Positions 1-64,000 of a DNA stretch of 64,000 nt are shown piece by piece. The translations under genes were made by a program, and so were the position numbers. The notes below the pieces were generated by a model. It saw nothing but the letters and a program-made list of their open reading frames with translations. It ran no database searches and had not been told where the DNA came from. The DNA lies in the NCBI RefSeq assembly GCF_023518235.1, contig NZ_CP090423.1:4667001-4731000 (forward strand), given 5' to 3'. This DNA is from Stenotrophomonas maltophilia. Its GTDB lineage: Bacteria > Pseudomonadota > Gammaproteobacteria > Xanthomonadales > Xanthomonadaceae. Every line of letters starts with the position of its first letter. Within the stretch, counting starts at the first letter, position 1.

Positions 1-1
1 A

Positions 2-145
2 GGCGTGCCGGTGGAAATGCACCTGTTCGCCCGTGGCGGCCACGCTTTCGGCCTGCGCCTGAAGAATGCTCCGGTCGCAGCATGGCCGCAGCTGGCCGAG
101 CGCTGGATGCGGGACATCGGCATGCTGCCGGAACAGGCACCGTAG
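2..145 (+). CDS. alpha/beta hydrolase, C-terminal fragment
   Basis: The window opens inside this gene; 47 codons and the stop are visible. The text VEMHLFARGGHAFGLR, then a tryptophan-rich end (AAWPQLAERWMRDIG), matches the last strand and helix of COG0657-type alpha/beta hydrolases (acetyl-xylan-esterase or lipase-like), where the His of GGHAFG is the catalytic-triad histidine. The catalytic serine would lie outside the window. The TAG stop is part of the GTAG end of a palindromic repeat that begins here. The family call rests on the tail only, so the substrate cannot be stated. Confidence 0.6.
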   Translation, partial: GVPVEMHLFARGGHAFGLRLKNAPVAAWPQLAERWMRDIGMLPEQAP

Positions 146-237
146 CGTCGAGCTTGCTCGACTTCTTTGCCGCGATCCATCCGTCGAGCAAGCTCGACGC
201 TACGATTCGCATGCGGCCGCCACACGCTCGACGCTAC
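142..237. repeat. SMAG-type GTAG palindromic repeats, inverted pair plus a partial copy
   Basis: A GTAGCGTCGAGCTTGCTCGAC unit at 142-162 is followed by its exact inverse at 183-203, and a partial inverse unit ends at 237. GTAG-bounded palindromes of this kind fit the SMAG family known from S. maltophilia. The repeats separate two convergent genes and each outer GTAG supplies a TAG stop codon, one per strand. The pair could fold into a long hairpin and act as a terminator or RNA stabiliser. Confidence 0.85.
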
Positions 238-1655
238 GGGGTCAGGGTGCCCTTGGCATATGCCATCAGCGTGGCGATCGCCACCAGCACGATGGCGCCG
301 AACAGCACCCACTCCCAGCGCGTGAACACCGGCTCGCCGCGCTGGCGCCGGGTCAGCGCGAACAGTACGACGCCGGGGACGTACAGCAGCACCGACAGCA
401 GCAGGTTGTCCAGGCCGCCGGCGTACACCAGCCACAGCGCATAGGCGCTGGCCAGCAGCGCGACCATGAAGTCGCGCCAACGCACGCCCGGCTCACCGGC
501 GTAGGCCTGCCCGCGCCAGGCCAGCTGCACGGCGAAGGCGGCGGACAGGAAATAGGGCACCAGGCTCATCGAGGCGGCCAGCAGCACCAGGCCGGTATAG
601 CTTCCCGCATTGAACAGCACCAGCAGCAGGAACAGCTGGATCAGCCCGTTGCTCAGCCACAACGCATTGGCAGGCACGCCGCGCGCATTCTCGCGCCCCA
701 GGAAGGCCGGCATGGTGCCGTCGCCAGCGGCGGCATACAGCACTTCGGCGCACAGCAGCACCCAGGCCAGCAGCGCGCCCAGCACCGAAATGATCGAACC
801 GGCGATGATCACCGTCGCGCCCCATTCGCCGACGATGGCGCGCAGCACGTAGGCCATCGACGGGTTGGGCAGCCCGGCCAGTTCGGCCTGCGACAGCACG
901 CCCATCGACAACAGGCTGACCAGGACCAGCAGCAGCCAGACGCCGAGGAAGCCGATCACCGTGGCACGGCCGACGTCGGCGCGGCGCGCCGCGCGGCGCG
1001 AATAGATGCTGGCGCCTTCGATGCCGATGAACACCCACACGGTGACCAGCATCATGCCGCGCAGTTGCTGGCCGAGGTCGCCGAGTGCAGGCGTGCCGAA
1101 GAAATCGGCACGGAATACTTCCATGCGGAACGCGCCGGCGGCCAGCACCAGGAACAACGCGATCGGCAGCAGCTTGGCCACGGTCACCAGGCCGTTGATG
1201 ATGGCGGCGGTGCGCAGGCCGCGCAGCACCAGCAGGTGCACGGTCCACAGCAGCACCGACGACGCAGCTACCGCAGCGGTCGTGTTGCCTTCGCCGAAGA
1301 CCGGCAGGAAATGGCCCAGCCCGCTGAAGATCAGCACGAAGAAGCTGGCGTTGCCCAGCACCGAAGCCACCCAGTAGCCCCAGGCCGCGGAAAAGCCGAT
1401 GTAGTTGCCGAAGCCCTCACGGGCGTAGGCATAGATGCCGGTGTCCAGGTCCGGACGGCGGTTGGCCAGGGCCTGGAACACGAAAGCCAGCATCAGCATG
1501 CCGGCACCGCTAAGCGCCCAGCCGATCATCGCAGCGGCCGGGCCGGCACTGCGGGCCACGTTCTGTGGCAGCGAGAAGATGCCCGCACCCACCATCGAAC
1601 CCACTACCAGTGCGGTCAGTGCGGCCAGGCCGAGACGTTGGGTGGAAGCGGGCAT
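234..1655 (-). CDS. arcD: basic amino acid antiporter, ArcD-like (APC superfamily)
   Basis: About 473 residues with roughly twelve hydrophobic segments, opening with the APC-superfamily signature GSMVGAGIFSLPQNVA at the first membrane segment. Family members of this length exchange arginine, lysine or ornithine, or related amines, across the inner membrane; the exact substrate is inferred. The ATG at 1655 is preceded by CGGAG at a suitable distance and gives the usual family length; two in-frame ATGs further upstream (1682 and 1685) lack a good ribosome binding site. The stop codon TAG is taken from the end of a palindromic repeat. The gene converges with the hydrolase before it and has no arginine deiminase genes visible beside it. 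Confidence 0.8.
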   Translation of the reverse strand: MPASTQRLGLAALTALVVGSMVGAGIFSLPQNVARSAGPAAAMIGWALSGAGMLMLAFVFQALANRRPDLDTGIYAYAREGFGNYIGFSAAWGYWVASVLGNASFFVLIFSGLGHFLPVFGEGNTTAAVAASSVLLWTVHLLVLRGLRTAAIINGLVTVAKLLPIALFLVLAAGAFRMEVFRADFFGTPALGDLGQQLRGMMLVTVWVFIGIEGASIYSRRAARRADVGRATVIGFLGVWLLLVLVSLLSMGVLSQAELAGLPNPSMAYVLRAIVGEWGATVIIAGSIISVLGALLAWVLLCAEVLYAAAGDGTMPAFLGRENARGVPANALWLSNGLIQLFLLLVLFNAGSYTGLVLLAASMSLVPYFLSAAFAVQLAWRGQAYAGEPGVRWRDFMVALLASAYALWLVYAGGLDNLLLSVLLYVPGVVLFALTRRQRGEPVFTRWEWVLFGAIVLVAIATLMAYAKGTLTP

Positions 1656-1705
1656 GGGCGCAGCTCCGGTCAGGGACTGCATCATCGCTGTTGCCGCGTG
1701 TGTAC

Positions 1706-1738
1706 AAAAGCAAAGGCCCGGGGATGAACCCGGGCCTC
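1706..1738 (-). terminator. intrinsic terminator of the first TonB-dependent receptor
   Basis: Read on the minus strand, a GGCCCGGGTTCATCCCCGGGCC-type stem-loop is followed by TTTGCTTTT. It lies just after the receptor stop codon at 1762. Confidence 0.8.
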
Positions 1739-1761
1739 TGCAGGTGACGCGCCGCGATGGA

Positions 1762-4557
1762 TCAGCGGAAGGTGTACTTGGCGCCCACGGTGAAGTAACG
1801 GCCCAGTGCACCGGAGAAGTGCATCGGGTTGTAGTTCACGCCGCCGTAGGTGGTCGGATCGAGCGGTGCGATGCGGTCGAACACGTTGGCCACCGAGGCA
1901 TTGAGCTCGAAGGCGTCGGTGATGTTCCAGCGGCCGGACAGATCGAAGGTGGTGAACGAAGAGATCTTCGTCACCGGCGTGCCGTCCTCATAGAACGCCT
2001 GGTAGTCGCCGCCACGCTTGTCGGTGTTGTCCATCTTGCTGATGTAGTTGGCAACACCGCTCACGCTCCACGCACCCTGCTTCCAGGTGGTGCCGAAGTT
2101 GATCTTGTCCTTCGGCGTACCGATGCAGTTGGTCACGTCGCAGTTGCCGTGCGTGCCGGCATAGTCAACGGTCTCACCGCCTTCGGTGCGCTCGAACTTC
2201 AGGATGTGGCTCCACTGCAGGTCCAGCTCCAGCTGGCCCGGGCCCATATCGAAGGTCTGGCGGATATCGGTATCGATACCGCGGACCCGCGACGAACTGG
2301 CGTTCACATAGCCGGTGTTGACGGCCAGGATGCTGCCGGAGTTGGGCACGCCACCGATGTTGTTGGAGTCGCGCAGCACGTTGCCGGCGAGGATGGCGGC
2401 TGCGGTGTTGCCCTGCACGATCTCGTTGGTGCGCTTGATCTGCCAGGCATCGACGGTCATCGAGGTGGTCGAGGTCGGCTGCAGCACCAGGCCCACCGAG
2501 TAGCTCTTGGACTCTTCCGGCTTCAGGTCCTTGTTCGGGCGGGTGATGATCGCGATCGAGCGCGGGGTGCACTCGTCGGCACTGATGGCGCAGCGCACCG
2601 GATCGCGGGCGTTGGAGAAGGCAGCCAGGCCACCGTCACCGTTCTCGGCCGGGTTCGGCGCGCGGAAGCCTTCGGCATAGCTGGCGCGCAGTGCGATCCA
2701 GTCGGCCGGCGTCCACTTCACGCCCAGCTTCGGCGTGGCCTTGCCTTCACCACTTTCGTACTTGTCGTAACGCACCGCGCCGGACAGTTCCAGCTGTTCC
2801 AGCACTGGCGCGGACAACTCGACGTAGCCGGCGTACACGTTCTGGGTGCCGTCGTAGGCCGAGTAGCCCAGGCCGATGATGTCACCCTGGTCGGTGTAGG
2901 TCTGCGGGGTCAGGCTGTTGCTGGTCTTGCGCCACTCGGTACCGATGGCCAGGCCCAGCGGGCCACCCTTGAGGTCGGCCAAGCTGCGCGACACGGTGAA
3001 GTCGAACATGTCCAGGCTGGACTTGGCGCGCGCGCTGATGGTCGGCGAGATGTAGTCGTACAGTGCCTGCGAGTTCAGGTTGGCGTTGTCGCCGATGCGC
3101 CAGGTACCGCCGGCGCAGTTCGGGTTGCCCAGCGCGCACAGCACCGAGCTGTAACGCAGGAAGCCGGTGCGCTTGTTGACCAGGTCGGTGCCCGAATGCA
3201 GGTAGGCGGTGTCGTAGCTCCAGTCGCCCCAGTTGCCCTTGGCACCCACCAGGAAGCGGTTGAACTCGTTGGTGTTGTCGGTCACGCGCGGGCCGACGTC
3301 CCACGCGCTGTAGCGCAGGCGCGCCGCATACGGCAGCGGGTTGTCCGGATGCCCGGCATAGAGCATCGTCGCGCCGTCACCGCTGCTGGCGTTTCTCGGA
3401 CCGCCGGGGAAGCCCCAGCCACCGGACACGCTGGAAGGGGTGTTGCTGAAGATGGTTTCCTTCTTCGAGTAGCCGATCTCGGTGTAGATCTCGCCGCCTT
3501 CGCCGAAGGCGAACGTGGCGCGGCCGAACACGTTGATGTACTTCTCTTCCGGGGTCAGGTCGCGATACTGCTGCGCCGGATCCCACAGGCAGCCCTGCGC
3601 CGCCGAAGAGGCTTCGGTCTGGCCCGGGATGGTGCTCAGGTTGGCGCAGCCCGGCAGGGCGACCAGGTGCGGCGACGGCGCATCATTGTTGAACACCGAG
3701 CCGTTCGGGCCGACGCCGCCGTTGGTGCGGCCGCTGAGGTAGGCGCCGCCAAGGAACTGCGCGTCGGTGGCGTCATAGCCCCACTGGCGCGTGTCGCCGG
3801 TGCCGATCCACTTGCGGTTCTTGCGGTCGCTGATCTTGATCGCGTCGGACTTGCCGACATCCAGGCTGAAGAATGCGTTCCAGCCATCCTTGGACAGGTC
3901 ACCGGTACCGGCGGTCAGCGTGGCCTTCTTGGTATCGCCGTCGCTGTCGCCGGACAGGCCGTAGGACGCGCGCAGGATCGCGCCTTCGAAGTCGGTGCGC
4001 AGGATGATGTTGACCACGCCGGCGATGGCATCGGAGCCGTAGATCGCCGAAGCGCCGTCCTTCAGCACTTCCACGCGCTCGACGGCATCAAGCGGAATGG
4101 TACTGAGGTCGGTGAACACCTTCTGGCCGTCGTCGGCCAGGCCGTAGGTCGCCATGCGGCGGCCATTCAGCAGCACCAGCGTCGAGCCGGCACCGAGGCC
4201 GCGCAGCGAGATGCCGGCGCCGCCACCGGCGAAGCCGTTGCCGAAGGTCTTGGGAATGGAGCCGGCGCCATCGGCGGTGATCGTCTGCAGGTACTCGGCC
4301 AGGGTGGTCTTGCCACTGCGGTCGATTTCCTGGCGGCTCACTACCTGCACCGGGGACGGCGTCTCGGTGTTGGTGCGCGGGATGTTGGAGCCGGTGACGG
4401 TGATGCGGTCGAGGTTGGTGGCTTGTTCCTGCGCGAAGGCGGAGGAGGAAGCGACGGCGCCGACCAGCAGCAGGGCGCCGCCGGTGAGGATGTGGGTGAT
4501 GGACGATGCCAGGGTGGTGCGGCGGCGGCTGGCGGGCCGTTGGATCGGGTGTTTCAC
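1762..4557 (-). CDS. TonB-dependent outer membrane receptor
   Basis: A 931-residue receptor with an N-terminal signal peptide (ending near SSSAFAQ), a TonB-box region (DRITVTGSN), a plug domain with VLLNGRR and GSDAIAGVVNIIL, and a C-terminal beta barrel. Receptors of this class import large or scarce nutrients across the outer membrane using TonB energy. The start is GTG at 4557, preceded by AGGAG. An oddity is the last residue: the chain ends Tyr-Thr-Phe-Arg, whereas barrel proteins usually end in the aromatic residue itself. A TonB-like energy transducer lies directly upstream on the same strand, which suggests that the two work together. The ligand is unknown. Confidence 0.9.
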   Translation of the reverse strand: MKHPIQRPASRRRTTLASSITHILTGGALLLVGAVASSSAFAQEQATNLDRITVTGSNIPRTNTETPSPVQVVSRQEIDRSGKTTLAEYLQTITADGAGSIPKTFGNGFAGGGAGISLRGLGAGSTLVLLNGRRMATYGLADDGQKVFTDLSTIPLDAVERVEVLKDGASAIYGSDAIAGVVNIILRTDFEGAILRASYGLSGDSDGDTKKATLTAGTGDLSKDGWNAFFSLDVGKSDAIKISDRKNRKWIGTGDTRQWGYDATDAQFLGGAYLSGRTNGGVGPNGSVFNNDAPSPHLVALPGCANLSTIPGQTEASSAAQGCLWDPAQQYRDLTPEEKYINVFGRATFAFGEGGEIYTEIGYSKKETIFSNTPSSVSGGWGFPGGPRNASSGDGATMLYAGHPDNPLPYAARLRYSAWDVGPRVTDNTNEFNRFLVGAKGNWGDWSYDTAYLHSGTDLVNKRTGFLRYSSVLCALGNPNCAGGTWRIGDNANLNSQALYDYISPTISARAKSSLDMFDFTVSRSLADLKGGPLGLAIGTEWRKTSNSLTPQTYTDQGDIIGLGYSAYDGTQNVYAGYVELSAPVLEQLELSGAVRYDKYESGEGKATPKLGVKWTPADWIALRASYAEGFRAPNPAENGDGGLAAFSNARDPVRCAISADECTPRSIAIITRPNKDLKPEESKSYSVGLVLQPTSTTSMTVDAWQIKRTNEIVQGNTAAAILAGNVLRDSNNIGGVPNSGSILAVNTGYVNASSSRVRGIDTDIRQTFDMGPGQLELDLQWSHILKFERTEGGETVDYAGTHGNCDVTNCIGTPKDKINFGTTWKQGAWSVSGVANYISKMDNTDKRGGDYQAFYEDGTPVTKISSFTTFDLSGRWNITDAFELNASVANVFDRIAPLDPTTYGGVNYNPMHFSGALGRYFTVGAKYTFR

Positions 4558-4714
4558 AGCTTCTCTCCTAACTGGAAAACCGTAGCGTTGAGGGCTGTCG
4601 CCGGATCAGTACCGGGACGCGCCAATCTAGGTTTCCAGCGAGTGACGACGCCGTGAAATTTTGCTTAATCGGTAACATCTGGACGGGAAAGGCCCGCCGC
4701 GCTCGCCGTCGGTT

Positions 4715-4740
4715 GCCGGCCCGGGTCCTGCCGGGCCGGC
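4715..4740 (-). terminator. hairpin after the energy transducer gene
   Basis: A 10-bp perfect stem (GCCGGCCCGG, loop of six) follows the stop of the tonB-like gene. There is no clear U-tract, so termination here is uncertain. Confidence 0.45.
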
Positions 4741-4747
4741 CACCGGG

Positions 4748-5398
4748 TCAGTCGGGCAGGGAGAACTGCACCGGCACCAGGCCGATGGCCGGAACCGCTG
4801 CGCCGTCACGTAGGGCAGGCTCGAAACGCCAGTGCCGCAGCACCTGCTGGCGGGCGGCCTGGTCGAGCGTTCGCGAACCACTGCTGCGCTCGATACTCAC
4901 CGTGACCGGCTGGCCGCGGTCGTCCACCTCCACCCGCAGCAGCACCGTGCCCTGCTCGTGATTGCGCAGGGCCGGGATCGGGTAGGCCGGCGGCGGGGCG
5001 CTGAGGTATTGCAGCTGGGCGCCGGGCATGGGGGGCGAACGGTCGATGGTCAGCGCCTGCGGCACCGGCGCGGATTCGGCGGCGGGGGTGACGATGCCCT
5101 GCGCTTTCTCCAGCGTGGCCGTCGGCGGTGGCAGCAGCGCGGTTTCCCTTGGCACCGTCTGCTGTTTCGGCACCACGTCCACGTGTTGCGGCGGGGTGGG
5201 CGGCGCGGGCGGAGGCGGCAGCTCCCTGGGAATCAACCGCACCGTGGTGTCGTCGCGCGGCAACGCCGTGATGGCCTGGTAGGTGGCCGGGACCAGCAGC
5301 AACAGGAACGCGAGCAGATGCAGGGCGATGGCCGCGCTCCAGGCGGCAACGCGGGCGGGGTCGAAATGCGCGGATGCAACAGGATACGTACGAACCAT
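4748..5398 (-). CDS. tonB: energy transducer TonB family protein
   Basis: A 216-residue protein with one N-terminal membrane segment (ALHLLAFLLLLVP), a proline-rich periplasmic linker (PPPPAPPTPPQ) and a C-terminal TonB domain (PAYPIPALRNHEQGTV through LRHWRFEPA). TonB passes proton-motive energy from ExbBD in the inner membrane to outer membrane receptors. The ATG at 5398 follows GGAGGTGGACC and is preferred over an upstream frame extension. No exbB or exbD is visible nearby, so it probably shares a motor encoded elsewhere. The receptor gene lies downstream on the same strand, about 190 bases away. Genomes of this group usually carry several TonB paralogues, so this may be a dedicated rather than the main copy. 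Confidence 0.85.
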   Translation of the reverse strand: MVRTYPVASAHFDPARVAAWSAAIALHLLAFLLLLVPATYQAITALPRDDTTVRLIPRELPPPPAPPTPPQHVDVVPKQQTVPRETALLPPPTATLEKAQGIVTPAAESAPVPQALTIDRSPPMPGAQLQYLSAPPPAYPIPALRNHEQGTVLLRVEVDDRGQPVTVSIERSSGSRTLDQAARQQVLRHWRFEPALRDGAAVPAIGLVPVQFSLPD

Positions 5399-5526
5399 GG
5401 TCCACCTCCATGCCAGTGACGAAGTCCTCAACGCACCAGGGCCCGTGGCGGGGTTGTCGCACGCGGCTGGCAGTGCATCAGTAGCGCGGCGCAACGGCTA
5501 CTGCCTAGAGGCAGGGTCCGAATCGT

Positions 5527-5592
5527 TGGGCTGGCCTTCAGCCAGCCCCGCCGACAGGCGTGAAAAAGGCGGGCCCGCTGCGGGACCCGCCT
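5527..5592 (-). terminator. intrinsic terminator after the SIMPL-domain gene
   Basis: On the minus strand a strong GGCGGGTCCCGCAGCGGGC-type stem-loop (5566-5592) is followed by TTTTTCAC. A second hairpin, GGGCTGGCcttcaGCCAGCCC, follows at 5527-5548. Confidence 0.8.
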
Positions 5593-5614
5593 CTGTCTAC
5601 AGGCCAGAACGCGA

Positions 5615-6352
5615 TCAGCGCCCCAGTTCGAACACCACGTCCAGATTGACCGAGACGGTGGATTCGCCCGGGGCGACCGGGGTGGCCTTGTCCATCGCCG
5701 CGCCGGCGGCCATGGTGCGCATCATCGGCATCGGGCGATAACCGCCGCCGGCATTCTCGGAGATGCTGACGATGCGGCGCACCTGCAGGCCCAGCGACTT
5801 GGCATAGGTCTGGGCACGGGCCTGGGCCTTCTTCAGCGCGGCCAGGCGGGCCTCGTCATACACCGGTTCGGGCTGGTCGATCTCGAAGCTGGGGCCGTTG
5901 ACCTGGTTGGCGCCCTGTGCGGCCAGTGCGTCGAGCACCTTGCCGAGCTTGGCGATGTCACGCACCTTCAGGCTGACCGTGTTGCTGGCCTGGTAGCCGG
6001 TGATCTTCGGCGCTTCGTTGTCGGCATAGCGGTACTGCGGGTTGAGGCTGACGCCGCTGGTCTGCACGTCGCGCTCGGCGATGCCGGCGGCCTTGATCGC
6101 GGCCAGGACCTTGTCCATCTGCTGGGCATTCTGGCGCATCGCGCTGTTGCCGTCGGCGGCCTGGGTGACCACGCCGGCCGACAGGGTGGCCACGTCCGGC
6201 ACGCGGGTGGCTTCGGCGTTGGCCGAGACGTTCAGCAGGGTGCCTTCGGCCGGGGCGGCGATCGACGGCGACGACGGAGCGGCATGGGCGGTCATCGAGG
6301 TTCCAAGGGCGAGGGACAGGGCAAGCAGCAGCGGGGTGGCGGTCAGGCGCAT
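5615..6352 (-). CDS. SIMPL domain-containing protein (DUF541)
   Basis: A 245-residue protein with a signal peptide (MRLTATPLLLALSLALGTS, cleavage near AHA) followed by one SIMPL/DUF541 domain that fills the rest of the chain (from LLNVSANAEATRVPDVATLS to VNLDVVFELGR). Members include E. coli YggE and BP26 and are periplasmic or outer membrane proteins; some form ring-shaped oligomers or affect oxidative-stress tolerance. No catalytic residues are known. The ATG at 6352 follows AAGGAGATCCC, a near-ideal ribosome binding site. The gene stands alone between two transcription units, with its own terminator. Confidence 0.85.
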   Translation of the reverse strand: MRLTATPLLLALSLALGTSMTAHAAPSSPSIAAPAEGTLLNVSANAEATRVPDVATLSAGVVTQAADGNSAMRQNAQQMDKVLAAIKAAGIAERDVQTSGVSLNPQYRYADNEAPKITGYQASNTVSLKVRDIAKLGKVLDALAAQGANQVNGPSFEIDQPEPVYDEARLAALKKAQARAQTYAKSLGLQVRRIVSISENAGGGYRPMPMMRTMAAGAAMDKATPVAPGESTVSVNLDVVFELGR

Positions 6353-6469
6353 GGGATCTCCTTGTTGTGCGGTGAGGGTGGTGTCGTAGCGATGAACGCG
6401 CTGTGAGCCCGTGCGGGGTTGAACGCATTCCGGAACGGGTTGCCGACGATTCAGGTGGCGGCCTCAGGT

Positions 6470-6475
6470 TATGCT
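6470..6475 (+). promoter_or_regulatory. possible -10 box of maf, leaderless spacing
   Basis: TATGCT ends six bases before the maf ATG, so transcription would begin at or near the start codon. No convincing -35 box is seen. Confidence 0.35.
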
Positions 6476-6481
6476 GTGCCG

Positions 6482-7082
<601 letters not shown>

Positions 7083-7090
<8 letters not shown>

Positions 7091-8570
7091 AGAAATCCTG
7101 GTCAATGTGACCCCGCGCGAGACCCGGGTCGCGGTGATCGAAAATGGCATGCTGCAGGAACTGCACATCGAGCGCGGCTGGCGCCGTGGCGTGGTCGGCA
7201 ACATCTACCGGGGCAAGGTGCAGCGGGTCATGCCCGGCATGCAGGCGGCTTTCGTCGAAGTCGGGTTGGAACGCGCGGCGTTCCTGCACGCCAACGATGT
7301 GGTGCGTCCGGCACCGGTGGCCAGTGCCGATACCGAGAACACCACCCTGCCGCCGCCGGCCAGCGTGCCGATCGTCGAGCTGCTGCGCGACGGCCAGGAC
7401 ATCGTGGTGCAGGTGGTGAAGGACCCGATCGGCACCAAGGGCGCGCGGCTGACCACGCAGATCAGCATTCCCTCGCGCTACATGGTGCTGCTGCCGCAGT
7501 CGAAGGTGGTGGGGGTGTCGGCGCGCATCGAGGATGAAACCGAACGCGCGCGGCTGAAGGCGCTGGTGACCGAACTGTCGGCACAGCACGGTGGCTACGG
7601 CTACATCGTGCGCACCAATGCCGAAGGCCAGCCGGCCGAGGCCATCGCCGAGGACATCGCCTACCTGTCGCGGGTATGGAACGTGGTCGAGCGCCGCGGC
7701 CGCGAAGCGCCGCCGTGCAGCATCATCTATGAAGACCTGAGCCTGCCGCTGCGTTCGGTACGCGACCTGATCCGCAAGGACGTGGACAAGGTGAAGGTCG
7801 ACTCGAAGGAGACCTTCGCCCAGCTGCAGGCCTTCGTTGCCAAGTACATGCCGGTGCTGGCCGAGAAGATCGAGCTGTATTCCGGCGACCGCCCGATCTT
7901 CGACATGTTCGGCGTGGAAGACGAGATCGGCCGCGCGCTGGACAAGCAGGTACCGCTGAAGTCCGGCGGCTACCTGGTGATCGACCAGACCGAGGCGATG
8001 ACCACCATCGATGTGAACACCGGTTCGTTCCTCGGCCAGCGCAATCTGGAAGAGACGGTGTTCCGCACCAACCTGGAAGCGGCACAGGCGGTGGCCCGAC
8101 AGCTGCGCCTGCGCAACCTGGGCGGCATCATCATCATCGACTTCATCGACATGGACGATGCCGAGCATCGCCGCCAGGTGCTGCGTACCCTGGAAAAGGC
8201 GCTGGCCCGCGACCATGCCAAGACCACGGTTTATGACTTCTCGCCGTTGGGCCTGGTGGAGATGACGCGCAAGCGCACGGTCGAAAGCCTGGAGCGCCAG
8301 CTGTCGGAAACCTGCCCGCAGTGCAGCGGCCGTGGCAGCATCAAGACCACCGAGACGGTCACCTACGAGATCTTCCGCGAGATCACCCGTGCGGTGCGCC
8401 AGTTCGATGCGGCGCGCCTGCTGGTGATCGCTTCGAGCAAAGTGGTCGCGCGCATCACCGACGAGGAATCCTCGGCGGTGGCCGAGCTGGAGGAATTCCT
8501 CGGCAAGAGCATCCGCTTCCAGGCGGACGAGCAGTACCTGCAGGAGCAGTTCGATGTCGTTCTGCTCTGA
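7083..8570 (+). CDS. rng: ribonuclease G
   Basis: A 495-residue RNase E/G family endonuclease, close to the 489 residues of E. coli RNase G. An S1 domain lies near the N-terminus ([23 protein letters not shown]), the metal-binding catalytic core contains [12 protein letters not shown] and IIDFIDM, and a zinc-link type CPQCSGRG follows. RNase G trims the 5' end of 16S rRNA and takes part in mRNA decay. The ATG at 7083 is preceded by GGGAGG and overlaps the end of maf. The long C-terminal scaffold of RNase E is absent, which separates it from rne. Confidence 0.95.
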
Positions 8571-8600
8571 TCCTCGCCGGCTGCAGGCCGGCGGTGGCCG

Positions 8601-11600
8601 ATGAGCGCGCCACCGCGCCTGCGACTGCGAAGGATCCGCCGTCATTTCATTGCCGCCTGTGCGGTGGGCCTGGTTGGGCTTGCACTGCTGGTGGGCACGC
8701 TCAGCCAGCTGTTGCCGCTGGCCGAGCGTCATCCCGGGACGATTGCCGCCTGGCTGAGCGAGCGTGCCGGCCAGCCGGTGCGTTTTGACCAGCTGCAGAC
8801 CGCCTGGACCCGGCGCGGCCCGCTGCTGCAGCTGAAGGGCCTGCGCATCGGCGCCGGCCAGGGCCTGGCCATCGGCGAGGCCGAGGTGCTGGTGTCGATG
8901 TACAGCGGGCTGCTGCCCGGGCGTTCGCTGACCGAGCTGCGCCTGCGTGGCCTGGCGTTGGACCTGCAACAGGGCCAGGACGGTCGCTGGTCGGTGCGTG
9001 GGCTGCCGCAGTCCAGCAGCGGGGGGGACCCGCTGGATGCACTGCGCCGGCTCGGCGAACTGCAGGTGATCGAGGGCCGCCTGGGCGTGCACGCGCCGCA
9101 GCTGGGCATCGATGCCACCTTGCCGCGCATCGACCTGCGCCTGCGGGTCAATGGCGACCGCCTGCGGGTAGGCGTACGTGCGTGGGCGCAGGCGGACGCG
9201 CTGCCGCTGACCGCGGTGCTGGACGTGGACCGCCGCCATGGCAACGGCCAGGCCTGGCTGGGTGCCGATCCTGTTGATTTCCATGCCTGGTCGCCACTGC
9301 TGGCGGCCGGCGGCGTGCGCCTGCGTGAAGGCAAGGGCGAATTGAACCTGTGGCTGACCCTGCGCGACTTCGCGCCGGTGGCGCTGACCACCGACTCGGA
9401 CCTGCGCGGGGTGCGCGTGCAGGGCGCTGCGATGCCCGGCGTGGCAGCCCCGCAGCTGCAGCTGCAGCGCGTGCAGGCGCGACTGCGCTGGCAGCGCCAG
9501 GCCGAGGGCTGGGCATTGCAGGTGCCGCGCCTGCGCCTGACCACGGACGAGGGCGAGCAGCGGCTCGATGGCTTGCAGGTGCAGGTGGGCAGGCAGCTGC
9601 GGGTGAGCGCCGCGGCGGCACAGGCGGGGACCGCGTTGCGTGGCCTGGCCCTGAGCGATCGCCTGCCGGCGGACCTGCGTCGCTGGCTGTTCCTGTCCCG
9701 GCCACAGCTGGAGGTGGCTGAGCTGCAGCTGGCCGGCGAACGCGACGGCCCGTTGTGGGCGCAGGGCGAACTGCAGTCGCTGGGCTTTGCCAGCGTGGGC
9801 GGGTCCCCGGGCGTGCGCGGTTTGGGCGGCCGTTTCGAGGGCGATGCCAACGGTTTCAGCCTGCAGCTGCAACCGCAGCGCCAGCTGCAGTTCGATTGGC
9901 CAACGGGCTTTGGCGTACGCCACGACCTGCACCTGGCAGGGCAGGTGGTGGGCTGGCGCGACGAAGGCGGTGGCTGGCGCATCGGAACGCCGGCGATGCG
10001 CGTGGAAGGCACCGACTACGCCGCCGATGTGCGCGGTGGGGTCTGGTTCCAGGGCGATGGCACGCGGCCGTGGCTGCAGCTGGCGGCCAAGCTGGACGAC
10101 GTGCCGATGACCGCGGCCAAGCGCTTCTGGATCCATTCCAAGATGAGCAAGGGCGCTACCGACTGGCTGGACATGGCGCTGGCCGGCGGCCAGGTACGCG
10201 GCGGTGTCGGCCTGGTCACCGGTGACCTGGACGACTGGCCGTTCGACAACCACGATGGCCGCTTCGAGGCCACCGGCCACATCACCCAGGGTGAGATCCG
10301 CTTCCAGCACGACTGGCCGTTGATGAGCCAGGTCGATGCCGACATCGCCTTCATCGGCCCCGGCTTCGACATGCGCGGACGCGGTGATCTGGCCGGGGTG
10401 GCCGTGCAGACCTTCGAAGCGGGCATTGCCGACTTCGGCCAGCAGCCCCTGTATGTGCGCGCCGACGCGCAGAGCGAGGCCGGCAAGCTGCTGGCGATGC
10501 TGCGGCAAAGCCCGCTGCACAAGGACTACGGCGACACCCTGGACAATCTCACCGCTGCCGGCCCTGCGCACGTGACGTTCGATCTGCTGCAGCCGCTGCA
10601 CCACGATGAAGGGGGCGGCCACCTGCAGGGCACGGTCGATCTGGCCGGCGTGAAGCTGGTCGACAAGCGCTTCCAGCTGGCGTTCGACAACATGCACGGG
10701 CAGGCGCGCTACAGCAATGGCGGTTTCGATGCCGAGGAACTGTCGGTGCGGCATCTCGGCCAGGACGGCCGCCTGAGCCTGCGTGCCGGTGGCTACGTGC
10801 GTGACAGCAGGCTGGCCTTCGAATCGCAGCTGTCGGCCCATCTCGATGCCGGGGTGTTGATCGACCGCGCGCCGGAAATGGCCTGGCTCAAGCCCTATAT
10901 CAACGGCACCTCGGCCTGGACCATCGCGGTGAACCTGCCCAAGGTGGCGCCGGGGGCGCCGGCCCCGCCCAGCGAGCTGCGGTTGAGTTCGGATCTGGTC
11001 GGGACCCGCCTGGACCTGCCGGCACCGCTGGACAAGCCGGCCACCGAGCCGCTGGCGACCTCGGTGGCCGCGCAGCTGCCGATGGGCGCCGGCCGCATCG
11101 ACGTGGCGTTCGGCCAGCGCCTGGCCCTGGCCGCGCGCAGCCACAACAACCAGACCGGCGTACAGGTCACGCTCGGCAGCGACCGTGTTGACCGCGAGCC
11201 GCCGCCGAACGGGCTGACGGTCAATGGCCGCAGCCCGACCCTGGACGCACTGGAGTGGATCGGCCTGGCACGCGGCGGCAGTGACGATGATGCGATGCCG
11301 CTGCGCGCAGTGGACGTGCAGGTCGGCCAGCTGAAGCTGATCGGCGGCGTGTTCGAGCAGACCCGCTTGCAGCTGCGCCCGGGCGCGCAGGCGCTGGACG
11401 TGCGCCTGGATGGCCCTTCGCTGGCTGGCCGCCTGACCGTGCCCAACGCCGAAGGCGGCACCATCAGTGGCCAGCTCGACCGCGTGCACTGGCAATCGCT
11501 GCCGGCGGCGCCGGGGGCGACGCCGGCACCGGCGCGGGTGCAGGCCGGTGCCAATGACATGGACCCGGCAAAGCTGCCACCGTTCGCGCTGGACATTGCC

Positions 11601-12458
11601 GACCTGAAGTTCGGCAAGGTGGTGCTGGGCCAGGCGGTGCTGCGCACGCGCCCGCTGGCCAACGGCCTGAACGTGGACGAGCTGCGCTTCCGTGCACCGG
11701 ACCAGGAAATCGACATCAGCGGCCGCTGGCTGGGCCGCAGCGGCGGTGCCCGCACCGAACTGACCGCGCAGGTGCGCAGTGAAGACCTGGGCGGGCTGAT
11801 GCAGAACCTCGACTATGGTGGCCAGTTGCGCGGGGGGGCCGGCCAGGCGCAGCTGCAGGCCTCCTGGAGTGGTGGCCCATCGGACTTCCAGCTGGCCAAT
11901 CTGCAGGGCAGCCTGGACCTGCATGCGCGCAACGGCCAGCTGCTGGAGCTGGAACCGGGCGCCGGCCGCGTCCTGGGCCTGCTGAGCGTCACCCAGCTGC
12001 CGCGCCGCCTGATGTTCGACTTCCGCGACTTCTTCTCCAAGGGCTTCGCGTTCAACCAGATTGACGGCCGCATGCAGTTCGGCCAGGGCATGGCGCGCAC
12101 CGACAAGGTGCTGATCGAAGGCCCGGCGGCGAACATCACCATCCGCGGCCAGGCCGACCTGCGCAACCAGCAGTTCGACCAGACCATCGACGTCAACCCG
12201 CGCGCCGGCAACCTGCTGACCGTGGTCGGCGCGGTGGCCGGTGGCCCGGTGGGGGCGGCGCTCGGCGCGGCCACCAATGCGGTATTGTCCAAACCGTTGG
12301 GCGAGATTGGCGCCCGAACCTACAAGGTGACCGGTCCATGGAAGGAGCCGAAGGTGGAAGTGATCGAACGCAGCCGAGACAAGACCCCGCCAGCGCCCGG
12401 ACCGGCGCCGGCACCGGCCATTCCGCCCACCGTCACCGACCTGCCGCGCTCGCGCTGA
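8601..12458 (+). CDS. yhdP: YhdP family AsmA-like envelope protein
   Basis: A 1285-residue protein with an N-terminal membrane anchor (HFIAACAVGLVGLALLVG) and then long, repetitive beta-rich DUF3971/AsmA-type sequence to a proline-rich tail. YhdP, together with TamB and YdbH, is proposed to bridge inner and outer membranes and move phospholipids outward. The length matches the E. coli protein (about 1266) and the position between rng and tldD is the conserved one. The start ATG lies 30 bases after the rng stop. The repetitive Leu/Gln-rich composition gives long open frames on the opposite strand, which are not genes. Confidence 0.9.
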   Translation: MSAPPRLRLRRIRRHFIAACAVGLVGLALLVGTLSQLLPLAERHPGTIAAWLSERAGQPVRFDQLQTAWTRRGPLLQLKGLRIGAGQGLAIGEAEVLVSMYSGLLPGRSLTELRLRGLALDLQQGQDGRWSVRGLPQSSSGGDPLDALRRLGELQVIEGRLGVHAPQLGIDATLPRIDLRLRVNGDRLRVGVRAWAQADALPLTAVLDVDRRHGNGQAWLGADPVDFHAWSPLLAAGGVRLREGKGELNLWLTLRDFAPVALTTDSDLRGVRVQGAAMPGVAAPQLQLQRVQARLRWQRQAEGWALQVPRLRLTTDEGEQRLDGLQVQVGRQLRVSAAAAQAGTALRGLALSDRLPADLRRWLFLSRPQLEVAELQLAGERDGPLWAQGELQSLGFASVGGSPGVRGLGGRFEGDANGFSLQLQPQRQLQFDWPTGFGVRHDLHLAGQVVGWRDEGGGWRIGTPAMRVEGTDYAADVRGGVWFQGDGTRPWLQLAAKLDDVPMTAAKRFWIHSKMSKGATDWLDMALAGGQVRGGVGLVTGDLDDWPFDNHDGRFEATGHITQGEIRFQHDWPLMSQVDADIAFIGPGFDMRGRGDLAGVAVQTFEAGIADFGQQPLYVRADAQSEAGKLLAMLRQSPLHKDYGDTLDNLTAAGPAHVTFDLLQPLHHDEGGGHLQGTVDLAGVKLVDKRFQLAFDNMHGQARYSNGGFDAEELSVRHLGQDGRLSLRAGGYVRDSRLAFESQLSAHLDAGVLIDRAPEMAWLKPYINGTSAWTIAVNLPKVAPGAPAPPSELRLSSDLVGTRLDLPAPLDKPATEPLATSVAAQLPMGAGRIDVAFGQRLALAARSHNNQTGVQVTLGSDRVDREPPPNGLTVNGRSPTLDALEWIGLARGGSDDDAMPLRAVDVQVGQLKLIGGVFEQTRLQLRPGAQALDVRLDGPSLAGRLTVPNAEGGTISGQLDRVHWQSLPAAPGATPAPARVQAGANDMDPAKLPPFALDIADLKFGKVVLGQAVLRTRPLANGLNVDELRFRAPDQEIDISGRWLGRSGGARTELTAQVRSEDLGGLMQNLDYGGQLRGGAGQAQLQASWSGGPSDFQLANLQGSLDLHARNGQLLELEPGAGRVLGLLSVTQLPRRLMFDFRDFFSKGFAFNQIDGRMQFGQGMARTDKVLIEGPAANITIRGQADLRNQQFDQTIDVNPRAGNLLTVVGAVAGGPVGAALGAATNAVLSKPLGEIGARTYKVTGPWKEPKVEVIERSRDKTPPAPGPAPAPAIPPTVTDLPRSR

Positions 12459-12515
12459 GCCCGGCCCTCCGTCCACGGGGTTGCCTGAGCGCCCCCGCAT
12501 CCCCAGATCGAGACC

Positions 12516-13961
12516 ATGACTGATATCGCCCTGACGCTTGCCCAAGACCGCCTGCTGCGCCCCGGTGGCCTGGATACCGCCGGCCTGGAGCGCGCCTTCG
12601 GCCAGTTGCTCGGCCCGGGTGTCGACTTCGGCGACCTCTATTTCCAGCACGCCCGGCGCGAGAGCTGGAGCGTGGAAGACGGCATCGTCAAGGACGGCGC
12701 CCATTCCATCGAGCAGGGCGTGGGCGTACGCGCCATCGCCGGTGAAAAGACCGGTTTCGCCTATTCCGATGACATCCACGCCGACGCACTGCTGACGGCG
12801 GCGCAGTCGGCACGTGCGATCTCGCGCGAAGGCGGGGCCCAGTCGGGTCGCTCGCTGCTGCGGGGCACCGCGCGCGCGCTGTACCCGGCGCTGGACCCGA
12901 TCGACGGCATCGGCAACGAGGCCAAGGTCGAGGTGCTCAAGCGCCTGGACGGTTACCTGCGTGCCGCCGACCCGCGGGTGAAGCAGGTGATGGTCAGCCT
13001 GTCCGGCGGCGTCGACACCGTGCTGATCGCCCGCAGCGATGGCGTGCTGGGTGCCGATGTGCGCCCGCTGGTGCGCCTGAACGTGCAGGTGATCGTCGAA
13101 CACAACGGGCGCCGCGAGTCCGGCTACTCCGGTGGCGGTGGCCGCTTCGGCTACGACGAACTGTTCGCCGGCGGCCGCCCCGAAGCGCTGGCCCGCGAGG
13201 CGCTGCGCCAGGCGCTGGTGAATCTGGAGGCCGTGCCGGCCCCGGCCGGAGTGATGCCGGTGGTGCTGGGCCCGGGCTGGCCTGGCGTGCTGCTGCACGA
13301 AGCTGTCGGCCATGGCCTGGAAGGTGACTTCAACCGCAAGGGCACCAGCGTCTATGCCGGGCGCATCGGCGAACGCGTGGCGGCGCCGGGGGTGACCATC
13401 GTCGACGACGGCACCCTCGACGGGCGCCGCGGCTCGTTGAACATCGACGATGAAGGCCATCCGACCCAGTGCACCACGTTGATCGAGGACGGCATCCTGG
13501 TCGGCTACATGCAGGACAGCCTCAATGCGCGGTTGATGGGCATGGCGCCCACCGGCAACGCACGTCGTGAATCCTTCGCGCACCTGACCATGCCACGCAT
13601 GACCAACACCTACATGCGCGCCGGACAGCACGACCCGCAGGAGATGATCCGTTCGGTGAAGAAGGGCCTGTACGCGGTGAACTTCGGTGGCGGCCAGGTC
13701 GACATCACCAGCGGCAAGTACGTCTTCTCGGCCACCGAGGCCTACCTGATCGAGGATGGCCGCATCACCGCGCCGGTGAAGGGCGCAACGCTGATCGGCA
13801 ACGGCCCGGAAACCATGCAGAAGGTGCGCATGATCGGCAACGACCTCGCCCTCGATGAGGGCGTGGGCGTCTGTGGCAAGGACGGGCAGAGCGTGCCGGT
13901 GGGTGTCGGCCAGCCCTCGCTGTTGATCGAGGGCATCACCGTCGGCGGTACCCAGGCCTGA
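12516..13961 (+). CDS. tldD: metalloprotease subunit TldD
   Basis: A 481-residue TldD protein carrying the metal-binding motif HEAVGH (His261, Glu262, His266) followed by GLEGD. TldD pairs with PmbA/TldE in a barrel-like heterodimer that degrades unfolded peptides; in E. coli it matures microcin B17 and degrades the CcdA antitoxin. It ends the maf-rng-yhdP-tldD run, and pmbA lies 0.7 kb further on, the same strand, with darP between them in reverse. The gene is intact and of normal length. Confidence 0.95.
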
Positions 13962-13990
13962 GCAGGGCCATGGCCGCGGCCAGCGCCCTG

Positions 13991-14017
13991 GCCGACACGG
14001 ACTCAGTCCGTGTCGGC
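13991..14017. terminator. hairpin between convergent tldD and darP
   Basis: GCCGACACGGACT and its exact complement flank one base, forming a strong symmetric hairpin that includes the darP stop codon. It could end transcription in both directions, although no U-tract is present. Confidence 0.45.
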
Positions 14018-14590
14018 GTCGTCGACCGTGTCGTCGGCGTCGTCGCCGCTGGCCGTCTTCAGGCCCAGCGCGGCCGGCAGCATCAGCCCGCGCAGCACCT
14101 GGTAGATCTCGCGGTAGGCGCGCGGCGGCTTGTTCCTGGCCTTTTCGGCCTGGGCATTGCGTACCAGCGTGCGCAGCTGCTGGCGGTCGGCCTGCGGGTA
14201 GTCGTCCAGCAGCGCGGCCAGCGCCGTGTCACCGTCGGCCAGCAGGCGCTCGCGCCAGTCTTCCACGCGGTGCATCATCGCCACCTCGCGGCGGCCGGTT
14301 TCGCTGTTGGCGTCCAGCGCATCGCGGATCGCCTCCAGCGTGGCCTCGTCCTCGCGGCGCATGTGCTTGGCCAGGAACGCCAGCTGCCGCTTGTGGGCGA
14401 TGTGCGCGGTGATCCGCTTGCACTCGGCGATGTGCGGCAGCAGGTCCTCCGGAATCGGCAGGCGCGCCAGCTGGGCCGGGGTCAGCGACACCAGCTTCTC
14501 ACCCAGGGCCAGTACTTCCAGGGCTTCGCCGCGCTTCTGCTTGCGGCTCTTGTCAAGGAATTCACCGGTTTCTTCGTCGCGTCCGCGCAT
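14003..14590 (-). CDS. darP: ribosome-associated protein DarP (YjgA, DUF615)
   Basis: A highly charged 195-residue protein of the DUF615/YjgA family: the [21 protein letters not shown] start, [10 protein letters not shown] and a Lys/Arg-rich helical body are typical, and the tail is acidic ([13 protein letters not shown]). E. coli DarP binds late 50S precursors and promotes their maturation. The ATG at 14590 is chosen; a GTG three codons upstream is possible. It lies back to back with pmbA, the arrangement known in many gammaproteobacteria. The two starts are about 68 bases apart and must share the promoter region. Confidence 0.9.
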
Positions 14591-14658
14591 CGTCCACACC
14601 TGCTTTCAAAAAAAGTCGCCCGGCGTGATGCCGGGCCCAACCTGCACAGGATAAAGCA

Positions 14659-16026
14659 TTGAACGTGATCGCCCCTGAAGTCGCCGTCGGTGACGACAGC
14701 CCGGCCCGCCTGGAACGGCTGGCCGACCTTTCCCAGCAGCTGCTCGACCGCGCCCGCGCGCTGGGCGCCAGCCAGGCCGAAGTCAGCTGCAGCGAGGACC
14801 GCGGCCTGGATGTCAACGTCCGCCTGGGTGAGGTGGAGACCGTGCAGTCCACCCGCGACCGCGGTATCGCCGTGACCGTCTATTTCGGCCAGCGCAAGGG
14901 CAGTGCCAGCACCGGAGACCTGAACGAGAGCAGCCTGGCGGCCACCGTCGAGCAGGCCTGCGCGATCGCCCGGCATACCGAGGACGACCCTGCCGCCGGC
15001 CTGGCCGAGGCCGCATTGATGGCCACCCACTTCCCGGAACTGGACAGTTGGCACCCGTGGGCGCTGCAGGCCGATGAGGCGGTGGACCTGGCGCTGGCGT
15101 GCGAGAACGCCGGGCGCGAGGCCGACGCGCAGATCCGCAACTCCGACGGCGCCTCGGTGTCGAGCATGCAGAGCCTGTCGGTGTACGCCAATTCGCATGG
15201 GTTCATCGGCCGCGAGCGCGGCACCCATCATTCGATCGGCTGTGCGCTGATCGCCGGCCAGGGGGATGGCATGCAGCGCGACGGCTGGTACACCAGCGCG
15301 CTGGCCCGCGAGGACCTGGAGGACGTGGGCCGGGTCGGGCGCCAGGCCGCCGAGCGCACCGTGGCCCGCCTGCAGCCGCGGTCGCTGGCGACCGGCAGCA
15401 TGCCGGTGCTGTTTGCCCCGGAAGTGGCGCGCAGCCTGGTGGGACACCTGCTGACGGCCGTGTCCGGCGGCGCGCTGTACCGCCAGGCCAGCTTCCTGCT
15501 GGACAGCGTCGGCCAGCGCCTGTTCCCCGAGTGGATGCAGATCGACGAACTGCCGCACCTGCGCCGCGGCCTGCGTTCGGCGGCCTTCGATGGTGATGGC
15601 GTGGCCACCCGCGCCTCGGCGCTGGTGCGTGACGGCGTGCTGCAGCGCTACGTGCTGGGCAGCTACTCGGCGCGCAAGCTGGGCCTGCAGACCACCGCCA
15701 ATGCCGGCGGCGTGCACAACCTGCAGCTGGCGGCCAATGCCGGCTCGCTGCACGAGATCGCCGCCCGGATGGGCAGCGGCCTGCTGGTGACCGAGCTGAT
15801 GGGGCAGGGCGTGAACGGGGTGACCGGCGACTATTCGCGCGGTGCCGGCGGCTTCCGTGTCGAGAACGGCGAGATCCAGTACCCGGTGGACGGCATCACC
15901 ATCGCCGGCAATCTGCGCGAGATGTTCAGCAGCATCGAGGCGGTTGGCAGCGACGTCGACCCCCGCTCGCACATCCGGACCGGCTCGATCCTGCTTGGAC
16001 GAATGACCATCGCCGGTAATGATTGA
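14659..16026 (+). CDS. pmbA: metalloprotease subunit PmbA (TldE)
   Basis: A 455-residue partner of TldD. It has the conserved family blocks (RDRGIAVTVYFGQRKGSAST near residue 65, NAGGVHNL and GVTGDYSRGAGGFRVENGEI near the C-terminus) but no HExxxH motif, as expected for TldE. The start appears to be TTG at 14659; GTG at 14665 is an alternative, and no ATG fits. The conserved neighbour darP is divergent. Its role is in the TldD/E protease that removes or processes peptides in the cytoplasm. Confidence 0.92.
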   Translation: MNVIAPEVAVGDDSPARLERLADLSQQLLDRARALGASQAEVSCSEDRGLDVNVRLGEVETVQSTRDRGIAVTVYFGQRKGSASTGDLNESSLAATVEQACAIARHTEDDPAAGLAEAALMATHFPELDSWHPWALQADEAVDLALACENAGREADAQIRNSDGASVSSMQSLSVYANSHGFIGRERGTHHSIGCALIAGQGDGMQRDGWYTSALAREDLEDVGRVGRQAAERTVARLQPRSLATGSMPVLFAPEVARSLVGHLLTAVSGGALYRQASFLLDSVGQRLFPEWMQIDELPHLRRGLRSAAFDGDGVATRASALVRDGVLQRYVLGSYSARKLGLQTTANAGGVHNLQLAANAGSLHEIAARMGSGLLVTELMGQGVNGVTGDYSRGAGGFRVENGEIQYPVDGITIAGNLREMFSSIEAVGSDVDPRSHIRTGSILLGRMTIAGND

Positions 16027-16113
16027 TGGCGTTGATGGCGTAAGCTATCCCCGCCTGACGCAATCAGCCTGGTGCTGGTGGGTCAAGACCACCCAATGAA
16101 AAGGAGTTTTGTC

Positions 16114-16485
16114 GTGAGTGAATTCGATAACGTCCCGCCGCCGCCGGCCACCACCAATGCGCCGGCCGACCAGCGCACCATGGCCCTGGCTGCCCACCTG
16201 CTGGGCATCTTCACCTGGTTCATCGGCCCGCTGATCATCTGGCTGATCAACAAGGATGATGCCAGCAAGGCCTTCGTCACCGACCAGGCCAAGGAAGCGC
16301 TGAACTTCCAGATCACCATCACCATCGCGATGCTGATCTGCATCGTGCTGACCATCGTGATCATCGGCGGCATCCTGGCGCCGATCGTCGGCATCCTGAA
16401 CCTGGTGTTCTGCATCATCGCGGCGGTGAAGGCCAACAACGGCGAAGCCTATCGCTATCCGTTCGCGCTGCGCCTGGTCAAGTAA
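16114..16485 (+). CDS. DUF4870 domain-containing membrane protein
   Basis: A 123-residue protein with a short proline-rich cytoplasmic start and a DUF4870 (Tic20-like) domain of about three to four membrane segments; FVTDQAKEALNFQITI is the diagnostic core. The function of the family is unknown. The GTG at 16114 is supported by AAGGAG nine bases upstream; a longer frame from 16072 has no such site. It lies 90 bases after pmbA and is followed by a terminator, so it may be co-transcribed or independent. Confidence 0.8.
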   Translation: MSEFDNVPPPPATTNAPADQRTMALAAHLLGIFTWFIGPLIIWLINKDDASKAFVTDQAKEALNFQITITIAMLICIVLTIVIIGGILAPIVGILNLVFCIIAAVKANNGEAYRYPFALRLVK

Positions 16486-16506
16486 GACCGTCCGCATGTG
16501 GAACGG

Positions 16507-16536
16507 AAAACGCCCGGCACTGCCGGGCGTTTTTTG
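16507..16536. terminator. bidirectional intrinsic terminator
   Basis: AAAACGCCCGGCACTGCCGGGCGTTTTTT has a perfect stem with A- and T-runs on its two sides. It can serve the DUF4870 gene on the plus strand and ispA on the minus strand. Confidence 0.9.
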
Positions 16537-16562
16537 TTGGTGAGCGCGCAGCGTGGCTGCGA

Positions 16563-17441
16563 TCAGTGATCGCGTTCCACCGCCAGCGTTGCCAGCGCGC
16601 GCAGCGCATCGCCCTCTTCGCCGTAGCCGGCCAGGCTGGACTGCATGCGCGCAGCCAGTTCACGCAGCTGCGCCTTGGCGCCGTCCATGCCGAGCAGCGC
16701 GGGGAAGGTGCTCTTGTCCTGTGCCTGGTCCTTGCCGGCGGTCTTGCCCAGCTGTTCGGAACTGGCTTCGACATCGAGGATGTCGTCGCGCACCTGGAAC
16801 GCCAGGCCGAGCGCGTCGGCGAAATGATCCAGCTGGGCCAGCTGCGGCTCGTGGGCCTGGCCGCACAGCGCGCCCATGCGCACCGCCGCGCGGATCAGCG
16901 CACCGGTCTTGAGCGCGTGCATGCGGGTCAGTGCCGCCAGCGACTGCTGCTGGCCGGTGGCATCGATATCCAGGGCCTGCCCGCCGCACATGCCGGACGC
17001 ACCGGACGCATGCGCCAGGGTCTGCAGGCAGGCCACGCGCAGGGTGGCCGGCAGCGGTGCGTCGGCCAGCAGGCCGAAGGCGCGGGTCTGCAGCGCGTCG
17101 CCGGCGAGGATCGCCGTGGCTTCGTCAAAGGCGATGTGCGTGGTCGGCTTGCCACGGCGCAGTGCATCGTCGTCCATCGCCGGCAGATCGTCATGCACCA
17201 GCGAATAGGCGTGGATCAGTTCGACAGCCATCGCCGCCGCATCCAGGGTTTCGGCCTGCGCGCCGAACAGCTGGCCGCTGGCGTACACCAGCAGCGGGCG
17301 CATGCGCTTGCCGCCGCCGAGCACCGAATAGCGCATGGCCTGGTGCAGGCGCTGCGGCGCTTCGGCGGGTGAGGGCAGGGCGGCATCGAGCTGGCTTTCG
17401 ATGCGGTCGCGCCAGCGCGCGAACAGCAGCTCAGCCGTCAT
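16563..17441 (-). CDS. ispA: farnesyl diphosphate synthase (short-chain polyprenyl synthase)
   Basis: A 292-residue trans-prenyltransferase that condenses isopentenyl diphosphate with allylic diphosphates to make farnesyl diphosphate for quinones and cell wall carrier lipid. The first aspartate-rich motif ([10 protein letters not shown]) and the second (RDDILD) are both intact, with [10 protein letters not shown] before them. The ATG at 17441 overlaps the end of xseB by 11 bases, which implies coupled translation; xseB-ispA is a common pair, though the usual third gene dxs is not adjacent here. Confidence 0.93.
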
Positions 17442-17691
17442 GGCTGGGCGGATCGAAGGGCTCGGACGTTTCCGGCTGGGCCGGATCGCTGAGCAGGCGC
17501 ACGCGCAGTTCCGCCTGCTCCAGCGCCTGCTGGCACTGCCGGTACAGGCCGACGCCACGTTCGTAAGCACTGAGCGAAGCTTCCAGGCTCAGCTCGCCGG
17601 TTTCCATCTGCTCCACCAGCTGCTCCAGCGATTCAAGCGACTGCTCGAACTGGGCGACCGGGGAGGCGTTTTCGGGGGACTTCTTGGCCAT
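17431..17691 (-). CDS. xseB: exodeoxyribonuclease VII small subunit
   Basis: An 86-residue coiled-coil protein with the family core [22 protein letters not shown] and a following helix ([16 protein letters not shown]). XseB multimers surround the catalytic XseA in exonuclease VII, which degrades single-stranded DNA. The length is typical and ATG is preceded by a short spacer from tilS. xseA is not in the window, as in most genomes. Confidence 0.92.
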
Positions 17692-17727
17692 GCGGCAAGT
17701 GTGGACGGGCTGCGCGCGGGGGTCAAT

Positions 17728-19014
17728 TCACCAACCGCCGGGACGCCACTGCAGCTGCGCGTCCCGGGCCAGCAGCCATGCCTGCAAGGGCGCGCTGATG
17801 ACCACGTCGGCGGCGGCCAGCAGTTGTCCGTCCGCAAACAGCAGCGGCAGCTGCGCGCGTCGCCACGGCGCGAGGTGCTCGCGTTGCAGGCAGTCCTTCA
17901 GCGCATGGGCATGCTGGCGGCCGGGCATCAGGATGCGCTCGCCACCCACCCGCGCACGGATCTGCAACGGCTGCTCGAAAGCACTGGCACCCCGCAGGCG
18001 CAGCTGGCCGCCGTCGGGCAGCGGCAATGGCGCGCGGCCATCCCATGTGGCCTGCCAGTCGGCGGGCAGAGCCGGCAGCCGCGCAGGCAGCAGATAGGCA
18101 TGGTCGCGCCATTGCCGGATGGCATGGTCGTGCCAGCGTACCTGTGCCTGACGGTCATTGGCTGCCGGCAGCAGCTGCTCCAGTGCCTGCTGCAGCACCG
18201 TGGCCGGCAGCGGCGGGGCGCCGTGGCCGAGCACCCAGGCGCGCAGCACGCGCGCGGCACGGCCCGGCGAAACCTGGCGCAGCAGTTGCAGCGACAGCAC
18301 GCGTGGTGCGACTTCCAGGTGTGCGATCAGTTCGGCGTCTTCTTCGTCCAGCAGTTCGCGGGTCTGCCGGCAGTGCGTCGCGCTGCCGGCCAATGCCGCA
18401 GCGGCATGCGCCCATCGCTGGCGCAGCAGCGGCAGTACGTGCAGACGCAGGAAGTTGCGATCGGCGTGGTCTTCGCTGTTGCTGGGGTCTTCGATCCAGC
18501 ACAGCGCGTGCTGCCTGGCGTAGTCGAGCAGCGCGCCGCGTGGTGCATGCAGCAACGGGCGCCACAGGCGGTGTGCGCCGAGCTGATTGTGCTCGGCCAT
18601 CGCGGCAAGTCCATCGACGCCGGAACCACGCAGTGCACGCAGCAGGAAGGTCTCGGCCTGGTCGTCCTGGTGCTGTGCCAGCGCCAGTGTTTCGCCGTCG
18701 CGCAGTTCGGCGGCGAACGCGGCGCGCCGTGCCTGGCGCGCCGCGCCTTCCAGGCCGAGGCCAGGGTGCAGATCAACCTGCACGCGGTGCACGGCCAGTT
18801 CCATGCCCAGCGCTGCGCACTGCTGCTGGCAATGCCGCACCCAGTCATCGGCGGCCGGTTGCAGGCCGTGGTGCACGTGCACTGCGCGCAGCGGCGTGGC
18901 AGAGGCCTGGGCGCAGCGCCACAGCCAGTGCAGCAGCACGGTCGAGTCGACACCGCCGCTGTAGCCCACCAGCAGCGGTGCATCCAGCGGAACGAGGGCA
19001 GGGAAGGCGGTCAC
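17728..19014 (-). CDS. tilS: tRNA(Ile)-lysidine synthase
   Basis: About 428 residues. The PP-loop ATPase motif SGGVDST is at residues 19-25, followed by HVHHGL and the TilS-specific DQAETFLLRALRGSGVDGL block, and a C-terminal substrate domain. TilS adds lysine to C34 of tRNA-Ile2 so that it reads AUA, an essential function. The start is set at GTG 19014, since a TATACT box ends seven bases before it; a longer frame from GTG 19056 would run into a repeat element and gains no conserved residues. It is followed by xseB and ispA on the same strand, with a gap of about 36 bases. Confidence 0.9.
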   Translation of the reverse strand: MTAFPALVPLDAPLLVGYSGGVDSTVLLHWLWRCAQASATPLRAVHVHHGLQPAADDWVRHCQQQCAALGMELAVHRVQVDLHPGLGLEGAARQARRAAFAAELRDGETLALAQHQDDQAETFLLRALRGSGVDGLAAMAEHNQLGAHRLWRPLLHAPRGALLDYARQHALCWIEDPSNSEDHADRNFLRLHVLPLLRQRWAHAAAALAGSATHCRQTRELLDEEDAELIAHLEVAPRVLSLQLLRQVSPGRAARVLRAWVLGHGAPPLPATVLQQALEQLLPAANDRQAQVRWHDHAIRQWRDHAYLLPARLPALPADWQATWDGRAPLPLPDGGQLRLRGASAFEQPLQIRARVGGERILMPGRQHAHALKDCLQREHLAPWRRAQLPLLFADGQLLAAADVVISAPLQAWLLARDAQLQWRPGGW

Positions 19015-19021
19015 GGCGGCA

Positions 19022-19027
19022 AGTATA
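19022..19027 (-). promoter_or_regulatory. -10 box of tilS, leaderless spacing
   Basis: TATACT on the minus strand ends seven bases before GTG 19014, so transcription would start on or next to the start codon. Confidence 0.5.
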
Positions 19028-19032
19028 GGGTT

Positions 19033-19230
19033 GCTCGGCAGGGCTGCGCCCTGCACCCGCTACGATCCAGAGCAACAGCAACAGCAACAGCAACAGCAGA
19101 AGCTGGTTTCCTGAGGGTAGGCGGTGTGGGTCCGGTTGCGGGGGACGCCGTAAATACGTCCATGTAGGCTCGGTCGCGCCATCCATGGCGCTCACGCCCC
19201 CGCAACCGGACCCACACCGCCTTCGACAGA
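19033..19230 (+). repeat. composite hairpin repeat, copy 1 (about 190 bp)
   Basis: This copy has, in order: a leader hairpin (GGCAGGGCTGCGCCCTGC), a run of AGCAAC hexamers at about 19070-19097, a 26-bp outer arm at 19119-19144, a core of 52 bases, and the perfectly complementary outer arm at 19197-19222, then CTTCGACAG. Inside the core is a small hairpin GCGCCAT-CC-ATGGCGC. Copy 2, in reverse at 19376-19566, has the same parts; the two 60-base stretches spanning the cores align without gaps with 47 identities, and base changes in both stems are compensated. No protein is encoded. Confidence 0.75.
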
Positions 19231-19267
19231 CCCCGCGATCTGTTGGAATGGCATGGGGTAACGGCAT

Positions 19268-19308
19268 GGGGTCAGATCCGTTTTCCGCAGGAAAACGGAT
19301 CTGACCCC
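19268..19308. repeat. GGGGTCAG-type inverted repeat
   Basis: GGGGTCAGATCCGTTTTCC is followed by three bases and its exact complement, a 19-bp perfect stem. A related palindrome bearing GGTCAGAGCCC lies at 53092, so this is a dispersed short repeat. It sits between the two copies of the composite element. Confidence 0.7.
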
Positions 19309-19336
19309 GGGTTCAATTCGATATCTGACAGATACG

Positions 19337-19355
19337 ATCCACGCAAAGCGTGGAT
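19337..19355. repeat. ATCCACGC palindrome
   Basis: ATCCACGC-aaa-GCGTGGAT. The same palindrome with a different loop occurs near 23372 and 36358. Confidence 0.65.
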
Positions 19356-19375
19356 GGTCCAGCCGTCACCGGAAA

Positions 19376-19566
19376 ACTGTCGAAGGTGGGGCGGTGTCGG
19401 ATTGCGGGGTGTCAGCCGCATGGATGCGGCTGCCAAACCTACAAGGACGTACTTGCGGCGTCCCCGCAATCCGACACCGCCCCGCCAAACCCGCAGATAA
19501 TCCGGAGCCGGCTGTTGCTTTTGAGGTTGACGTTGATTCGGCAGGAGCAGGGCGCAGCCCCGCCGA
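19376..19566 (-). repeat. composite hairpin repeat, copy 2 (inverted)
   Basis: Read on the minus strand this repeats the plan of copy 1: TCGGCGGGGCTGCGCC leader, AGCAACAG, outer arm (19462-19483), core with inner hairpin GCCGCATCCATGCGGC, second outer arm (19388-19409) and CTTCGACAG. The outer stem is 22 bp and perfect. With copy 1 it fills most of the 557-base gene-free stretch between the WG-repeat gene and tilS; the rest of that stretch holds two short palindromes. Confidence 0.75.
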
Positions 19567-19571
19567 AAACC

Positions 19572-20117
19572 TTACTTCAGCCTACGACCCGTGCGGTCGA
19601 TGCGGAACCACTCGCCGCCTTCCATCGGTGTATGGCCATCGCCATCCGGCGTGCCGCGACGGCAGCCGTTGCAGACCTCGGCCACGCCGTCGCGGAACGG
19701 CCAGGCGAAATCGAAGGTGCCCGGTACCACCTGACGGAATGTCAGATCGAAGTAGCCCACGCGATTGCCCACGCGCCCGCGCAGCAGGCCTTCCTCCGGC
19801 GTTTCCGGGCCGTTGTCCCAGGTCAGCACCGGCAGGCTGCGGCCGGTGCGGTCGACGTAATGGAAGCCCTGGTCGGCATACACCACGGCCAGGCCGTGGT
19901 CATCAAAGTTCAGGTCCTGCAGTGTGCCCGGCTGGATCTTCGGCCGGTGATCGACCACCTCGCAGTTGGGCAGCGGCCACAAGCCGTGTTCGTCGGTGAG
20001 CAGCTTGCATGCCGGCGCCTGTGCCAGCGCGTTGGCACTGGCCAGCATCCCGAACAGGGCCAGCGACCGCGCGAAGCGGCCGCCGGCGCGGGCAGGGCGG
20101 GCCTGCCGCAGGGTCAC
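19572..20117 (-). CDS. WG-repeat-like secreted protein coupled to phosphatase
   Basis: A protein of about 181 residues with a signal peptide (FARSLALFGMLASANALAQA) and a body of WG/KWG-like repeats: segments such as LAVVYADQGFHYVDRTGRSLPV, GLLRGRVGNRVGYFDLTFRQVV and the closing GEWFRIDRTGRRLK. Such repeats usually form beta-propeller-like binding folds; no enzyme motif is seen. The GTG start at 20117 overlaps the TGA of the phosphatase gene (GTGA), so its translation probably depends on that of the phosphatase. Three cysteines (in the PACKLL and EVCNGC segments) could form disulfides. Its role is unknown; a periplasmic or surface partner of the phosphatase is an inference from the overlap. 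Confidence 0.65.
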   Translation of the reverse strand: MTLRQARPARAGGRFARSLALFGMLASANALAQAPACKLLTDEHGLWPLPNCEVVDHRPKIQPGTLQDLNFDDHGLAVVYADQGFHYVDRTGRSLPVLTWDNGPETPEEGLLRGRVGNRVGYFDLTFRQVVPGTFDFAWPFRDGVAEVCNGCRRGTPDGDGHTPMEGGEWFRIDRTGRRLK

Positions 20118-21820
20118 TTGTCCTCGGCCTTGCGCTCGAACGCGGTTGGTGCCGGCAGCTGCACCGGCACGCCCTTGTCGTCGCAGGTGCCGGCCTGGCA
20201 CAGGCGCTCGCGCAGTGCCGGGGTGGCCTGCACGATCATGTGGTAGATCGCGTTCTGTTCCAGCGTGCCGCGGATCGCCTTGCTGCCCGGGCCACGCGCC
20301 CAGATGCCGACGTCCTCGCCACCGTGCGACTCGGACTTCATCGGCACCAGTGCTTCCTGCATGTAGTCGGGATGCTCGGTGTCGACCTCGCGCAGGTTCG
20401 GGCGGCCGTTGGCCGGTTCGAAGCTGCTCGGGTTGTGCGGGTAACGCTTCGGGCCGGCCGGCTGCTGGTTGCTGCTACCGGTATGGCCCGGGCCGTTGGC
20501 ATAGCTCAGCGTGGTGTACGGCTGGCCGGTGCCGTCCAGCGCGTAATCCAGCTTGCCGGCGCCATCTTCGCCACCCTTGTCCTTCACCTTGCCCAGGATC
20601 GGGTTGCCGCGCGCCGGGTAGCCGACGAAGTTCAACGTGTGCGAATGGTCGGCGGTGACGATGATCAGGGTGTCATCGGCCGAAGTCAGCTCGTTGGCCA
20701 CGCGTACCGCGTCGGACAGCGCCACGGTTTCGGTCAGCGCACGGTAGGCGTTGCCGCTGTGGTTGGCGTGGTCGATGCGCGCGCCTTCGATCATCAGCAC
20801 GTAGCCTTCCGGGTGCTGGGACAGGTTCTTGATCGCCGCAGCGGTCAGCTCGGCCAGGCTCGGCTCGCCGCCCGGATCCTGCGGACGCTCGTGCTCGTAG
20901 CGCATGTGGTCCGGCTCGAACAGGCCCAGGATGGCCGGCGCGTTGGCCGCAGCCGCCAGTTGCTTGCTGTTCCACACGTAGGCGCCCTGCGGATGGGCCT
21001 GCTGCCATTCCTGCACCAGGCTGCGGCCGTCCAGACGCTGGCCGACCTTGTCGTCGTACTCCGGATCGCGCTCTTCCACAGTGGTGAACTCACCGCGGCC
21101 GCCACCGAGGGCCACCAGCGGGCCGCGGCCGTAACGCGAGGTCGACAGCAGCTGCTGGGCGATGTCCTTGCAGCCGGCGGCCTTGGCCGCGTCGGTCAGG
21201 TCGGTGTCGTTTTCCCAGTTGCGCTCGGGCGAGTGCGCATACGTCGCCGCCGGAGTGGCGTGGGTCAGGCGTGCGGTGGACACCACGCCGGTGGCCAGGC
21301 CGGCGCTGTCGGCCAGCTGCAGCCAGGTCAGCAGGCCCTTGGACAGGCTGTCGGCACAGTCGGTGCGGCTGCCGGCGCTGACGCCGATCGCGCCCATGTG
21401 GGTCTTCACGCCGGTGGTGATGGCGGTCATGGTGCCGGCCGAGTCCGGCGTCTGCGAATCGGTGTTGTAGGTCTTGCTGAACGCCGTGGCCGGGAAGCGC
21501 TCCCAGGACAGCAGGTTCTCTTCGCCCGAGCCGCCCTTGCGCTGGCCTTCGTAGATGCGCGAGGCGGCCACGGTGGTCAGACTCATGCCGTCACCGAGGA
21601 ACAGGATGACGTTTTTGGCCTTTCCGGCCATCGCACCATTGGCCGCCGCCTGGGCGGCGCCGCTGCGGTACCACCACTGCGGTGTCTCGCCGGCCGGGTG
21701 CGCGACCGGGTCGACGGCGACCTTCAGGCCGGCCGGGGCAGAGGCGGGGGTAGTGCTGGCGCAGGCGCCGAGCAGCAGGGTGGTGGCACAGGCGGCCAAC
21801 AGGGAGACGGAACGGCGCAT
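20114..21820 (-). CDS. alkaline phosphatase, predicted lipoprotein
   Basis: A 568-residue alkaline phosphatase superfamily enzyme. After the lipobox LLLGAC near residue 20 come the metal and nucleophile motifs in order: LFLGDGMS, DSAGTMTA (serine nucleophile), MIEGARIDHANHSG, TADHSHTL and SHGGEDVGIWARG. All catalytic ligands expected for a three-metal phosphatase appear present. It releases phosphate from monoesters outside the inner membrane. The lipobox makes it a membrane-anchored form, unlike soluble E. coli PhoA. A large insert between the last two metal motifs resembles Vibrio-type enzymes. It shares four bases with the WG-repeat gene that follows. Confidence 0.88.
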   Translation of the reverse strand: MRRSVSLLAACATTLLLGACASTTPASAPAGLKVAVDPVAHPAGETPQWWYRSGAAQAAANGAMAGKAKNVILFLGDGMSLTTVAASRIYEGQRKGGSGEENLLSWERFPATAFSKTYNTDSQTPDSAGTMTAITTGVKTHMGAIGVSAGSRTDCADSLSKGLLTWLQLADSAGLATGVVSTARLTHATPAATYAHSPERNWENDTDLTDAAKAAGCKDIAQQLLSTSRYGRGPLVALGGGRGEFTTVEERDPEYDDKVGQRLDGRSLVQEWQQAHPQGAYVWNSKQLAAAANAPAILGLFEPDHMRYEHERPQDPGGEPSLAELTAAAIKNLSQHPEGYVLMIEGARIDHANHSGNAYRALTETVALSDAVRVANELTSADDTLIIVTADHSHTLNFVGYPARGNPILGKVKDKGGEDGAGKLDYALDGTGQPYTTLSYANGPGHTGSSNQQPAGPKRYPHNPSSFEPANGRPNLREVDTEHPDYMQEALVPMKSESHGGEDVGIWARGPGSKAIRGTLEQNAIYHMIVQATPALRERLCQAGTCDDKGVPVQLPAPTAFERKAEDK

Positions 21821-21974
21821 GGACGCTGGGATCTCACAAACTGTAACGGGACGTTCATTATGCCCGGCCCTGCAAGGCACGCCGATGACACACTGATTTG
21901 CCGGCCGGGCGGTCGTTCCGCGGGCCAGGTTGGGCTATCGTGCCAGCATCCCTTCCTTCCCCTCTGGATTGCCT

Positions 21975-23309
21975 ATGAAGCTGGTCTCTGCCTGGCTGCG
22001 GATTCCATTCTGGCAGCGCGTGGTCGGTGGCTTCGTGCTCGGCGCGCTGGCCGGCTGGGCGCTCGGCCCGGCCGCGGAAACGTGGTTTGGCCCGCTCGGT
22101 GAGCTGTACGTCACCCTGATCAAGATGATCGCCGTACCGTTGGTGTTCTTCGCGGTCATCAATGCGATTTCTTCTCTGCATGGCCAGAAGTCGGTCGCCG
22201 CGCTCAGTGGCCGCACCTTCCTGTGGTTCGTGATCACCGCAGCGCTGGCGGTATGCGTCGGCCTGGCCGTGGGCACCGTGCTGCAGCCGGGTGCCGGTGG
22301 ACTGCAGTTGTCGATGGCCAGCAACTACGTACCGCGCGAAGTGCCCAGCGTGGTGCAGGTGCTGCTGGATGTGGTGCCCGCCAATGTCTTCTACGCGCTG
22401 TCCGGCATCGGCACCAAGGTCAATGCCGCTGGTGAGACCGTGCTGGCGGCCGGCCGCGGCTCGATCCTGCCGGTGATCTTCTTCGCCGGCCTGGTCGGCT
22501 TTGCCATCGTCAAGCTGGGCGAGAAGGTGACCGAGGCGCGCAAGCTGGTCGGCCAGATGAGCGACATCATGATCCAGGTGACCCGCTTCGTACTGGAAGT
22601 CACCCCGATCGGCACCTTCGGCCTGATCGCCGGCCTGGTCGGCAGCTACGGTTTCGAGAAGCTGCTGCCGCTGGGGCATTTCGTGCTGGCGCTGTACGTG
22701 GCCTGCGCGCTGCACATCGTGGTGGTCTACAGCGCACTGTTGATGGCGCATGGCCTGAACCCACTGAAGTTCTTCCGTGGCGCCGCGCCGGGCATGCAGG
22801 TGGCGTTCGTCAGCTCGTCCAGCTTCGCGGCGATGCCGGTGGCGCTGCGTTCGATCACCCACAACCTGGGGGTGAACAAGGACTACGGCTCGTTCGCGGT
22901 GCCGCTGGGTGCCAGCATCAAGATGGACGGCTGCGGTGCGATCTACCCGGCGCTGTGCGCGGTGTTCATCGCGCAGTACAGCGGCGTGCCGCTGACCCCG
23001 GAACAGTACGTGGTGGTGCTGATTGCTTCGGTGCTGGGCAGCTTCGGTACCGCCGGTGTGCCGGGCACGGCGGTGATCATGGCCACGGTGGTGCTGAGCG
23101 CGGCCAACCTGCCGCTGGAAACCATCGGTTACCTGTATGCCATCGACCGCATCCTGGACATGATGCGCACGATGACCAACGTGACCGGCCAGATGCTGGT
23201 GCCGGTGATCGTGGCCAAGGAGACCGGGCTGCTCGACCAGGCGGTGTATGACAACCCGTCCAGCAATGTCGGTGTGGATGACCCCGACCCGACGCCGCCG
23301 CGCGGCTGA
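21975..23309 (+). CDS. dicarboxylate/amino acid:cation symporter (DAACS family)
   Basis: A 444-residue transporter with about eight membrane segments and the family's two re-entrant regions: AFVSSSSFAAMPV (serine-rich HP1) and the GTAGVPGTAVIMATVVL segment of HP2, with KMDGCGAIYPALCAVFIAQY between. These carriers couple uptake of glutamate, aspartate or C4-dicarboxylates to protons or sodium. Substrate preference cannot be told from sequence here. The ATG at 21975 begins just before the first hydrophobic helix. It stands alone, divergent from the phosphatase gene, and is followed by a terminator. Confidence 0.88.
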   Translation: MKLVSAWLRIPFWQRVVGGFVLGALAGWALGPAAETWFGPLGELYVTLIKMIAVPLVFFAVINAISSLHGQKSVAALSGRTFLWFVITAALAVCVGLAVGTVLQPGAGGLQLSMASNYVPREVPSVVQVLLDVVPANVFYALSGIGTKVNAAGETVLAAGRGSILPVIFFAGLVGFAIVKLGEKVTEARKLVGQMSDIMIQVTRFVLEVTPIGTFGLIAGLVGSYGFEKLLPLGHFVLALYVACALHIVVVYSALLMAHGLNPLKFFRGAAPGMQVAFVSSSSFAAMPVALRSITHNLGVNKDYGSFAVPLGASIKMDGCGAIYPALCAVFIAQYSGVPLTPEQYVVVLIASVLGSFGTAGVPGTAVIMATVVLSAANLPLETIGYLYAIDRILDMMRTMTNVTGQMLVPVIVAKETGLLDQAVYDNPSSNVGVDDPDPTPPRG

Positions 23310-23328
23310 GGTTGCGTGGTGGTGATGG

Positions 23329-23362
23329 AAGGCCCGCCCTGACCGGCGGGCCTTTTGTTTTG
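23329..23362 (+). terminator. intrinsic terminator of the symporter gene
   Basis: AAGGCCCGCC-ctgacc-GGCGGGCCTT followed by TTGTTTTG. Confidence 0.9.
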
Positions 23363-23367
23363 TTCCG

Positions 23368-23552
23368 GTAGATCCACGCCATGCGTGGATGGCGGCCGTG
23401 CCGACCAACGGTCGGCACCCACCCGGGCAGCTGGCGCTGTGCCGACCGAAGGTCGGCACCCACCGGGGCATGTGGCGCTGTTCCGACCGAAGGTCGGCAC
23501 CCACCGGGGCATGTGGCGCTGTTCCGACCGAAGGTCGGCATCCACCGGGGCG
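23368..23552. repeat. GTAG palindrome plus 41-bp tandem array (four units)
   Basis: A GTAGATCCACGCCATGCGTGGAT palindrome (23368-23390) is followed by a direct repeat of period 41 starting at 23398, 23439, 23480 and 23521; the last unit is cut short. Each unit contains the palindrome CCGACCgaaGGTCGG and the segment CACCCACCGGGGCATGTGGCGCT, and units two and three are nearly identical. The array lies between two facing genes and codes for nothing. It looks like tandem amplification of a REP-like palindrome with its flank. Confidence 0.85.
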
Positions 23553-23556
23553 CAAA

Positions 23557-23588
23557 CAAAAAAGCCGCTGCAGGGCAGCGGCTTTTCG
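23557..23588 (-). terminator. intrinsic terminator of the first NlpC/P60 gene
   Basis: On the minus strand AAAAGCCGCTGCCCTGCAGCGGCTTTTTT, a strong stem with a run of Ts. Confidence 0.9.
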
Positions 23589-23618
23589 TCTCTCAGGCGG
23601 CGCGGTGGCGCCAGCGGG

Positions 23619-24395
23619 TCAGAGGTCGACCCGGCGGGCCTGCATGAACTTGTTGCCCCAGTAGCCACTGAGCAGGGTGTCCACGCGGACGTCCTTGCCC
23701 GAGCTCGGTGCGTGCAGGAAACGGCCATCACCGACATAGATGCCGACGTGGTCGACGCGGCCCTTGCGGCCGAAGAACACCAGGTCGCCCGCGGCCAGCG
23801 CGGTGCGGTCGTTGATCAGTTCGGCGTTGTCGTCGTGGGCCATCTCGCGCGACACGCGCGGCAGTTCGATACCCAGCGCAGAACGGAACACGTAGCCAAC
23901 CAGGCCGCTGCAGTCGAAGCCGCTGTCCGGGTTGCTGCCGCCCCAACGGTACGGGGTGCCCAGCAGGGTCATCGCGCGGCGCAGCAGCGACTGCACCTTG
24001 CCATTGTCGGCGGCGGTGCCGACAACGCTGCCATTGGCGGCGCTGCTGGTGTCGTAGTTGGCGAGCAGGCGGCTGAGATCGCCGGCCACCACGGCCGAGC
24101 GGTCCATCAGCGGAATGGTGTCGTTGGCGGCCAGGTGCGGCAGCAGGGCGGCCAGCGTGGCGCTGGCGGCGGCATCGACGCGGCTGCGCTGCGGAGCGGC
24201 AGCCTCGGCCTTGGCGGCCGGTCGGGCGGTGCTCTCGGCCACCGGGGCCGGGGTCACATCGGAGGAACGGTTCGGAGCGGTCTGCGACCAGGCCGGAAGG
24301 CTGGTCAGGCACAGTGCCAGGCCAAGCAACAGCGGGCGGGCACCACGTGAAGATACGGAAGTCTGGCCTTCGCTTTTCAGGTCGTCAGTCGTCAC
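23619..24395 (-). CDS. NlpC/P60 (C40) cell wall hydrolase, secreted
   Basis: A 258-residue protein: signal peptide (LLLGLALCLTSLPAWSQ), an Ala/Pro-rich spacer to about residue 130, then an NlpC/P60 domain. The catalytic Cys lies in GFDCSGLVGYVF, the His in VDHVGIYVGDG and the polar residue in FLHAPSSG. Enzymes of this type cut peptide stems of peptidoglycan. The start is GTG at 24395. A CRP/Clp-like operator lies about 90 bases upstream. A paralogue with the same domain is next to it on the same strand; they differ in the N-terminal part and anchoring. Confidence 0.88.
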   Translation of the reverse strand: MTTDDLKSEGQTSVSSRGARPLLLGLALCLTSLPAWSQTAPNRSSDVTPAPVAESTARPAAKAEAAAPQRSRVDAAASATLAALLPHLAANDTIPLMDRSAVVAGDLSRLLANYDTSSAANGSVVGTAADNGKVQSLLRRAMTLLGTPYRWGGSNPDSGFDCSGLVGYVFRSALGIELPRVSREMAHDDNAELINDRTALAAGDLVFFGRKGRVDHVGIYVGDGRFLHAPSSGKDVRVDTLLSGYWGNKFMQARRVDL

Positions 24396-24485
24396 GCGTC
24401 GGTCACAGGAAAAAAACGATGGGGCATCATGCCCTGTAAAAGCGCGGATAAGTTAAAAATTCCGTTAGTAATCCGTTAGTTTCAT

Positions 24486-24501
24486 AGTGATGTGCGTCAC
24501 A
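24486..24501. promoter_or_regulatory. CRP/Clp-type operator
   Basis: AGTGATGTGCGTCACA fits the CRP consensus TGTGA-N6-TCACA in nine of ten core bases, read TGTGACGCACATCACT on the minus strand. In xanthomonads the CRP homologue Clp uses this consensus. It lies between the two NlpC/P60 genes, upstream of the one starting at 24395. Confidence 0.55.
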
Positions 24502-24526
24502 TTTTTGAACATATCGCCTGTTCATT

Positions 24527-25066
24527 TTAGCGAAGAACGCGTTTCGCCCCCGTGTAGTGGTCCTTCCAGTAAGGCCCACTGAGCGAGTCGAGCCGGACCG
24601 TGCCGCCGGTGCTGGGGGCGTGCACGAAACGCCCTTCACCCACGTAGATGCCGACATGGGTGACGTTGCCGCGGCTGCCGAAGAACACCAGATCGCCGGT
24701 GGCCAGGCGCTGCGGGTCGATCTTCGGGCCCTGTACCGCAGCCAGGTCACGCGAGGTACGTGGCAGCTTCAGGTCCAGCATCTCGCGGTAGACGTAGGCC
24801 ACCAGGCCGCTGCAGTCGAAGCCCGAATCGGGGGTATTGCCGCCGTAGCGGTAGGGCGTGCCGACCAGGCTGATGGCGCGCATCAGCACCGAATTGGCCG
24901 CCTCGGGGTTGTCCGGCACGGTCTTCGGCCAGTGCGCGGTTGGCGGTGGCGGAGCAGGGCGGGTGGCCTTGCCGCCGCCGCAGGCGGTCAGCAACAGGGG
25001 CAGGGCCAGCAGCAGGGCCGGGGTGAGCAACCGGCGCGGGCCGGACGAAACTGGCGTGATGTGCAT
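24527..25066 (-). CDS. NlpC/P60 (C40) cell wall hydrolase, lipoprotein
   Basis: A 179-residue paralogue of the preceding hydrolase. It has a lipobox (LLLTAC) near residue 29, a short proline-rich spacer and the NlpC/P60 domain with Cys in GFDCSGLVAYVY, His in VTHVGIYVGEG and FVHAPSTGG. The lipid anchor would hold it to a membrane, while the neighbour is soluble. The ATG at 25066 is the only good start before the signal sequence. The E. coli counterparts Spr/MepS and NlpC have the same design and open peptidoglycan cross-links for growth. Confidence 0.88.
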   Translation of the reverse strand: MHITPVSSGPRRLLTPALLLALPLLLTACGGGKATRPAPPPPTAHWPKTVPDNPEAANSVLMRAISLVGTPYRYGGNTPDSGFDCSGLVAYVYREMLDLKLPRTSRDLAAVQGPKIDPQRLATGDLVFFGSRGNVTHVGIYVGEGRFVHAPSTGGTVRLDSLSGPYWKDHYTGAKRVLR

Positions 25067-25177
25067 GATCTCCGGATAATGCGCCACCTTGGATTGGCCG
25101 TCATGATGGCGGCGTCCCCGCCGGGCCACAACCCGCCCCAACCCGCCTGCCTCCGGCAGATCCAGACAGAGTTGCGC

Positions 25178-25660
25178 ATGAAGATCGAAAAAGACCGCGT
25201 TGTCCGCTTCCACTACACCGTTTCCGAAGCCGGCCAGGAGCCGATCGAGTCGTCCAAGGACCGCGGCGAGCCGCTGGCGATCCTGATCGGCCACGGCAAC
25301 ATCATTCCGGGCCTGGAAAACGCCATGATGGACAAGGAAGCCGGCGCGACCTTCAGCGTCGACGTCAAGGCCGCCGATGCCTACGGTGAGCGTCGCGAGG
25401 GCCTGTCCCAGCGCGTGCCGAAGAAGCACTTCGGCAACACCAAGCTGGCCCCGGGCCAGCAGGTCGTGCTGCAGACCAACTTCGGCCCGCGTGCGGTGAC
25501 CGTGCAGAAGGTCGGCATGAGCGTGGTCGACGTGGACCTGAACCATCCGATGGCCGGCAAGGACCTGCACTTCGACGTTGAAATCGTCGACGTGCGCGAA
25601 GCCGGCAAGGAAGAGATCGATCACGGCCACGTCCACGGCGACGGCGGTCACCAGCACTGA
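25178..25660 (+). CDS. slyD: FKBP-type peptidyl-prolyl isomerase SlyD
   Basis: A 160-residue SlyD: FKBP half-domain at the start (YTVSEAGQEPIESSKDRGEPLAILIG split by the insert-in-flap chaperone domain), GLENAM, and ending VDVREAGKEE. The tail is short but histidine-rich (DHGHVHGDGGHQH) and so can bind nickel or other metals, without the cysteines of E. coli SlyD. It speeds proline isomerisation and acts as a chaperone, with roles in nickel enzyme assembly. The gene stands alone and has its own terminator. Confidence 0.92.
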   Translation: MKIEKDRVVRFHYTVSEAGQEPIESSKDRGEPLAILIGHGNIIPGLENAMMDKEAGATFSVDVKAADAYGERREGLSQRVPKKHFGNTKLAPGQQVVLQTNFGPRAVTVQKVGMSVVDVDLNHPMAGKDLHFDVEIVDVREAGKEEIDHGHVHGDGGHQH

Positions 25661-25682
25661 TCGTCGCGCGATAGTGATGGCA

Positions 25683-25716
25683 GCAACGGCCCGCTTCGGC
25701 GGGCCGTTGCGTTTCT
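25683..25716 (+). terminator. intrinsic terminator of slyD
   Basis: GCAACGGCCCGC-ttcg-GCGGGCCGTTGC followed by GTTTCT. Confidence 0.8.
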
Positions 25717-25786
25717 GGAACACGGCGCGGCCATCCATGGCGCTTGGGCCGGCGGCATAATGGTGGACCTGCTCGACGGACGCCCC

Positions 25787-27004
25787 GTGAACGCCGCTTC
25801 TCCTTCTCTGCAACCGCTGGCTTCCAGCGAACGCATCGCGGTGCTGGATGTGCTGCGCGGTGCCGCGCTGCTGGGCATCCTGCTGATGAACATCGAGGCC
25901 TTCAGCGGTCCGCTGGACCTGGCCTTCACCGGTATCGACACGCACTGGCAGGGCCTGGACTACTGGGCCGATGCGTTCGTCTATGTGTTCGTGCAGGGCA
26001 AGTTCTTCACCCTGTTCTCGTTGCTGTTCGGCGCCGGCTTCGCGGTGATGGCGCAGCGAGCCGAGGTGGCCGGGCGTGCCTTCACCCCGTTCTACCTGCG
26101 CCGCAGTGCCGGCCTGCTGCTGATCGGCCTGTGCCATGCGCTGCTGGTCTGGTCCGGTGACATCCTGGTGCTGTACGCGCTGGTTTCGCTGCCGCTGCTG
26201 GCATGCCGCGAGGCGCCGCGCAGCTGGCTGCCGTGGATGGGCGTGATCGTCTATCTGGGCGGCGTGGCGATGATGCTGCTGGTCGGGGCGATGGTGTCGA
26301 TGGCGCCGGTGGAGGACCTGCAGAAGATGCTCGCCGACGCACAGCAGGAGATCGCCCAGCAGCGCCTGGTGTACGGGCAGGGCAGCTGGATGCAGGCCAA
26401 CGCGCAGCGCCTGGGCGAGTTCGGATCGTCGATGGGGGCGCTGCTGATTACGGGCCCGGAAGTGCTGGGCATGTTCCTGATCGGCAGCTGGTTTGCCGGC
26501 AGCGGCGCACTGGCCACCCCGGAGCGCTTCGTGCGGCTGTATGCAGTGTTGCGCTGGGTGGCGCTCCCGCTCGGCCTGGTGATCACGCTGCTGGGGGTTG
26601 TCTGGAAGCCGTATCTGGCACCGGGTGCCTATGATCTGCCGGTCACCGCCGCGATGGCCCTGGTGACGGTGGGCGGTCTGCCGATGTGCCTGGGCTACCT
26701 GGCCTGGATCGTGCATTGGCGCACGCGGCTGGCGTGGTTGGCGCCGGTGGGACGCATGGCGTTGACCCACTACCTGGGCCAGTCGCTGCTGTGCACCTGG
26801 CTGTTCTATCACTACGGCCTGGGCGCGTTCGGGCAGATGCCGCGCAGCATGCAGCTGTTGTTCGCGCTGGCGCTGTTTGCGGTGCAGGTGGGCATTTCGC
26901 ACGCCTGGCTGCGGCGCTTCCGTTTCGGCCCGATGGAATGGCTGTGGCGCGCGATGACGTACCGGCAGTGGCCGCCGATGCGGCGCGGAGCCGGGCAGGG
27001 CTGA
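25787..27004 (+). CDS. DUF418 domain-containing membrane protein (YeiB-like)
   Basis: A membrane protein of about 405 residues with eight or more hydrophobic segments; ERIAVLDVLRGAALLGILLMNI at the start and the C-terminal DUF418 domain (AWLAPVGRMALTHYLGQSLLCTWLFY) are diagnostic. Relatives resemble acyltransferase-3 proteins in fold; their biochemical role is unknown. The GTG at 25787 (reading Met-Asn) is preferred because relatives begin there, but ATG 25760 is possible. A CATAAT box lies just upstream (25756). The next gene follows after three bases and the one after that overlaps it, so this heads a three-gene run. Confidence 0.78.
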   Translation: MNAASPSLQPLASSERIAVLDVLRGAALLGILLMNIEAFSGPLDLAFTGIDTHWQGLDYWADAFVYVFVQGKFFTLFSLLFGAGFAVMAQRAEVAGRAFTPFYLRRSAGLLLIGLCHALLVWSGDILVLYALVSLPLLACREAPRSWLPWMGVIVYLGGVAMMLLVGAMVSMAPVEDLQKMLADAQQEIAQQRLVYGQGSWMQANAQRLGEFGSSMGALLITGPEVLGMFLIGSWFAGSGALATPERFVRLYAVLRWVALPLGLVITLLGVVWKPYLAPGAYDLPVTAAMALVTVGGLPMCLGYLAWIVHWRTRLAWLAPVGRMALTHYLGQSLLCTWLFYHYGLGAFGQMPRSMQLLFALALFAVQVGISHAWLRRFRFGPMEWLWRAMTYRQWPPMRRGAGQG

Positions 27005-27007
27005 TCG

Positions 27008-28258
27008 ATGCAGGGCGCGCGCGAGGATGTGATCGTGGTGGGCGCCGGTGCCATCGGTCTGGCCACTGCGCTCGCGCTGCGCGCGCAGGGCCGGCAGGTG
27101 CGGGTGATCGAACGGGGGCGCATCGGCGGCGCGACCTCGCATGGCAACTGCGGCACCATCACGCCCAGTCATGCGCCACCGCTGGCGGCCCCCGGTGTAC
27201 CGCTGCGTGCGCTGCGCTGGATGCTCGACCCGCGCGCACCGCTGTATGTGCGCACGCGGCTGGACCCAACGCTGTGGCGCTGGTTGCTGCAGTTCGGCGC
27301 GCGCTGCAACGCGCGGGACTGGCTGCAGTCCACGCGGGCACGCGGCGCACTGTTGAATGATTCGCGGCTGCGCCTGGCGCAGTGGGTGAAGACACACGCG
27401 CTGGACTGCGAATTCAAGGCGCGCGGTCTGGATTACGTGTTCGGTGATGCGCGCAACTTCGACCATTACGCGGCCGAGTGCGAGGCATTGAACGCGCAGG
27501 GCATTGCCACGCGGTGCATCGGTGGCGCCGAATACGCGCGCGACAACCCGGCCTTCCATGATCGGCTTGCCGGTGCGATCCACTTCCCCGGTGATGCACA
27601 GCTGCGACCGGACCGCTACACCGCCGAACTGGCACGCGTGCTGCGCGCGCAGGGCGTGGTGATTGACGAACAGCGGGATGTGCAGGGTTTCTTCGGCGAT
27701 GCGCACGGTGTGCGCGTGCAGGCCGGGGGCCAGCACCTGTCGGCGCGCGAGCTTGTGCTGGCCACCGGGCCGTGGTCGCGCCACTGGGCGCGGCAGCTGG
27801 ATCTGCGCGTGCCGATCCAGCCCGGCAAGGGCTATTCGCTGACCTGGTCGCGCCCATCGCAGGTGCCGCTGCGTCCGGCGGTGCTGAAAGACCATTCCGT
27901 CTTCGTGATTGCCTGGCGCGACGCGCTGCGGCTGGGCGGCACCATGGAGTTCGCCGGTGCTGACCCGCAGCTGCATGCGACCCGCCTGCAGGCGTTGCAG
28001 CGCGCTGCCGACCACTACCTGCGCACGCCGCGCGGCGCGCAGCTGCAGGAACAGTGGTGTGGCTGGCGGCCGATGAGCGTGGACGACGTGCCGATGATCG
28101 GCCGCGCGCCCGCGCATCCTCACGTCTGGCTTGCAGCCGGGCATGGCATGCTCGGCATCAGCATGAGCGCCGGCACCGGCCAATTGATTGCCGATCTGGT
28201 CTGCGGCCGCACGCCCGCGATCGATCCTGCCCCTTACCGACCCGAGCGATTCCGATGA
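27008..28258 (+). CDS. FAD-dependent D-amino acid dehydrogenase-like oxidoreductase
   Basis: A 416-residue DAO-family flavoprotein. The N-terminal dinucleotide fold is VIVVGAGAIGLATALAL, followed by the DadA-like GATSHGNCGTITPSHAPP segment; the C-terminal flavin loop is GHGMLGISMSAGTGQLIADL. DadA-type enzymes oxidise D-amino acids such as D-alanine to keto acids, passing electrons to the membrane; proline or hydroxyproline relatives share the fold, so the substrate is not fixed. It starts three bases after the DUF418 gene and its stop overlaps the gorA start (ATGA). Its codon use is richer in rare codons than that of gorA. Confidence 0.8.
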   Translation: MQGAREDVIVVGAGAIGLATALALRAQGRQVRVIERGRIGGATSHGNCGTITPSHAPPLAAPGVPLRALRWMLDPRAPLYVRTRLDPTLWRWLLQFGARCNARDWLQSTRARGALLNDSRLRLAQWVKTHALDCEFKARGLDYVFGDARNFDHYAAECEALNAQGIATRCIGGAEYARDNPAFHDRLAGAIHFPGDAQLRPDRYTAELARVLRAQGVVIDEQRDVQGFFGDAHGVRVQAGGQHLSARELVLATGPWSRHWARQLDLRVPIQPGKGYSLTWSRPSQVPLRPAVLKDHSVFVIAWRDALRLGGTMEFAGADPQLHATRLQALQRAADHYLRTPRGAQLQEQWCGWRPMSVDDVPMIGRAPAHPHVWLAAGHGMLGISMSAGTGQLIADLVCGRTPAIDPAPYRPERFR

Positions 28259-29613
28259 GCACTGCACCCTATGATTACGATCTGATCGTCCTTGGCGGCG
28301 GTTCCGCCGGCCTGGCCGGTGCGATCCGCGCCGCGCAGCATGGCAAGCGCGTGGCGATGCTCGAACCCGGCGAACTGGGCGGCACCTGCGTCAATGTCGG
28401 CTGCGTGCCGAAGAAGGCGATGTGGCTGGCGGCCGACCTGCACGAGCGCATCGGCCTGGCCAACGCGATGGGCTTCGATGTGCCGGTGCGCCCGGCACTG
28501 TCGTGGAAGGAGCTGGTGATCCACCGCCAGGCCTACATCAGCAACATCCACACCAGCTACCACAAGCGCCTGGACGAAACCGGCGTGGTACGCATCCCGG
28601 CACGCGGCCATCTGCTCGACGCGCATACCGTGGCCTGCAGCGATGGCGTGCGCTACAGCGGCGAACACATCCTGATCGCCACCGGCGCGCATCCGCTGCG
28701 CCCGGACATTCCGGGTGCCGAGCTGGGCCTGGTCTCCGATGACTTCTTCGATCTGCGCGCGGCACCGGCCGAGGTGGCCATCATCGGTGGCGGTTACATC
28801 GCGGTGGAACTGGCCGGGCTGCTGCAGGCACTGGGCAGCAAGGTGAGCCTGCTGGTGCGTGGCCAGCGGCTGCTGGAGCGCTTCGACTACGAACTGACCG
28901 ATCAGCTGGCCGAGAACCTGAAGCAGCAGGGCGTACGCATCCATTTCGGTTACCGCCTGCGTGAACTGCAGCGCGACGGTGAGCGTGTGCGTGCGTTCGG
29001 CCACGATGGGCCGCTGGACAGCGTGTTCGATGCGGTGTTCTTCGCCACCGGCCGCCGCGGCAACAGCCGTGACCTGGGCCTGGAGGCGCTGGGCATCGGC
29101 ATCGGCGAACACCAGCAGGTGGAAGTGGACGAATGGCAGACCACGAGCGTGCCGAGCGTTCATGCGGTCGGCGACATCGCCGGCAAGGTCGGCCTGACCC
29201 CGGTGGCGGTGGCCGCATCGCGGCGGTTGATGGACCGCCTGTTCGGTGGCCGCCCGCAATCGAAGATGGATTACGAGAACGTGGCCAGTGTGGTGTTCTC
29301 GCACCCGCCGCTGGGCGCGGTGGGCATGAGCGAGGAAGAAGCACGCGCCCGTTTCGACCAGGTGAGCGTATACCACAGCCGCTTCCGCCCGATGCTGCAG
29401 GCGCTGGCCAACGGCACCCAGCGCAGCCTGTTCAAGATGGTCTGTGCCGGCCCGGAAGAACGGGTGGTGGGCATTCACCTGCTGGGCGAAGCGGCCGATG
29501 AAATCCTGCAGGGCTTCGCGGTGGCGGTGAAAATGGGCGCGACCAAGGCGCAGTTCGACGACACCGTGGCGATCCACCCGACCTCGGCCGAGGAAGTGGT
29601 GCTGATGCGCTGA
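28255..29613 (+). CDS. gorA: glutathione-disulfide reductase
   Basis: A 452-residue class I disulfide reductase. GGGSAGLAGAIRAA binds FAD, the redox pair is in GGTCVNVGCVPKK, GGGYIAVELAGLL with nearby Arg residues binds NADPH, VHAVGDI is the second flavin motif, and HPTSAEEVV supplies the catalytic His-Glu. It regenerates glutathione with NADPH. ATG 28255 overlaps the preceding stop by four bases. The pairing with an amine-oxidising flavoprotein, a hydrogen peroxide or radical source, makes sense as a protective operon, but this is inference. Confidence 0.9.
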   Translation: MSTAPYDYDLIVLGGGSAGLAGAIRAAQHGKRVAMLEPGELGGTCVNVGCVPKKAMWLAADLHERIGLANAMGFDVPVRPALSWKELVIHRQAYISNIHTSYHKRLDETGVVRIPARGHLLDAHTVACSDGVRYSGEHILIATGAHPLRPDIPGAELGLVSDDFFDLRAAPAEVAIIGGGYIAVELAGLLQALGSKVSLLVRGQRLLERFDYELTDQLAENLKQQGVRIHFGYRLRELQRDGERVRAFGHDGPLDSVFDAVFFATGRRGNSRDLGLEALGIGIGEHQQVEVDEWQTTSVPSVHAVGDIAGKVGLTPVAVAASRRLMDRLFGGRPQSKMDYENVASVVFSHPPLGAVGMSEEEARARFDQVSVYHSRFRPMLQALANGTQRSLFKMVCAGPEERVVGIHLLGEAADEILQGFAVAVKMGATKAQFDDTVAIHPTSAEEVVLMR

Positions 29614-29624
29614 GCCAGGCCGTT

Positions 29625-29693
29625 GTAGAGCCGAGCCATGCTCGGCTGCTTTTCGCCCAGGCATGGCGAAGCCGAGCGTAGGCTCGGCTCTAC
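29625..29693. repeat. SMAG-type GTAG palindromic repeat, inverted pair
   Basis: GTAGAGCCGAGCCATGCTCGGCT and its near-exact inverse ending AGCCGAGCGTAGGCTCGGCTCTAC are separated by about 22 bases. The pair follows gorA and could end its transcript. Confidence 0.8.
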
Positions 29694-29772
29694 GGGGCGC
29701 CGGGCGCACCCATGCGACAATGACGGCCCCCACGTCTTCCCTGGCCGCCCGGTGCGGCCTGCCGCTGTCCTG

Positions 29773-30693
29773 ATGTCCAGCCCCGTTTCCCATATCGCCA
29801 CCACCTCCCCACGCATCGCGCTGGGCGGCATCGGCCTGGCCGCGATCGGTGCCGTCGCCGCCTCCGGCAAGGCCATCATCGTCAAGCTCGGCCTGCGCCA
29901 TGGTGTCGATGCCACCACGCTGCTCGCGCTGCGCATGCTGATGGCGCTGCCCTTGTTCGTGCTGATGGCACTGTGGGCCGCGCGCCGGGCCGGGCCACTG
30001 TCCTGGGCCGACCGCGCCCGCGTGCTGTGGCTCGGGTTCACCGGCTATTACCTGTCCAGCCTGCTCGACTTCCAGGGCCTGCAGTACATCAGCGTGACCC
30101 TGGAACGGTTGATCCTGTACCTGAACCCGACCCTGGTGCTGCTGATCAACGTGCTGCTGGCACGGCAGCGGCCGGGGCGCTGGCAGATCGGCGCGCTGGT
30201 GCTGAGCTACCTCGGTGTGCTGCTGGCCTTCGGCCACGATCTGCAGCGCGAGGGTGGGCAGATCATCGTCGGCAGCCTTCTGGTGCTGGGCAGTGCGCTC
30301 AGCTACGCGCTGTACCTGTTCGGCAGTGGGCAGGTGGTGGCGCGCATCGGTGCGGTGCGGCTGACCGCCTATGCCAGCTGTGTGGCCAGCGTGCTGGTGC
30401 TGCTGCATTTCGCGGTGACCCATCCACTGCCGTTGCTGTGGCAGGCACCGGCACCGGTGCAATGGCTGTCGCTGGTCAATGCCACCGTGTGCACGGTGCT
30501 GCCGGTGCTGGCGATCATGCTGGCGGTGCAACGCGTGGGTTCGTCGCTGGCCGCGCAGGTCGGTATGCTGGGCCCCGTTTCCACCATCGTGATGAGCCTA
30601 TGGCTGCTCGACGAACCGATGGGGCCGGCGCAGATCGCCGGCACCGTGCTGGTGCTGATCGGCGTACTGCTGGTGACCCGGCTGCGGCGCTGA
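29773..30693 (+). CDS. EamA-family (DMT) transporter
   Basis: A 306-residue protein with ten predicted membrane segments in two EamA repeats (first from GGIGLAAIGAVAASGKAIIVK, second from IIVGSLLVLGSALSYALYLFGSG), the plan of the drug/metabolite transporter superfamily. Members export amino acids, nucleosides, toxins or other metabolites. The ATG at 29773 lies just before the first repeat. Its stop overlaps the following alkyltransferase-like gene in CTGA, which suggests joint expression. The substrate cannot be told. Confidence 0.82.
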   Translation: MSSPVSHIATTSPRIALGGIGLAAIGAVAASGKAIIVKLGLRHGVDATTLLALRMLMALPLFVLMALWAARRAGPLSWADRARVLWLGFTGYYLSSLLDFQGLQYISVTLERLILYLNPTLVLLINVLLARQRPGRWQIGALVLSYLGVLLAFGHDLQREGGQIIVGSLLVLGSALSYALYLFGSGQVVARIGAVRLTAYASCVASVLVLLHFAVTHPLPLLWQAPAPVQWLSLVNATVCTVLPVLAIMLAVQRVGSSLAAQVGMLGPVSTIVMSLWLLDEPMGPAQIAGTVLVLIGVLLVTRLRR

Positions 30694-31028
30694 CGCCGGA
30701 GCAGGCGCGTGCACGCATCCTGGCGGTGATCCGCGCGATTCCGCCGGGACAGGTGCTGGGCTATGGCCAGGTGGCGATGCGTGCCGGCCTGCCCGGGCGG
30801 GCGCGGTTGACCGCGCGCATCCTCGGCCAGAACGACGACCCGGACCTGCCCTGGCACCGTGTGCTGCGCTCGGACGGGCGCATCGCGATGGCGGAGGGAT
30901 CGGCCGGCTGGCGCGAGCAGTCACAGCGCTTGCGTGCCGAGGGCGTGGTGGTGGAGAACGGGCGGGTGCGGATGGCTGCGACCGATCCGGCCGCAGCGCT
31001 GGATGCCGCGGTGTGGGGCCCCGGCTGA
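30690..31028 (+). CDS. alkyltransferase-like protein (MGMT/ATL family)
   Basis: A protein of about 112 residues equal to the DNA-binding half of O6-alkylguanine-DNA alkyltransferase. The active-site PCHRV is replaced by PWHRV, the hallmark of ATL proteins, which bind O6-alkylguanine without removing the alkyl group and hand it to nucleotide excision repair. GQVLGYGQVAMRAGLPGRAR is the helix-turn-helix part. No ATG, GTG or TTG lies before the first helix; the frame opens with CTG at 30690 inside CTGA, overlapping the transporter stop. An internal GTG at 30726 would remove part of the first helix. The start is thus uncertain. Confidence 0.75.
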   Translation: MTPEQARARILAVIRAIPPGQVLGYGQVAMRAGLPGRARLTARILGQNDDPDLPWHRVLRSDGRIAMAEGSAGWREQSQRLRAEGVVVENGRVRMAATDPAAALDAAVWGPG

Positions 31029-31089
31029 GCGTGGCGGGCGACTGAACAGGCTGCGCCTGCCGGTCGCCAACAAGATGCGGTGCTGCGGC

Positions 31090-31095
31090 TATGAT
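31090..31095 (+). promoter_or_regulatory. -10 box of the rhomboid gene
   Basis: TATGAT 27 bases before the ATG at 31122; no good -35 box. Confidence 0.35.
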
Positions 31096-31121
31096 GGAGG
31101 CCGTTCCATGCCGGTGCTCCC

Positions 31122-31796
31122 ATGTTCCCGCGACTGCCAACCGTCACCAAGGCCCTGCTGATCGCCAACGCGATCCTGTTCCTGCTGCAGCAGCCGTTCC
31201 TGCTCGGCATGCAGACCTTCGAGCCGTTCATGCTGCAACCGCTGCAGCAGGGCTTCGATGCGTTCTCGCCCGGCGGCAACTTCCAGCCGTGGCAGCTGCT
31301 GACCTATGGCTTCCTGCATGGCAGCTTCGGCCACCTGTTCTTCAACATGCTGGCGGTCTTCATGTTCGGCGCGCCGCTGGAGCAGACCTGGGGCGAGAAG
31401 CGCTTCCTGCTGTACTACCTTGTGTGCGTGGCCGGTGCCGGCGTCTGCCAGCTGCTGGTCGGTACCCTGCTGGAGAATCCGGCCACAGTGCTGGGTGCCT
31501 CCGGCGGCGTGTTCGGCCTGCTGCTGGCCTACGGCATGCTGTTCCCGAACCAGCGGGTGATGCTGCTGTTCCCGCCGATTCCGATGAAGGCGCGGACCTT
31601 CGTGATCCTGTTCGGTGTGGGCGAGCTGGTGCTGGGCATGACCGGCTGGCAGCCAGGCGTGGCCCACTTCGCGCATCTGGGCGGCATGCTGTTCGGCTGG
31701 CTGCTGATCCGCTACTGGCGCGGACAACCGCCGTTCAACAAGCGCCGCCCGCCGGGCCCACCGAATCGCCCGAACCATCTGCGAAGCGTGAAGTGA
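31122..31796 (+). CDS. rhomboid family intramembrane serine protease
   Basis: A 224-residue protein with six membrane segments. The rhomboid motifs are all there: HGSFGHLFFNML (His and Asn of the second segment), the loop pattern EQTWGEKR, serine in GASGGVFG, and histidine in VAHFAHLGGMLFG. Rhomboids cleave membrane-embedded substrates; bacterial ones act in protein quality control or signalling. The tail beyond the last segment is rich in Pro, Arg and Asn. The ATG at 31122 follows a likely -10 box and a region without strong ribosome binding site. Confidence 0.88.
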   Translation: MFPRLPTVTKALLIANAILFLLQQPFLLGMQTFEPFMLQPLQQGFDAFSPGGNFQPWQLLTYGFLHGSFGHLFFNMLAVFMFGAPLEQTWGEKRFLLYYLVCVAGAGVCQLLVGTLLENPATVLGASGGVFGLLLAYGMLFPNQRVMLLFPPIPMKARTFVILFGVGELVLGMTGWQPGVAHFAHLGGMLFGWLLIRYWRGQPPFNKRRPPGPPNRPNHLRSVK

Positions 31797-31850
31797 GGCG
31801 CGATGCGTCTCGCTTCACGCCGGTAGGTGCCAACCAAGGTTGGCACCTAC
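31786..31850. repeat. hairpin at rhomboid stop and GTAG palindrome
   Basis: GCGTGAAG...CTTCACGC forms a long imperfect hairpin (31786-31820) that takes in the rhomboid stop codon. It is followed at 31823-31850 by GTAGGTGCCAACC-aa-GGTTGGCACCTAC, a perfect GTAG-ended palindrome. Confidence 0.7.
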
Positions 31851-31884
31851 CAGAGCAAACGGCACGCCTACCAAAGGCACACCC

Positions 31885-33468
31885 TCACAGATCCCGCAGT
31901 ACCACCTGCGCGGCATTGTGCCCCGGTGCACCGGTAACGCCACCGCCGGGATGGGTGCCCGAACCGCACAGATACAGGCCGGGCAGGGCGCCACGGTAGC
32001 CGGCCTGGCCGACCATCGGCCGTGCCGAGAACAGCTGGTTGGCACTGAGCGCGCCGTGGAAGATGTCGCCGCCGATCAGGCCGAAGGTGCGTTCCAGATC
32101 CAGTGGTGACAACACCTGGCGGCCCAGCACGCTGTTGGCGAAGCCAGGCGCATGACGTTCGACGGTGGCGATCATCAGGTCGGCCACGCTGTCCTTGTGG
32201 TCATCCCAGTGCCGACCTTCGGACAGCACCGGCGCCACGTGCTGGCAGAACAGGCTGGCCACATGCTGCCCGGGCGGCGCCAACGAATCATCCAGCGTAC
32301 TGGGAATCAGCATCTCCACGATGGGCTCGCGTGACCAGCCGTCGCGGCGTGCGTCCAGCCAGGCGCGGTCCATGTAGTCCAGGCTGGGTGCCAGGATGAT
32401 GCCGGCACTGAGATGCTCGCCCGGGCCGGGCAGGGAGCGGAAGTCGGGCAGCCGCGACAGCGCCACGTTCATCCGGAACGTGCCCGATCCACAGCGCCAG
32501 TGCGTCATGCGCTCGCGGGTTGCTTGCGGTACCTGCGCCGGTTCCAGCAGCTGCTCGTACAGCAGTTTCGGGTTGACGTTGGCGATCACCACGTGTGCGC
32601 GGAGCGTTTCGCCGTTGCCCAGTTCCACACCGACCGCGCGGCCCTGCTCGACATGCACTCGCCGCACATCGGCATCCACGCGCAGCTCGGCGCCGGCCTG
32701 GCGTGCAGCGGCCGCGATGGCCTGGCTGATCGCGCCCATGCCACCGATCGCGTGGCCCCACGCGCCTTTCACGCCATTGCACTGGCCAAACACATGATGC
32801 AGCAGCACGTAGGCACTGCCCGGCGAGTAGGGGCTGGCGTAGTTGCCGACGATGCCATCGAAGCCGAACAAGGCCTTGATCGGCTCGCTTTCAAACCAGC
32901 GGTCCAGGTACTCGGCCGCCGACAGCGTGAACAGGTCCAGCAGTTCCTGGCGCAGTGAAGCATCCAGCGCCGCCAGTTCGCGGCCCAGCTTTCCCATCTG
33001 CCACAGTGCGGGCAGCGCGCGCCAACCACCCGACATGCCAAGATCCGGCGGCGCGCGCAGCGCCCACGCACGCAGCACGTCGGCGAAGACCTCCAGCCGC
33101 GCCTCGTAGGCGGGCAGCACCTGTGCATCGCGTCGGGAGAACTTGGCCACCTCGGCCTGGGTACGGCCCGGCGCCGACAACAGGTAGCGGCCATCGGGCA
33201 ATGGCAGAAAGTTGTTGGCCGGCCGCGCAACGATGCGCAGCCCATGCGCATGCAGCTGCAGATCGTCGATCACCTTCGGCTGCAGCAGCGACACCGTGTA
33301 CGAGGCCACCGAATTGCGGAAGCCGGGATGGAACTCCTCGGTGACCGCCGCACCGCCGAGCACGCTGCGCCGTTCCAGCACCAGCACCTGCTTCCCGGCC
33401 TTCGCCAGATAGGCCGCGCAGACGAGCCCGTTGTGACCGCCACCGATGATGATCGCATCCCAGGACAT
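31885..33468 (-). CDS. phytoene dehydrogenase-like FAD oxidoreductase
   Basis: A 527-residue flavoprotein of the COG1233 (CrtI/PYROXD2-like) family. The N-terminal FAD motif is AIIIGGGHNGLVCAAYLAKAG, then VLGGAAVTEE, a substrate domain in the middle and the C-terminal flavin-binding block YLCGSGTHPGGGVTGAPGHNAA. Plant and bacterial members desaturate carotenoids; PYROXD2-like ones have no known substrate, and no carotenoid synthesis genes are near. The ATG at 33468 has AGGTG just upstream. It faces the rhomboid gene, with a GTAG palindrome between their ends. Confidence 0.82.
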   Translation of the reverse strand: MSWDAIIIGGGHNGLVCAAYLAKAGKQVLVLERRSVLGGAAVTEEFHPGFRNSVASYTVSLLQPKVIDDLQLHAHGLRIVARPANNFLPLPDGRYLLSAPGRTQAEVAKFSRRDAQVLPAYEARLEVFADVLRAWALRAPPDLGMSGGWRALPALWQMGKLGRELAALDASLRQELLDLFTLSAAEYLDRWFESEPIKALFGFDGIVGNYASPYSPGSAYVLLHHVFGQCNGVKGAWGHAIGGMGAISQAIAAAARQAGAELRVDADVRRVHVEQGRAVGVELGNGETLRAHVVIANVNPKLLYEQLLEPAQVPQATRERMTHWRCGSGTFRMNVALSRLPDFRSLPGPGEHLSAGIILAPSLDYMDRAWLDARRDGWSREPIVEMLIPSTLDDSLAPPGQHVASLFCQHVAPVLSEGRHWDDHKDSVADLMIATVERHAPGFANSVLGRQVLSPLDLERTFGLIGGDIFHGALSANQLFSARPMVGQAGYRGALPGLYLCGSGTHPGGGVTGAPGHNAAQVVLRDL

Positions 33469-33479
33469 CTGCACCTCGC

Positions 33480-33569
33480 AAAAAGGGGACGGAGGGGATC
33501 AAGTCGCATTCTGCATCGATGCGCCGGGGATGGGGAGAAACGACTTAATTCCCTCCGTCCCCTTTTTTT
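33480..33569. repeat. long inverted repeat with GGGGACGGAGGG arms
   Basis: Left arm AAAAAGGGGACGGAGGG.. at 33480-33506 and its complement at 33541-33569 pair over 27 bases with two mismatches, leaving a loop of about 34 bases. The right arm encodes the final residues and stop codon of the VOC protein. The T-run on the outer end of each arm makes it a possible terminator in both directions. Confidence 0.8.
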
Positions 33570-34039
33570 ATTGCCGCTTCGAGGGTCGCGATGTCGATCT
33601 TCTTCATCGGCATCATCGCGTTGAAGGCGCGCTTGGCCAGCGCCTTGTCCTTGCTGGTCACCGCTTCGATCAGCATGCGTGGGCTGATCTGCCAGGAAAT
33701 GCCCCAGCGGTCCTTGCACCAGCCGCATTGGCTCTCCTGGCCGCCGTTGCCGACGATGGCATTCCACAGGCGGTCGGTCTCGGCCTGGTCTTCGGTCTGG
33801 ATCTGGAAGGAGAAGGCTTCGCTGTGCTTGAACGCAGTGCCGCCATTGAGGCCGACGCAGGGAATGCCGCAGACGCTGAACTCAACCGTCAGCACGTTGC
33901 CCTCCTTGCCGTCCGGGTAATCACCGGGGGCGTGGTGCACGGCCGTCACTGCACTGTCGGGCAGGATGCTGGCATAGAAGGTAGCGGCCTCGAGTGCGCC
34001 GCTGTCGTACCAGATGCAGATGGTGTTCTTGTGTGCCAT
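33545..34039 (-). CDS. VOC family protein (PhnB/glyoxalase fold)
   Basis: A 164-residue protein of the VOC superfamily, 3-demethylubiquinone methyltransferase-like/PhnB branch: ICIWYDSGALEAATFYASILPDS, VEFSVCGIPCVGLNGG and the GWCKDRWGISWQISP block are typical. Relatives are small metal- or ligand-binding enzymes of unknown specificity. The ATG at 34039 follows GGAG. The last seven codons (KKGDGGN) and the TAA come from an arm of an inverted repeat, so the natural C-terminus has been replaced or extended. Function is likely unaffected since the family fold ends before it. Confidence 0.85.
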   Translation of the reverse strand: MAHKNTICIWYDSGALEAATFYASILPDSAVTAVHHAPGDYPDGKEGNVLTVEFSVCGIPCVGLNGGTAFKHSEAFSFQIQTEDQAETDRLWNAIVGNGGQESQCGWCKDRWGISWQISPRMLIEAVTSKDKALAKRAFNAMMPMKKIDIATLEAAIKKGDGGN

Positions 34040-34112
34040 GTCGGGGCTCCACGATGGACGAGGCCGCAGCGATAACATGCCCGGTGTTAACCCGGGATCG
34101 TGCTGCACCCGC

Positions 34113-34140
34113 AAAAAAAGGGCGCCCGAAGGCGCCCTTT
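34113..34140 (-). terminator. intrinsic terminator of the M13-like gene
   Basis: Minus-strand AAAGGGCGCCttcgGGCGCCCTTTTTTT, a perfect stem with seven Ts. Confidence 0.92.
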
Positions 34141-34162
34141 GCTGTGCTGCGTCAGCCCTGGC

Positions 34163-36172
34163 TCAACGCCAGACCTTGATCTGCTCGGCCTCGCTGCGCT
34201 GCATCGGCTGGCCGGCCTTGCAGCTGAAGGTGGCCCCGAACGCGGGCAGGTTGGCCAGCGTGCCGTTGCTGCGCCACATGCCCGGTGCACGGATGTCGGC
34301 TGTCAGGCGGCGCACGGCTTCGTTCGGCGACAGCTGCTGTGCCCACAGCGCCGACCAGGCACGGAAGAAGCCCTGCTGCTGTGCCTGCTTGGCCTTCGGC
34401 TCCTGCGCGGTGTACGCCGCCCAGGCCAGTTCCAGACCGGCGATGTCGGCCAGGTTTTCTTCCTGGGTCAGCGTGCCGTTGACCTTGGCACCCTTCACGC
34501 CGGGGAATTCGTAGGCGCCGTACTGGGCGGCCACGCGGTTGCCGAGCAGGGTCCAGGCGGTCTTGTCGGCCGGGGTCCACCAGCTGCGCAGTTCACCCTT
34601 GGCATCCACCAGCGCGCCCTTGGCGTCGATCGCGCGGGTCAGCTCATGGCCGACCAGGCCACCGAAGCTGCCGAACTTGTCGGCCGCGTCGGCCTTGGCG
34701 TTGAACACCGGACCCTGCAGGATCGCAGCGGTGACGATCAGGCGGTTCTGCGCCAGGTCATAGGCCAGCGACGGCTGCTGCGGCAGCACGTCCCAGCGGC
34801 GGTCGGCGTTGCCCTTGCCGATGCGGCGCATCTCCTCACGGTGGCGCCAGGTCGATGCGATCAGCATGTTGCCGCCGAACGAGCCGCGGCCCATCGGCTG
34901 CACCGTGTAGTCGAGGTCACGCAGCGGCGTACCGATCTCGATCTTCAGCGCGGCCAGCTTGGCCTGCGCTTCGGTCTTGGCCTCGGCGCTCATCCAGCTG
35001 CTGTTCTTGACCGCCTCGATCTGCACCTCGCGCACCTTGTCGACGATCCATGCCGCCTGGCGACGGTCTTCGGCCGACAGGTAACGCGCGGCATATTCGC
35101 GGCCGACCATCGGACCGGCGGCCACGTTGATCGCATCGAGCACGCTTTCCCAGCGCTGCGGCGGCAGCGTTTCGCCGCGCAGCACGCGGCCACGGAATTC
35201 AAACTCGGCGTCGCGGTAGGCCTTGGACAGGTACGGTGCCATCGAATCGCCCACGCGCCAGCGCAGGTAGGCCTTCCACTGGTCCGGCTTGAGCTTGGTG
35301 ACCATGCCGTCAAGCTGCTTGAACAGCTGCGGGTCGGCCAGCGAGACCAGGTCGTCGTCCACGCCCTGCGCCTTCAGGAACGCATCCAGCTGCAGGTTGC
35401 GGTAGCGGCTGTTCAGATCCTTGGTGGAGATCGGCGCGTAGTTGTTGAACGGATTGTTGATGCCGGCCAGCGACTGCGCATTGCGCGCCAGTTCGGTTTC
35501 CAGCGCGATCACCGCCTGCGACTCCGCATCCAGCTTGGCAGCCGGGGTGCCGGTCAGCGCCAGGATCTGCTTGACGTAGTTGCGGTAGCGGCCCATCAAC
35601 GCCACGGTATCGGCATCGGTACGGATGTAGAACGCCGGATCGGGCAGGCCCATGCCGCCCTGCATGAAGTAGCCGATGTGTCGGTCCAGTGCCTTCAGGT
35701 CCACATCCGGACCGAAGTTGAAGGCCACCGGAATGCCGACCTGGTGCAGCGCGGCGATCGAGGCCGGAACATCCTTGGCCTTCTTGATGGCGTTGATGCG
35801 GGTCAGCAGCGGCGCGATCGGATTGGAGCCGTCTGCTTCCACCGCAGCCTCGTCCAGGCCGCTGGCCCAGAAATCGCCCAGCAGCTTCTGCACGTTGCCC
35901 TGCGGCGCCTTCATCGAGGCGTCCAGCAGTTCACGCTGCTGTTGGCGGCTGCGCTCGACCAGCTGGCCCAGCGCGGTGGTGGCACCGACCTGCGGCGCCG
36001 GGTTGGCCTTGAGCCAGCCCGCATTGGTGGCCGCATAGAAATCGCTGCACTGGGCGCTGACGGCCGGGGCACGCGCGGCCTTCTTCTTGGCGGCGGCGAA
36101 CGCATCATGGCTCGGGACCAGGGTCGCCAGGCTGATGCCCAGGGCGATGGCAAGCGGACGGAAGTTGGGCAT
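34163..36172 (-). CDS. M13 peptidase homologue with altered zinc site
   Basis: A 669-residue neprilysin-type (M13) protein with a signal peptide (FRPLAIALGISLATLVPSHDAFA). The family's zinc motif HExxH reads HELTR: His509 and Glu510 are kept, but the second ligand is Arg513 (codon CGC, one base from CAC). The substrate-binding NAxY motif also reads LAYD here, although the ENLAD motif holding the third ligand is kept. The neighbouring paralogue has the intact HEMTH and NAYY. It is therefore a likely inactive or altered peptidase, perhaps a binding or regulatory protein. Its reading frame is otherwise full length and under codon bias like its neighbours, so it does not look like a decaying pseudogene. 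Confidence 0.85.
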   Translation of the reverse strand: MPNFRPLAIALGISLATLVPSHDAFAAAKKKAARAPAVSAQCSDFYAATNAGWLKANPAPQVGATTALGQLVERSRQQQRELLDASMKAPQGNVQKLLGDFWASGLDEAAVEADGSNPIAPLLTRINAIKKAKDVPASIAALHQVGIPVAFNFGPDVDLKALDRHIGYFMQGGMGLPDPAFYIRTDADTVALMGRYRNYVKQILALTGTPAAKLDAESQAVIALETELARNAQSLAGINNPFNNYAPISTKDLNSRYRNLQLDAFLKAQGVDDDLVSLADPQLFKQLDGMVTKLKPDQWKAYLRWRVGDSMAPYLSKAYRDAEFEFRGRVLRGETLPPQRWESVLDAINVAAGPMVGREYAARYLSAEDRRQAAWIVDKVREVQIEAVKNSSWMSAEAKTEAQAKLAALKIEIGTPLRDLDYTVQPMGRGSFGGNMLIASTWRHREEMRRIGKGNADRRWDVLPQQPSLAYDLAQNRLIVTAAILQGPVFNAKADAADKFGSFGGLVGHELTRAIDAKGALVDAKGELRSWWTPADKTAWTLLGNRVAAQYGAYEFPGVKGAKVNGTLTQEENLADIAGLELAWAAYTAQEPKAKQAQQQGFFRAWSALWAQQLSPNEAVRRLTADIRAPGMWRSNGTLANLPAFGATFSCKAGQPMQRSEAEQIKVWR

Positions 36173-36207
36173 GTAGAACGAATCCGTGATGGATTGAGGG
36201 CGCGCGC

Positions 36208-36213
36208 ACTATA
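36208..36213 (-). promoter_or_regulatory. -10 box of the M13-like gene
   Basis: Minus-strand TATAGT in CTTGCTATAGTGCG, 35 bases before the start codon at 36172. Confidence 0.45.
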
Positions 36214-36232
36214 GCAAGCCGGGCATGGACGC

Positions 36233-36377
36233 GGCATGCACGCATCACGCTGCATCCGCCGGGCATGACCCGGCGCGACCGGATGGGTGGCATGGACCCA
36301 TCACGCTGCTCTCGCCGACCAAGGTCGGCAGCTGCTGGAGAGCGCCGGGATGAGTGGATCCACGCCATGCGTGGATG
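36233..36377. repeat. cluster of short palindromes and a direct repeat
   Basis: GGCATGCACGCATCACGCTGC at 36233 is repeated with two changes at 36289. Three hairpins are interleaved: CGCCGGGcatgaCCCGGCG near 36257, GCCGACCaaGGTCGGC near 36315 and ATCCACGCcatGCGTGGAT near 36358. The last two have relatives in the array at 23398 and the palindrome at 19337. The whole stretch between the two M13 genes is non-coding. Confidence 0.7.
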
Positions 36378-36388
36378 GCGGGTTCGGC

Positions 36389-36423
36389 AAAAAAACAAAG
36401 GCCCGGGAATCCCCGGGCCTTTG
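36389..36423 (-). terminator. intrinsic terminator of the second M13 gene
   Basis: Minus-strand CAAAGGCCCGGGG-att-CCCGGGCCTTTG then TTTTTTT. Confidence 0.92.
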
Positions 36424-36450
36424 CAGGTTTGCCGCAGCGTCAGCCGGGGC

Positions 36451-38553
36451 TTACCAGATCACCACCTGCTGATCGCCGGCACGGACCATCGGTGCACCGG
36501 CCTTGCACTGGAACGCTGCGGCGAAGGTCGGCAGGTTCGACGGCGCACCCATGGCGCGGAACTGCGCCGGGGCGTGTGGGTCGGTGGCCAGGCGGACCTT
36601 GGCGTTTTCCGGGGTGTACTTGGTACGCCACACGGTGGCCCAGTTGAAGAAGAAGCGCTGGTCGCGGGTGAAGCCGTCAACCTTGGCGTCTTCCTTGCCG
36701 GCGCTGGCCTTCTGCAGGGCGTCGTAGGCGGTGGCCAGGCCACCCAGATCGGCGATGTTCTCGCCCAGGGTCAGGTGGCCGTTCACCGCCTGGCCGTCAA
36801 CCTTGTACTGGTCGAACTGCTTGACCAGCTTGCCGGTCAGGCCTTCGAAGTTCTTCTTGTCGGCCGGGCTCCACCAGTCTTCCAGGTTGCCGGTCGGCCC
36901 GAAGCGTGCGCCCTGGTCGTCGTAACCGTGGGTCATCTCGTGGCCGATCACCGCACCGATGCCGCCGTAGTTCAGCGCGTCGTCGGCCTTCGGGTCGAAG
37001 AACGGCGGCTGCAGGATGGCGGCCGGGAACACGATCTCGTTCTGCAGCGGGTTGTAGTAGGCGTTGACCGTCTGCGGGGTCATGCCCCACTCGGTCTTGT
37101 CCACCGGCTTGCCGATCTTGGACAGGTTGAACTTGTAGTTGAACTCGTTGGCCGCGCGCACGTTGCCCAGGAAGCTGTCGCGCTGGGTCTGCAGGCCCGA
37201 CCAGTCACGCCACTTGTCCGGGTAGCCGATCTTGGGGGTGAAGGTTTCCCACTTGGCGATGGCCTTGGCCTTGGTTTCCTCGCTCATCCAGCTCAGGCCC
37301 TGGATGCGTTCCTTCAGCGACGCGGCCAGGTTCTTCACCAGCTCTTCCATCTTCGCCTTGGCTTCCGGCGAGAAGGCCACCTTCACATACAGCTGGCCGA
37401 AGGCTTCGCCGGCATCGTTCTCGATGGTGCCCAGCACGCGCTTCCAGCGCGGCTTCTGTTCCTTCTGGCCGTTGAGGGTCTTGCCGTAGAACTCGTAGTT
37501 CTCCTGCACGAAGGCATCGGCCAGGTACGGCGAGGCGCTGTCCACGGTGTGGAAGCGCAGGTAGGCGCGCCACACCGACGGATCGGTGTCGCCCAGTGCC
37601 TTGCTCACTTCTTCATGGAAGGCCGGCATGGCCAGCGAGAACTTCTCCGGCGCGGCCACGCCCTGCGACTTGAAGAACTCGGTCCAGCTGAAGTTCGGGG
37701 TCAGCTTGTCGGCGTCGGCCAGAGTGACCGGGTTGTAGAACAGCTCGACGTTGCGCGACAGCTCCACGCGCGACTTCGATGCCTTGGCCAGGCGGGTTTC
37801 GAACTTGACCACGTCCTCGGCCTGCTTGGCCGCATCGGCTGCAGCGACGCCGGACAGTTCCAGCACCTTGGCCACGTGCGCCTGGTAGGCCTTCAGCTTG
37901 TCGGCATTCTTGGCGTCGGTGTAATAGGTGGTGTCCGGCAGGCCCAGGCCACCCTGGCTGGCGTAGGCCAGGTTCACCGCCGAGTTCTTGAAGTCGGCTT
38001 CAGCGCCGAAGCCGAACAGGACGTTGTCGCCCTTGGCGGCGCTGCTGCGCAGGTAGTTGGCGATGGCTGCCTTGTCCTGCAGGCCGTCGATCGCGGTCAG
38101 GTCGGCCTTCAGCGGCTCGATGCCCTGGGCATTGATCTTGGCTTCGTCCATGCCGGTGGCCCACAGGTCGCCGACGATCTTCTCGATGTGGTTCGGGTTC
38201 TTGACCTGTGCGACCTGCTCGGCCAGCTGGTGCTGCACGGCCACCGAACGCTCGTCGAGGATGGTGAACGCGCCCCAGCTGGTGCGGTCGCCCGGGATCT
38301 CATTGGCGGCCAGCCACTTGCTGTTGACGTAGTCGCCGAAGGCGGTGCAGGCGTCCTTGGTGGTATCCAGGTCGCTGGGCTGGAAGGCGTTGTAGGCCGG
38401 CAGCTTGCTCTCATCCAGCTTGTAAACGGTGGCTTCGGCGGTGGCCGGGGCGGGGGCCGCGGCATCCTTGGCCGGGGTTTCGTTCTTGCCGCAGCCGGCC
38501 AGCACGGCCGACACGGCCAGGCTGAGCAGGACGATCTTGGGAGTGCGCGTCAT
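36451..38553 (-). CDS. M13 family metallopeptidase, lipoprotein
   Basis: A 700-residue neprilysin-like zinc peptidase. A lipobox (SAVLAGC) follows the N-terminal membrane segment. The substrate motif is VNAYYNP, the zinc motif HEMTH spans residues 538-542 with GYDD, and ENIADLGG gives the third ligand. It should cut peptides of up to about 40 residues at hydrophobic sites, on the outer face of a membrane. The ATG at 38553 gives the lipobox start; upstream codons are unconserved. It shares its arrangement with a paralogue whose zinc site is changed and lies upstream of it in the transcription direction's downstream side, separated by a terminator and repeats. Confidence 0.92.
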   Translation of the reverse strand: MTRTPKIVLLSLAVSAVLAGCGKNETPAKDAAAPAPATAEATVYKLDESKLPAYNAFQPSDLDTTKDACTAFGDYVNSKWLAANEIPGDRTSWGAFTILDERSVAVQHQLAEQVAQVKNPNHIEKIVGDLWATGMDEAKINAQGIEPLKADLTAIDGLQDKAAIANYLRSSAAKGDNVLFGFGAEADFKNSAVNLAYASQGGLGLPDTTYYTDAKNADKLKAYQAHVAKVLELSGVAAADAAKQAEDVVKFETRLAKASKSRVELSRNVELFYNPVTLADADKLTPNFSWTEFFKSQGVAAPEKFSLAMPAFHEEVSKALGDTDPSVWRAYLRFHTVDSASPYLADAFVQENYEFYGKTLNGQKEQKPRWKRVLGTIENDAGEAFGQLYVKVAFSPEAKAKMEELVKNLAASLKERIQGLSWMSEETKAKAIAKWETFTPKIGYPDKWRDWSGLQTQRDSFLGNVRAANEFNYKFNLSKIGKPVDKTEWGMTPQTVNAYYNPLQNEIVFPAAILQPPFFDPKADDALNYGGIGAVIGHEMTHGYDDQGARFGPTGNLEDWWSPADKKNFEGLTGKLVKQFDQYKVDGQAVNGHLTLGENIADLGGLATAYDALQKASAGKEDAKVDGFTRDQRFFFNWATVWRTKYTPENAKVRLATDPHAPAQFRAMGAPSNLPTFAAAFQCKAGAPMVRAGDQQVVIW

Positions 38554-38683
38554 CACTATTGTTGGCCTCCAGGCCGAGTGAGTCAGGAAAGAGCCGCAGG
38601 TACGGCCGTGGGCCGAACGATACGCCGCCGGCCTGCGCTGCAAGGGTGTCGAAGGTCATGCCCGGGCGCAAGGGCCAGAACGT

Positions 38684-38710
38684 GCAAGGGCGCCCGCCGG
38701 GCGCCCTTGC
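38684..38710 (-). terminator. hairpin after the S9 peptidase gene
   Basis: GCAAGGGCGCCC-gcc-GGGCGCCCTTGC, a 12-bp perfect stem just after the S9 stop (38727). No U-tract follows. Confidence 0.6.
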
Positions 38711-38726
38711 TGTGGGCCGGTAACGC

Positions 38727-40754
38727 TTACAGGCCGCCGCCGCCGCAGCCCTTGCCCAGGTAGTCGTCGATCAGCTGCAACTGGTCGGCCATGATCCGGC
38801 GCGTCCAGGCCGGCCCGTGGGCGTAATCGGCGATGGCGTGGAACTCGACCGGCTGGCCGGAACCCTTCGCCTTGTTCACAAACCACTCGGACTGTTCGAT
38901 CGGCACCGTGCGGTCGCGATCGCCGTGGTAGACCATCAACGGGATCTTCATCTCGCCGGCCTTGTCCACCGGGTTCAGGCCGGCCACGGTGGGGGCCTGG
39001 GCCTGGCGGAAGAACGGGTTGGTATAGAAGCGCGACCAGATCTTCTTGATGTCCGAGACGCCGGCACCGGCAATGGCACATTTGTACAGGCCGTTGGGGC
39101 GCACCGAGGCAGCAAACGCCGAGTAGCCGCCATAGGAGAAGCCGAACATGGCAATGTGGCCGGGGCGGGCGATCTTCTGGTCGATCATCCACTGTGCGCC
39201 GTCGTCCTTGTCATCCTGCATTTTCTGGCCCCACTCGGCGTCACCGGCCATCCACAGCTTGCGGCCCCAGTCGGCCGAGCCGCGGAACTGCGGACGCAGC
39301 ACCGCCATGCAGCGCGATGCCATCAGCGGGACCCACATCGAGCCGTCGAAGTCCATGCCATCGCGCGCCCATGGCCCGCCGTGGGGATGCACGACCGCCT
39401 TCCAGGGGCCGGCGCCGCACAGTTCGGTGCTGGGCGTGGTGAGGAATGCGGGAATATCCAGCCCGTCGCGTGCCTTGTAATAGACCAGGCGGGTCTGGCC
39501 CAGTGCGGCAGGCTGGATCTGCGGGTAGGTCTTGGCCAGCAGGGTCAGCTTGCCGTTGTGCAGCAGGTGGTATTCGGGCGGATTGGACGGCCCGGAGGTC
39601 GCGACCAGCACGTTGGAAAGGTCCGCGGTGTAGTCGAGGATGCGCAGGCTCACGCCGGTATCGTAGTTGGCGGTGAAGCGCTGGCCGTTGGCAGTATCGA
39701 CCATCGCCAGCGGTTCCTGGGTGATGCCCAGCGCCTGGCGCAGGCCCTGGTCCAGCGCCTTCATGCGCGGCGAGGTCCACTGCATGTCGTCACCGCGCGG
39801 GCCGGCGTAGCCGATACCCATGATCTCGCCGAACGGCACCGCACCGTTGCGGAAACGATTGATCAGCATCGAACCGGCGTTGAACAGCTTGTGCTCGAAC
39901 AGCACTTCCTTCTGCTTGCGCGCGCTGATGTCGTACTCGTACACGATTGCCTTGTCGCGGCCGACATTGCTGAGCACGAAGGCGATGTTCGGGTCATCGG
40001 CAAAGCCGATCACCTGGTTGACGTCGCGGTTCTTCACGTAGGAGCGGAAGTGCTCCTCCCAGGTGCCCGTGGCGGGCGAGCGGAACTCGGTGGCGACGTA
40101 GGCACCGGTGCCGTCGACATCCTGTCGCAGGCGTGCGCGCAGCTCGCTGTCGAGGTCGGTGATGTAGCCGGCCACGCGTTCTTCGGTCTTCTGGATGCGC
40201 TGGGAGGTGAAGTTGCGCAGGTCGACCTTGTAGACGTCACCGGAGCTGCTGCCACTGCCGTTGACCACCAGGATGTGGTCCGGATCGTTGGGCAGGGTGT
40301 CCAGTACCGTGGCGTTGGCCAGGGCCTGCTCGAGCTCCTCGCTGCGGCTGCTGGCACGCGGCGGGGTGATCGGCTCCTTCCACTGCTTGCCTTCGATGTC
40401 GGTGATGAAGAACTTGCTGACGAAGGTCTTGGTCACCCGGTCCGCGCGCAGGTCGTAGGGCTGCCACAGCACCACCGCCAGCTGGCCGTTCTTGATGAAC
40501 GACACGCTCTGGAACTTCATGCGGTTGGCGCCGATCACCGTTGGCGGCTTGTCCAGCGCATCGGTGCGCCACACCACGATCACGCGCTCTTCGCCATTGG
40601 CTCGCAGACCGGCGATGTGCTGGCCATCCGGCGACAGCGACAGGCTGGAGATGGCGGGGAAGGCGGCCATCTGCTCGATGGTGGGCGCTTCGGGCTTGGC
40701 GTGCAGGTACGGGGAAACGCTGGCCAGGGCCGCCAGCAACAGGGTTCGCTTCAT
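38727..40754 (-). CDS. S9 family serine peptidase (prolyl oligopeptidase type)
   Basis: A 675-residue secreted peptidase with signal peptide (MKRTLLLAALASVSPYLHA), a beta-propeller half and a C-terminal alpha/beta hydrolase domain with Ser540 in GFSYGGYSAF, Asp in YHGDRDRTVP and His in YAHGP. It should cleave short peptides, and the propeller keeps out folded proteins. The ATG at 40754 follows GAGG. It lies 95 bases after the end of a TonB-dependent receptor on the same strand, with a hairpin between; the two are likely part of a peptide uptake and use pathway, an inference from position. Confidence 0.9.
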   Translation of the reverse strand: MKRTLLLAALASVSPYLHAKPEAPTIEQMAAFPAISSLSLSPDGQHIAGLRANGEERVIVVWRTDALDKPPTVIGANRMKFQSVSFIKNGQLAVVLWQPYDLRADRVTKTFVSKFFITDIEGKQWKEPITPPRASSRSEELEQALANATVLDTLPNDPDHILVVNGSGSSSGDVYKVDLRNFTSQRIQKTEERVAGYITDLDSELRARLRQDVDGTGAYVATEFRSPATGTWEEHFRSYVKNRDVNQVIGFADDPNIAFVLSNVGRDKAIVYEYDISARKQKEVLFEHKLFNAGSMLINRFRNGAVPFGEIMGIGYAGPRGDDMQWTSPRMKALDQGLRQALGITQEPLAMVDTANGQRFTANYDTGVSLRILDYTADLSNVLVATSGPSNPPEYHLLHNGKLTLLAKTYPQIQPAALGQTRLVYYKARDGLDIPAFLTTPSTELCGAGPWKAVVHPHGGPWARDGMDFDGSMWVPLMASRCMAVLRPQFRGSADWGRKLWMAGDAEWGQKMQDDKDDGAQWMIDQKIARPGHIAMFGFSYGGYSAFAASVRPNGLYKCAIAGAGVSDIKKIWSRFYTNPFFRQAQAPTVAGLNPVDKAGEMKIPLMVYHGDRDRTVPIEQSEWFVNKAKGSGQPVEFHAIADYAHGPAWTRRIMADQLQLIDDYLGKGCGGGGL

Positions 40755-40809
40755 TGCAACCTCGGAATGCAGTGGCACCTGCCTGCGGAAAAGGCAGTGC
40801 CGGAAATGG

Positions 40810-40835
40810 AACCGCCGCCCCGAAGGGCGGCGGTT
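40810..40835 (-). terminator. hairpin between receptor and S9 peptidase
   Basis: AACCGCCGCCC-cgaa-GGGCGGCGGTT, an 11-bp perfect stem. It has no long T-run and could be a partial terminator. Confidence 0.6.
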
Positions 40836-40848
40836 GCAGGGAGCAGGA

Positions 40849-43824
40849 TCAGAACGAACGCGTGATGTTCAGGAAGTAGCTGCGACCGAAGTAGTCGAAG
40901 CCGCTGTACAGCAGCGCGTTGCCGACAGTGCTGTAGATGCCCTGGGAGATGGTCGGCGGCTTGCGGTCGGCGAAGTTGCGCACGCCACCGGTGACCGACC
41001 ACTTGTCCGCTTCATACTTCACCGAGATGGCCTGCAGGAAGTAGTTCGGGGTGTACAGCTTGTACGCCGAGGTGGCCGGATCGAAGTCACCCGGGTTGCG
41101 CTCCTCGTAGTACGCGTAGCTGTCCATCTTGTCGATCCAGTCCAGGCCGTAACGCACCTGCCAGTTCTTCCACTTGTAGCTCAGGTCCAGCGAAGCGGTG
41201 TTTTCCGGACGCGACAGCATGCCGTTGTAGTCCACCAGCGGATCGTCGGAGAAGACCTTGCTGGCCTGTTCCAGGTAGTGGGTGAACTGCAGCGTGGTGC
41301 GCAGGGTGCCCGGGCCGATTTCGCGGACATAGCGGGTGGTGAAGTCCAGGCCGCGGACCTTGTCGGTGGACAGGTTGATGAAGCCGTTGGTCACCACCAG
41401 CTGGTTGTTGACCGGGTTGCGCGCCACCAGGCGGCACAGGCCCGAACCGGAGGCGAAGTCGGCACTGCCGCTGTCGTAGCAGCGCGACAGGATGTTCGCA
41501 CCGCCCGCGCTGTCGACGCCGTTCTTCACTTCGATGTCGAAGTAGTCGGCGGCGAAGGACAGGTCACCGAAGCCACTGCCGAATTCCGGCTGGATCACCA
41601 CGCCCAGGGTCTTGGCCTTGGAGGTTTCGGCTTCCAGGCCGGCCTCGGCACCACCCTGGGTAACCACGGTCACGCCCTGGGTGGCCAGGTAGTCCGGCGC
41701 CAGGCCCAGCGATGCGCAGTTCTGGTAGCGCGGCGAGCTCGGGTTGCGATCACCGTATTCGTTGCAGGGGTCGGCGCTGCTGCTCAGGAAGCCGGTGGTG
41801 CCGCCCAGGAACTGTTCGAACAGGGCCGGTGCGCGGTAGGAGGTGCCGTACGACGCACGGAACGACAGCCACTTCACCGGGGTCCACAGCGCGCCGATCT
41901 TGTAGGTCTCATCCGAGCCGTAGGACTTGTAGTCGGTGTAGCGGCCGGACAGGTTGACCGTCAGTTCCTCGGCAGCGGTGACGCCGGACAGCAGCGGCAG
42001 TTCCAGTTCGCCGTAGGCTTCAAGCACCGAGTCCGAACCGCGGGTCGGGGTGGCGTTGGTCAGGTTGTACAGGTCGGCATTGATCGAGTACGGCGACGGG
42101 GTGTCGTCGATGCGTGCCTTGCGGTACTCGACGCCGAACGCGCCGCCGGCCGAGCCGTAGGGCATGTCGAACAGCGGACCGTTGACGTTGAAGTTGACCG
42201 TGGTTTCCTTGTACAGCGTGTTGCCGGTGACCGGCACGAACACCCAGTCCTTCCAGTCCTGCGGCAGCTTGCCGCCGATGGTGTTGGTGTTCAGCGCCGG
42301 CGCGGCGATGCAGCCGTTGGAAGCGTCGCGGCAGACATAGCCACCGGCGCCGTTGGAGACCACGTCCAGGCTCTGGCGCAGGCGGCTGGTCAGGAAGCTT
42401 TCGAAGGTGTAGTCGGCGTCGCTGCGGGCGTGCATGACGTTGAAGTCATAGTTCCACTCCGAGCTCAGGTGACCACGCAGGCCGGCATTGAAGCGCAGGA
42501 AGTCGACGTTCTGCTTGTTGGTGTCGTTGCCGAAGCCGATGAACGCACGCACGCCCAGGTTCTTGCCGCTGGTCTGGTCGGTCGGGGCGCCGGCCACGCT
42601 GTCACGCAGGTTGGCCGGGATCAGCGGGCTGCCCACGGCGTAGTCCAGGGTCAGCTGGCGGTAGCCGGTCTGGGTCGACTTGCGCTTGTTGCCCAGGAAC
42701 TCGTAGTACAGCTCGGCATCACCCAGTGCATTGAGGTCGAAGCCGCCCTGGAAGTACAGGGTATGGGTCTTGGTCGGCGAGATCAGCGACTCGTTGCGCA
42801 TGGCCGGGTCGAAGGTGTCGCGGGTGTTCAGGTCCACGCCTTCGTAGCCGACCAGGCCGGTGGTGATCGCCGCGTTCGGGCGCCAGCGGTTGAAGCGGGT
42901 GCCGGCGCCGCCCGGGGCTGCCACACCGGTGCGGGTGTTGGTGCCGATGGTATTCAGGGTGGTGCCGCCGGCATCGAGCGACCAGCACTTGGGCTTGCCG
43001 GTCAGCGGATCGATGAAGTCACCGCTGCCCCAGGAGTCGCCGGCCTCGATGTCACGGTACATGTCGGTCGGGCAGCCGCCGGCCCAGCTGCGGTCGGCCA
43101 GGGTCAGTTCGTTGCGGGTGTAGTACTCGTACGAACCGGAGAAGTGCGAACGCTCGCCGGTGGAGCCGAACATGATCGAGTAACGGCGCTCTTCACCGCC
43201 GCCACCGTCGGTAGCGTTGTGCTGCGCTTCGAAGGTGACACCGTCGACCTTGGTCTTGGTGATGATGTTGATCACGCCGGCCACGGCGTCGGAGCCGTAG
43301 ATGGACGAGGCGCCGTCCTTCAGGATCTCGACGCGGTCGACGATCGAATTCGGCAGCACGTTCAGGTCGGTCGAGCCGACCGAGCCGCGGGTACCGGCCG
43401 GCGATACGCGGCGGCCGTTGAGCAGGATCAGGGTGCGGGTCGGACCGAGGCCGCGCAGGCCCAGGGTGTTGGCGCCCGGGCCGCCGTCGGTGACGTAGCC
43501 GCCGTAGGCGTTGTTGATCTGTGCCGCACCGGCGGTGACCGCCGTGCTCTGCAGGGCGGCGGTGGTCGAGTTGAAGCCGGCCAGGGTGGTCTCTTCACGG
43601 GTGACGACCTGCACCGGCGAAACCGAGTTGAACACGTCGCGGCTGATGCGCGAACCGGTGACGGTCACCGTGTCCAGGTTGGTGGCCTTCGACTTGGGCG
43701 CTTCCTCGGTCTGCGTCGTGCTGGAGGCGTCCTGTGCGATCGCCGGGGCGGCTGCGGCGAGCAGCACGGCAGAGGCGAGGGCGAAGCTCAGCGGATGCTT
43801 GCTGAGCGACTTGCGATTGATCAT
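40849..43824 (-). CDS. TonB-dependent outer membrane receptor
   Basis: A 991-residue receptor. It has a signal peptide (SFALASAVLLAAAAPAIAQ), a linker, a TonB box region (LDTVTVTGSRI), plug motifs (TLGLRGLGPTRTLILLNGRR, GSDAVAGVINIITK) and a barrel ending in TRSF with terminal Phe, as expected for barrel assembly. The ATG at 43824 is followed by the signal peptide. A sigma70-like promoter with TTGACA is seen upstream. The downstream gene is an S9 peptidase. The class resembles Oar-like or peptide-type receptors, but the ligand is unknown. Confidence 0.92.
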   Translation of the reverse strand: MINRKSLSKHPLSFALASAVLLAAAAPAIAQDASSTTQTEEAPKSKATNLDTVTVTGSRISRDVFNSVSPVQVVTREETTLAGFNSTTAALQSTAVTAGAAQINNAYGGYVTDGGPGANTLGLRGLGPTRTLILLNGRRVSPAGTRGSVGSTDLNVLPNSIVDRVEILKDGASSIYGSDAVAGVINIITKTKVDGVTFEAQHNATDGGGGEERRYSIMFGSTGERSHFSGSYEYYTRNELTLADRSWAGGCPTDMYRDIEAGDSWGSGDFIDPLTGKPKCWSLDAGGTTLNTIGTNTRTGVAAPGGAGTRFNRWRPNAAITTGLVGYEGVDLNTRDTFDPAMRNESLISPTKTHTLYFQGGFDLNALGDAELYYEFLGNKRKSTQTGYRQLTLDYAVGSPLIPANLRDSVAGAPTDQTSGKNLGVRAFIGFGNDTNKQNVDFLRFNAGLRGHLSSEWNYDFNVMHARSDADYTFESFLTSRLRQSLDVVSNGAGGYVCRDASNGCIAAPALNTNTIGGKLPQDWKDWVFVPVTGNTLYKETTVNFNVNGPLFDMPYGSAGGAFGVEYRKARIDDTPSPYSINADLYNLTNATPTRGSDSVLEAYGELELPLLSGVTAAEELTVNLSGRYTDYKSYGSDETYKIGALWTPVKWLSFRASYGTSYRAPALFEQFLGGTTGFLSSSADPCNEYGDRNPSSPRYQNCASLGLAPDYLATQGVTVVTQGGAEAGLEAETSKAKTLGVVIQPEFGSGFGDLSFAADYFDIEVKNGVDSAGGANILSRCYDSGSADFASGSGLCRLVARNPVNNQLVVTNGFINLSTDKVRGLDFTTRYVREIGPGTLRTTLQFTHYLEQASKVFSDDPLVDYNGMLSRPENTASLDLSYKWKNWQVRYGLDWIDKMDSYAYYEERNPGDFDPATSAYKLYTPNYFLQAISVKYEADKWSVTGGVRNFADRKPPTISQGIYSTVGNALLYSGFDYFGRSYFLNITRSF

Positions 43825-44149
43825 CTGAAATCCCCTTGAATCGAATGATTGCGTCGTACACCGGGACTGGTCCTTGTCGACGTCTCCGTGTGCCCCTTGC
43901 CCGGTGTCGGCAGCGTGCCGCCGCCCGGCGCTGGTACCGGCTTCACGTGCCGATGACTCGAGATTAACATCACATTAACCAAGGCTGTCAAGCGTTCATC
44001 ATGCAGTCATGGAGGTGTGCGCCACGCGCCGTGCTGACTGCGACAAAGTACGTCGAGTTCTGCATATCTCATTGATCTGTCTGGCATTGTTCCGGGCGTG
44101 ATCGAAGGTGTCTGTATTCTGAACAAGCGGATTCGGCCAGATCGCAGGC
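43825..44149. other. gene-free stretch holding the receptor promoter
   Basis: About 325 bases between the receptor start and the terminator of the next receptor. On the minus strand a promoter is seen at 43963-43991: TTGACA (43991-43986), a spacer of 17 and GTTAAT (43968-43963). The region is relatively AT-rich around the TTAACATCACATTAACC segment. No open frame with a ribosome binding site was found in the rest. Confidence 0.5.
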
Positions 44150-44178
44150 AAAAAAAAGGCCCCGCCGAAGCGGGGCCT
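44150..44178 (-). terminator. intrinsic terminator of the third receptor
   Basis: Minus-strand AGGCCCCGCttcgGCGGGGCC followed by TTTTTTTT. Confidence 0.95.
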
Positions 44179-44210
44179 GGCCCGGACACGAAGTCCGGAA
44201 AACGACGGGA

Positions 44211-47000
44211 TCAGAAGTCGTACTTGACCTGGGCCGAGATCTGGCGGCCGTACACGCTGTAGAAGCCGCTGTTGAACGGCGTCGATTCGTTGCCCGGGTA
44301 GTTGTAGCGCTGGCCCTCGGGCAGCTTGTTGAACACGTTGTTGACCATCAGCGACAGGGTCAGATCATCCTGCGCCTGGTAGTTGAGGCTCATGTTGTAG
44401 GTGGTGTACGAGCCCCACTTGCCGGCCTTGGCGCCGGAGGAGTGGACGTAGTCATAGCTGCGGCCGGTGTAGGCCAGGTAGTTCGGGGTGCTGCCGACGT
44501 AGTTGGCGTACACGGTGGTGGTGAACCTGGAGATCGCCCAGGCCACCGACACATCGCCGCGGACCTTGGCGAAGTTGTCGTAGTACCACATGTTGTACGG
44601 ATCGCTCAGCAGGTCCAGCTTCTTGGCGCCGGGCAGCGGCTCCACTTCACGCTTGAGCATGTTGGTGTAGTTGCCCGAGAACATCAGCGAGCCGAAGCGG
44701 CCGATGTCCTGCTGGTACTTGGCACCGACGGTCACCGCCTGCAGGTTCTGGCTGGCGACGTTGAGCTTGGGCGTGTACACGCGGGTGAGGTTGCCGGCGG
44801 CGTCACGGCTCACCCAGTCGGTCACGTTCTGGCAGCTGGCCGAGGTGTTGTTCGGCAGGCCATTGCGGCACTGGTACTCGGCCAGCAGCAGCTGGTCGGT
44901 GCTCAGGGTCTTGACCTCGTTCTTGATCTTCCAGTTGTAGTAGTCCACCGACAGCGAGAAGTTGCTCACCGGGGCCCACACCACGCCTGCGCTCCACACG
45001 TCGGCGGTGATCGGCTTCAGGTCCGGGTTGCCGGACTTTTCGCTGTACACCGAGGTGGTCTTGTAGAACGAGCAGGCGTCGTCATGCAGCGCGTAGTTCA
45101 GCTGGCTGCAGCGGTAGTAGTCGTTCTGGCCGGAGGCGAACGAACCGCTCATGCCCTGGAAGGCATCGGACAGGGTCGGCGCGCGGAACGCGGTGCCGTA
45201 CTTGCCGCGCAGCAGCAGGCTTTCGATCGGACGGTATTCCAGGCCCAGGCTGTAGGTGGCCTTGTCCACGGTCTTGTCGGCGATCTTGAACGCGTCATAG
45301 CGGCCCGAGGCGCTGATGGTCAGCGATTCGAACACCGGCATGCGCAGTTCGCTGGTCACCGCGTAGTTGCTGCGGTGGCCGGCACCGGCCACGGCGCTCG
45401 CGCCCCAGGCGTTGCCATCGATGAAGGCCTGGTCCGGCGAGTAGTCCCAGCCTTCACTGCCGCCTTCCAGCACCACGGCCAAGCCGGCGTCGCCGCCCGG
45501 CAGCGAGAACAGCGAACCGTTGGTCACCTGCACGCGGCCCAGATTCTGCCAGGTCTTGCTGTGGTGGGTGCCGTAGCCGGTGAAGCTGGCGAACTGGTCC
45601 GGGGTGATCGGCGAGTAGAACGCGGCGTAGTTCGGGTTGTAGATGCCGAAGCCATCGGCGGTGGTGCCCAGGCGCGGGCCCAGCACGGTGTCGCCGAAGA
45701 AGCCTTCGATCTTGTCCTTCCAGCGTGCGAAGCGGTTCTGGTCCAGGCGGTACTCGCCACGGGTGAAGCTGGCGCTGTAATCCCAGTCGCCGACCATGCC
45801 CTTGCCACCCAGGGTAACCTGGTAGGAACGGCTTTCATCGGAATTGAGGATGTTGTTGTAGTGGCCCGGGCCGATTTCTTCCGGTGCGAAGGCGCGCTGC
45901 AGGTTCACCACCTTGCCCAGGCCCTGGTCGTAGAAGCCGCCCATCACCGACTTGGTGCCCCACCACAGGGCGCTCGAGCCGGTGGTGAATTCAGTCTTTT
46001 CCTTGCTGTACAGCACGTCGGCGAACAGCTGGAAGTTGTCGTTCACGTCGAAGGTCATCGACGAGTAGAACTGGCCACTGTTCTTGCCGTTCTTCAGGGT
46101 CTTGTAGCCGGCGCTGTACACCGAACCGCACGATTCGCCCGAGGCACGCTTGCCGACGGTGGTGGTGCCGTCATACAGGCCGGCCACGTTGGCGCAGCGG
46201 CTGGGGTCCATCATCAGCAGCTTGTTGTCGGCGTTGGTGATGACGGCGAAGTCGTTCGACGGCACCTGTGCGGTGTAGCCGACCGGGTTGTTCTGCTTGG
46301 TGATGTCACGCTGGTAGCCCCAGATCGGGCTGCCGTTTTCGATCTGCACGTTGACCAGCGCGTGGAAGCGGTCGTCGAACGCGTTGAAGCCCTTGGCGGC
46401 GCTGAAGCGGATGTTGCCACCACCACCTTCGGTGTAGGTGCCGCCACGGACGGTCATCGTGCCGCCGTCCATGCGCTCCTTCAGGATGATGTTGACCACG
46501 CCGGCGATCGCGTCCGAGCCGTACAGCGAGGACTGGCCGCCCGGCAGCACTTCGATGCGCTCGACGATGTCGATCGGAATGCCGCTGATGTTGTTGAACG
46601 ACTCGCTGCCGTTGTACAGCGCCGGATACGAAAGCATCGGGCGGCCGTTGATCAGGTACTTGGTGTAGCCCGGGTTCAGGCCGAACATGCCGGCCGCTTC
46701 GGCGCCCTGGGTGAAGGCACCCGAGGTCTGGCCGCCCTGCAGGCCGCCGGTGGTCAGTGAGGACTGCTGCAGCACTTCAGCAACACTGCTGAAACCGCGG
46801 GTCTGGATGTCTTCGGCGGTGATGGACATCACCGGGGTCTGGGTTTCAACCTGGGTCTGCGGAATCAGCGAACCGGTGACGGTGATCTTGTCCAGGTTGG
46901 TCGCCTTGTCCTGGGCCATGGCCGGTGCGGCGGCCATCAGGGCGGAAATCAGGGCGACGGAGAGCGTACTGCGACGTGCGGTATTGCTGAAGTGTTTCAT
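44211..47000 (-). CDS. TonB-dependent outer membrane receptor
   Basis: A 929-residue receptor with a signal peptide (LSVALISALMAAAPAMAQ), TonB box region (LDKITVTGSLI), plug with YLINGRPML and GSDAIAGVVNIILKE, and a barrel that ends QVKYDF, with the terminal Phe. It is not close to the 40849 receptor in its middle part, so the two should bind different ligands. The ATG at 47000 is set by the signal peptide. It lies upstream of the other receptor in transcription direction, but is followed by a strong terminator, so they are separate transcripts. Confidence 0.92.
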   Translation of the reverse strand: MKHFSNTARRSTLSVALISALMAAAPAMAQDKATNLDKITVTGSLIPQTQVETQTPVMSITAEDIQTRGFSSVAEVLQQSSLTTGGLQGGQTSGAFTQGAEAAGMFGLNPGYTKYLINGRPMLSYPALYNGSESFNNISGIPIDIVERIEVLPGGQSSLYGSDAIAGVVNIILKERMDGGTMTVRGGTYTEGGGGNIRFSAAKGFNAFDDRFHALVNVQIENGSPIWGYQRDITKQNNPVGYTAQVPSNDFAVITNADNKLLMMDPSRCANVAGLYDGTTTVGKRASGESCGSVYSAGYKTLKNGKNSGQFYSSMTFDVNDNFQLFADVLYSKEKTEFTTGSSALWWGTKSVMGGFYDQGLGKVVNLQRAFAPEEIGPGHYNNILNSDESRSYQVTLGGKGMVGDWDYSASFTRGEYRLDQNRFARWKDKIEGFFGDTVLGPRLGTTADGFGIYNPNYAAFYSPITPDQFASFTGYGTHHSKTWQNLGRVQVTNGSLFSLPGGDAGLAVVLEGGSEGWDYSPDQAFIDGNAWGASAVAGAGHRSNYAVTSELRMPVFESLTISASGRYDAFKIADKTVDKATYSLGLEYRPIESLLLRGKYGTAFRAPTLSDAFQGMSGSFASGQNDYYRCSQLNYALHDDACSFYKTTSVYSEKSGNPDLKPITADVWSAGVVWAPVSNFSLSVDYYNWKIKNEVKTLSTDQLLLAEYQCRNGLPNNTSASCQNVTDWVSRDAAGNLTRVYTPKLNVASQNLQAVTVGAKYQQDIGRFGSLMFSGNYTNMLKREVEPLPGAKKLDLLSDPYNMWYYDNFAKVRGDVSVAWAISRFTTTVYANYVGSTPNYLAYTGRSYDYVHSSGAKAGKWGSYTTYNMSLNYQAQDDLTLSLMVNNVFNKLPEGQRYNYPGNESTPFNSGFYSVYGRQISAQVKYDF

Positions 47001-47171
47001 GTAGTTCCAATAAGAGCAAAAACAAAAACGGCACTGCGCATACGCCGTCGCGCGGGCTGGACAACCAGCCCCGAGGCCTGGAAACAGTGCGCGGCGAACG
47101 TAACATGAACTTAACAATCCGTGGACGAATCTGTCGCAATCCTGAATTTCAGTCAGGTTGCATCCAGCTTG

Positions 47172-47177
47172 TATGAT
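47172..47177 (+). promoter_or_regulatory. -10 box of apbC
   Basis: TATGAT, 36 bases before GTG 47214. The 213-base divergent region also has to carry the promoter of the receptor at 47000. Confidence 0.4.
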
Positions 47178-47213
47178 GCGGGGTTACTCCTTCCGATCCC
47201 GCCGGTGCCCGTT

Positions 47214-48068
47214 GTGAACAGTTCTCCCCGCCGTCCCCATGCCAGCCAGGTCCAGAAGGGACTGACGCCGCATGCCCGCATCCGCAACGTCATCGCGGTG
47301 GGCTCGGGCAAGGGCGGCGTCGGCAAATCCACCACGGCGGTCAATCTGGCCGTGGCGCTGCAGCAGCTGGGGGCCCGCGTCGGCGTGCTCGACGCCGATA
47401 TCTACGGCCCCAGCGTGCCGGCCATGCTGGGCCTGTCCGGCCGCCCGGAAAGCCCGGACAACAAGAGCATCGAGCCGCTGCGCGCATTCGGCGTGGACAC
47501 CATGTCCATCGGCTACCTGATCGAGGAAGACACGCCGATGATCTGGCGCGGGCCGATGGCCACCTCGGCGATGACCCAGCTGTTCAACGACACCCTGTGG
47601 GACGACCTGGATTTCCTGCTGATCGACCTGCCGCCGGGTACCGGTGACATCCAGCTGACCCTGACCCAGAAGATTCCGCTGGCCGGGGCGGTGATCGTCA
47701 CCACGCCGCAGGACATCGCCACGCTGGATGCGAAGAAGGCGCTGAAGATGTTCGAGAAGGTCGAGGTGCCGGTGCTGGGTATCGTCGAGAACATGGCGGT
47801 ACACACCTGCAGCAGCTGCGGGCATGTCGAACACCTGTTCGGCGAGGGCGGTGGCGAGCGCATGGCCGCCCAGTACGGCGTGCCGCTGCTGGGCTCGCTG
47901 CCGCTGCAGATCGGGATCCGCGAGCAGGGCGATGCGGGCACCCCGATCACCGTCGCGCAGCCGGATTCGGTCCCGGCCCAGGCCTACCGCCACGCCGCGC
48001 AGCGGCTGGTCGAGGAAGTCGGCAAGCGTCCGCGGGCCTCGATCCCGATCCTGTCCTCGCTGCTGTAG
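47214..48068 (+). CDS. apbC: iron-sulfur cluster carrier ApbC (Mrp)
   Basis: A 284-residue Mrp/NBP35 ATPase: the Walker A motif [25 protein letters not shown] and the cluster-binding CSSC (in [11 protein letters not shown]). It carries and donates [4Fe-4S] clusters. Start at GTG 47214; a GTG three codons upstream is also possible. The N-terminal MIP18-like domain of longer family members is absent, leaving the ATPase part alone. The next gene dcd is 79 bases on, after a hairpin and a -10 box. Confidence 0.92.
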
Positions 48069-48077
48069 GTGCCTGGG

Positions 48078-48116
48078 CAGGGGGCCGCCGGCAGGCGCCG
48101 GCCCCCTGCTAGAATC
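48078..48116 (+). promoter_or_regulatory. hairpin and -10 box before dcd
   Basis: GCAGGGGGCCG...CGGCCCCCTGC (48078-48110) may end the apbC transcript. TAGAAT (48111-48116) follows at once and would serve as -10 of dcd. Confidence 0.45.
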
Positions 48117-48147
48117 CTCGCGCCCCCTCGTACCCCCAGGACAAAGC

Positions 48148-48720
48148 ATGAGCATCAAGAGTGACCGTTGGATCCGCCGCATGTCCGAACAGCACGGCAT
48201 GATCGAGCCGTTCGAGGCCGGGCAGGTCAAGCAGGCCAACGGCGAGCGCATCGTCAGCTACGGCACCTCCAGCTACGGCTACGACGTGCGCTGCTCGCGC
48301 GAGTTCAAGGTGTTCACCAACATCAACTCCACCATCGTTGATCCCAAGCATTTCGACCCGGGCAGCTTCGTCGATATCGTCGGCGATGAATGCATCATCC
48401 CGCCCAACAGCTTCGCGCTGGCGCGCACCGTCGAATACTTCCGCATCCCGCGTGACACCCTGGTGGTGTGCCTGGGCAAGAGCACCTACGCGCGCTGCGG
48501 CATCATCGTCAACGTGACGCCGCTGGAGCCTGAATGGGAAGGCCATGTCACCCTGGAGTTCAGCAACACCACGCCGCTGCCGGCGCGCATCTATGCCAAC
48601 GAAGGCGTGGCGCAGATGCTGTTCTTCCAGGCCGCTGCCGATGACGTCTGCGAGACCTCCTACCGTGACCGCGGTGGCAAGTACCAGGGCCAGACCGGGG
48701 TCACCCTGCCGCGGACCTGA
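48148..48720 (+). CDS. dcd: dCTP deaminase
   Basis: A 190-residue trimeric deaminase that converts dCTP to dUTP for thymidylate synthesis. [45 protein letters not shown] (with catalytic Glu) and a C-terminal nucleotide lid [10 protein letters not shown] are all intact. ATG with AGGACAAAGC upstream is a clear start. It has its own -10 box and is followed by a palindromic repeat. Confidence 0.95.
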
Positions 48721-48725
48721 GCGGT

Positions 48726-48781
48726 TGTGCCGAGCCATGCTCGGCTTCCTGGCAGGGCAGCCGAGCATGGCTCGGCTCTAC
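48726..48781. repeat. SMAG-type palindromic repeat after dcd
   Basis: TGCCGAGCCATGCTCGGCT faces AGCCGAGCATGGCTCGGCTCTAC. The right end has the CTAC (GTAG) terminus, the left end has lost it. Confidence 0.75.
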
Positions 48782-48813
48782 ATGAACGAAGGCGGCGCAA
48801 TGCGCCGCCTTCC

Positions 48814-48981
48814 TTATTTGCCGCGACCGAACAGCATCGCGATGCCGACACCCACCAGGGCCACCGGCCACCAGGTCATCAGCAGCCGGGACAGGTTCAG
48901 GTGCGTCCAGCCCAGATTGCTGGCGAGCATGAACAGTCCGATCAGGATCAGCAGGATGGCGGCAACGAGGTTGAATCGCAT
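48814..48981 (-). CDS. 55-residue membrane protein (LiaI/LiaF-like segment)
   Basis: A small gene of 55 codons with two hydrophobic segments (LVAAILLILIGLFMLASN and MTWWPVALVGVGIAMLF) joined by a short loop LGWTHLNLSRL, ending in GRGK. The arrangement and the WWPVALVGVG signature resemble the LiaI-LiaF-like transmembrane domain (DUF5668). The ATG at 48981 follows a weak site. It lies 15 bases after the HIT gene on the same strand and is probably the last gene of the dienelactone hydrolase-HIT run. Function unknown. Confidence 0.65.
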   Translation of the reverse strand: MRFNLVAAILLILIGLFMLASNLGWTHLNLSRLLMTWWPVALVGVGIAMLFGRGK

Positions 48982-48996
48982 CGGGTCGGCAGGGGC

Positions 48997-49419
48997 TCAG
49001 GACTGGGCCTGATATCCTAGCCGTTCCTTCCAGTAGGCGACATGCTGGTCAAGCGCGGCCGGCTCGTAGCGATGCGCCGGGCCGCTGCCCCAGACCGGGC
49101 CTGGCCAGGCCGGATCGCCGTCGTGACGGCCGATCACATGGAAATGCAGCTGGCGCACGATGTTGCCCAGCGCACCGATGTTGATCTTCTCCACCCCATC
49201 GGCGCCCTTCAGGGCCTTGCAGGCGCGGTTGAGCTCGGTGCGCAGCTTGTCCTGCTGCTCGCCGTCCAGCTCGATCCACTCGGTCACCCCCGCCAGGCGC
49301 GGTACCAGCACCAGCCAGGGGAATCGTTCGTCGTTCATCAGCCGCACTTGCGACAACGGTCCTTCGGCCACCAGCACGCTATCGGTGGCCAGGCGTGAAT
49401 CGAGTTCGAATTCGCTCAT
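48997..49419 (-). CDS. HIT family protein
   Basis: A 140-residue histidine-triad protein: NIGALGNIVRQLHFHVIGRH carries the HxHxx-type triad with the catalytic His in LHFHVIGR, following the ERFPWLVLVPR core. Relatives are nucleotide hydrolases or transferases acting on dinucleoside polyphosphates. The ATG at 49419 shares bases with the stop of the dienelactone hydrolase (ATGA), so it is translationally coupled to it. Specificity is unknown. Confidence 0.88.
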   Translation of the reverse strand: MSEFELDSRLATDSVLVAEGPLSQVRLMNDERFPWLVLVPRLAGVTEWIELDGEQQDKLRTELNRACKALKGADGVEKINIGALGNIVRQLHFHVIGRHDGDPAWPGPVWGSGPAHRYEPAALDQHVAYWKERLGYQAQS

Positions 49420-50093
49420 CCAAGATGCTCCGAGAAGAAGTCCAGGGTGCGTTGCAGCGCCAGGGCGGCGCTGTCTGGATCATACGCATGTCCGACCTCC
49501 CGGTTGAAGGCATGGTCGGCCGGATAGACGTAGGTGCCCATCTGCGGCAGCTTTTCGCGGTGGGCCTGGATGGCCTCCGGCGGGATGCTCGTGTCCTGCG
49601 CGCCGAAGTGGAAGATCACCGGCGCCTTCGGCGTCTCATCGAGGAACTGGACATTGCGCGCGCCGTAGTAACTGGCCGAGGGCAGGCCCAGGCGCAGTGC
49701 CGACAGCATCGCCACCGTGCCACCCCAGCAATAGCCGACGGTGCCGACCTTGCCGTACGGGGCCAGCCGGGTGGCTGCTGCGCGGACCACTTCCAGTGCC
49801 TTCTCCATGCCCAGCGCTGCCACCCGTTCCAGGCCCTGTTTCACGCCGTCGGCGTCATAGGGCAGGGCGTCCGGATCGGCATCGGCGCCATCGACCAGGT
49901 CGAAGAACGAGGGGGCGAGCACCGCGTAGCCTTCGTCAGCAAAACGCTCGGCCACGCCGCGGATATGCGGGTTGGCGCCGAAGATTTCCTGCACCACCAC
50001 CAGGCCGCCGCGCGGCGTGCCCTCCGGCAGGGCCTGCCAGGCCCGCACCGGGCCATGGTGCGTATCCAGGGTGATCCACTCGGCCATCGTCAT
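49416..50093 (-). CDS. dienelactone hydrolase family protein
   Basis: A 225-residue alpha/beta hydrolase with a cysteine nucleophile in GYCWGG, Asp in FGAQDTSIP and His in ADHAFN. VVVQEIFGANPHIRGVAERFADEGYAV is the family's opening. Dienelactone hydrolases open lactones in chlorocatechol breakdown, but most genomic copies without other catabolic genes have unknown substrates, and none are near. Start ATG at 50093 follows GAGG; a second ATG two codons later is possible. Confidence 0.88.
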   Translation of the reverse strand: MTMAEWITLDTHHGPVRAWQALPEGTPRGGLVVVQEIFGANPHIRGVAERFADEGYAVLAPSFFDLVDGADADPDALPYDADGVKQGLERVAALGMEKALEVVRAAATRLAPYGKVGTVGYCWGGTVAMLSALRLGLPSASYYGARNVQFLDETPKAPVIFHFGAQDTSIPPEAIQAHREKLPQMGTYVYPADHAFNREVGHAYDPDSAALALQRTLDFFSEHLG

Positions 50094-50207
50094 CTACCTC
50101 GGTTGCAGGGGACAGGGCTGCATTGTCGATGGTGCGCGGGTTAGCGTGGCGTCAGCGGCTGTGCAGCATCGGGCGGCTGGCGATTCAGGGCGCGGCCCCA
50201 ACCCCGG

Positions 50208-50213
50208 TATACT
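50208..50213 (+). promoter_or_regulatory. -10 box of rimO
   Basis: TATACT in CCCCGGTATACTGG, 78 bases before the rimO ATG; the -35 region is weak. Confidence 0.45.
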
Positions 50214-50291
50214 GGCGCCCTTTCAGGCCCCGGCCCCCAGGACCCCCTGCCATGCCGGCAGGGGCCCAGGCCCCCAGAGTCCCGCGATTCC

Positions 50292-51653
50292 ATGTCCCAG
50301 CTGAACCCCAAAGTCGGCTTCGTCAGCCTTGGCTGCCCGAAGGCCCTTGTCGATTCCGAGCGCATCCTTACCCAGCTCCGCTCGGAGGGCTATGACATCG
50401 TCCCGTCCTACGATTCGGCCGACGTGGTGGTGGTCAACACCTGCGGCTTCATCGATTCGGCGGTGACCGAGTCGCTGGACGCCATCGGCGAGGCGATGAA
50501 CCAGAACGGCAAGGTGATCGTCACCGGCTGCCTGGGCAAGCGCCCGGAGCAGATCCGCGAGGCGTACCCGAACGTGCTGGCGGTGTCCGGCCCGCAGGAT
50601 TACCAGAGCGTGATGGAAGCGGTGCACGAAGCGCTGCCGCCCAAGCACGATCCGTTCGTGGACCTGGTGCCCGACTACGGCATCAAGCTGACCCCGCGTC
50701 ACTACGCCTACCTGAAGATTTCCGAAGGCTGCAACCACAAGTGCAGCTTCTGCATCATCCCGTCGATGCGCGGCAAGCTGGTCTCGCGCCCGGTCGATGA
50801 GGTGCTGCGTGAAGCCGAGCGCCTGGTGCGCGGCGGCGTGCGTGAGCTGCTGGTGGTCTCCCAGGACACCTCGGCCTATGGCGTGGACGTGAAGTACGCC
50901 GAGAAGATGTGGCGCAACAAGGCCTACCAGACCCGCCTGAAGGCACTGTGCGAAGGCCTGTCCGAGCTGGATGCGTGGGTGCGCATGCACTACGTCTACC
51001 CGTACCCGCACGTGGATGAGGTGGTGCCGCTGATGGCCGAGAACCGCATCCTGCCGTACCTGGATATCCCGTTCCAGCACGCCAGCCCGCGCATCCTGCG
51101 CCTGATGAAGCGCCCCGGCGCGGTCGAGAAAACCCTCGAGCGCGTGCAGAACTGGCGCCGCATCGCACCGGACATCACCGTGCGTTCGACCTTCATCGTC
51201 GGCTTCCCGGGCGAGACCGAGGCCGAGTTCGAAGAACTGCTGTCGTTCCTGGACGAGGCACAGCTGGACCGCGTCGGTGCATTTGCCTACTCGCCGGTCG
51301 AGGGTGCCACCGCCAACGACCTGCCCGATGCCGTGCCTGAAGCGGTGAAGCAGGAACGCCTGGCCCGTTTCATGGAAAAGCAGGCGCAGATTTCCGCCGC
51401 ACGCCTGGAAGCCAAGGTCGGCACGGTGCAGCAGTGCCTGGTCGATGCCATCGAAGGTGACATCGCAGTGGCCCGCTCCAAGGCCGATGCGCCGGAGATC
51501 GACGGTCTGGTGCATATCCAGAACGCCGACCAGGTTCCGCTGCGGGTGGGCGAGTTCGTCGACGTGGAAATCACCGAGAGCGACGAGCACGACCTGTACG
51601 GCGATGCGTTGGCCGCCGCCGCGCGTCCGGCGTTCGACCTCAAGGTGCTGTGA
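50292..51653 (+). CDS. rimO: ribosomal protein S12 methylthiotransferase RimO
   Basis: A 453-residue radical SAM enzyme that methylthiolates Asp88 of ribosomal protein S12. The N-terminal UPF0004 domain has Cys15, Cys51 and Cys80 for one iron-sulfur cluster; the radical SAM motif CNHKCSFC follows near residue 150; a C-terminal TRAM domain ends the chain. [12 protein letters not shown] at the start is typical of RimO as against MiaB. Its stop overlaps the GTG of the next gene in GTGA. Confidence 0.95.
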
Positions 51654-52474
51654 CCACGGCGCCGACCGCCGCCGGCGACGGCGGCGGTTCACGGCGCTTC
51701 GTACCGCCGCCACGCGCGGCGGTCGATCCACGGGTGTTCGCGCACCCGCTGTTTGCCGGCGTGCAGGACTTCCGTGACCTGCTGGACGGCACGGCATGGC
51801 CCTCCATCGCGGCGCTTGATGCACGCCTGGCCGTGCCCGGCAAGCGCCTGGTTGAACAGGGTGCCGCGTTGCTGGCCGACGGCCTGCACTATGAGGCGCG
51901 CATCGCACAGGGATGCATTGCCACCCGCGCCGACAACTGGCATGACCTGTTCAATGCGCTGGCGTGGGCACGCCATCGGCAGCTCAAGCATGTACTCAAT
52001 GTGCAGCAGTGCCTGCATATCGAGGCCATGCCGGCGGGCCAGCGAAATCGCGCCCAGGCCGCGTTGACCCAGTTCGACGAAAGCGGGGTGATCGTGCGGG
52101 TGTGCGATGAGAGGGGGCTGGCGGCATGGGATGCGCACGACTGGCCGACGCTGTTTGAACCGATGCACTGGCGCACCGGCGTTGTGGCCGTTGCGGCGGT
52201 GTTCGGTCATGCGCTGATGGAGCAGGCGTTGCTGCCGGGCCGCCTGTTGGTCGGCAAATGCGTGGTGGTGCAGGGCGACGACGACGATGCCTGTATCGCC
52301 GAAGTTGCTGCGGCCATCCGCGAGGGCCGGGTGCTGACCGATCCGTTGCAGCTGCGACCGCTGCCGCTGGCCGGCATCCCGGGCTGGCACGAGGGGCAGG
52401 ACGCCGCCTTCTATGCCAACACCGATTACTTCCGCCCGCTGCGCGCAGGGCGCCATTACCCGCCGCCTTTGTAG
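51650..52474 (+). CDS. DUF3025 domain-containing protein
   Basis: A 274-residue protein of the DUF3025 family; [32 protein letters not shown] is the characteristic core, and [17 protein letters not shown] and [10 protein letters not shown] follow. The family has no known function. GTG 51650 overlaps the rimO stop (GTGA), so translation is coupled and a link with ribosome modification is possible, though unproved. The TAG stop comes from the GTAG end of a palindromic repeat. Confidence 0.82.
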
Positions 52475-52562
52475 CGTCGAGCTTGCTCGAATGGCGGCAG
52501 GTGCAGCCGAGTGTGGGCTCGGCTCTACAACGGTGACGCAGTCGAGCAAGCTCGACTCTACA
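52471..52562. repeat. SMAG-type GTAG repeat cluster between DUF3025 and greB
   Basis: GTAGCGTCGAGCTTGCTCGA at 52471, a GCAGCCGAGTGTGGGCTCGGCTCTAC unit in the middle, and GTCGAGCAAGCTCGACTCTAC ending at 52561. Two different palindrome types are mixed. The outer GTAG ends provide the TAG stop codons of the convergent DUF3025 (plus) and greB (minus) genes. Confidence 0.85.
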
Positions 52563-53064
52563 ACGGCTCGTATTCCACGCCGATCACCGCGAAGGTGAAC
52601 TGCCCGCCGGGCAGCTCCACCGAGAACTCGTCATCCAGGCGCTTTTTCAGCAGCGCCCGCGCCAGCGGCGAATCGATGCTGATCCAGCCCAGCCCCGCGT
52701 CGGTCTCGTCCGGGCCGACAATGCGGTAGCGCGTGGTGTCACCGCTGTCCATGTTCTCCAGCTCCACCCATGCGCCGAAGAACACCGCCTGCGGGTCGGT
52801 CGGCGTGGTATCGACCACGCGCAGCGATTCCAGCCGTTTGGTCAGGTAGCGCACGCGGCGGTCGATCTCGCCCAGCTGCTTCTTGCGATAGGTGTATTCG
52901 GCGTTCTCGGAACGATCGCCTTCCGCGGCAGCGGCGGCCAGCGCCTTGACCACTTCCGGGCGACGCACGCGCCAGAGCTCATCCAGCTCGGCCTTCAGGC
53001 GTGCATGCCCGGAGGCGGTGATCAGGGCGGTGCTTTTCTCTGCAGGGGGGCGCCAACGGGACAT
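52558..53064 (-). CDS. greB: transcription elongation factor GreB
   Basis: A 168-residue Gre factor with a coiled-coil start and acidic tip ([16 protein letters not shown]), the GreB form of the motif, and the C-terminal FKBP-like domain. It enters the secondary channel of RNA polymerase and stimulates cleavage of backtracked RNA. ATG 53064 is a clear start. The stop codon TAG is in the GTAG end of a repeat. Confidence 0.93.
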
Positions 53065-53091
53065 GCGGTAAGACTTCTTTTCAGGGGAACG

Positions 53092-53133
53092 ATGAGGTCA
53101 GAGCCCTTCCCACGGAAAGGGCTCTGACCTCAT
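53092..53133. repeat. GGTCAGAGCCC inverted repeat
   Basis: ATGAGGTCAGAGCCCTT is followed eight bases later by its exact complement. It is related to the palindrome at 19268 and lies between greB and the HerA-like gene. Confidence 0.75.
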
Positions 53134-53142
53134 GAAGCGATC

Positions 53143-54648
53143 TCAGCGCTTGCCGCCGAAAATGCCGCCGAGGATGCCGCGCACGATCTGGTTGCCCAGC
53201 TTGGTGCCGACGGTACGCGTGGTCTGCTTGGCCATGGTCTCGATCATGCCCTGGCGACGCTTGGTGCCGAAGATCGCATCCTTGATCGACTGGCCGAATC
53301 CACCCTCCTGCGCATCGTCCTGCTCGCGGCTGCGGGCGGCCGGGGCCTGCGCCTGCTCGACCGTCTTCTGTGCGCGCTGGGCCAGCAGTTCGGCGGCCGA
53401 TTCGCGGTTGATCGCGGTGTCGTAGCGGCTGCCGACCGGGCTGCCGGCGCGTACCTGCGCACGTTCGGCCTCGGTGACCGGTCCCATCCGGCAGCGCGGT
53501 GGTGCGATCATCGTCTGCTGCACCGGCATCGGCACGCCCTTGTCCTGCAGCGTGGAGACCAGAGCCTCGCCGGTGCCGAGCTGGCTCAGCACCTTGGCCA
53601 CGTCCAGTTTCGGATTCGGCACGAAGGTCTCGGCGGCGGTCTTCACCGCCTTCTGGTCGCGCGGCGTGAATGCACGCAATGCATGCTGCACGCGGTTGCC
53701 GAGCTGGCCAAGAATGTTGCCGGGCACGTCGTCGGGGAACTGTGAGCAGAAGTACACGCCCACGCCCTTGGAGCGGATCAGCCGCACCACCTGCTCGATG
53801 CGCTGCACCAGCGAGGCGGGTGCGTCATCGAACAGCAGGTGCGCTTCGTCAAAGATGAAGACCAGCTTCGGCTTGTCCAGGTCGCCCACTTCCGGCAGCT
53901 GTTCGAACAGTTCCGACAGCAGCCACAGCAGGAAGGTCGAATACAGCTTGGGCTTGAGCACCAGCTGGTCGGCGGCGAGGATGCCGATCACGCCGCGTCC
54001 ATCGTGGTTGACCCGCATGATGTCGGCCAGTTCCAGCGCCGGCTCGCCGAAGAAATTCTCGCCACCCTCCTGGGCCAGGCGCAGCACCGCGCGCTGGATC
54101 GCCGCGATCGACTGCGCGCTGACCAGCCCGTATTCGGTGGAGATGTCCTTGCGCTCCTCGGCGACCAGGCCGAGCAGGGCACGCAGGTCGTCCATGTCCA
54201 GCAGCAGCAGGCCACGGTCGTCGGCCAGCTTGAATACGATGTCGAGCACGCCGGCCTGGGTGTCATTCAGTTCCAGGATGCGCGAGAGCAGGGTCGGCCC
54301 CATTTCGCTCACGGTGGTGCGCACCGGGTGGCCGAGCTTGCCGTACAGGTCCCAGAAGATGGCCGGGCTCGCGGCCGGCGCATAGTCGGCCACGCCGATC
54401 TCGGCGGCGCGCTTGAGCAGGTTCTCGGCGCCGGTACCCGGCACGGCCAGGCCCGACACATCACCCTTCACATCGGCCAGGAACACCGGCACGCCCAGCC
54501 GCGAGAAGCCCTCGGCCAGGGTCATCAGGGTCACCGTCTTGCCGGTACCGGTGGCGCCGGCCACCAGGCCGTGACGGTTGCCGAGTTTCGGCAGCAGGGT
54601 GACGGCCACATCGTCGGTGATGCCTTTGCCGAGCAGAATCGGATCCAT
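53143..54648 (-). CDS. HerA-like helicase/ATPase (DUF853, YjgR-like)
   Basis: A 501-residue ATPase with Walker A GATGTGKT near residue 32, Walker B LVFIFDEAHLLF near residue 265 and a DUF853 body; C-terminal part is basic (KDAIFGTKRRQG) and ends in Gly-rich FGGKR. Relatives are HerA/FtsK-type DNA or RNA translocases of unclear cellular role. The ATG at 54648 follows an adequate site. It stands alone on the minus strand between greB and a lytic transglycosylase. Confidence 0.85.
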   Translation of the reverse strand: MDPILLGKGITDDVAVTLLPKLGNRHGLVAGATGTGKTVTLMTLAEGFSRLGVPVFLADVKGDVSGLAVPGTGAENLLKRAAEIGVADYAPAASPAIFWDLYGKLGHPVRTTVSEMGPTLLSRILELNDTQAGVLDIVFKLADDRGLLLLDMDDLRALLGLVAEERKDISTEYGLVSAQSIAAIQRAVLRLAQEGGENFFGEPALELADIMRVNHDGRGVIGILAADQLVLKPKLYSTFLLWLLSELFEQLPEVGDLDKPKLVFIFDEAHLLFDDAPASLVQRIEQVVRLIRSKGVGVYFCSQFPDDVPGNILGQLGNRVQHALRAFTPRDQKAVKTAAETFVPNPKLDVAKVLSQLGTGEALVSTLQDKGVPMPVQQTMIAPPRCRMGPVTEAERAQVRAGSPVGSRYDTAINRESAAELLAQRAQKTVEQAQAPAARSREQDDAQEGGFGQSIKDAIFGTKRRQGMIETMAKQTTRTVGTKLGNQIVRGILGGIFGGKR

Positions 54649-54770
54649 GGTCCAGCCCTTGTGGTGAATAGCCCAATGTTAACCGCCGGCGGTGACGGTC
54701 CGAAGGTCCGCTTGCCCGGACCTTGGCGGCGCCGCTACTCTGCCTGCCTGTTTCGCACACAGTGCCATCA

Positions 54771-56375
54771 ATGCCCGTTCCTGTCCTGATTTCCCGTGGT
54801 TGGCCGCTGCTGGCCCTGGCCGGCCTGGTTTCCCTGGCACCCGACGCCCATGCACAGCGGGTTTCGGCCCGGGACAAGGTCAAGGTGGATGCGCTGCAGC
54901 AGCGCATGGCCGCCGCCGAGAAGCGCTACAGCGACGCCCTGCTGCGGGTCGCCAACGCCGACCCCAAGGGCAGCAACGAGGCCGACGCCGCGCTGGAGGA
55001 CATGGAAGACGTCCTCAACGACTGCGTGAAGCAGAAGGGATGCCAGATGGGCACCCTGCTGGCCAGTTACAAGCGCCTGCTCAAGCACGATGCCGACGCT
55101 GCAGCCGGCGATGACGTGGCCGACGAGGGCGGTGACCGCCTGGAAGCCGACCCCGACCATATCGGCCCGCTCACCGCCGACGTGCCCGAGGCGGCCCGCG
55201 CCGCAGCGCTGTTGAACGACAAGCGGCACGCCTTCGACACCATGGTCGAATACAACCCGGCGGTGCAGGCTGGCATCCGCCGCTGGCTGACCGACATGCG
55301 CCCGGCGCTGCTGACCAGCTACGAGAACTACCAGAACCTGCGCGCGGTGATGTGGCCGGAATGGGAAAAGCGCGGCCTGCCCGAAGCGCTGCTGTTCGGC
55401 ATCATGGCCAAGGAATCCAACGGCCGCGTGCATGCGTCTTCGCGCGCCGGCGCGGCGGGCCTGATGCAGTTCATGCCGGCCACCGGTCGCCGTTTCGGCC
55501 TGGGCCCGGACGGTACCGGCTTTGACACGCGCTTTGATGCACGCAGCGCCGCCGAGGCCAGCGCCAGCTACCTCAACGAGCGCCTGCGCGAACTGAACAA
55601 CAATGTGGAAATGTCGGTGGCCGCCTACAACGGTGGCGAAGGCCGTGCCGCGCGCGTGTTCAAGCAGAGCGGTGGCCAGAGCTTCTGGACCGACAGCGTC
55701 TACAACCAGTTCCCGGGCGAGACCAAGGACTATGTGCCGATGGTGATCGCCGCAGCCTGGATCTTCCTGCACCCGCAGCAGTACGGCGTGGAGTTCCCGA
55801 AGATCAGTGCGCAGCCGGCCACGCTGCGCCTGGCCAAGTCCACCACCATCTACGAACTGACCATCTGCCTGGGCAGCCACGGCACCCGCGATGGCTACAT
55901 GCGCGCACTGCGCAACCTCAACCCGCGTTATGAGGCCGACGGCTGGATTCCGGCCGGCACGCTGATCAACGCCACCACCCGCATCGCCGGCCTGTACCAG
56001 CGCAACTGTGTCAGCGGCCCGCGCGCCGATCTGGCGCGGACCCTGATCACCGCCGATCTGAACGCGGCGATCGTGCGCCCGACTGCGGCCAGCTACACCG
56101 GCAGCGTGGCGGTGGGCGGCGTGGTGCCGGTGGCCGATGCCGCAGCGTCGACCAGCGTGCCGACCACACCGGTGGCCACGGTGGCGACGCCGCGCCCGGC
56201 CGCACGCCCGAAGCCGGTGCGCAGCCACAAGGTGGGCAGGGGTGAGACCCTGGGCGCCATCGCCGCCAGGTTCCAGTGCGACGTGCCGACCCTGGCGCGC
56301 GCCAATGGCCTCAAGGCGCCGGCCTACAGCCTGCGCCACGGCCAGACGCTGAAGCTGCAGGGCTGTGAAAAGTAA
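54771..56375 (+). CDS. lytic murein transglycosylase with LysM domain
   Basis: A 534-residue MltD-like enzyme. The signal peptide (WPLLALAGLVSLAPDAHA) is followed by a helical region, an SLT catalytic domain (IMAKESNGR with catalytic Glu, GLMQFMP, AYNGGEG) and, after a Pro/Ala/Thr-rich linker, one C-terminal LysM domain (KVGRGETLGAIAARFQCDV). It cuts glycan strands of peptidoglycan, leaving anhydro ends. E. coli MltD has two LysM repeats; this has one. The ATG at 54771 gives the signal peptide. The RNase E regulator gene follows 23 bases later, an unrelated function. Confidence 0.9.
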   Translation: MPVPVLISRGWPLLALAGLVSLAPDAHAQRVSARDKVKVDALQQRMAAAEKRYSDALLRVANADPKGSNEADAALEDMEDVLNDCVKQKGCQMGTLLASYKRLLKHDADAAAGDDVADEGGDRLEADPDHIGPLTADVPEAARAAALLNDKRHAFDTMVEYNPAVQAGIRRWLTDMRPALLTSYENYQNLRAVMWPEWEKRGLPEALLFGIMAKESNGRVHASSRAGAAGLMQFMPATGRRFGLGPDGTGFDTRFDARSAAEASASYLNERLRELNNNVEMSVAAYNGGEGRAARVFKQSGGQSFWTDSVYNQFPGETKDYVPMVIAAAWIFLHPQQYGVEFPKISAQPATLRLAKSTTIYELTICLGSHGTRDGYMRALRNLNPRYEADGWIPAGTLINATTRIAGLYQRNCVSGPRADLARTLITADLNAAIVRPTAASYTGSVAVGGVVPVADAAASTSVPTTPVATVATPRPAARPKPVRSHKVGRGETLGAIAARFQCDVPTLARANGLKAPAYSLRHGQTLKLQGCEK

Positions 56376-56398
56376 TTCCCTCGACCTCTGGAACCCGC

Positions 56399-56746
56399 AT
56401 GGACCTTGAAGCCACCCGCAACCTGTTTGCCAACCTCCGCGAAAACACCGACTGGGATATCAACGGCCCATTGCTGTGGGGGTACTTCTTCGTCCACTCC
56501 AGCGCAGCGCCGCTGCAGGCCCTGGCCGAGCATCTGCAGGCCCAGGGCTACAGCTTCGTCGACCTGTTCGAGCAGGAACCGGAAGAAGGTGACGCGCCGT
56601 TCCATGTGCTGCATGTGGAGCGCGTGGAGATCCACGACGAGGCCTCGCTGGACCGCCGCAATCAGGAATTCGCGGCGCTGGCCGCCGAACATGGCGTAGA
56701 GGACTACGACGGCATGGACGTCGGACCGGCCCCGGCTCTGCAATAA
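56399..56746 (+). CDS. rraB: ribonuclease E inhibitor RraB
   Basis: A 115-residue acidic protein of the RraB family: DWDINGPLLWGYFFVHSS is the start of its core and the C-terminal AAEHGVEDYDGMDVG is typical. RraB binds the C-terminal part of RNase E and lowers its activity. It follows the transglycosylase gene closely and may share its transcript. The tail after DVG is short and ends PALQ. Confidence 0.88.
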   Translation: MDLEATRNLFANLRENTDWDINGPLLWGYFFVHSSAAPLQALAEHLQAQGYSFVDLFEQEPEEGDAPFHVLHVERVEIHDEASLDRRNQEFAALAAEHGVEDYDGMDVGPAPALQ

Positions 56747-56757
56747 CGCGCGTACCG

Positions 56758-56822
56758 GTAGTGCCGGTCGCTGGCCGGCATTCAGTGTCTACGAACCCGG
56801 TAGTGCCGGCCGCTGGCCGGCT
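56758..56822. repeat. two GTAGTGCCGGCC palindromic units
   Basis: GTAGTGCCGGTCGCTGGCCGGC at 56758 and GTAGTGCCGGCCGCTGGCCGGC at 56800 are direct copies; each is a GCCGG-based palindrome. A similar unit is at 62645. Confidence 0.8.
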
Positions 56823-56846
56823 TTCCGTGCCCCGGCAAGAGCCAGG

Positions 56847-57689
56847 TCAGCGCAGCCTGGCCAGCGCCTGACCCAGCTGCACCGGGCTTTCGGCGCCCAA
56901 TTGCGGGGCGAACTCGGCCACGCCCGGCGGCAGCAGCACGATCACCGTCGAGCCGTAGTTGAAGCGCGCCATCTCGGCGAAGCGCTCCAGCACGATGCCC
57001 TGGCCGCGGTAATCCTTGCGGGTGATGCGGTCGCCGTAAGCGGGAATCTCCTCGCCACTCCAGACCGTTTCCACGCCCGACACCAGCAGCGCCCCCACCA
57101 TCACGCTCACCATCGGGCCGAAGCTGGTATCGAAGTGGCAGACCAGGCGTTCGTTGCGCGCGAACAGGCGGGGCACGCCGTTCACTGCCGCCGGACCGAC
57201 GCTGAACAGGCGGCCGGGAACGTGCACGGTTTCGCGCAGGGTGCCGGTCCACGGCATGTGCACGCGGTGGTAGTCGCGTGGCGACAGGTACACCGTGGCG
57301 TACAGGCCGTCGTTGTACGGCTTGGCGTCCTCATCGCTGCCCAGCAGCTCGGCGGCGGTGAACGATTGGCCTTTGGCCTGGAAAATGCGGCCGGCCTCGA
57401 TCTTCCCCAGCTGACTGATGCGGCCGTCGGCCGGCATCACCAGGCTGCGCGGATCGGCATCGGCCGCCCGCGCGCCCGGCTTCAGTGCACGGGTGAAGAA
57501 CTGGTTGAACGTGGCGTAGCTGCGCGGGTCCGGGTTGGCCGCTTCGTCCAGGTTGACGTTGAACTTGCGGGTGACCGTGTCGATCAGCCAGCGCGACACG
57601 CGCGGATCGTCCGAGTACGCCAGCGAGCGCGCCATCGAGGACAGCAGGCGATGGGGCAGGGCATACGTCAGGGCGGTGGTGAGGCTCAT
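56847..57689 (-). CDS. psd: phosphatidylserine decarboxylase proenzyme
   Basis: A 280-residue proenzyme. The self-cleavage motif, usually LGST, reads YGST in [15 protein letters not shown] near residue 250; cleavage there makes the pyruvoyl group. [29 protein letters not shown] and FARNERLV are the other conserved blocks. The product is phosphatidylethanolamine, the main phospholipid. The ATG at 57689 overlaps the SCO gene stop in ATGA, so the two are coupled. Confidence 0.93.
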
Positions 57690-58336
57690 GGGGCGGTTTT
57701 CTCGGTCAGCTTCTGCAGGTCGCGGGCGATCGCCGGCGCGTTGAACGGGGGGCGTACCAGGCCGGCCAGGCGGCCCTGCGGGTCGAGCACGGCCAGGCTG
57801 GCCGAATGCTCGACGGTGTAATCCTCGGGGTTCTCGTCGAAGTGCTTGCCCGGCACCTTCTGGAACACGAAGCCCAGCGAGGTGGCAAAGCGCTCCAGCG
57901 AAGGAATGTCGGCGGTGGCGGCCAGGGTGTCCTTGTGGAAGCCGTGCACGTACTCGCCCAGGCGGGTGGCGCTGTCGCGGTCCGGGTCGACCGAGATGAA
58001 CAGCACGCGCGGGCGCAGCGTGTCGGGCAGGGCTTCCCACTGGTTCTGCGCGCTGGCCAGTTCGGCCAGGGTGGTCGGGCAGACGTCCGGGCAGAAGGTG
58101 AAGCCCAGGAACACCAGGGTCCAATGGCCCTTCAGTTCGCCCGGAATCAGGCGCGTGCCGTCGGACTGGGCCAGGTTGAAGTCGGGCAGTGCACGCGGCT
58201 GCGGGTACAGCGTGATCGCTTCGGTGGCCGGGGCGTTGGCCGGCGGCTTCGGCGCGAACACCTGCTGGGCGGCCAGCAGGCCCAGGCCTGCCGCCAAGGC
58301 GATCAGCAGGATGATGCCGGCGTTGCGATTGAACAT
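57686..58336 (-). CDS. SCO family copper chaperone (SCO1/SenC)
   Basis: A 216-residue membrane-anchored thioredoxin-fold protein. The single N-terminal membrane segment is [17 protein letters not shown]; the copper-binding pair is in [10 protein letters not shown] with the distant His in YTVEHSASL. It helps insert copper into cytochrome c oxidase. Its stop overlaps the psd start. A -10 box (TATAGT) lies 27 bases before the ATG. Confidence 0.9.
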
Positions 58337-58362
58337 GGGGTCCCCCGCGCGAAATGGGCTCC

Positions 58363-58368
58363 ACTATA
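58363..58368 (-). promoter_or_regulatory. -10 box of the SCO-psd pair
   Basis: Minus-strand TATAGT in CCGGTATAGTGGAG. The -35 region is weak. Confidence 0.5.
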
Positions 58369-58424
58369 CCGGCTGCGGCCTGATCGTTTCCTCAGCAACG
58401 GATGCCGGCGCCGACGCCAGCCCC

Positions 58425-58430
58425 TATAAT
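58425..58430 (+). promoter_or_regulatory. -10 box of the prmB-aroC operon
   Basis: A perfect TATAAT, 28 bases before the prmB ATG. It is back to back with the -10 of the SCO gene. Confidence 0.6.
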
Positions 58431-58458
58431 CGGGGGCCACTTTGCCCGCAGTACCGCC

Positions 58459-59388
58459 ATGACCGCTGAAACGGCCGCCGAACTCCACACGATCATCGAT
58501 CTGATCCGCTACGGCACCAGCCGTTTCAATGAAGCCGGGCTGACCTTCGGGCACAGCTACGACAACGCCCTGGACGAGGCCACCCAGCTGGTGCTGCACA
58601 GCCTGCACCTGCCGCACGACCTCGGCCCGGCCTACGGCCAGGCGCGCCTGCTGCAGGCCGAGAAGCTGCGCGTGCTGGAGCTGTTCCAGCGCCGCATCGA
58701 CGAGCGCATTCCGGCAGCCTACCTGACCGGCGAGGCCTGGTTTGCCGGCCTCAGCTTCAAGAGCGATGCGCGCGCCCTGGTGCCGCGCTCGCCGATCGCC
58801 GAGCTGATCGAGTGCGGCTTCGAGCCGTGGCTGGCTGGCCGCGATGTGCACCGCGCGCTGGACCTGTGCACCGGCTCGGGCTGCATCGCCATCGCCATGG
58901 GCCACTACTACCCGAACTGGGAAGTGGACGGCGTGGACCTGAGTGATGACGCGCTGTCGCTGGCCGAAGAGAACAAGGAGCGCCTGCAGGCGCACAACGT
59001 CAGCCTGATCAAGTCCGACCTGTTCAGCGGTCTGACCGGTCGCCACTACGAGCTGATCGTCACGAATCCGCCCTACGTCACCAACGACGAGACCGATGCC
59101 CTGCCGCAGGAATACTCCTACGAGCCGGAAATGGGCCTGCGTGCCGGTGATGACGGCCTGGACCTGGTGCTGAAGATCCTGCGCGACGCCCCGCTGCACC
59201 TGAGCGAAGACGGCCTGCTGATCTGCGAAGTGGGCGAGTCCGAACAGCACCTGATCAAGCTGCTGCCGGAAGTCGACTTCTCCTGGATCGAATTCAAGGT
59301 CGGCCAGATGGGTATCTTCGCAGTGGAGTGCCGCGAGCTGATCGCGCACAGCGCGCGCATCACCGAACTGGCGGCGCAGCGCCCGTGA
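58459..59388 (+). CDS. prmB: ribosomal protein L3 N5-glutamine methyltransferase
   Basis: A 309-residue methyltransferase with an N-terminal helical domain and a Rossmann fold: [13 protein letters not shown] binds SAM and [11 protein letters not shown] is the glutamine-methylating motif. It differs from PrmC, and the next gene is aroC, as in E. coli, which supports PrmB. It methylates a glutamine of L3 in the ribosome. Its stop overlaps the aroC GTG (GTGA). Confidence 0.93.
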
Positions 59389-60488
59389 GCTCCAATTCGT
59401 TCGGCAAGCTGTTCACCGTCACCACGTTCGGCGAGTCGCACGGGCCGGCCATCGGCTGCGTGATCGATGGCTGCCCGCCGGGGCTGGCGCTGGACGCGGC
59501 CGAATTCGCCCACGACCTGCAGCGTCGTGCCACCGGCAAGAGCCGGCACACCTCGGCGCGGCGCGAGGCCGACGAGGTCGAGATCCTGTCCGGTGTGTAC
59601 GAGGGGCTGACCACCGGCACCCCGATCGCGCTGCTGATCCGCAACACCGACCAGCGCAGCAAGGACTACGCCAACATCGGCCAGCAGTTCCGTCCGGGTC
59701 ATGCCGACTACAGCTACTGGCACAAGTACGGCATCCGCGATCCGCGCGGTGGTGGCCGCTCTTCGGCGCGCGAAACCACCATGCGCGTGGCCGCCGGCGT
59801 GGTCGCCAAGAAGTGGCTGGCAGAACGCTTCGGCGTCACCGTGCGCGGCTACCTGTCACAGCTGGGCGAAATCCGTCCGGCCGGTTTCGACTGGTCGGCG
59901 GTGGAAGACAACCCGTTCTTCTGGCCGCACGCCGAACAGGTGCCGCAGCTGGAGGCGTACATGGATGCGCTGCGCAAGTCCGGTGACTCGGTCGGTGCGC
60001 GCGTGGACGTGGTGGCCGACAACGTGCCGCCGGGCTGGGGCGAACCGATCTACGGCAAGCTCGATGGCGACCTCGCCGCCGCGCTGATGAGCATCAATGC
60101 AGTGAAGGGCGTGGAGATCGGCGATGGCTTTGCCAGCGCTGCGCAGAAGGGCACCGAGCACCGTGATCTGCTGACTCCTCAGGGCTTTGCCAGCAATCAT
60201 GCCGGCGGCATCCTCGGCGGCATTTCCACCGGCCAGCCGGTGGTCGCCTCGATCGTCCTGAAGCCGACCTCCAGCCTGCGCCTGCCGGGCCCATCGCTGG
60301 ATACCGCCGGCAACGTGGTCGAGGTGGTCACCACCGGCCGTCACGACCCCTGCGTCGGCATCCGCGCCACCCCCATCGCCGAGGCGATGATGGCGCTGGT
60401 GCTGATGGATCAGGCACTGCGCCATCGCGCGCAGTGCGGCGATGTCGGCACGATCACCCCGCGCATTCCCGGGCGCATCGATGGCTGA
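59385..60488 (+). CDS. aroC: chorismate synthase
   Basis: A 367-residue enzyme making chorismate from EPSP, the last step of the shikimate path, with reduced [23 protein letters not shown] is the first signature, [17 protein letters not shown] the second, and [17 protein letters not shown] the third. Start GTG 59385 follows from overlap with prmB. The next gene begins inside its 3' end. Confidence 0.95.
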
Positions 60489-61518
60489 CACGCGGCCGAC
60501 GGTGTGGGTGAGCCAGCCGCTGATCGACGCGGCCATCGCGCCGCTGCGCGATCGCGTGCAGCTGCGCGTCACCGACACCGTTACCGCCTGGTCGCCTGCG
60601 CAGATCGCCGAACAGCTGGCCGGCGCCGATGGCGCGATCATCACCCTCAACGAGCGCATCGGTGCGGCCCAGGTGGCCGACGCTGCGCAGCTGCAGGTGA
60701 TCGCCAATGTCGGCGTCGGCTATAACAATCTGGATGTCGATGCGCTGAGCGCCGCCGGCATCCTTGCCAGCAACACGCCGGACGTGTTGACCGAGACCAC
60801 GGCCGATCTTGGTTTCGCGCTGCTGATGGCCACTGCGCGCCGCATCACCGAATCCGAGCGCTGGCTGCGCCAAGGGCAGTGGCAGCAGTGGTCGTTCCAG
60901 ACCATGCTCGGCGCCGACATCCACGGCAGCACGCTGGGCATTCTCGGCATGGGCCGCATCGGCCAGGGCATCGCCCGCCGTGGTGCCCACGGTTTCGGCA
61001 TGAAGGTGCTGTACCACAACCGTTCGCGCCTGCCGGTCGAGACCGAGGCCGCGCTCGGCGCATCCTACGTGGACCTGGACACGCTGCTGGCACAGTCCGA
61101 CCACCTGCTTACCGTGCTGCCGTACACCCCGGCCTCGCATCACATCATCGATGCGGCGGCGCTGGCGAAGATGAAGCCCTCGGCCACCCTGGTGAACATC
61201 GCCCGCGGTGGCATCGTTGACGAGCTGGCGCTGGCCGATGCGCTGGCCAACGGCCGTCTGGCTGCCGCCGGTCTGGACGTCTACGAGGGCGAACCGGCGG
61301 TGCGCCCGGAACTGCTGGCGCTGCGCAACGTGGTGCTGACCCCGCATATCGGCAGCGCCTCGCTGGCCACGCGTACGGCGATGGTGCAGCTGGCCGTGGA
61401 CAACCTGCTGGCCGGCCTCGGTCTGGCCGGTGACGCGGCGCATATGCCGAGCGCGATCAACGCGGACGCGGCCCTGGCTGCGCGCGTGACCCTGGGCAAA
61501 AAAACCGGCAAACGATAG
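60481..61518 (+). CDS. D-isomer 2-hydroxyacid dehydrogenase
   Basis: A 345-residue NAD(P)-dependent enzyme that fits GhrB/glyoxylate reductase-like members: [17 protein letters not shown], the cofactor motif [14 protein letters not shown], catalytic Arg in IARGGIVDE, Glu in LDVYEGEP and His in TPHIGSAS. It reduces glyoxylate, hydroxypyruvate or a keto acid; the substrate is not certain. The ATG at 60481 overlaps aroC by eight bases (ATGGCTGA), so it is co-translated. In Stenotrophomonas-type genomes it lies between aroC and asd. Confidence 0.88.
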
Positions 61519-61552
61519 GGAACCTCCGCGCGTCCCGCTTGAGGAGGTTCCC
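61518..61552 (+). terminator. hairpin between the dehydrogenase and asd
   Basis: GGGAACCTCC and GGAGGTTCCC flank 15 bases (61518-61552), starting on the last base of the TAG stop. There is no U-tract; it may be an attenuator or part of the asd leader. Confidence 0.5.
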
Positions 61553-61607
61553 CGAACCCAGCTGTCGTGCACGATTTTCCCATTCCCGTTTTCGTGAGAG
61601 TTCCCCC

Positions 61608-62636
61608 ATGAGCAATGCACAGCGCAGTTTCCACGTCGCCATCGTCGGCGCCACCGGTGCGGTCGGCGAGACCATGCTGGCCATCCTGGCCGAACGTGAT
61701 TTCCCGGTCGGCACCCTGAGCCTGCTCGCTTCGGAGCGTTCGGCCGGTGGCGAAGTCGAGTTCAACGGCCAGAAGATCAAGATCCAGGACCTGGCGACGT
61801 TCGATCCGAGTGGTGTCCAGATCGCCCTGTTCTCGGCCGGTGGCAGCGTGTCCAAGGAGTACGCGCCGAAGTTCGCCGCCGCCGGTGCGGTGGTGATCGA
61901 CAATTCCTCGGCCTTCCGTTACGACGATGACGTGCCGCTGGTGGTGTCCGAGGTCAACCCGGACCAGATCGGCAACCGCCCGCGCGGCATCATCGCCAAC
62001 CCCAACTGCTCGACCATGCAGATGCTGGTGGCGCTGGCGCCGCTGCACCGCAAGTACGGCATCGAGCGTATCAACGTCTCCACCTACCAGTCGGTGTCCG
62101 GCGGCGGCCGTTCGGCGCTGGAGGAACTGGGCAAGCAGACCGGCCAGCTGTTGAGCTTCCAGGAGATCGATCCGCAGCGCTTCCCGGTGCAGATCGCCTT
62201 CAACCTCATCCCGCATATCGACGACTTCCAGGACAACGGCTTCACCAAGGAAGAGATGAAGCTGGTGTGGGAAACCCGCAAGATCCTCGGCGACGACAGC
62301 ATCCTGGTGAACCCGACCGCCGTGCGCGTGCCGGTGTTCTACGGTCATTCCGAGTCGGTGGCGATCGAGACCCGTGACAAGGTCACCGTGGCCGAGGCGC
62401 GCGCGCTGCTGGAGCAGTCGCCGGGCATCGAAGTGGTGGATCGCCACGAAGCCGGTGGTTACCCGACCCCGGTCACCCATGCCTCGGGCACCGACGCGGT
62501 GTACGTTGGCCGTATCCGTGAGGACCTGTCGCACCCGCGCGGCCTGAACCTGTGGATCGTGTCGGACAATGTGCGCAAGGGTGCAGCGTTGAACGCCGTG
62601 CAGCTGGCCGAGCTGGTCGCCGCCGAAGCGCGCTGA
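61608..62636 (+). CDS. asd: aspartate-semialdehyde dehydrogenase
   Basis: A 342-residue enzyme making aspartate semialdehyde for lysine, methionine, threonine and diaminopimelate. GATGAVGETML binds NADP, the catalytic Cys is in NPNCSTMQM and the base His lies in the later conserved part. The ATG at 61608 follows GTGAGAGTTCCCC. asd followed by fimV is also the order in Pseudomonas aeruginosa. Confidence 0.95.
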   Translation: MSNAQRSFHVAIVGATGAVGETMLAILAERDFPVGTLSLLASERSAGGEVEFNGQKIKIQDLATFDPSGVQIALFSAGGSVSKEYAPKFAAAGAVVIDNSSAFRYDDDVPLVVSEVNPDQIGNRPRGIIANPNCSTMQMLVALAPLHRKYGIERINVSTYQSVSGGGRSALEELGKQTGQLLSFQEIDPQRFPVQIAFNLIPHIDDFQDNGFTKEEMKLVWETRKILGDDSILVNPTAVRVPVFYGHSESVAIETRDKVTVAEARALLEQSPGIEVVDRHEAGGYPTPVTHASGTDAVYVGRIREDLSHPRGLNLWIVSDNVRKGAALNAVQLAELVAAEAR

Positions 62637-62644
62637 TCACTGCG

Positions 62645-62757
62645 GTAGTGCCGGCCGCTGGCCGGCATTGCCTTCAATGATGGGCATGTGGTGCTGCCGG
62701 CCAGCGACCAGCAGTGCCGAAGGCTCGCCATCGGTGGGTGCGGACCCCGGTCCGCAC
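62645..62757. repeat. GTAGTGCCGG unit and GTGCGGACC palindrome before fimV
   Basis: GTAGTGCCGGCCGCTGGCCGGCA at 62645 is followed at a distance by degenerate copies (GCCGGCCAGCGACCAGCAG), then GTGCGGACC-cc-GGTCCGCAC at 62738-62757. The last palindrome occupies the -35 region of the fimV promoter. Confidence 0.7.
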
Positions 62758-62761
62758 GCTT

Positions 62762-62767
62762 TATAGT
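62762..62767 (+). promoter_or_regulatory. -10 box of fimV, leaderless spacing
   Basis: TATAGT ends seven bases before the fimV ATG, so the mRNA should begin at or very near the start codon. Confidence 0.5.
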
Positions 62768-62774
62768 GTCGCCC

Positions 62775-64000
62775 ATGAATAAACGGGCCAAGGGCGCGAA
62801 GCGTCCGCTCACCTATCTTTCCGCTGCGCTGCTGGCCCTGGCCAGCAGTTCGGCGCTCGCCCTCGGTCTGGGCGACATCCGTGTCCTGTCCAAGCCCGGC
62901 CAGCCATTGCTGGCCGAGATCCCGGTGGTCTCGGCCGACCCCTCCGAGCTGGAGAACCTGCGCGTGGCGCTGGCCTCGCCGGTCACCTTCGAACGTGTCG
63001 GCCTGCAGCGGCCCAGCGGGCTGGTCAGCGAGCTGCAGTTCGAGCTGACCCGCAATGCGCAGGGCAGGGCGGTGGTGCGGGTGACTTCGCAGGCGCCGGT
63101 CGAGGCCCCGTCGTTGAGTTTCCTGATCGAGGCCGACTGGGGCCAGGGCCGGCTGGTGCGCGAGTATTCGGCGCTGGTTGACGCGCCGGCCAGTGCGTTG
63201 GCCGTTGCCGAACCGGAGATTGTTGCCCCGGCAGGGACCCTGTCCAACACCATCGCCCGTGAGCCAGCCCCCACGCCGGCTACCCAGGCCGAACCGGCCC
63301 GTGCAGCGGCGGCGCCGGCAGCATCGCGCTCGGCATCGGCATCGGCATCGGCATCGATTGCGGCCGATGGCAGCCTCACCGTGCAGCGCGGCCAGACGCT
63401 GTCGCAGATCGCCGCCACGGTCGCGCGCGGCAGCCAGGTCAGCCGCGATCGCGCGATGATCGCGCTGCTGCGTGCCAATCCGGAGGCTTTCATCCGCGGC
63501 AACGTGAATCTGCTCAAGCAGGGCGCGGTGCTGCGCATGCCGGGTACCGATGCAGTGGCCGCGATCGACGCAGGCGAGGCCGCCGCGCTGGTGCGCGAGC
63601 ACACCGCGCAGTGGCGCCAGGCACGTACCGTGCCGCAGCCCGCCGGCACCGTCGCACCGGTTGCCAAGGCAGCCGCAGCAGACGCTTCCTCCCCGGCTGC
63701 GGCCAACGGGGCACGACTTGAAATCGCCCCGGCGCTGGCCTCCGACGCTGCGCACGCGGGCACAACCACCGGCACTGGTGCCGGCAGCGAGGGTGACATG
63801 CTGGGCAACGAACAACTGCGCCAGGCCCGCGAGGACATCGCCACCCGCGATGCCGAGATTGGTGAGCTGAAGCAGCGTGTGGCCGATCTGGAAAAACTGA
63901 AGGAACAGCAGCAATCGCTGATCGCGATGAAGGACAACGACCTGGCCGCCGCACAGCAGCGGTTGGCACAGGCTCCGGAATCGCGCGACGCGGCCGCCCC
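62775..64000 (+). CDS. fimV: FimV-like pilus assembly protein (5' part, cut by window end)
   Basis: The first 408 codons are visible. The order matches FimV: a signal peptide (YLSAALLALASSSALALG), the N-terminal periplasmic domain (GLGDIRVLSKPGQPLLAEIPV), a low-complexity Ala/Ser stretch at residues 186-195 written by TCGGCA hexamers, a LysM domain near residues 197-253 (LTVQRGQTLSQIAATVARGS), then a coiled coil (LKQRVADLEKLKEQQ) that begins the central part. FimV organises type IV pili and cell-pole components at the peptidoglycan. asd upstream is the conserved neighbour. Membrane segment and C-terminal FimV domain lie beyond the window. Confidence 0.9.
   Translation, partial: MNKRAKGAKRPLTYLSAALLALASSSALALGLGDIRVLSKPGQPLLAEIPVVSADPSELENLRVALASPVTFERVGLQRPSGLVSELQFELTRNAQGRAVVRVTSQAPVEAPSLSFLIEADWGQGRLVREYSALVDAPASALAVAEPEIVAPAGTLSNTIAREPAPTPATQAEPARAAAAPAASRSASASASASIAADGSLTVQRGQTLSQIAATVARGSQVSRDRAMIALLRANPEAFIRGNVNLLKQGAVLRMPGTDAVAAIDAGEAAALVREHTAQWRQARTVPQPAGTVAPVAKAAAADASSPAAANGARLEIAPALASDAAHAGTTTGTGAGSEGDMLGNEQLRQAREDIATRDAEIGELKQRVADLEKLKEQQQSLIAMKDNDLAAAQQRLAQAPESRDAAA

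Follow-up and report, generated by a model that had tools for sequence, protein, structure and literature searches.

Among described repeats, the closest counterpart of the element analysed here is YPAL/RU-2, which has been reported from Yersinia and Erwinia only (PMC2229807; PMC2759123). As the family described below, YPAL/RU-2 is intergenic and multicopy and forms a stable stem-loop, and its location close 3' of stop codons is equally found for the copies in the Stenotrophomonas maltophilia genome studied here. According to a review, YPAL moves and thereby duplicates 3-26 bp of its target, and it may influence the stability of the upstream transcript (PMC2229807). The RNA Ysr224, on the other hand, has several copies in Yersinia ruckeri whose expression differs (PMC12112432), and it ranks among the 20 sRNAs most often annotated (PMC9029176). 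Another group of intergenic palindromic repeats, the GTAG REPs, comprises palindromes of 20-40 bp that carry a GTAG tag and form a single super-family (PMC3733652).

A second line of comparison is offered by RNAs that bind the regulator RsmA/CsrA. CsrB/RsmB, RsmX/Y/Z and RsmU each possess several GGA hairpin loops for RsmA/CsrA binding. In Xanthomonas, no homologue of CsrB or RsmX/Y/Z has been recognized in any sequenced member, while the 3'-UTR-derived RsmA-binding RNA RsmU is confined to this genus; alteration of all four GGA motifs of RsmU abolished neither RsmA binding nor the phenotype (PMC7694677). At the level of the individual hairpin, RsmE contacts the A and the GGA of an ANGGAN hexaloop with the N positions variable, the SELEX consensus reads RUACARGGAUGU with loops of six nucleotides in 44 of 55 ligands, and a CsrA dimer can span two sites 10-63 nt apart (PMC7652899).

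The window, a 64,000-nt stretch of an S. maltophilia contig, harbours two facing hairpins between tilS, which encodes Pfam TilS domains (17728-19014, minus strand), and a WG-repeat gene (19572-20117, minus strand). A previous sequence-only reading had described two facing copies of a composite repeat with a common leader, an AGCAAC-type tract and arms in opposite orientation, a gapless alignment of 60 bases with 47 identities, an inner stem changed from GCGCC/GGCGC to GCCGC/GCGGC and perfect outer stems of 26 against 22 bp. All of these features were reproduced (Table 1), with the 60-base alignment (19141-19200 on the plus against 19406-19465 on the minus strand) the best among the start pairs scanned. 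In the following, the two strands of each hairpin are referred to as the TCC strand and the GGA strand, the latter running opposite to the leader direction.

Table 1. Positions of the two facing copies and their accompanying features in the window
Feature	Position	Strand	Remark
Leader hairpin adjoining copy 1 (GCAGGGCTGCGCCCTGC)	19038-19054	+	
Copy 1, AGCAAC-type tract	19071-19099	+	
Copy 1, whole hairpin (TCC strand on +)	19119-19222	+	arms 19119-19144 / 19197-19222, 26/26 paired
Copy 1, conserved core of 52 nt with two hairpins, a bulge of 5 nt and the junction	19145-19196	+	
Copy 1, loop 1, ATGGAC (ANGGAN hexaloop)	19158-19163	-	
Copy 1, loop 2, ATGGAT (ANGGAN hexaloop)	19181-19186	-	
Small stem CGACAG/CTGTTG 3' of copy 1, within the conserved CTTCGACAG end	19224-19245	+	
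Copy 2, whole hairpin (TCC strand on -)	19385-19486	-	outer stem: 22 perfect pairs, C.A, 2 pairs
Copy 2, conserved 52-nt core	19410-19461	-	
Copy 2, loop 2, ATGGAT (ANGGAN hexaloop)	19420-19425	+	
Copy 2, loop 1, AAGGAC (ANGGAN hexaloop)	19443-19448	+	
Copy 2, tract (reverse complement of the AGCAAC/GTCAAC type)	19511-19538	-	
Leader hairpin region adjoining copy 2	19541-19566	-	inverted match to 19035-19060, 88%

Single-strand folding of the window copies gave z-scores of -8.9 to -9.8 in three folds, with none of 200 shuffled sequences as stable; because of these scores and of 116 strong covariance-model copies in the same genome, the fold in the window is not a product of chance. The covariance model in question (R1) matches copy 1 at contig positions 4686118-4686230 (19118-19230 of the window) and copy 2 at 4686376-4686488 (19376-19488). 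Two additional palindromes are located between the copies, one at 19268-19308 (GGGGTCAGATCCGTTTTCC and its inverse), the other, REP-like, at about 19331-19356 (GATCCACGC...GCGTGGAT), and palindromes like these are present beside many copies of the family. The GTAG REPs of Stenotrophomonas go by the name of SMAG. The family element itself, with about 104 bp and a three-way junction, is different in size from the 20-40 bp GTAG REPs. The (AGCAAC)n tract at 19071-19099 is a series of A-R-N triplets; it is triplets of this type that Hfq binds with its distal face.

While the sequence-only reading had considered the family as unknown, a published family with the same core does exist. The RU-2 sequence as printed (PMC2759123, Table 1b) includes ACGCCGTAAATACATCCATGTAGGCTCG..., and its hexaloops read AAGGAT and ATGGAT in the printed orientation; its core is identical at 50 of 52 positions to a core of Yersinia similis (L289). 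Compared with the window copies, this RU-2/L289 core displays the same layout, with 32 of 52 ungapped identities to copy 1 and 29 of 52 to copy 2 and with loop 2 offset by one base. Judged by this core, YPAL/RU-2 of Yersinia is a relative, and the family is in part already known under a Yersinia name. The remainder of the unit differs: YPAL/RU-2 is a unit of approximately 168 bp shared throughout, whereas the window hairpins of approximately 104 bp have differing arms and the core alone in common; the outer stem of YPAL/RU-2 is unrelated in sequence to the window copies, and the accessible text of its descriptions mentions no facing-pair format (PMC2229807; PMC2759123). Equally, the Rfam model RF02770 (Ysr224), which represents the TCC strand, overlaps the core in Y. 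similis (L289, 126.5 bits) and Sodalis (L283, 82.9 bits) above its gathering score of 70, so that many annotated Ysr224 genes may be copies of the repeat. The window copies reach 26.2 and 24.0 bits with RF02770 and so fall short of its gathering score, and an Rfam scan of the entire 64-kb window recovered no family at gathering score. At low threshold, 33 Rfam matches near the facing pair consist mostly of eukaryotic microRNA hairpins, with the two weak Ysr224 matches as real kin. Two other RNAs were considered: for Ysr170, the part of the publication available provides no link to the element (PMC5193452), and RsmU is an improbable member in view of its published restriction to Xanthomonas (PMC7694677). 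Readings as an integron attC site or as a retron were weighed too and were not adopted.

In its own genome the family comprises at least 116 copies at more than 60 bits with R1, a model derived from 23 copies; the number is a lower bound, since 150 of 5269 candidates were scored, and is what remains of 147 matches once 23 shadows on the opposite strand (41-55 bits) and 8 rows of weak score (28-38 bits) are set aside. BLAST with copy 1 detected 98 matches in this genome with both strands of the palindrome counted. Many own-genome copies likewise terminate in CTTCGACAG or in something close to it. The facing arrangement of the window is the rule, as 43 of 44 neighbouring pairs of two strong copies are facing; with weak partners included, some of the 8 weak rows among them, 48 pairs are found within 1 kb, 47 of them facing and 44 with a gap of 104-207 bp. 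At the loci retrieved by family, named-collection, class and phylum searches, which include some Stenotrophomonas, neighbours less than 600 bp apart are facing in 24 of 38 cases, tandem in 13, of which a single array accounts for 5, and divergent in one. Partners in the own genome do not share their arms: an outer arm common to both at 80% identity or more was observed in none of 44 strong pairs against 5.9 (sd 2.1) expected, with 1 of 2000 shuffles equal. Such unlike outer stems would likely let each hairpin fold on itself and avoid a long inverted repeat. As an observation apart, one contig of the same class (L372, 1512-2700, genome G815) carries six head-to-tail copies with a period of about 227 bp and GTAGGAGCGGCTTCAGCCGCGA-type palindromes in between, an array that resembles a multi-site CsrB-like array.

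All 116 own-genome copies can be read in one 52-nt core register with two hairpins on a three-way junction; the register was set by a fixed-length pattern and fits because the columns line up across the 116 copies. Hairpin 1 consists of pairs 2-24, 3-23 and 4-22, a 5-nt bulge, pairs 10-21, 11-20 and 12-19 and a hexaloop, hairpin 2 of pairs 26-51 and 27-50, pairs 29-48 to 35-42 and a second hexaloop. Alternative pairs occur in these 116 copies: pair 10-21 is never broken, with CG in 65 copies and TA in the other 51, while there is GC in 74 and CG in 41 at 34-43, and CG in 104 and TA in 11 at 4-22; unpaired exceptions (CT in 37 copies at 30-47, TC in 33 at 29-48) belong to one subtype. The outer stem is usually 22-28 bp long (at least 22 bp in 109 of 116 copies) and highly variable in sequence yet paired, with 97 distinct arm pairs in the own genome when three copies with gapped arms are excluded from the tally. 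Unpaired nucleotides conserved in the core are an AC linker, G..A of the bulge and one T.

The sequence-only reading turned on stems being kept in other copies, and they are, with 91.0% of pair cells paired in 61 diverse sequences (alignment A2). Its conclusion that compensated change between the two copies indicates selection on folding stands at the level of the family, where 494 cells of A2 are changed on both sides compared with 155 (sd 11) after shuffling and at most 156 with a slid partner; the compensated difference between paralogous copies, in contrast, is partly due to replacement of whole hairpins and to that extent did not arise by stepwise substitution. The number of further pair types in A2 shows no excess (63 versus 70 in shuffles). 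Ranked by mutual information, the proposed pairs come first, and an additional pair 6-9 emerges within the bulge, TA in 200 and CG in 38 of 238 unique cores without exception (those 328 of 387 segments that are in the standard loop-2 register). Selection for single-strand folding of the family is thus supported, and the family is a real and widely conserved structured element.

The best clue to function, identified post hoc and thus with some hindsight, comes from the loops, both of which on the GGA strand are C-ANGGAN-G hexaloops. In loop 1 of the 116 own copies, the A is present in 116, the two G in 113 and 114 and the final A in 116, with both N positions free and the C-G closing pair present in all 116. 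Conservation of loop 1 is claimed from these own copies only, because the pattern of the wider search fixes most of this loop. Loop 2 reads CATCCATG, the complement of AUGGAU, in 112 of 116 own copies; among 166 unique cores found by the named-collection, class and phylum searches, Stenotrophomonas being represented in this set, 120 have a strict ANGGAN hexaloop, 26 a GGA in another loop, 13 no GGA and 7 no hairpin, whereby loop 2 was left free in the named-collection pattern and later loci were obtained with model R2, which includes loop 2. Loop 1 has a TAC subtype with the sequence UACANGGACGUA, and some distant copies exhibit pentaloops that lack the A. The two GGA are 20 nt apart in all 116 cores, inside the bridging range of 10-63 nt. 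Compared on sequence, the loop pattern is that of the published RsmA/CsrA hairpin signature, with the difference that SELEX ligands mostly contain four or fewer contiguous pairs and hairpin 2 of the family is longer (PMC7652899). The loops equally resemble those of CsrB/RsmB, RsmX/Y/Z and RsmU; there, however, one or few dedicated RNAs are involved, while the family consists of short elements, more than a hundred in number and scattered over the genome, each with two predicted loops. As far as our searches go, with most subscription journals outside their reach, no literature joins YPAL or the repeat with CsrA, and within the literature searched the loop pattern and its reading as an RsmA/CsrA site are new.

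Which strand would act as RNA is a question on which the evidence is overall mixed; the GGA strand is favoured, and we consider it about twice as credible as the TCC strand. On the TCC strand of unique outer arms, counted where 14 or more of 20 pairs are Watson-Crick, 193 A.C-type cells are met by 38 of G.T type, with the same direction in the own genome (42:12), the genus (9:3, alone not significant), the family (16:1) and the other copies (126:22). Because an A.C on the TCC strand corresponds to a G.U on the GGA strand, this asymmetry favours the GGA strand. Equally in favour of the GGA strand, the covarying bulge reads CUUG or UUYA there. In RNA, CUUG is a known motif in which C pairs with G and two bases are left to form the loop. 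The expectation that a G.U asymmetry would also be found in the core stems failed, as the ratio is 21:18, and the own genome alone leans in the opposite direction (5 versus 12). Folding predictions give a mean probability of hairpin 1 of 0.51 on the TCC versus 0.20 on the GGA strand for own copies and of 0.56 versus 0.28 elsewhere, and the minimum-energy fold of the GGA strand of copy 1 mispairs the core. The GGA triplets of the GGA strand are unpaired with probabilities of 0.75 and 0.88 in own and 0.70 and 0.95 in other copies, although the mean probability of hairpin 1 there is only 0.20-0.28. Gene orientation indicates no strand preference, with 39 versus 36 among the 67 intergenic copies that remained after 42 of 109 were excluded as placed within ORFs by a crude ORF caller.

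Taken together, the dispersed intergenic hairpins might serve, if their GGA strand is transcribed, as decoys or landing pads for RsmA/CsrA, a reading to which we assign nearly even chances. Both the binding of RsmA/CsrA and the transcription of the copies are parts that we infer. The two ANGGAN hexaloops are predicted to clamp both RNA-binding faces of one RsmA/CsrA dimer, with the variable GC-rich outer stem possibly protecting and presenting the three-way junction. Transcription could occur by read-through from flanking genes, and since a facing pair has one GGA-type copy on each strand, read-through from either side would deliver one GGA copy together with one TCC copy. Many weakly expressed copies might jointly titrate free RsmA as CsrB/RsmZ do within one molecule; as an alternative to titration, the element might mark the flanking mRNA. 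The conserved unpaired core nucleotides are left unexplained by the RsmA reading and count against it. Furthermore, the GGA changes in RsmU spared binding (PMC7694677), so that RsmA recognition in Xanthomonas involves more than GGA loops. A more far-reaching version, which we put forward only tentatively and with odds clearly short of even, sees pan-gammaproteobacterial RsmA/CsrA clamps, present in tens to more than 100 per genome, that titrate the regulator via read-through and in Stenotrophomonas and Xanthomonas, from which no CsrB/RsmY-type RNA is known, stand in for such RNAs, with the facing pairs making them effective irrespective of the direction of transcription. The family in any case unites YPAL, the much-annotated but unexplained Ysr224 and repeats of Stenotrophomonas, Xanthomonas, Marinobacter, Rheinheimera and others, with RsmA/CsrA as a specific candidate ligand. 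If the reading is true, the repeat load would affect free RsmA/CsrA and hence its regulons, and RsmA buffering in Xanthomonadaceae without known antagonist RNAs would be accounted for.

The distribution of the element is broad within Gammaproteobacteria. R1 detects it in 28 of 37 genus genomes, the own included, in 32 of 61 relatives overall and in 53 of 198 family genomes from 16 of 54 genera, and the core model R2 in 73 of 369 class genomes, which cover 64 of 271 genera sampled in Gammaproteobacteria; all of the 31 positive genomes among 398 of the phylum are listed as of the same class or closer. Among the matches listed, carriers of the core pattern include Xanthomonas, Marinobacter, Rheinheimera, Shewanella, Alteromonas, Methylomonas, Alcanivorax, Sodalis and Y. 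similis, and records labelled S. maltophilia hold near-identical elements. The named-collection search with the core pattern yielded at least 118 loci, 80 of which (88 matches) entered the pentaloop survey and all 118 the later analyses. At an E value of 1e-5, with 150 candidates scored and opposite-strand shadows included, 70 matches are counted in Y. similis, at least 149 in Xanthomonas hortorum, 100 in a Marinobacter MAG, 29 in Shewanella, 47 in Rheinheimera hassiensis and 109 in S. maltophilia D457. The search of plasmids and phages gave no match. Two IMG/VR contigs (L385, L386) each contain one core.

The candidate ligand is commonly present along with the element. The own genome possesses one csrA gene, and a CsrA match was obtained in 313 of 369 class genomes and in 68 of 73 element carriers, the five others being G283, G343, G374 and G615, which are 67-88% complete, and G469, which is 98% complete. 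Among good-quality genomes, CsrA is found in 60 of 61 carriers versus 220 of 253 non-carriers (Fisher p 0.006, cross-table by eye). This weak association fits the RsmA reading and could equally reflect reduced genomes without both. Genome G469 has nine element matches and no CsrA match, which can be a gap or a counterexample.

The most serious competitor, although rather unlikely as a full explanation, is a non-autonomous YPAL-like mobile element, whose folded core, as single-stranded DNA or RNA, would be the recognition site of an enzyme with any effect on RsmA incidental. Dispersal in multiple intergenic copies, the recurrence of arm types at many loci, with one type in 34 of 116 copies, the mobility and target duplications described for YPAL (PMC2229807) and the conserved unpaired nucleotides at junction and bulge all are in line with such an element. 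So is part of the history of the locus. Among the 30 syntenic genus loci, the best from 50 genomes with a match, no element is present in L190 and L191, and 9 of 37 genus genomes lack any match; L177 equally has none, at a contig end, and one copy or a fragment remains at seven loci, some cut by a contig end. Both copies, on the other hand, persist at 20 of the 30, which speaks against a mobile element. At orthologous loci, copy 1 falls into one arm class and copy 2 into three outer-stem classes in which core and both arms switch together, the classes being based on the copies recovered by an arm-class pattern that missed some, the window copy 2 among them; whole hairpins have therefore been exchanged between loci. 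Mobility alone predicts neither loops in which A and GGA are kept and variation is confined to precisely the two N positions, nor the asymmetry of wobble pairs on one strand at 193:38. An origin of the family from a mobile element is likely nevertheless, and compatible with the RsmA reading.

The position of the copies relative to genes brings up another explanation, which we hold to be improbable, namely a structural end-of-transcript element, an mRNA stabiliser or attenuator of REP/BIME-like type for which the stable hairpin alone matters. The copies are intergenic, with no overlap of more than 40 nt with a called gene at 72 own-genome places. Genes called by a crude finder have their end facing the copy on 70 of 115 scorable leader sides, 68 of these at a distance of 37-132 nt (median 81), and point away from the copy on 45; the 43 facing pairs are flanked by convergent genes in 16, codirectional genes in 20 and divergent genes in 7 cases. 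Such positions, the very stable folds and the possible effect of YPAL on the stability of upstream transcripts (PMC2229807) would suit an element at transcript ends. A stem of 22-28 bp would, however, suffice for this task, and the core in a single register and the near-invariant loops across Gammaproteobacteria would be left without explanation.

Of similarly low probability is the proposal that the functional RNA is the TCC strand, whose NUCCNU loops would pair with targets that contain GGA or, within a facing pair, with the GGA copy opposite. Hairpin 1 is predicted to fold better on this strand, its bulge there is GNRA-like (GYRAR), Ysr224 has been modelled on this strand in Rfam, and it is the sense strand for leader-side genes that end towards the copy and, in the own genome, for the gene end nearest to the copy. 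Outer-stem G.U pairs are, on the contrary, rarer on the TCC strand (38 versus 193), and to our knowledge there is no known binder of NUCCNU loops. Lastly, that template-switch correction of quasi-palindromes keeps the stems perfect without selection on folding would fit with both arms switching together at orthologous loci, but is very improbable in view of the strand-asymmetric wobble, the near-invariant loops, the one core register and the covarying pair within the bulge.

A minor observation concerns the length of the element. At L167 (978-1170) and L174 (2286-2472), copies are about 70-80 bp longer, and in L167 the surplus sits within the first hairpin.
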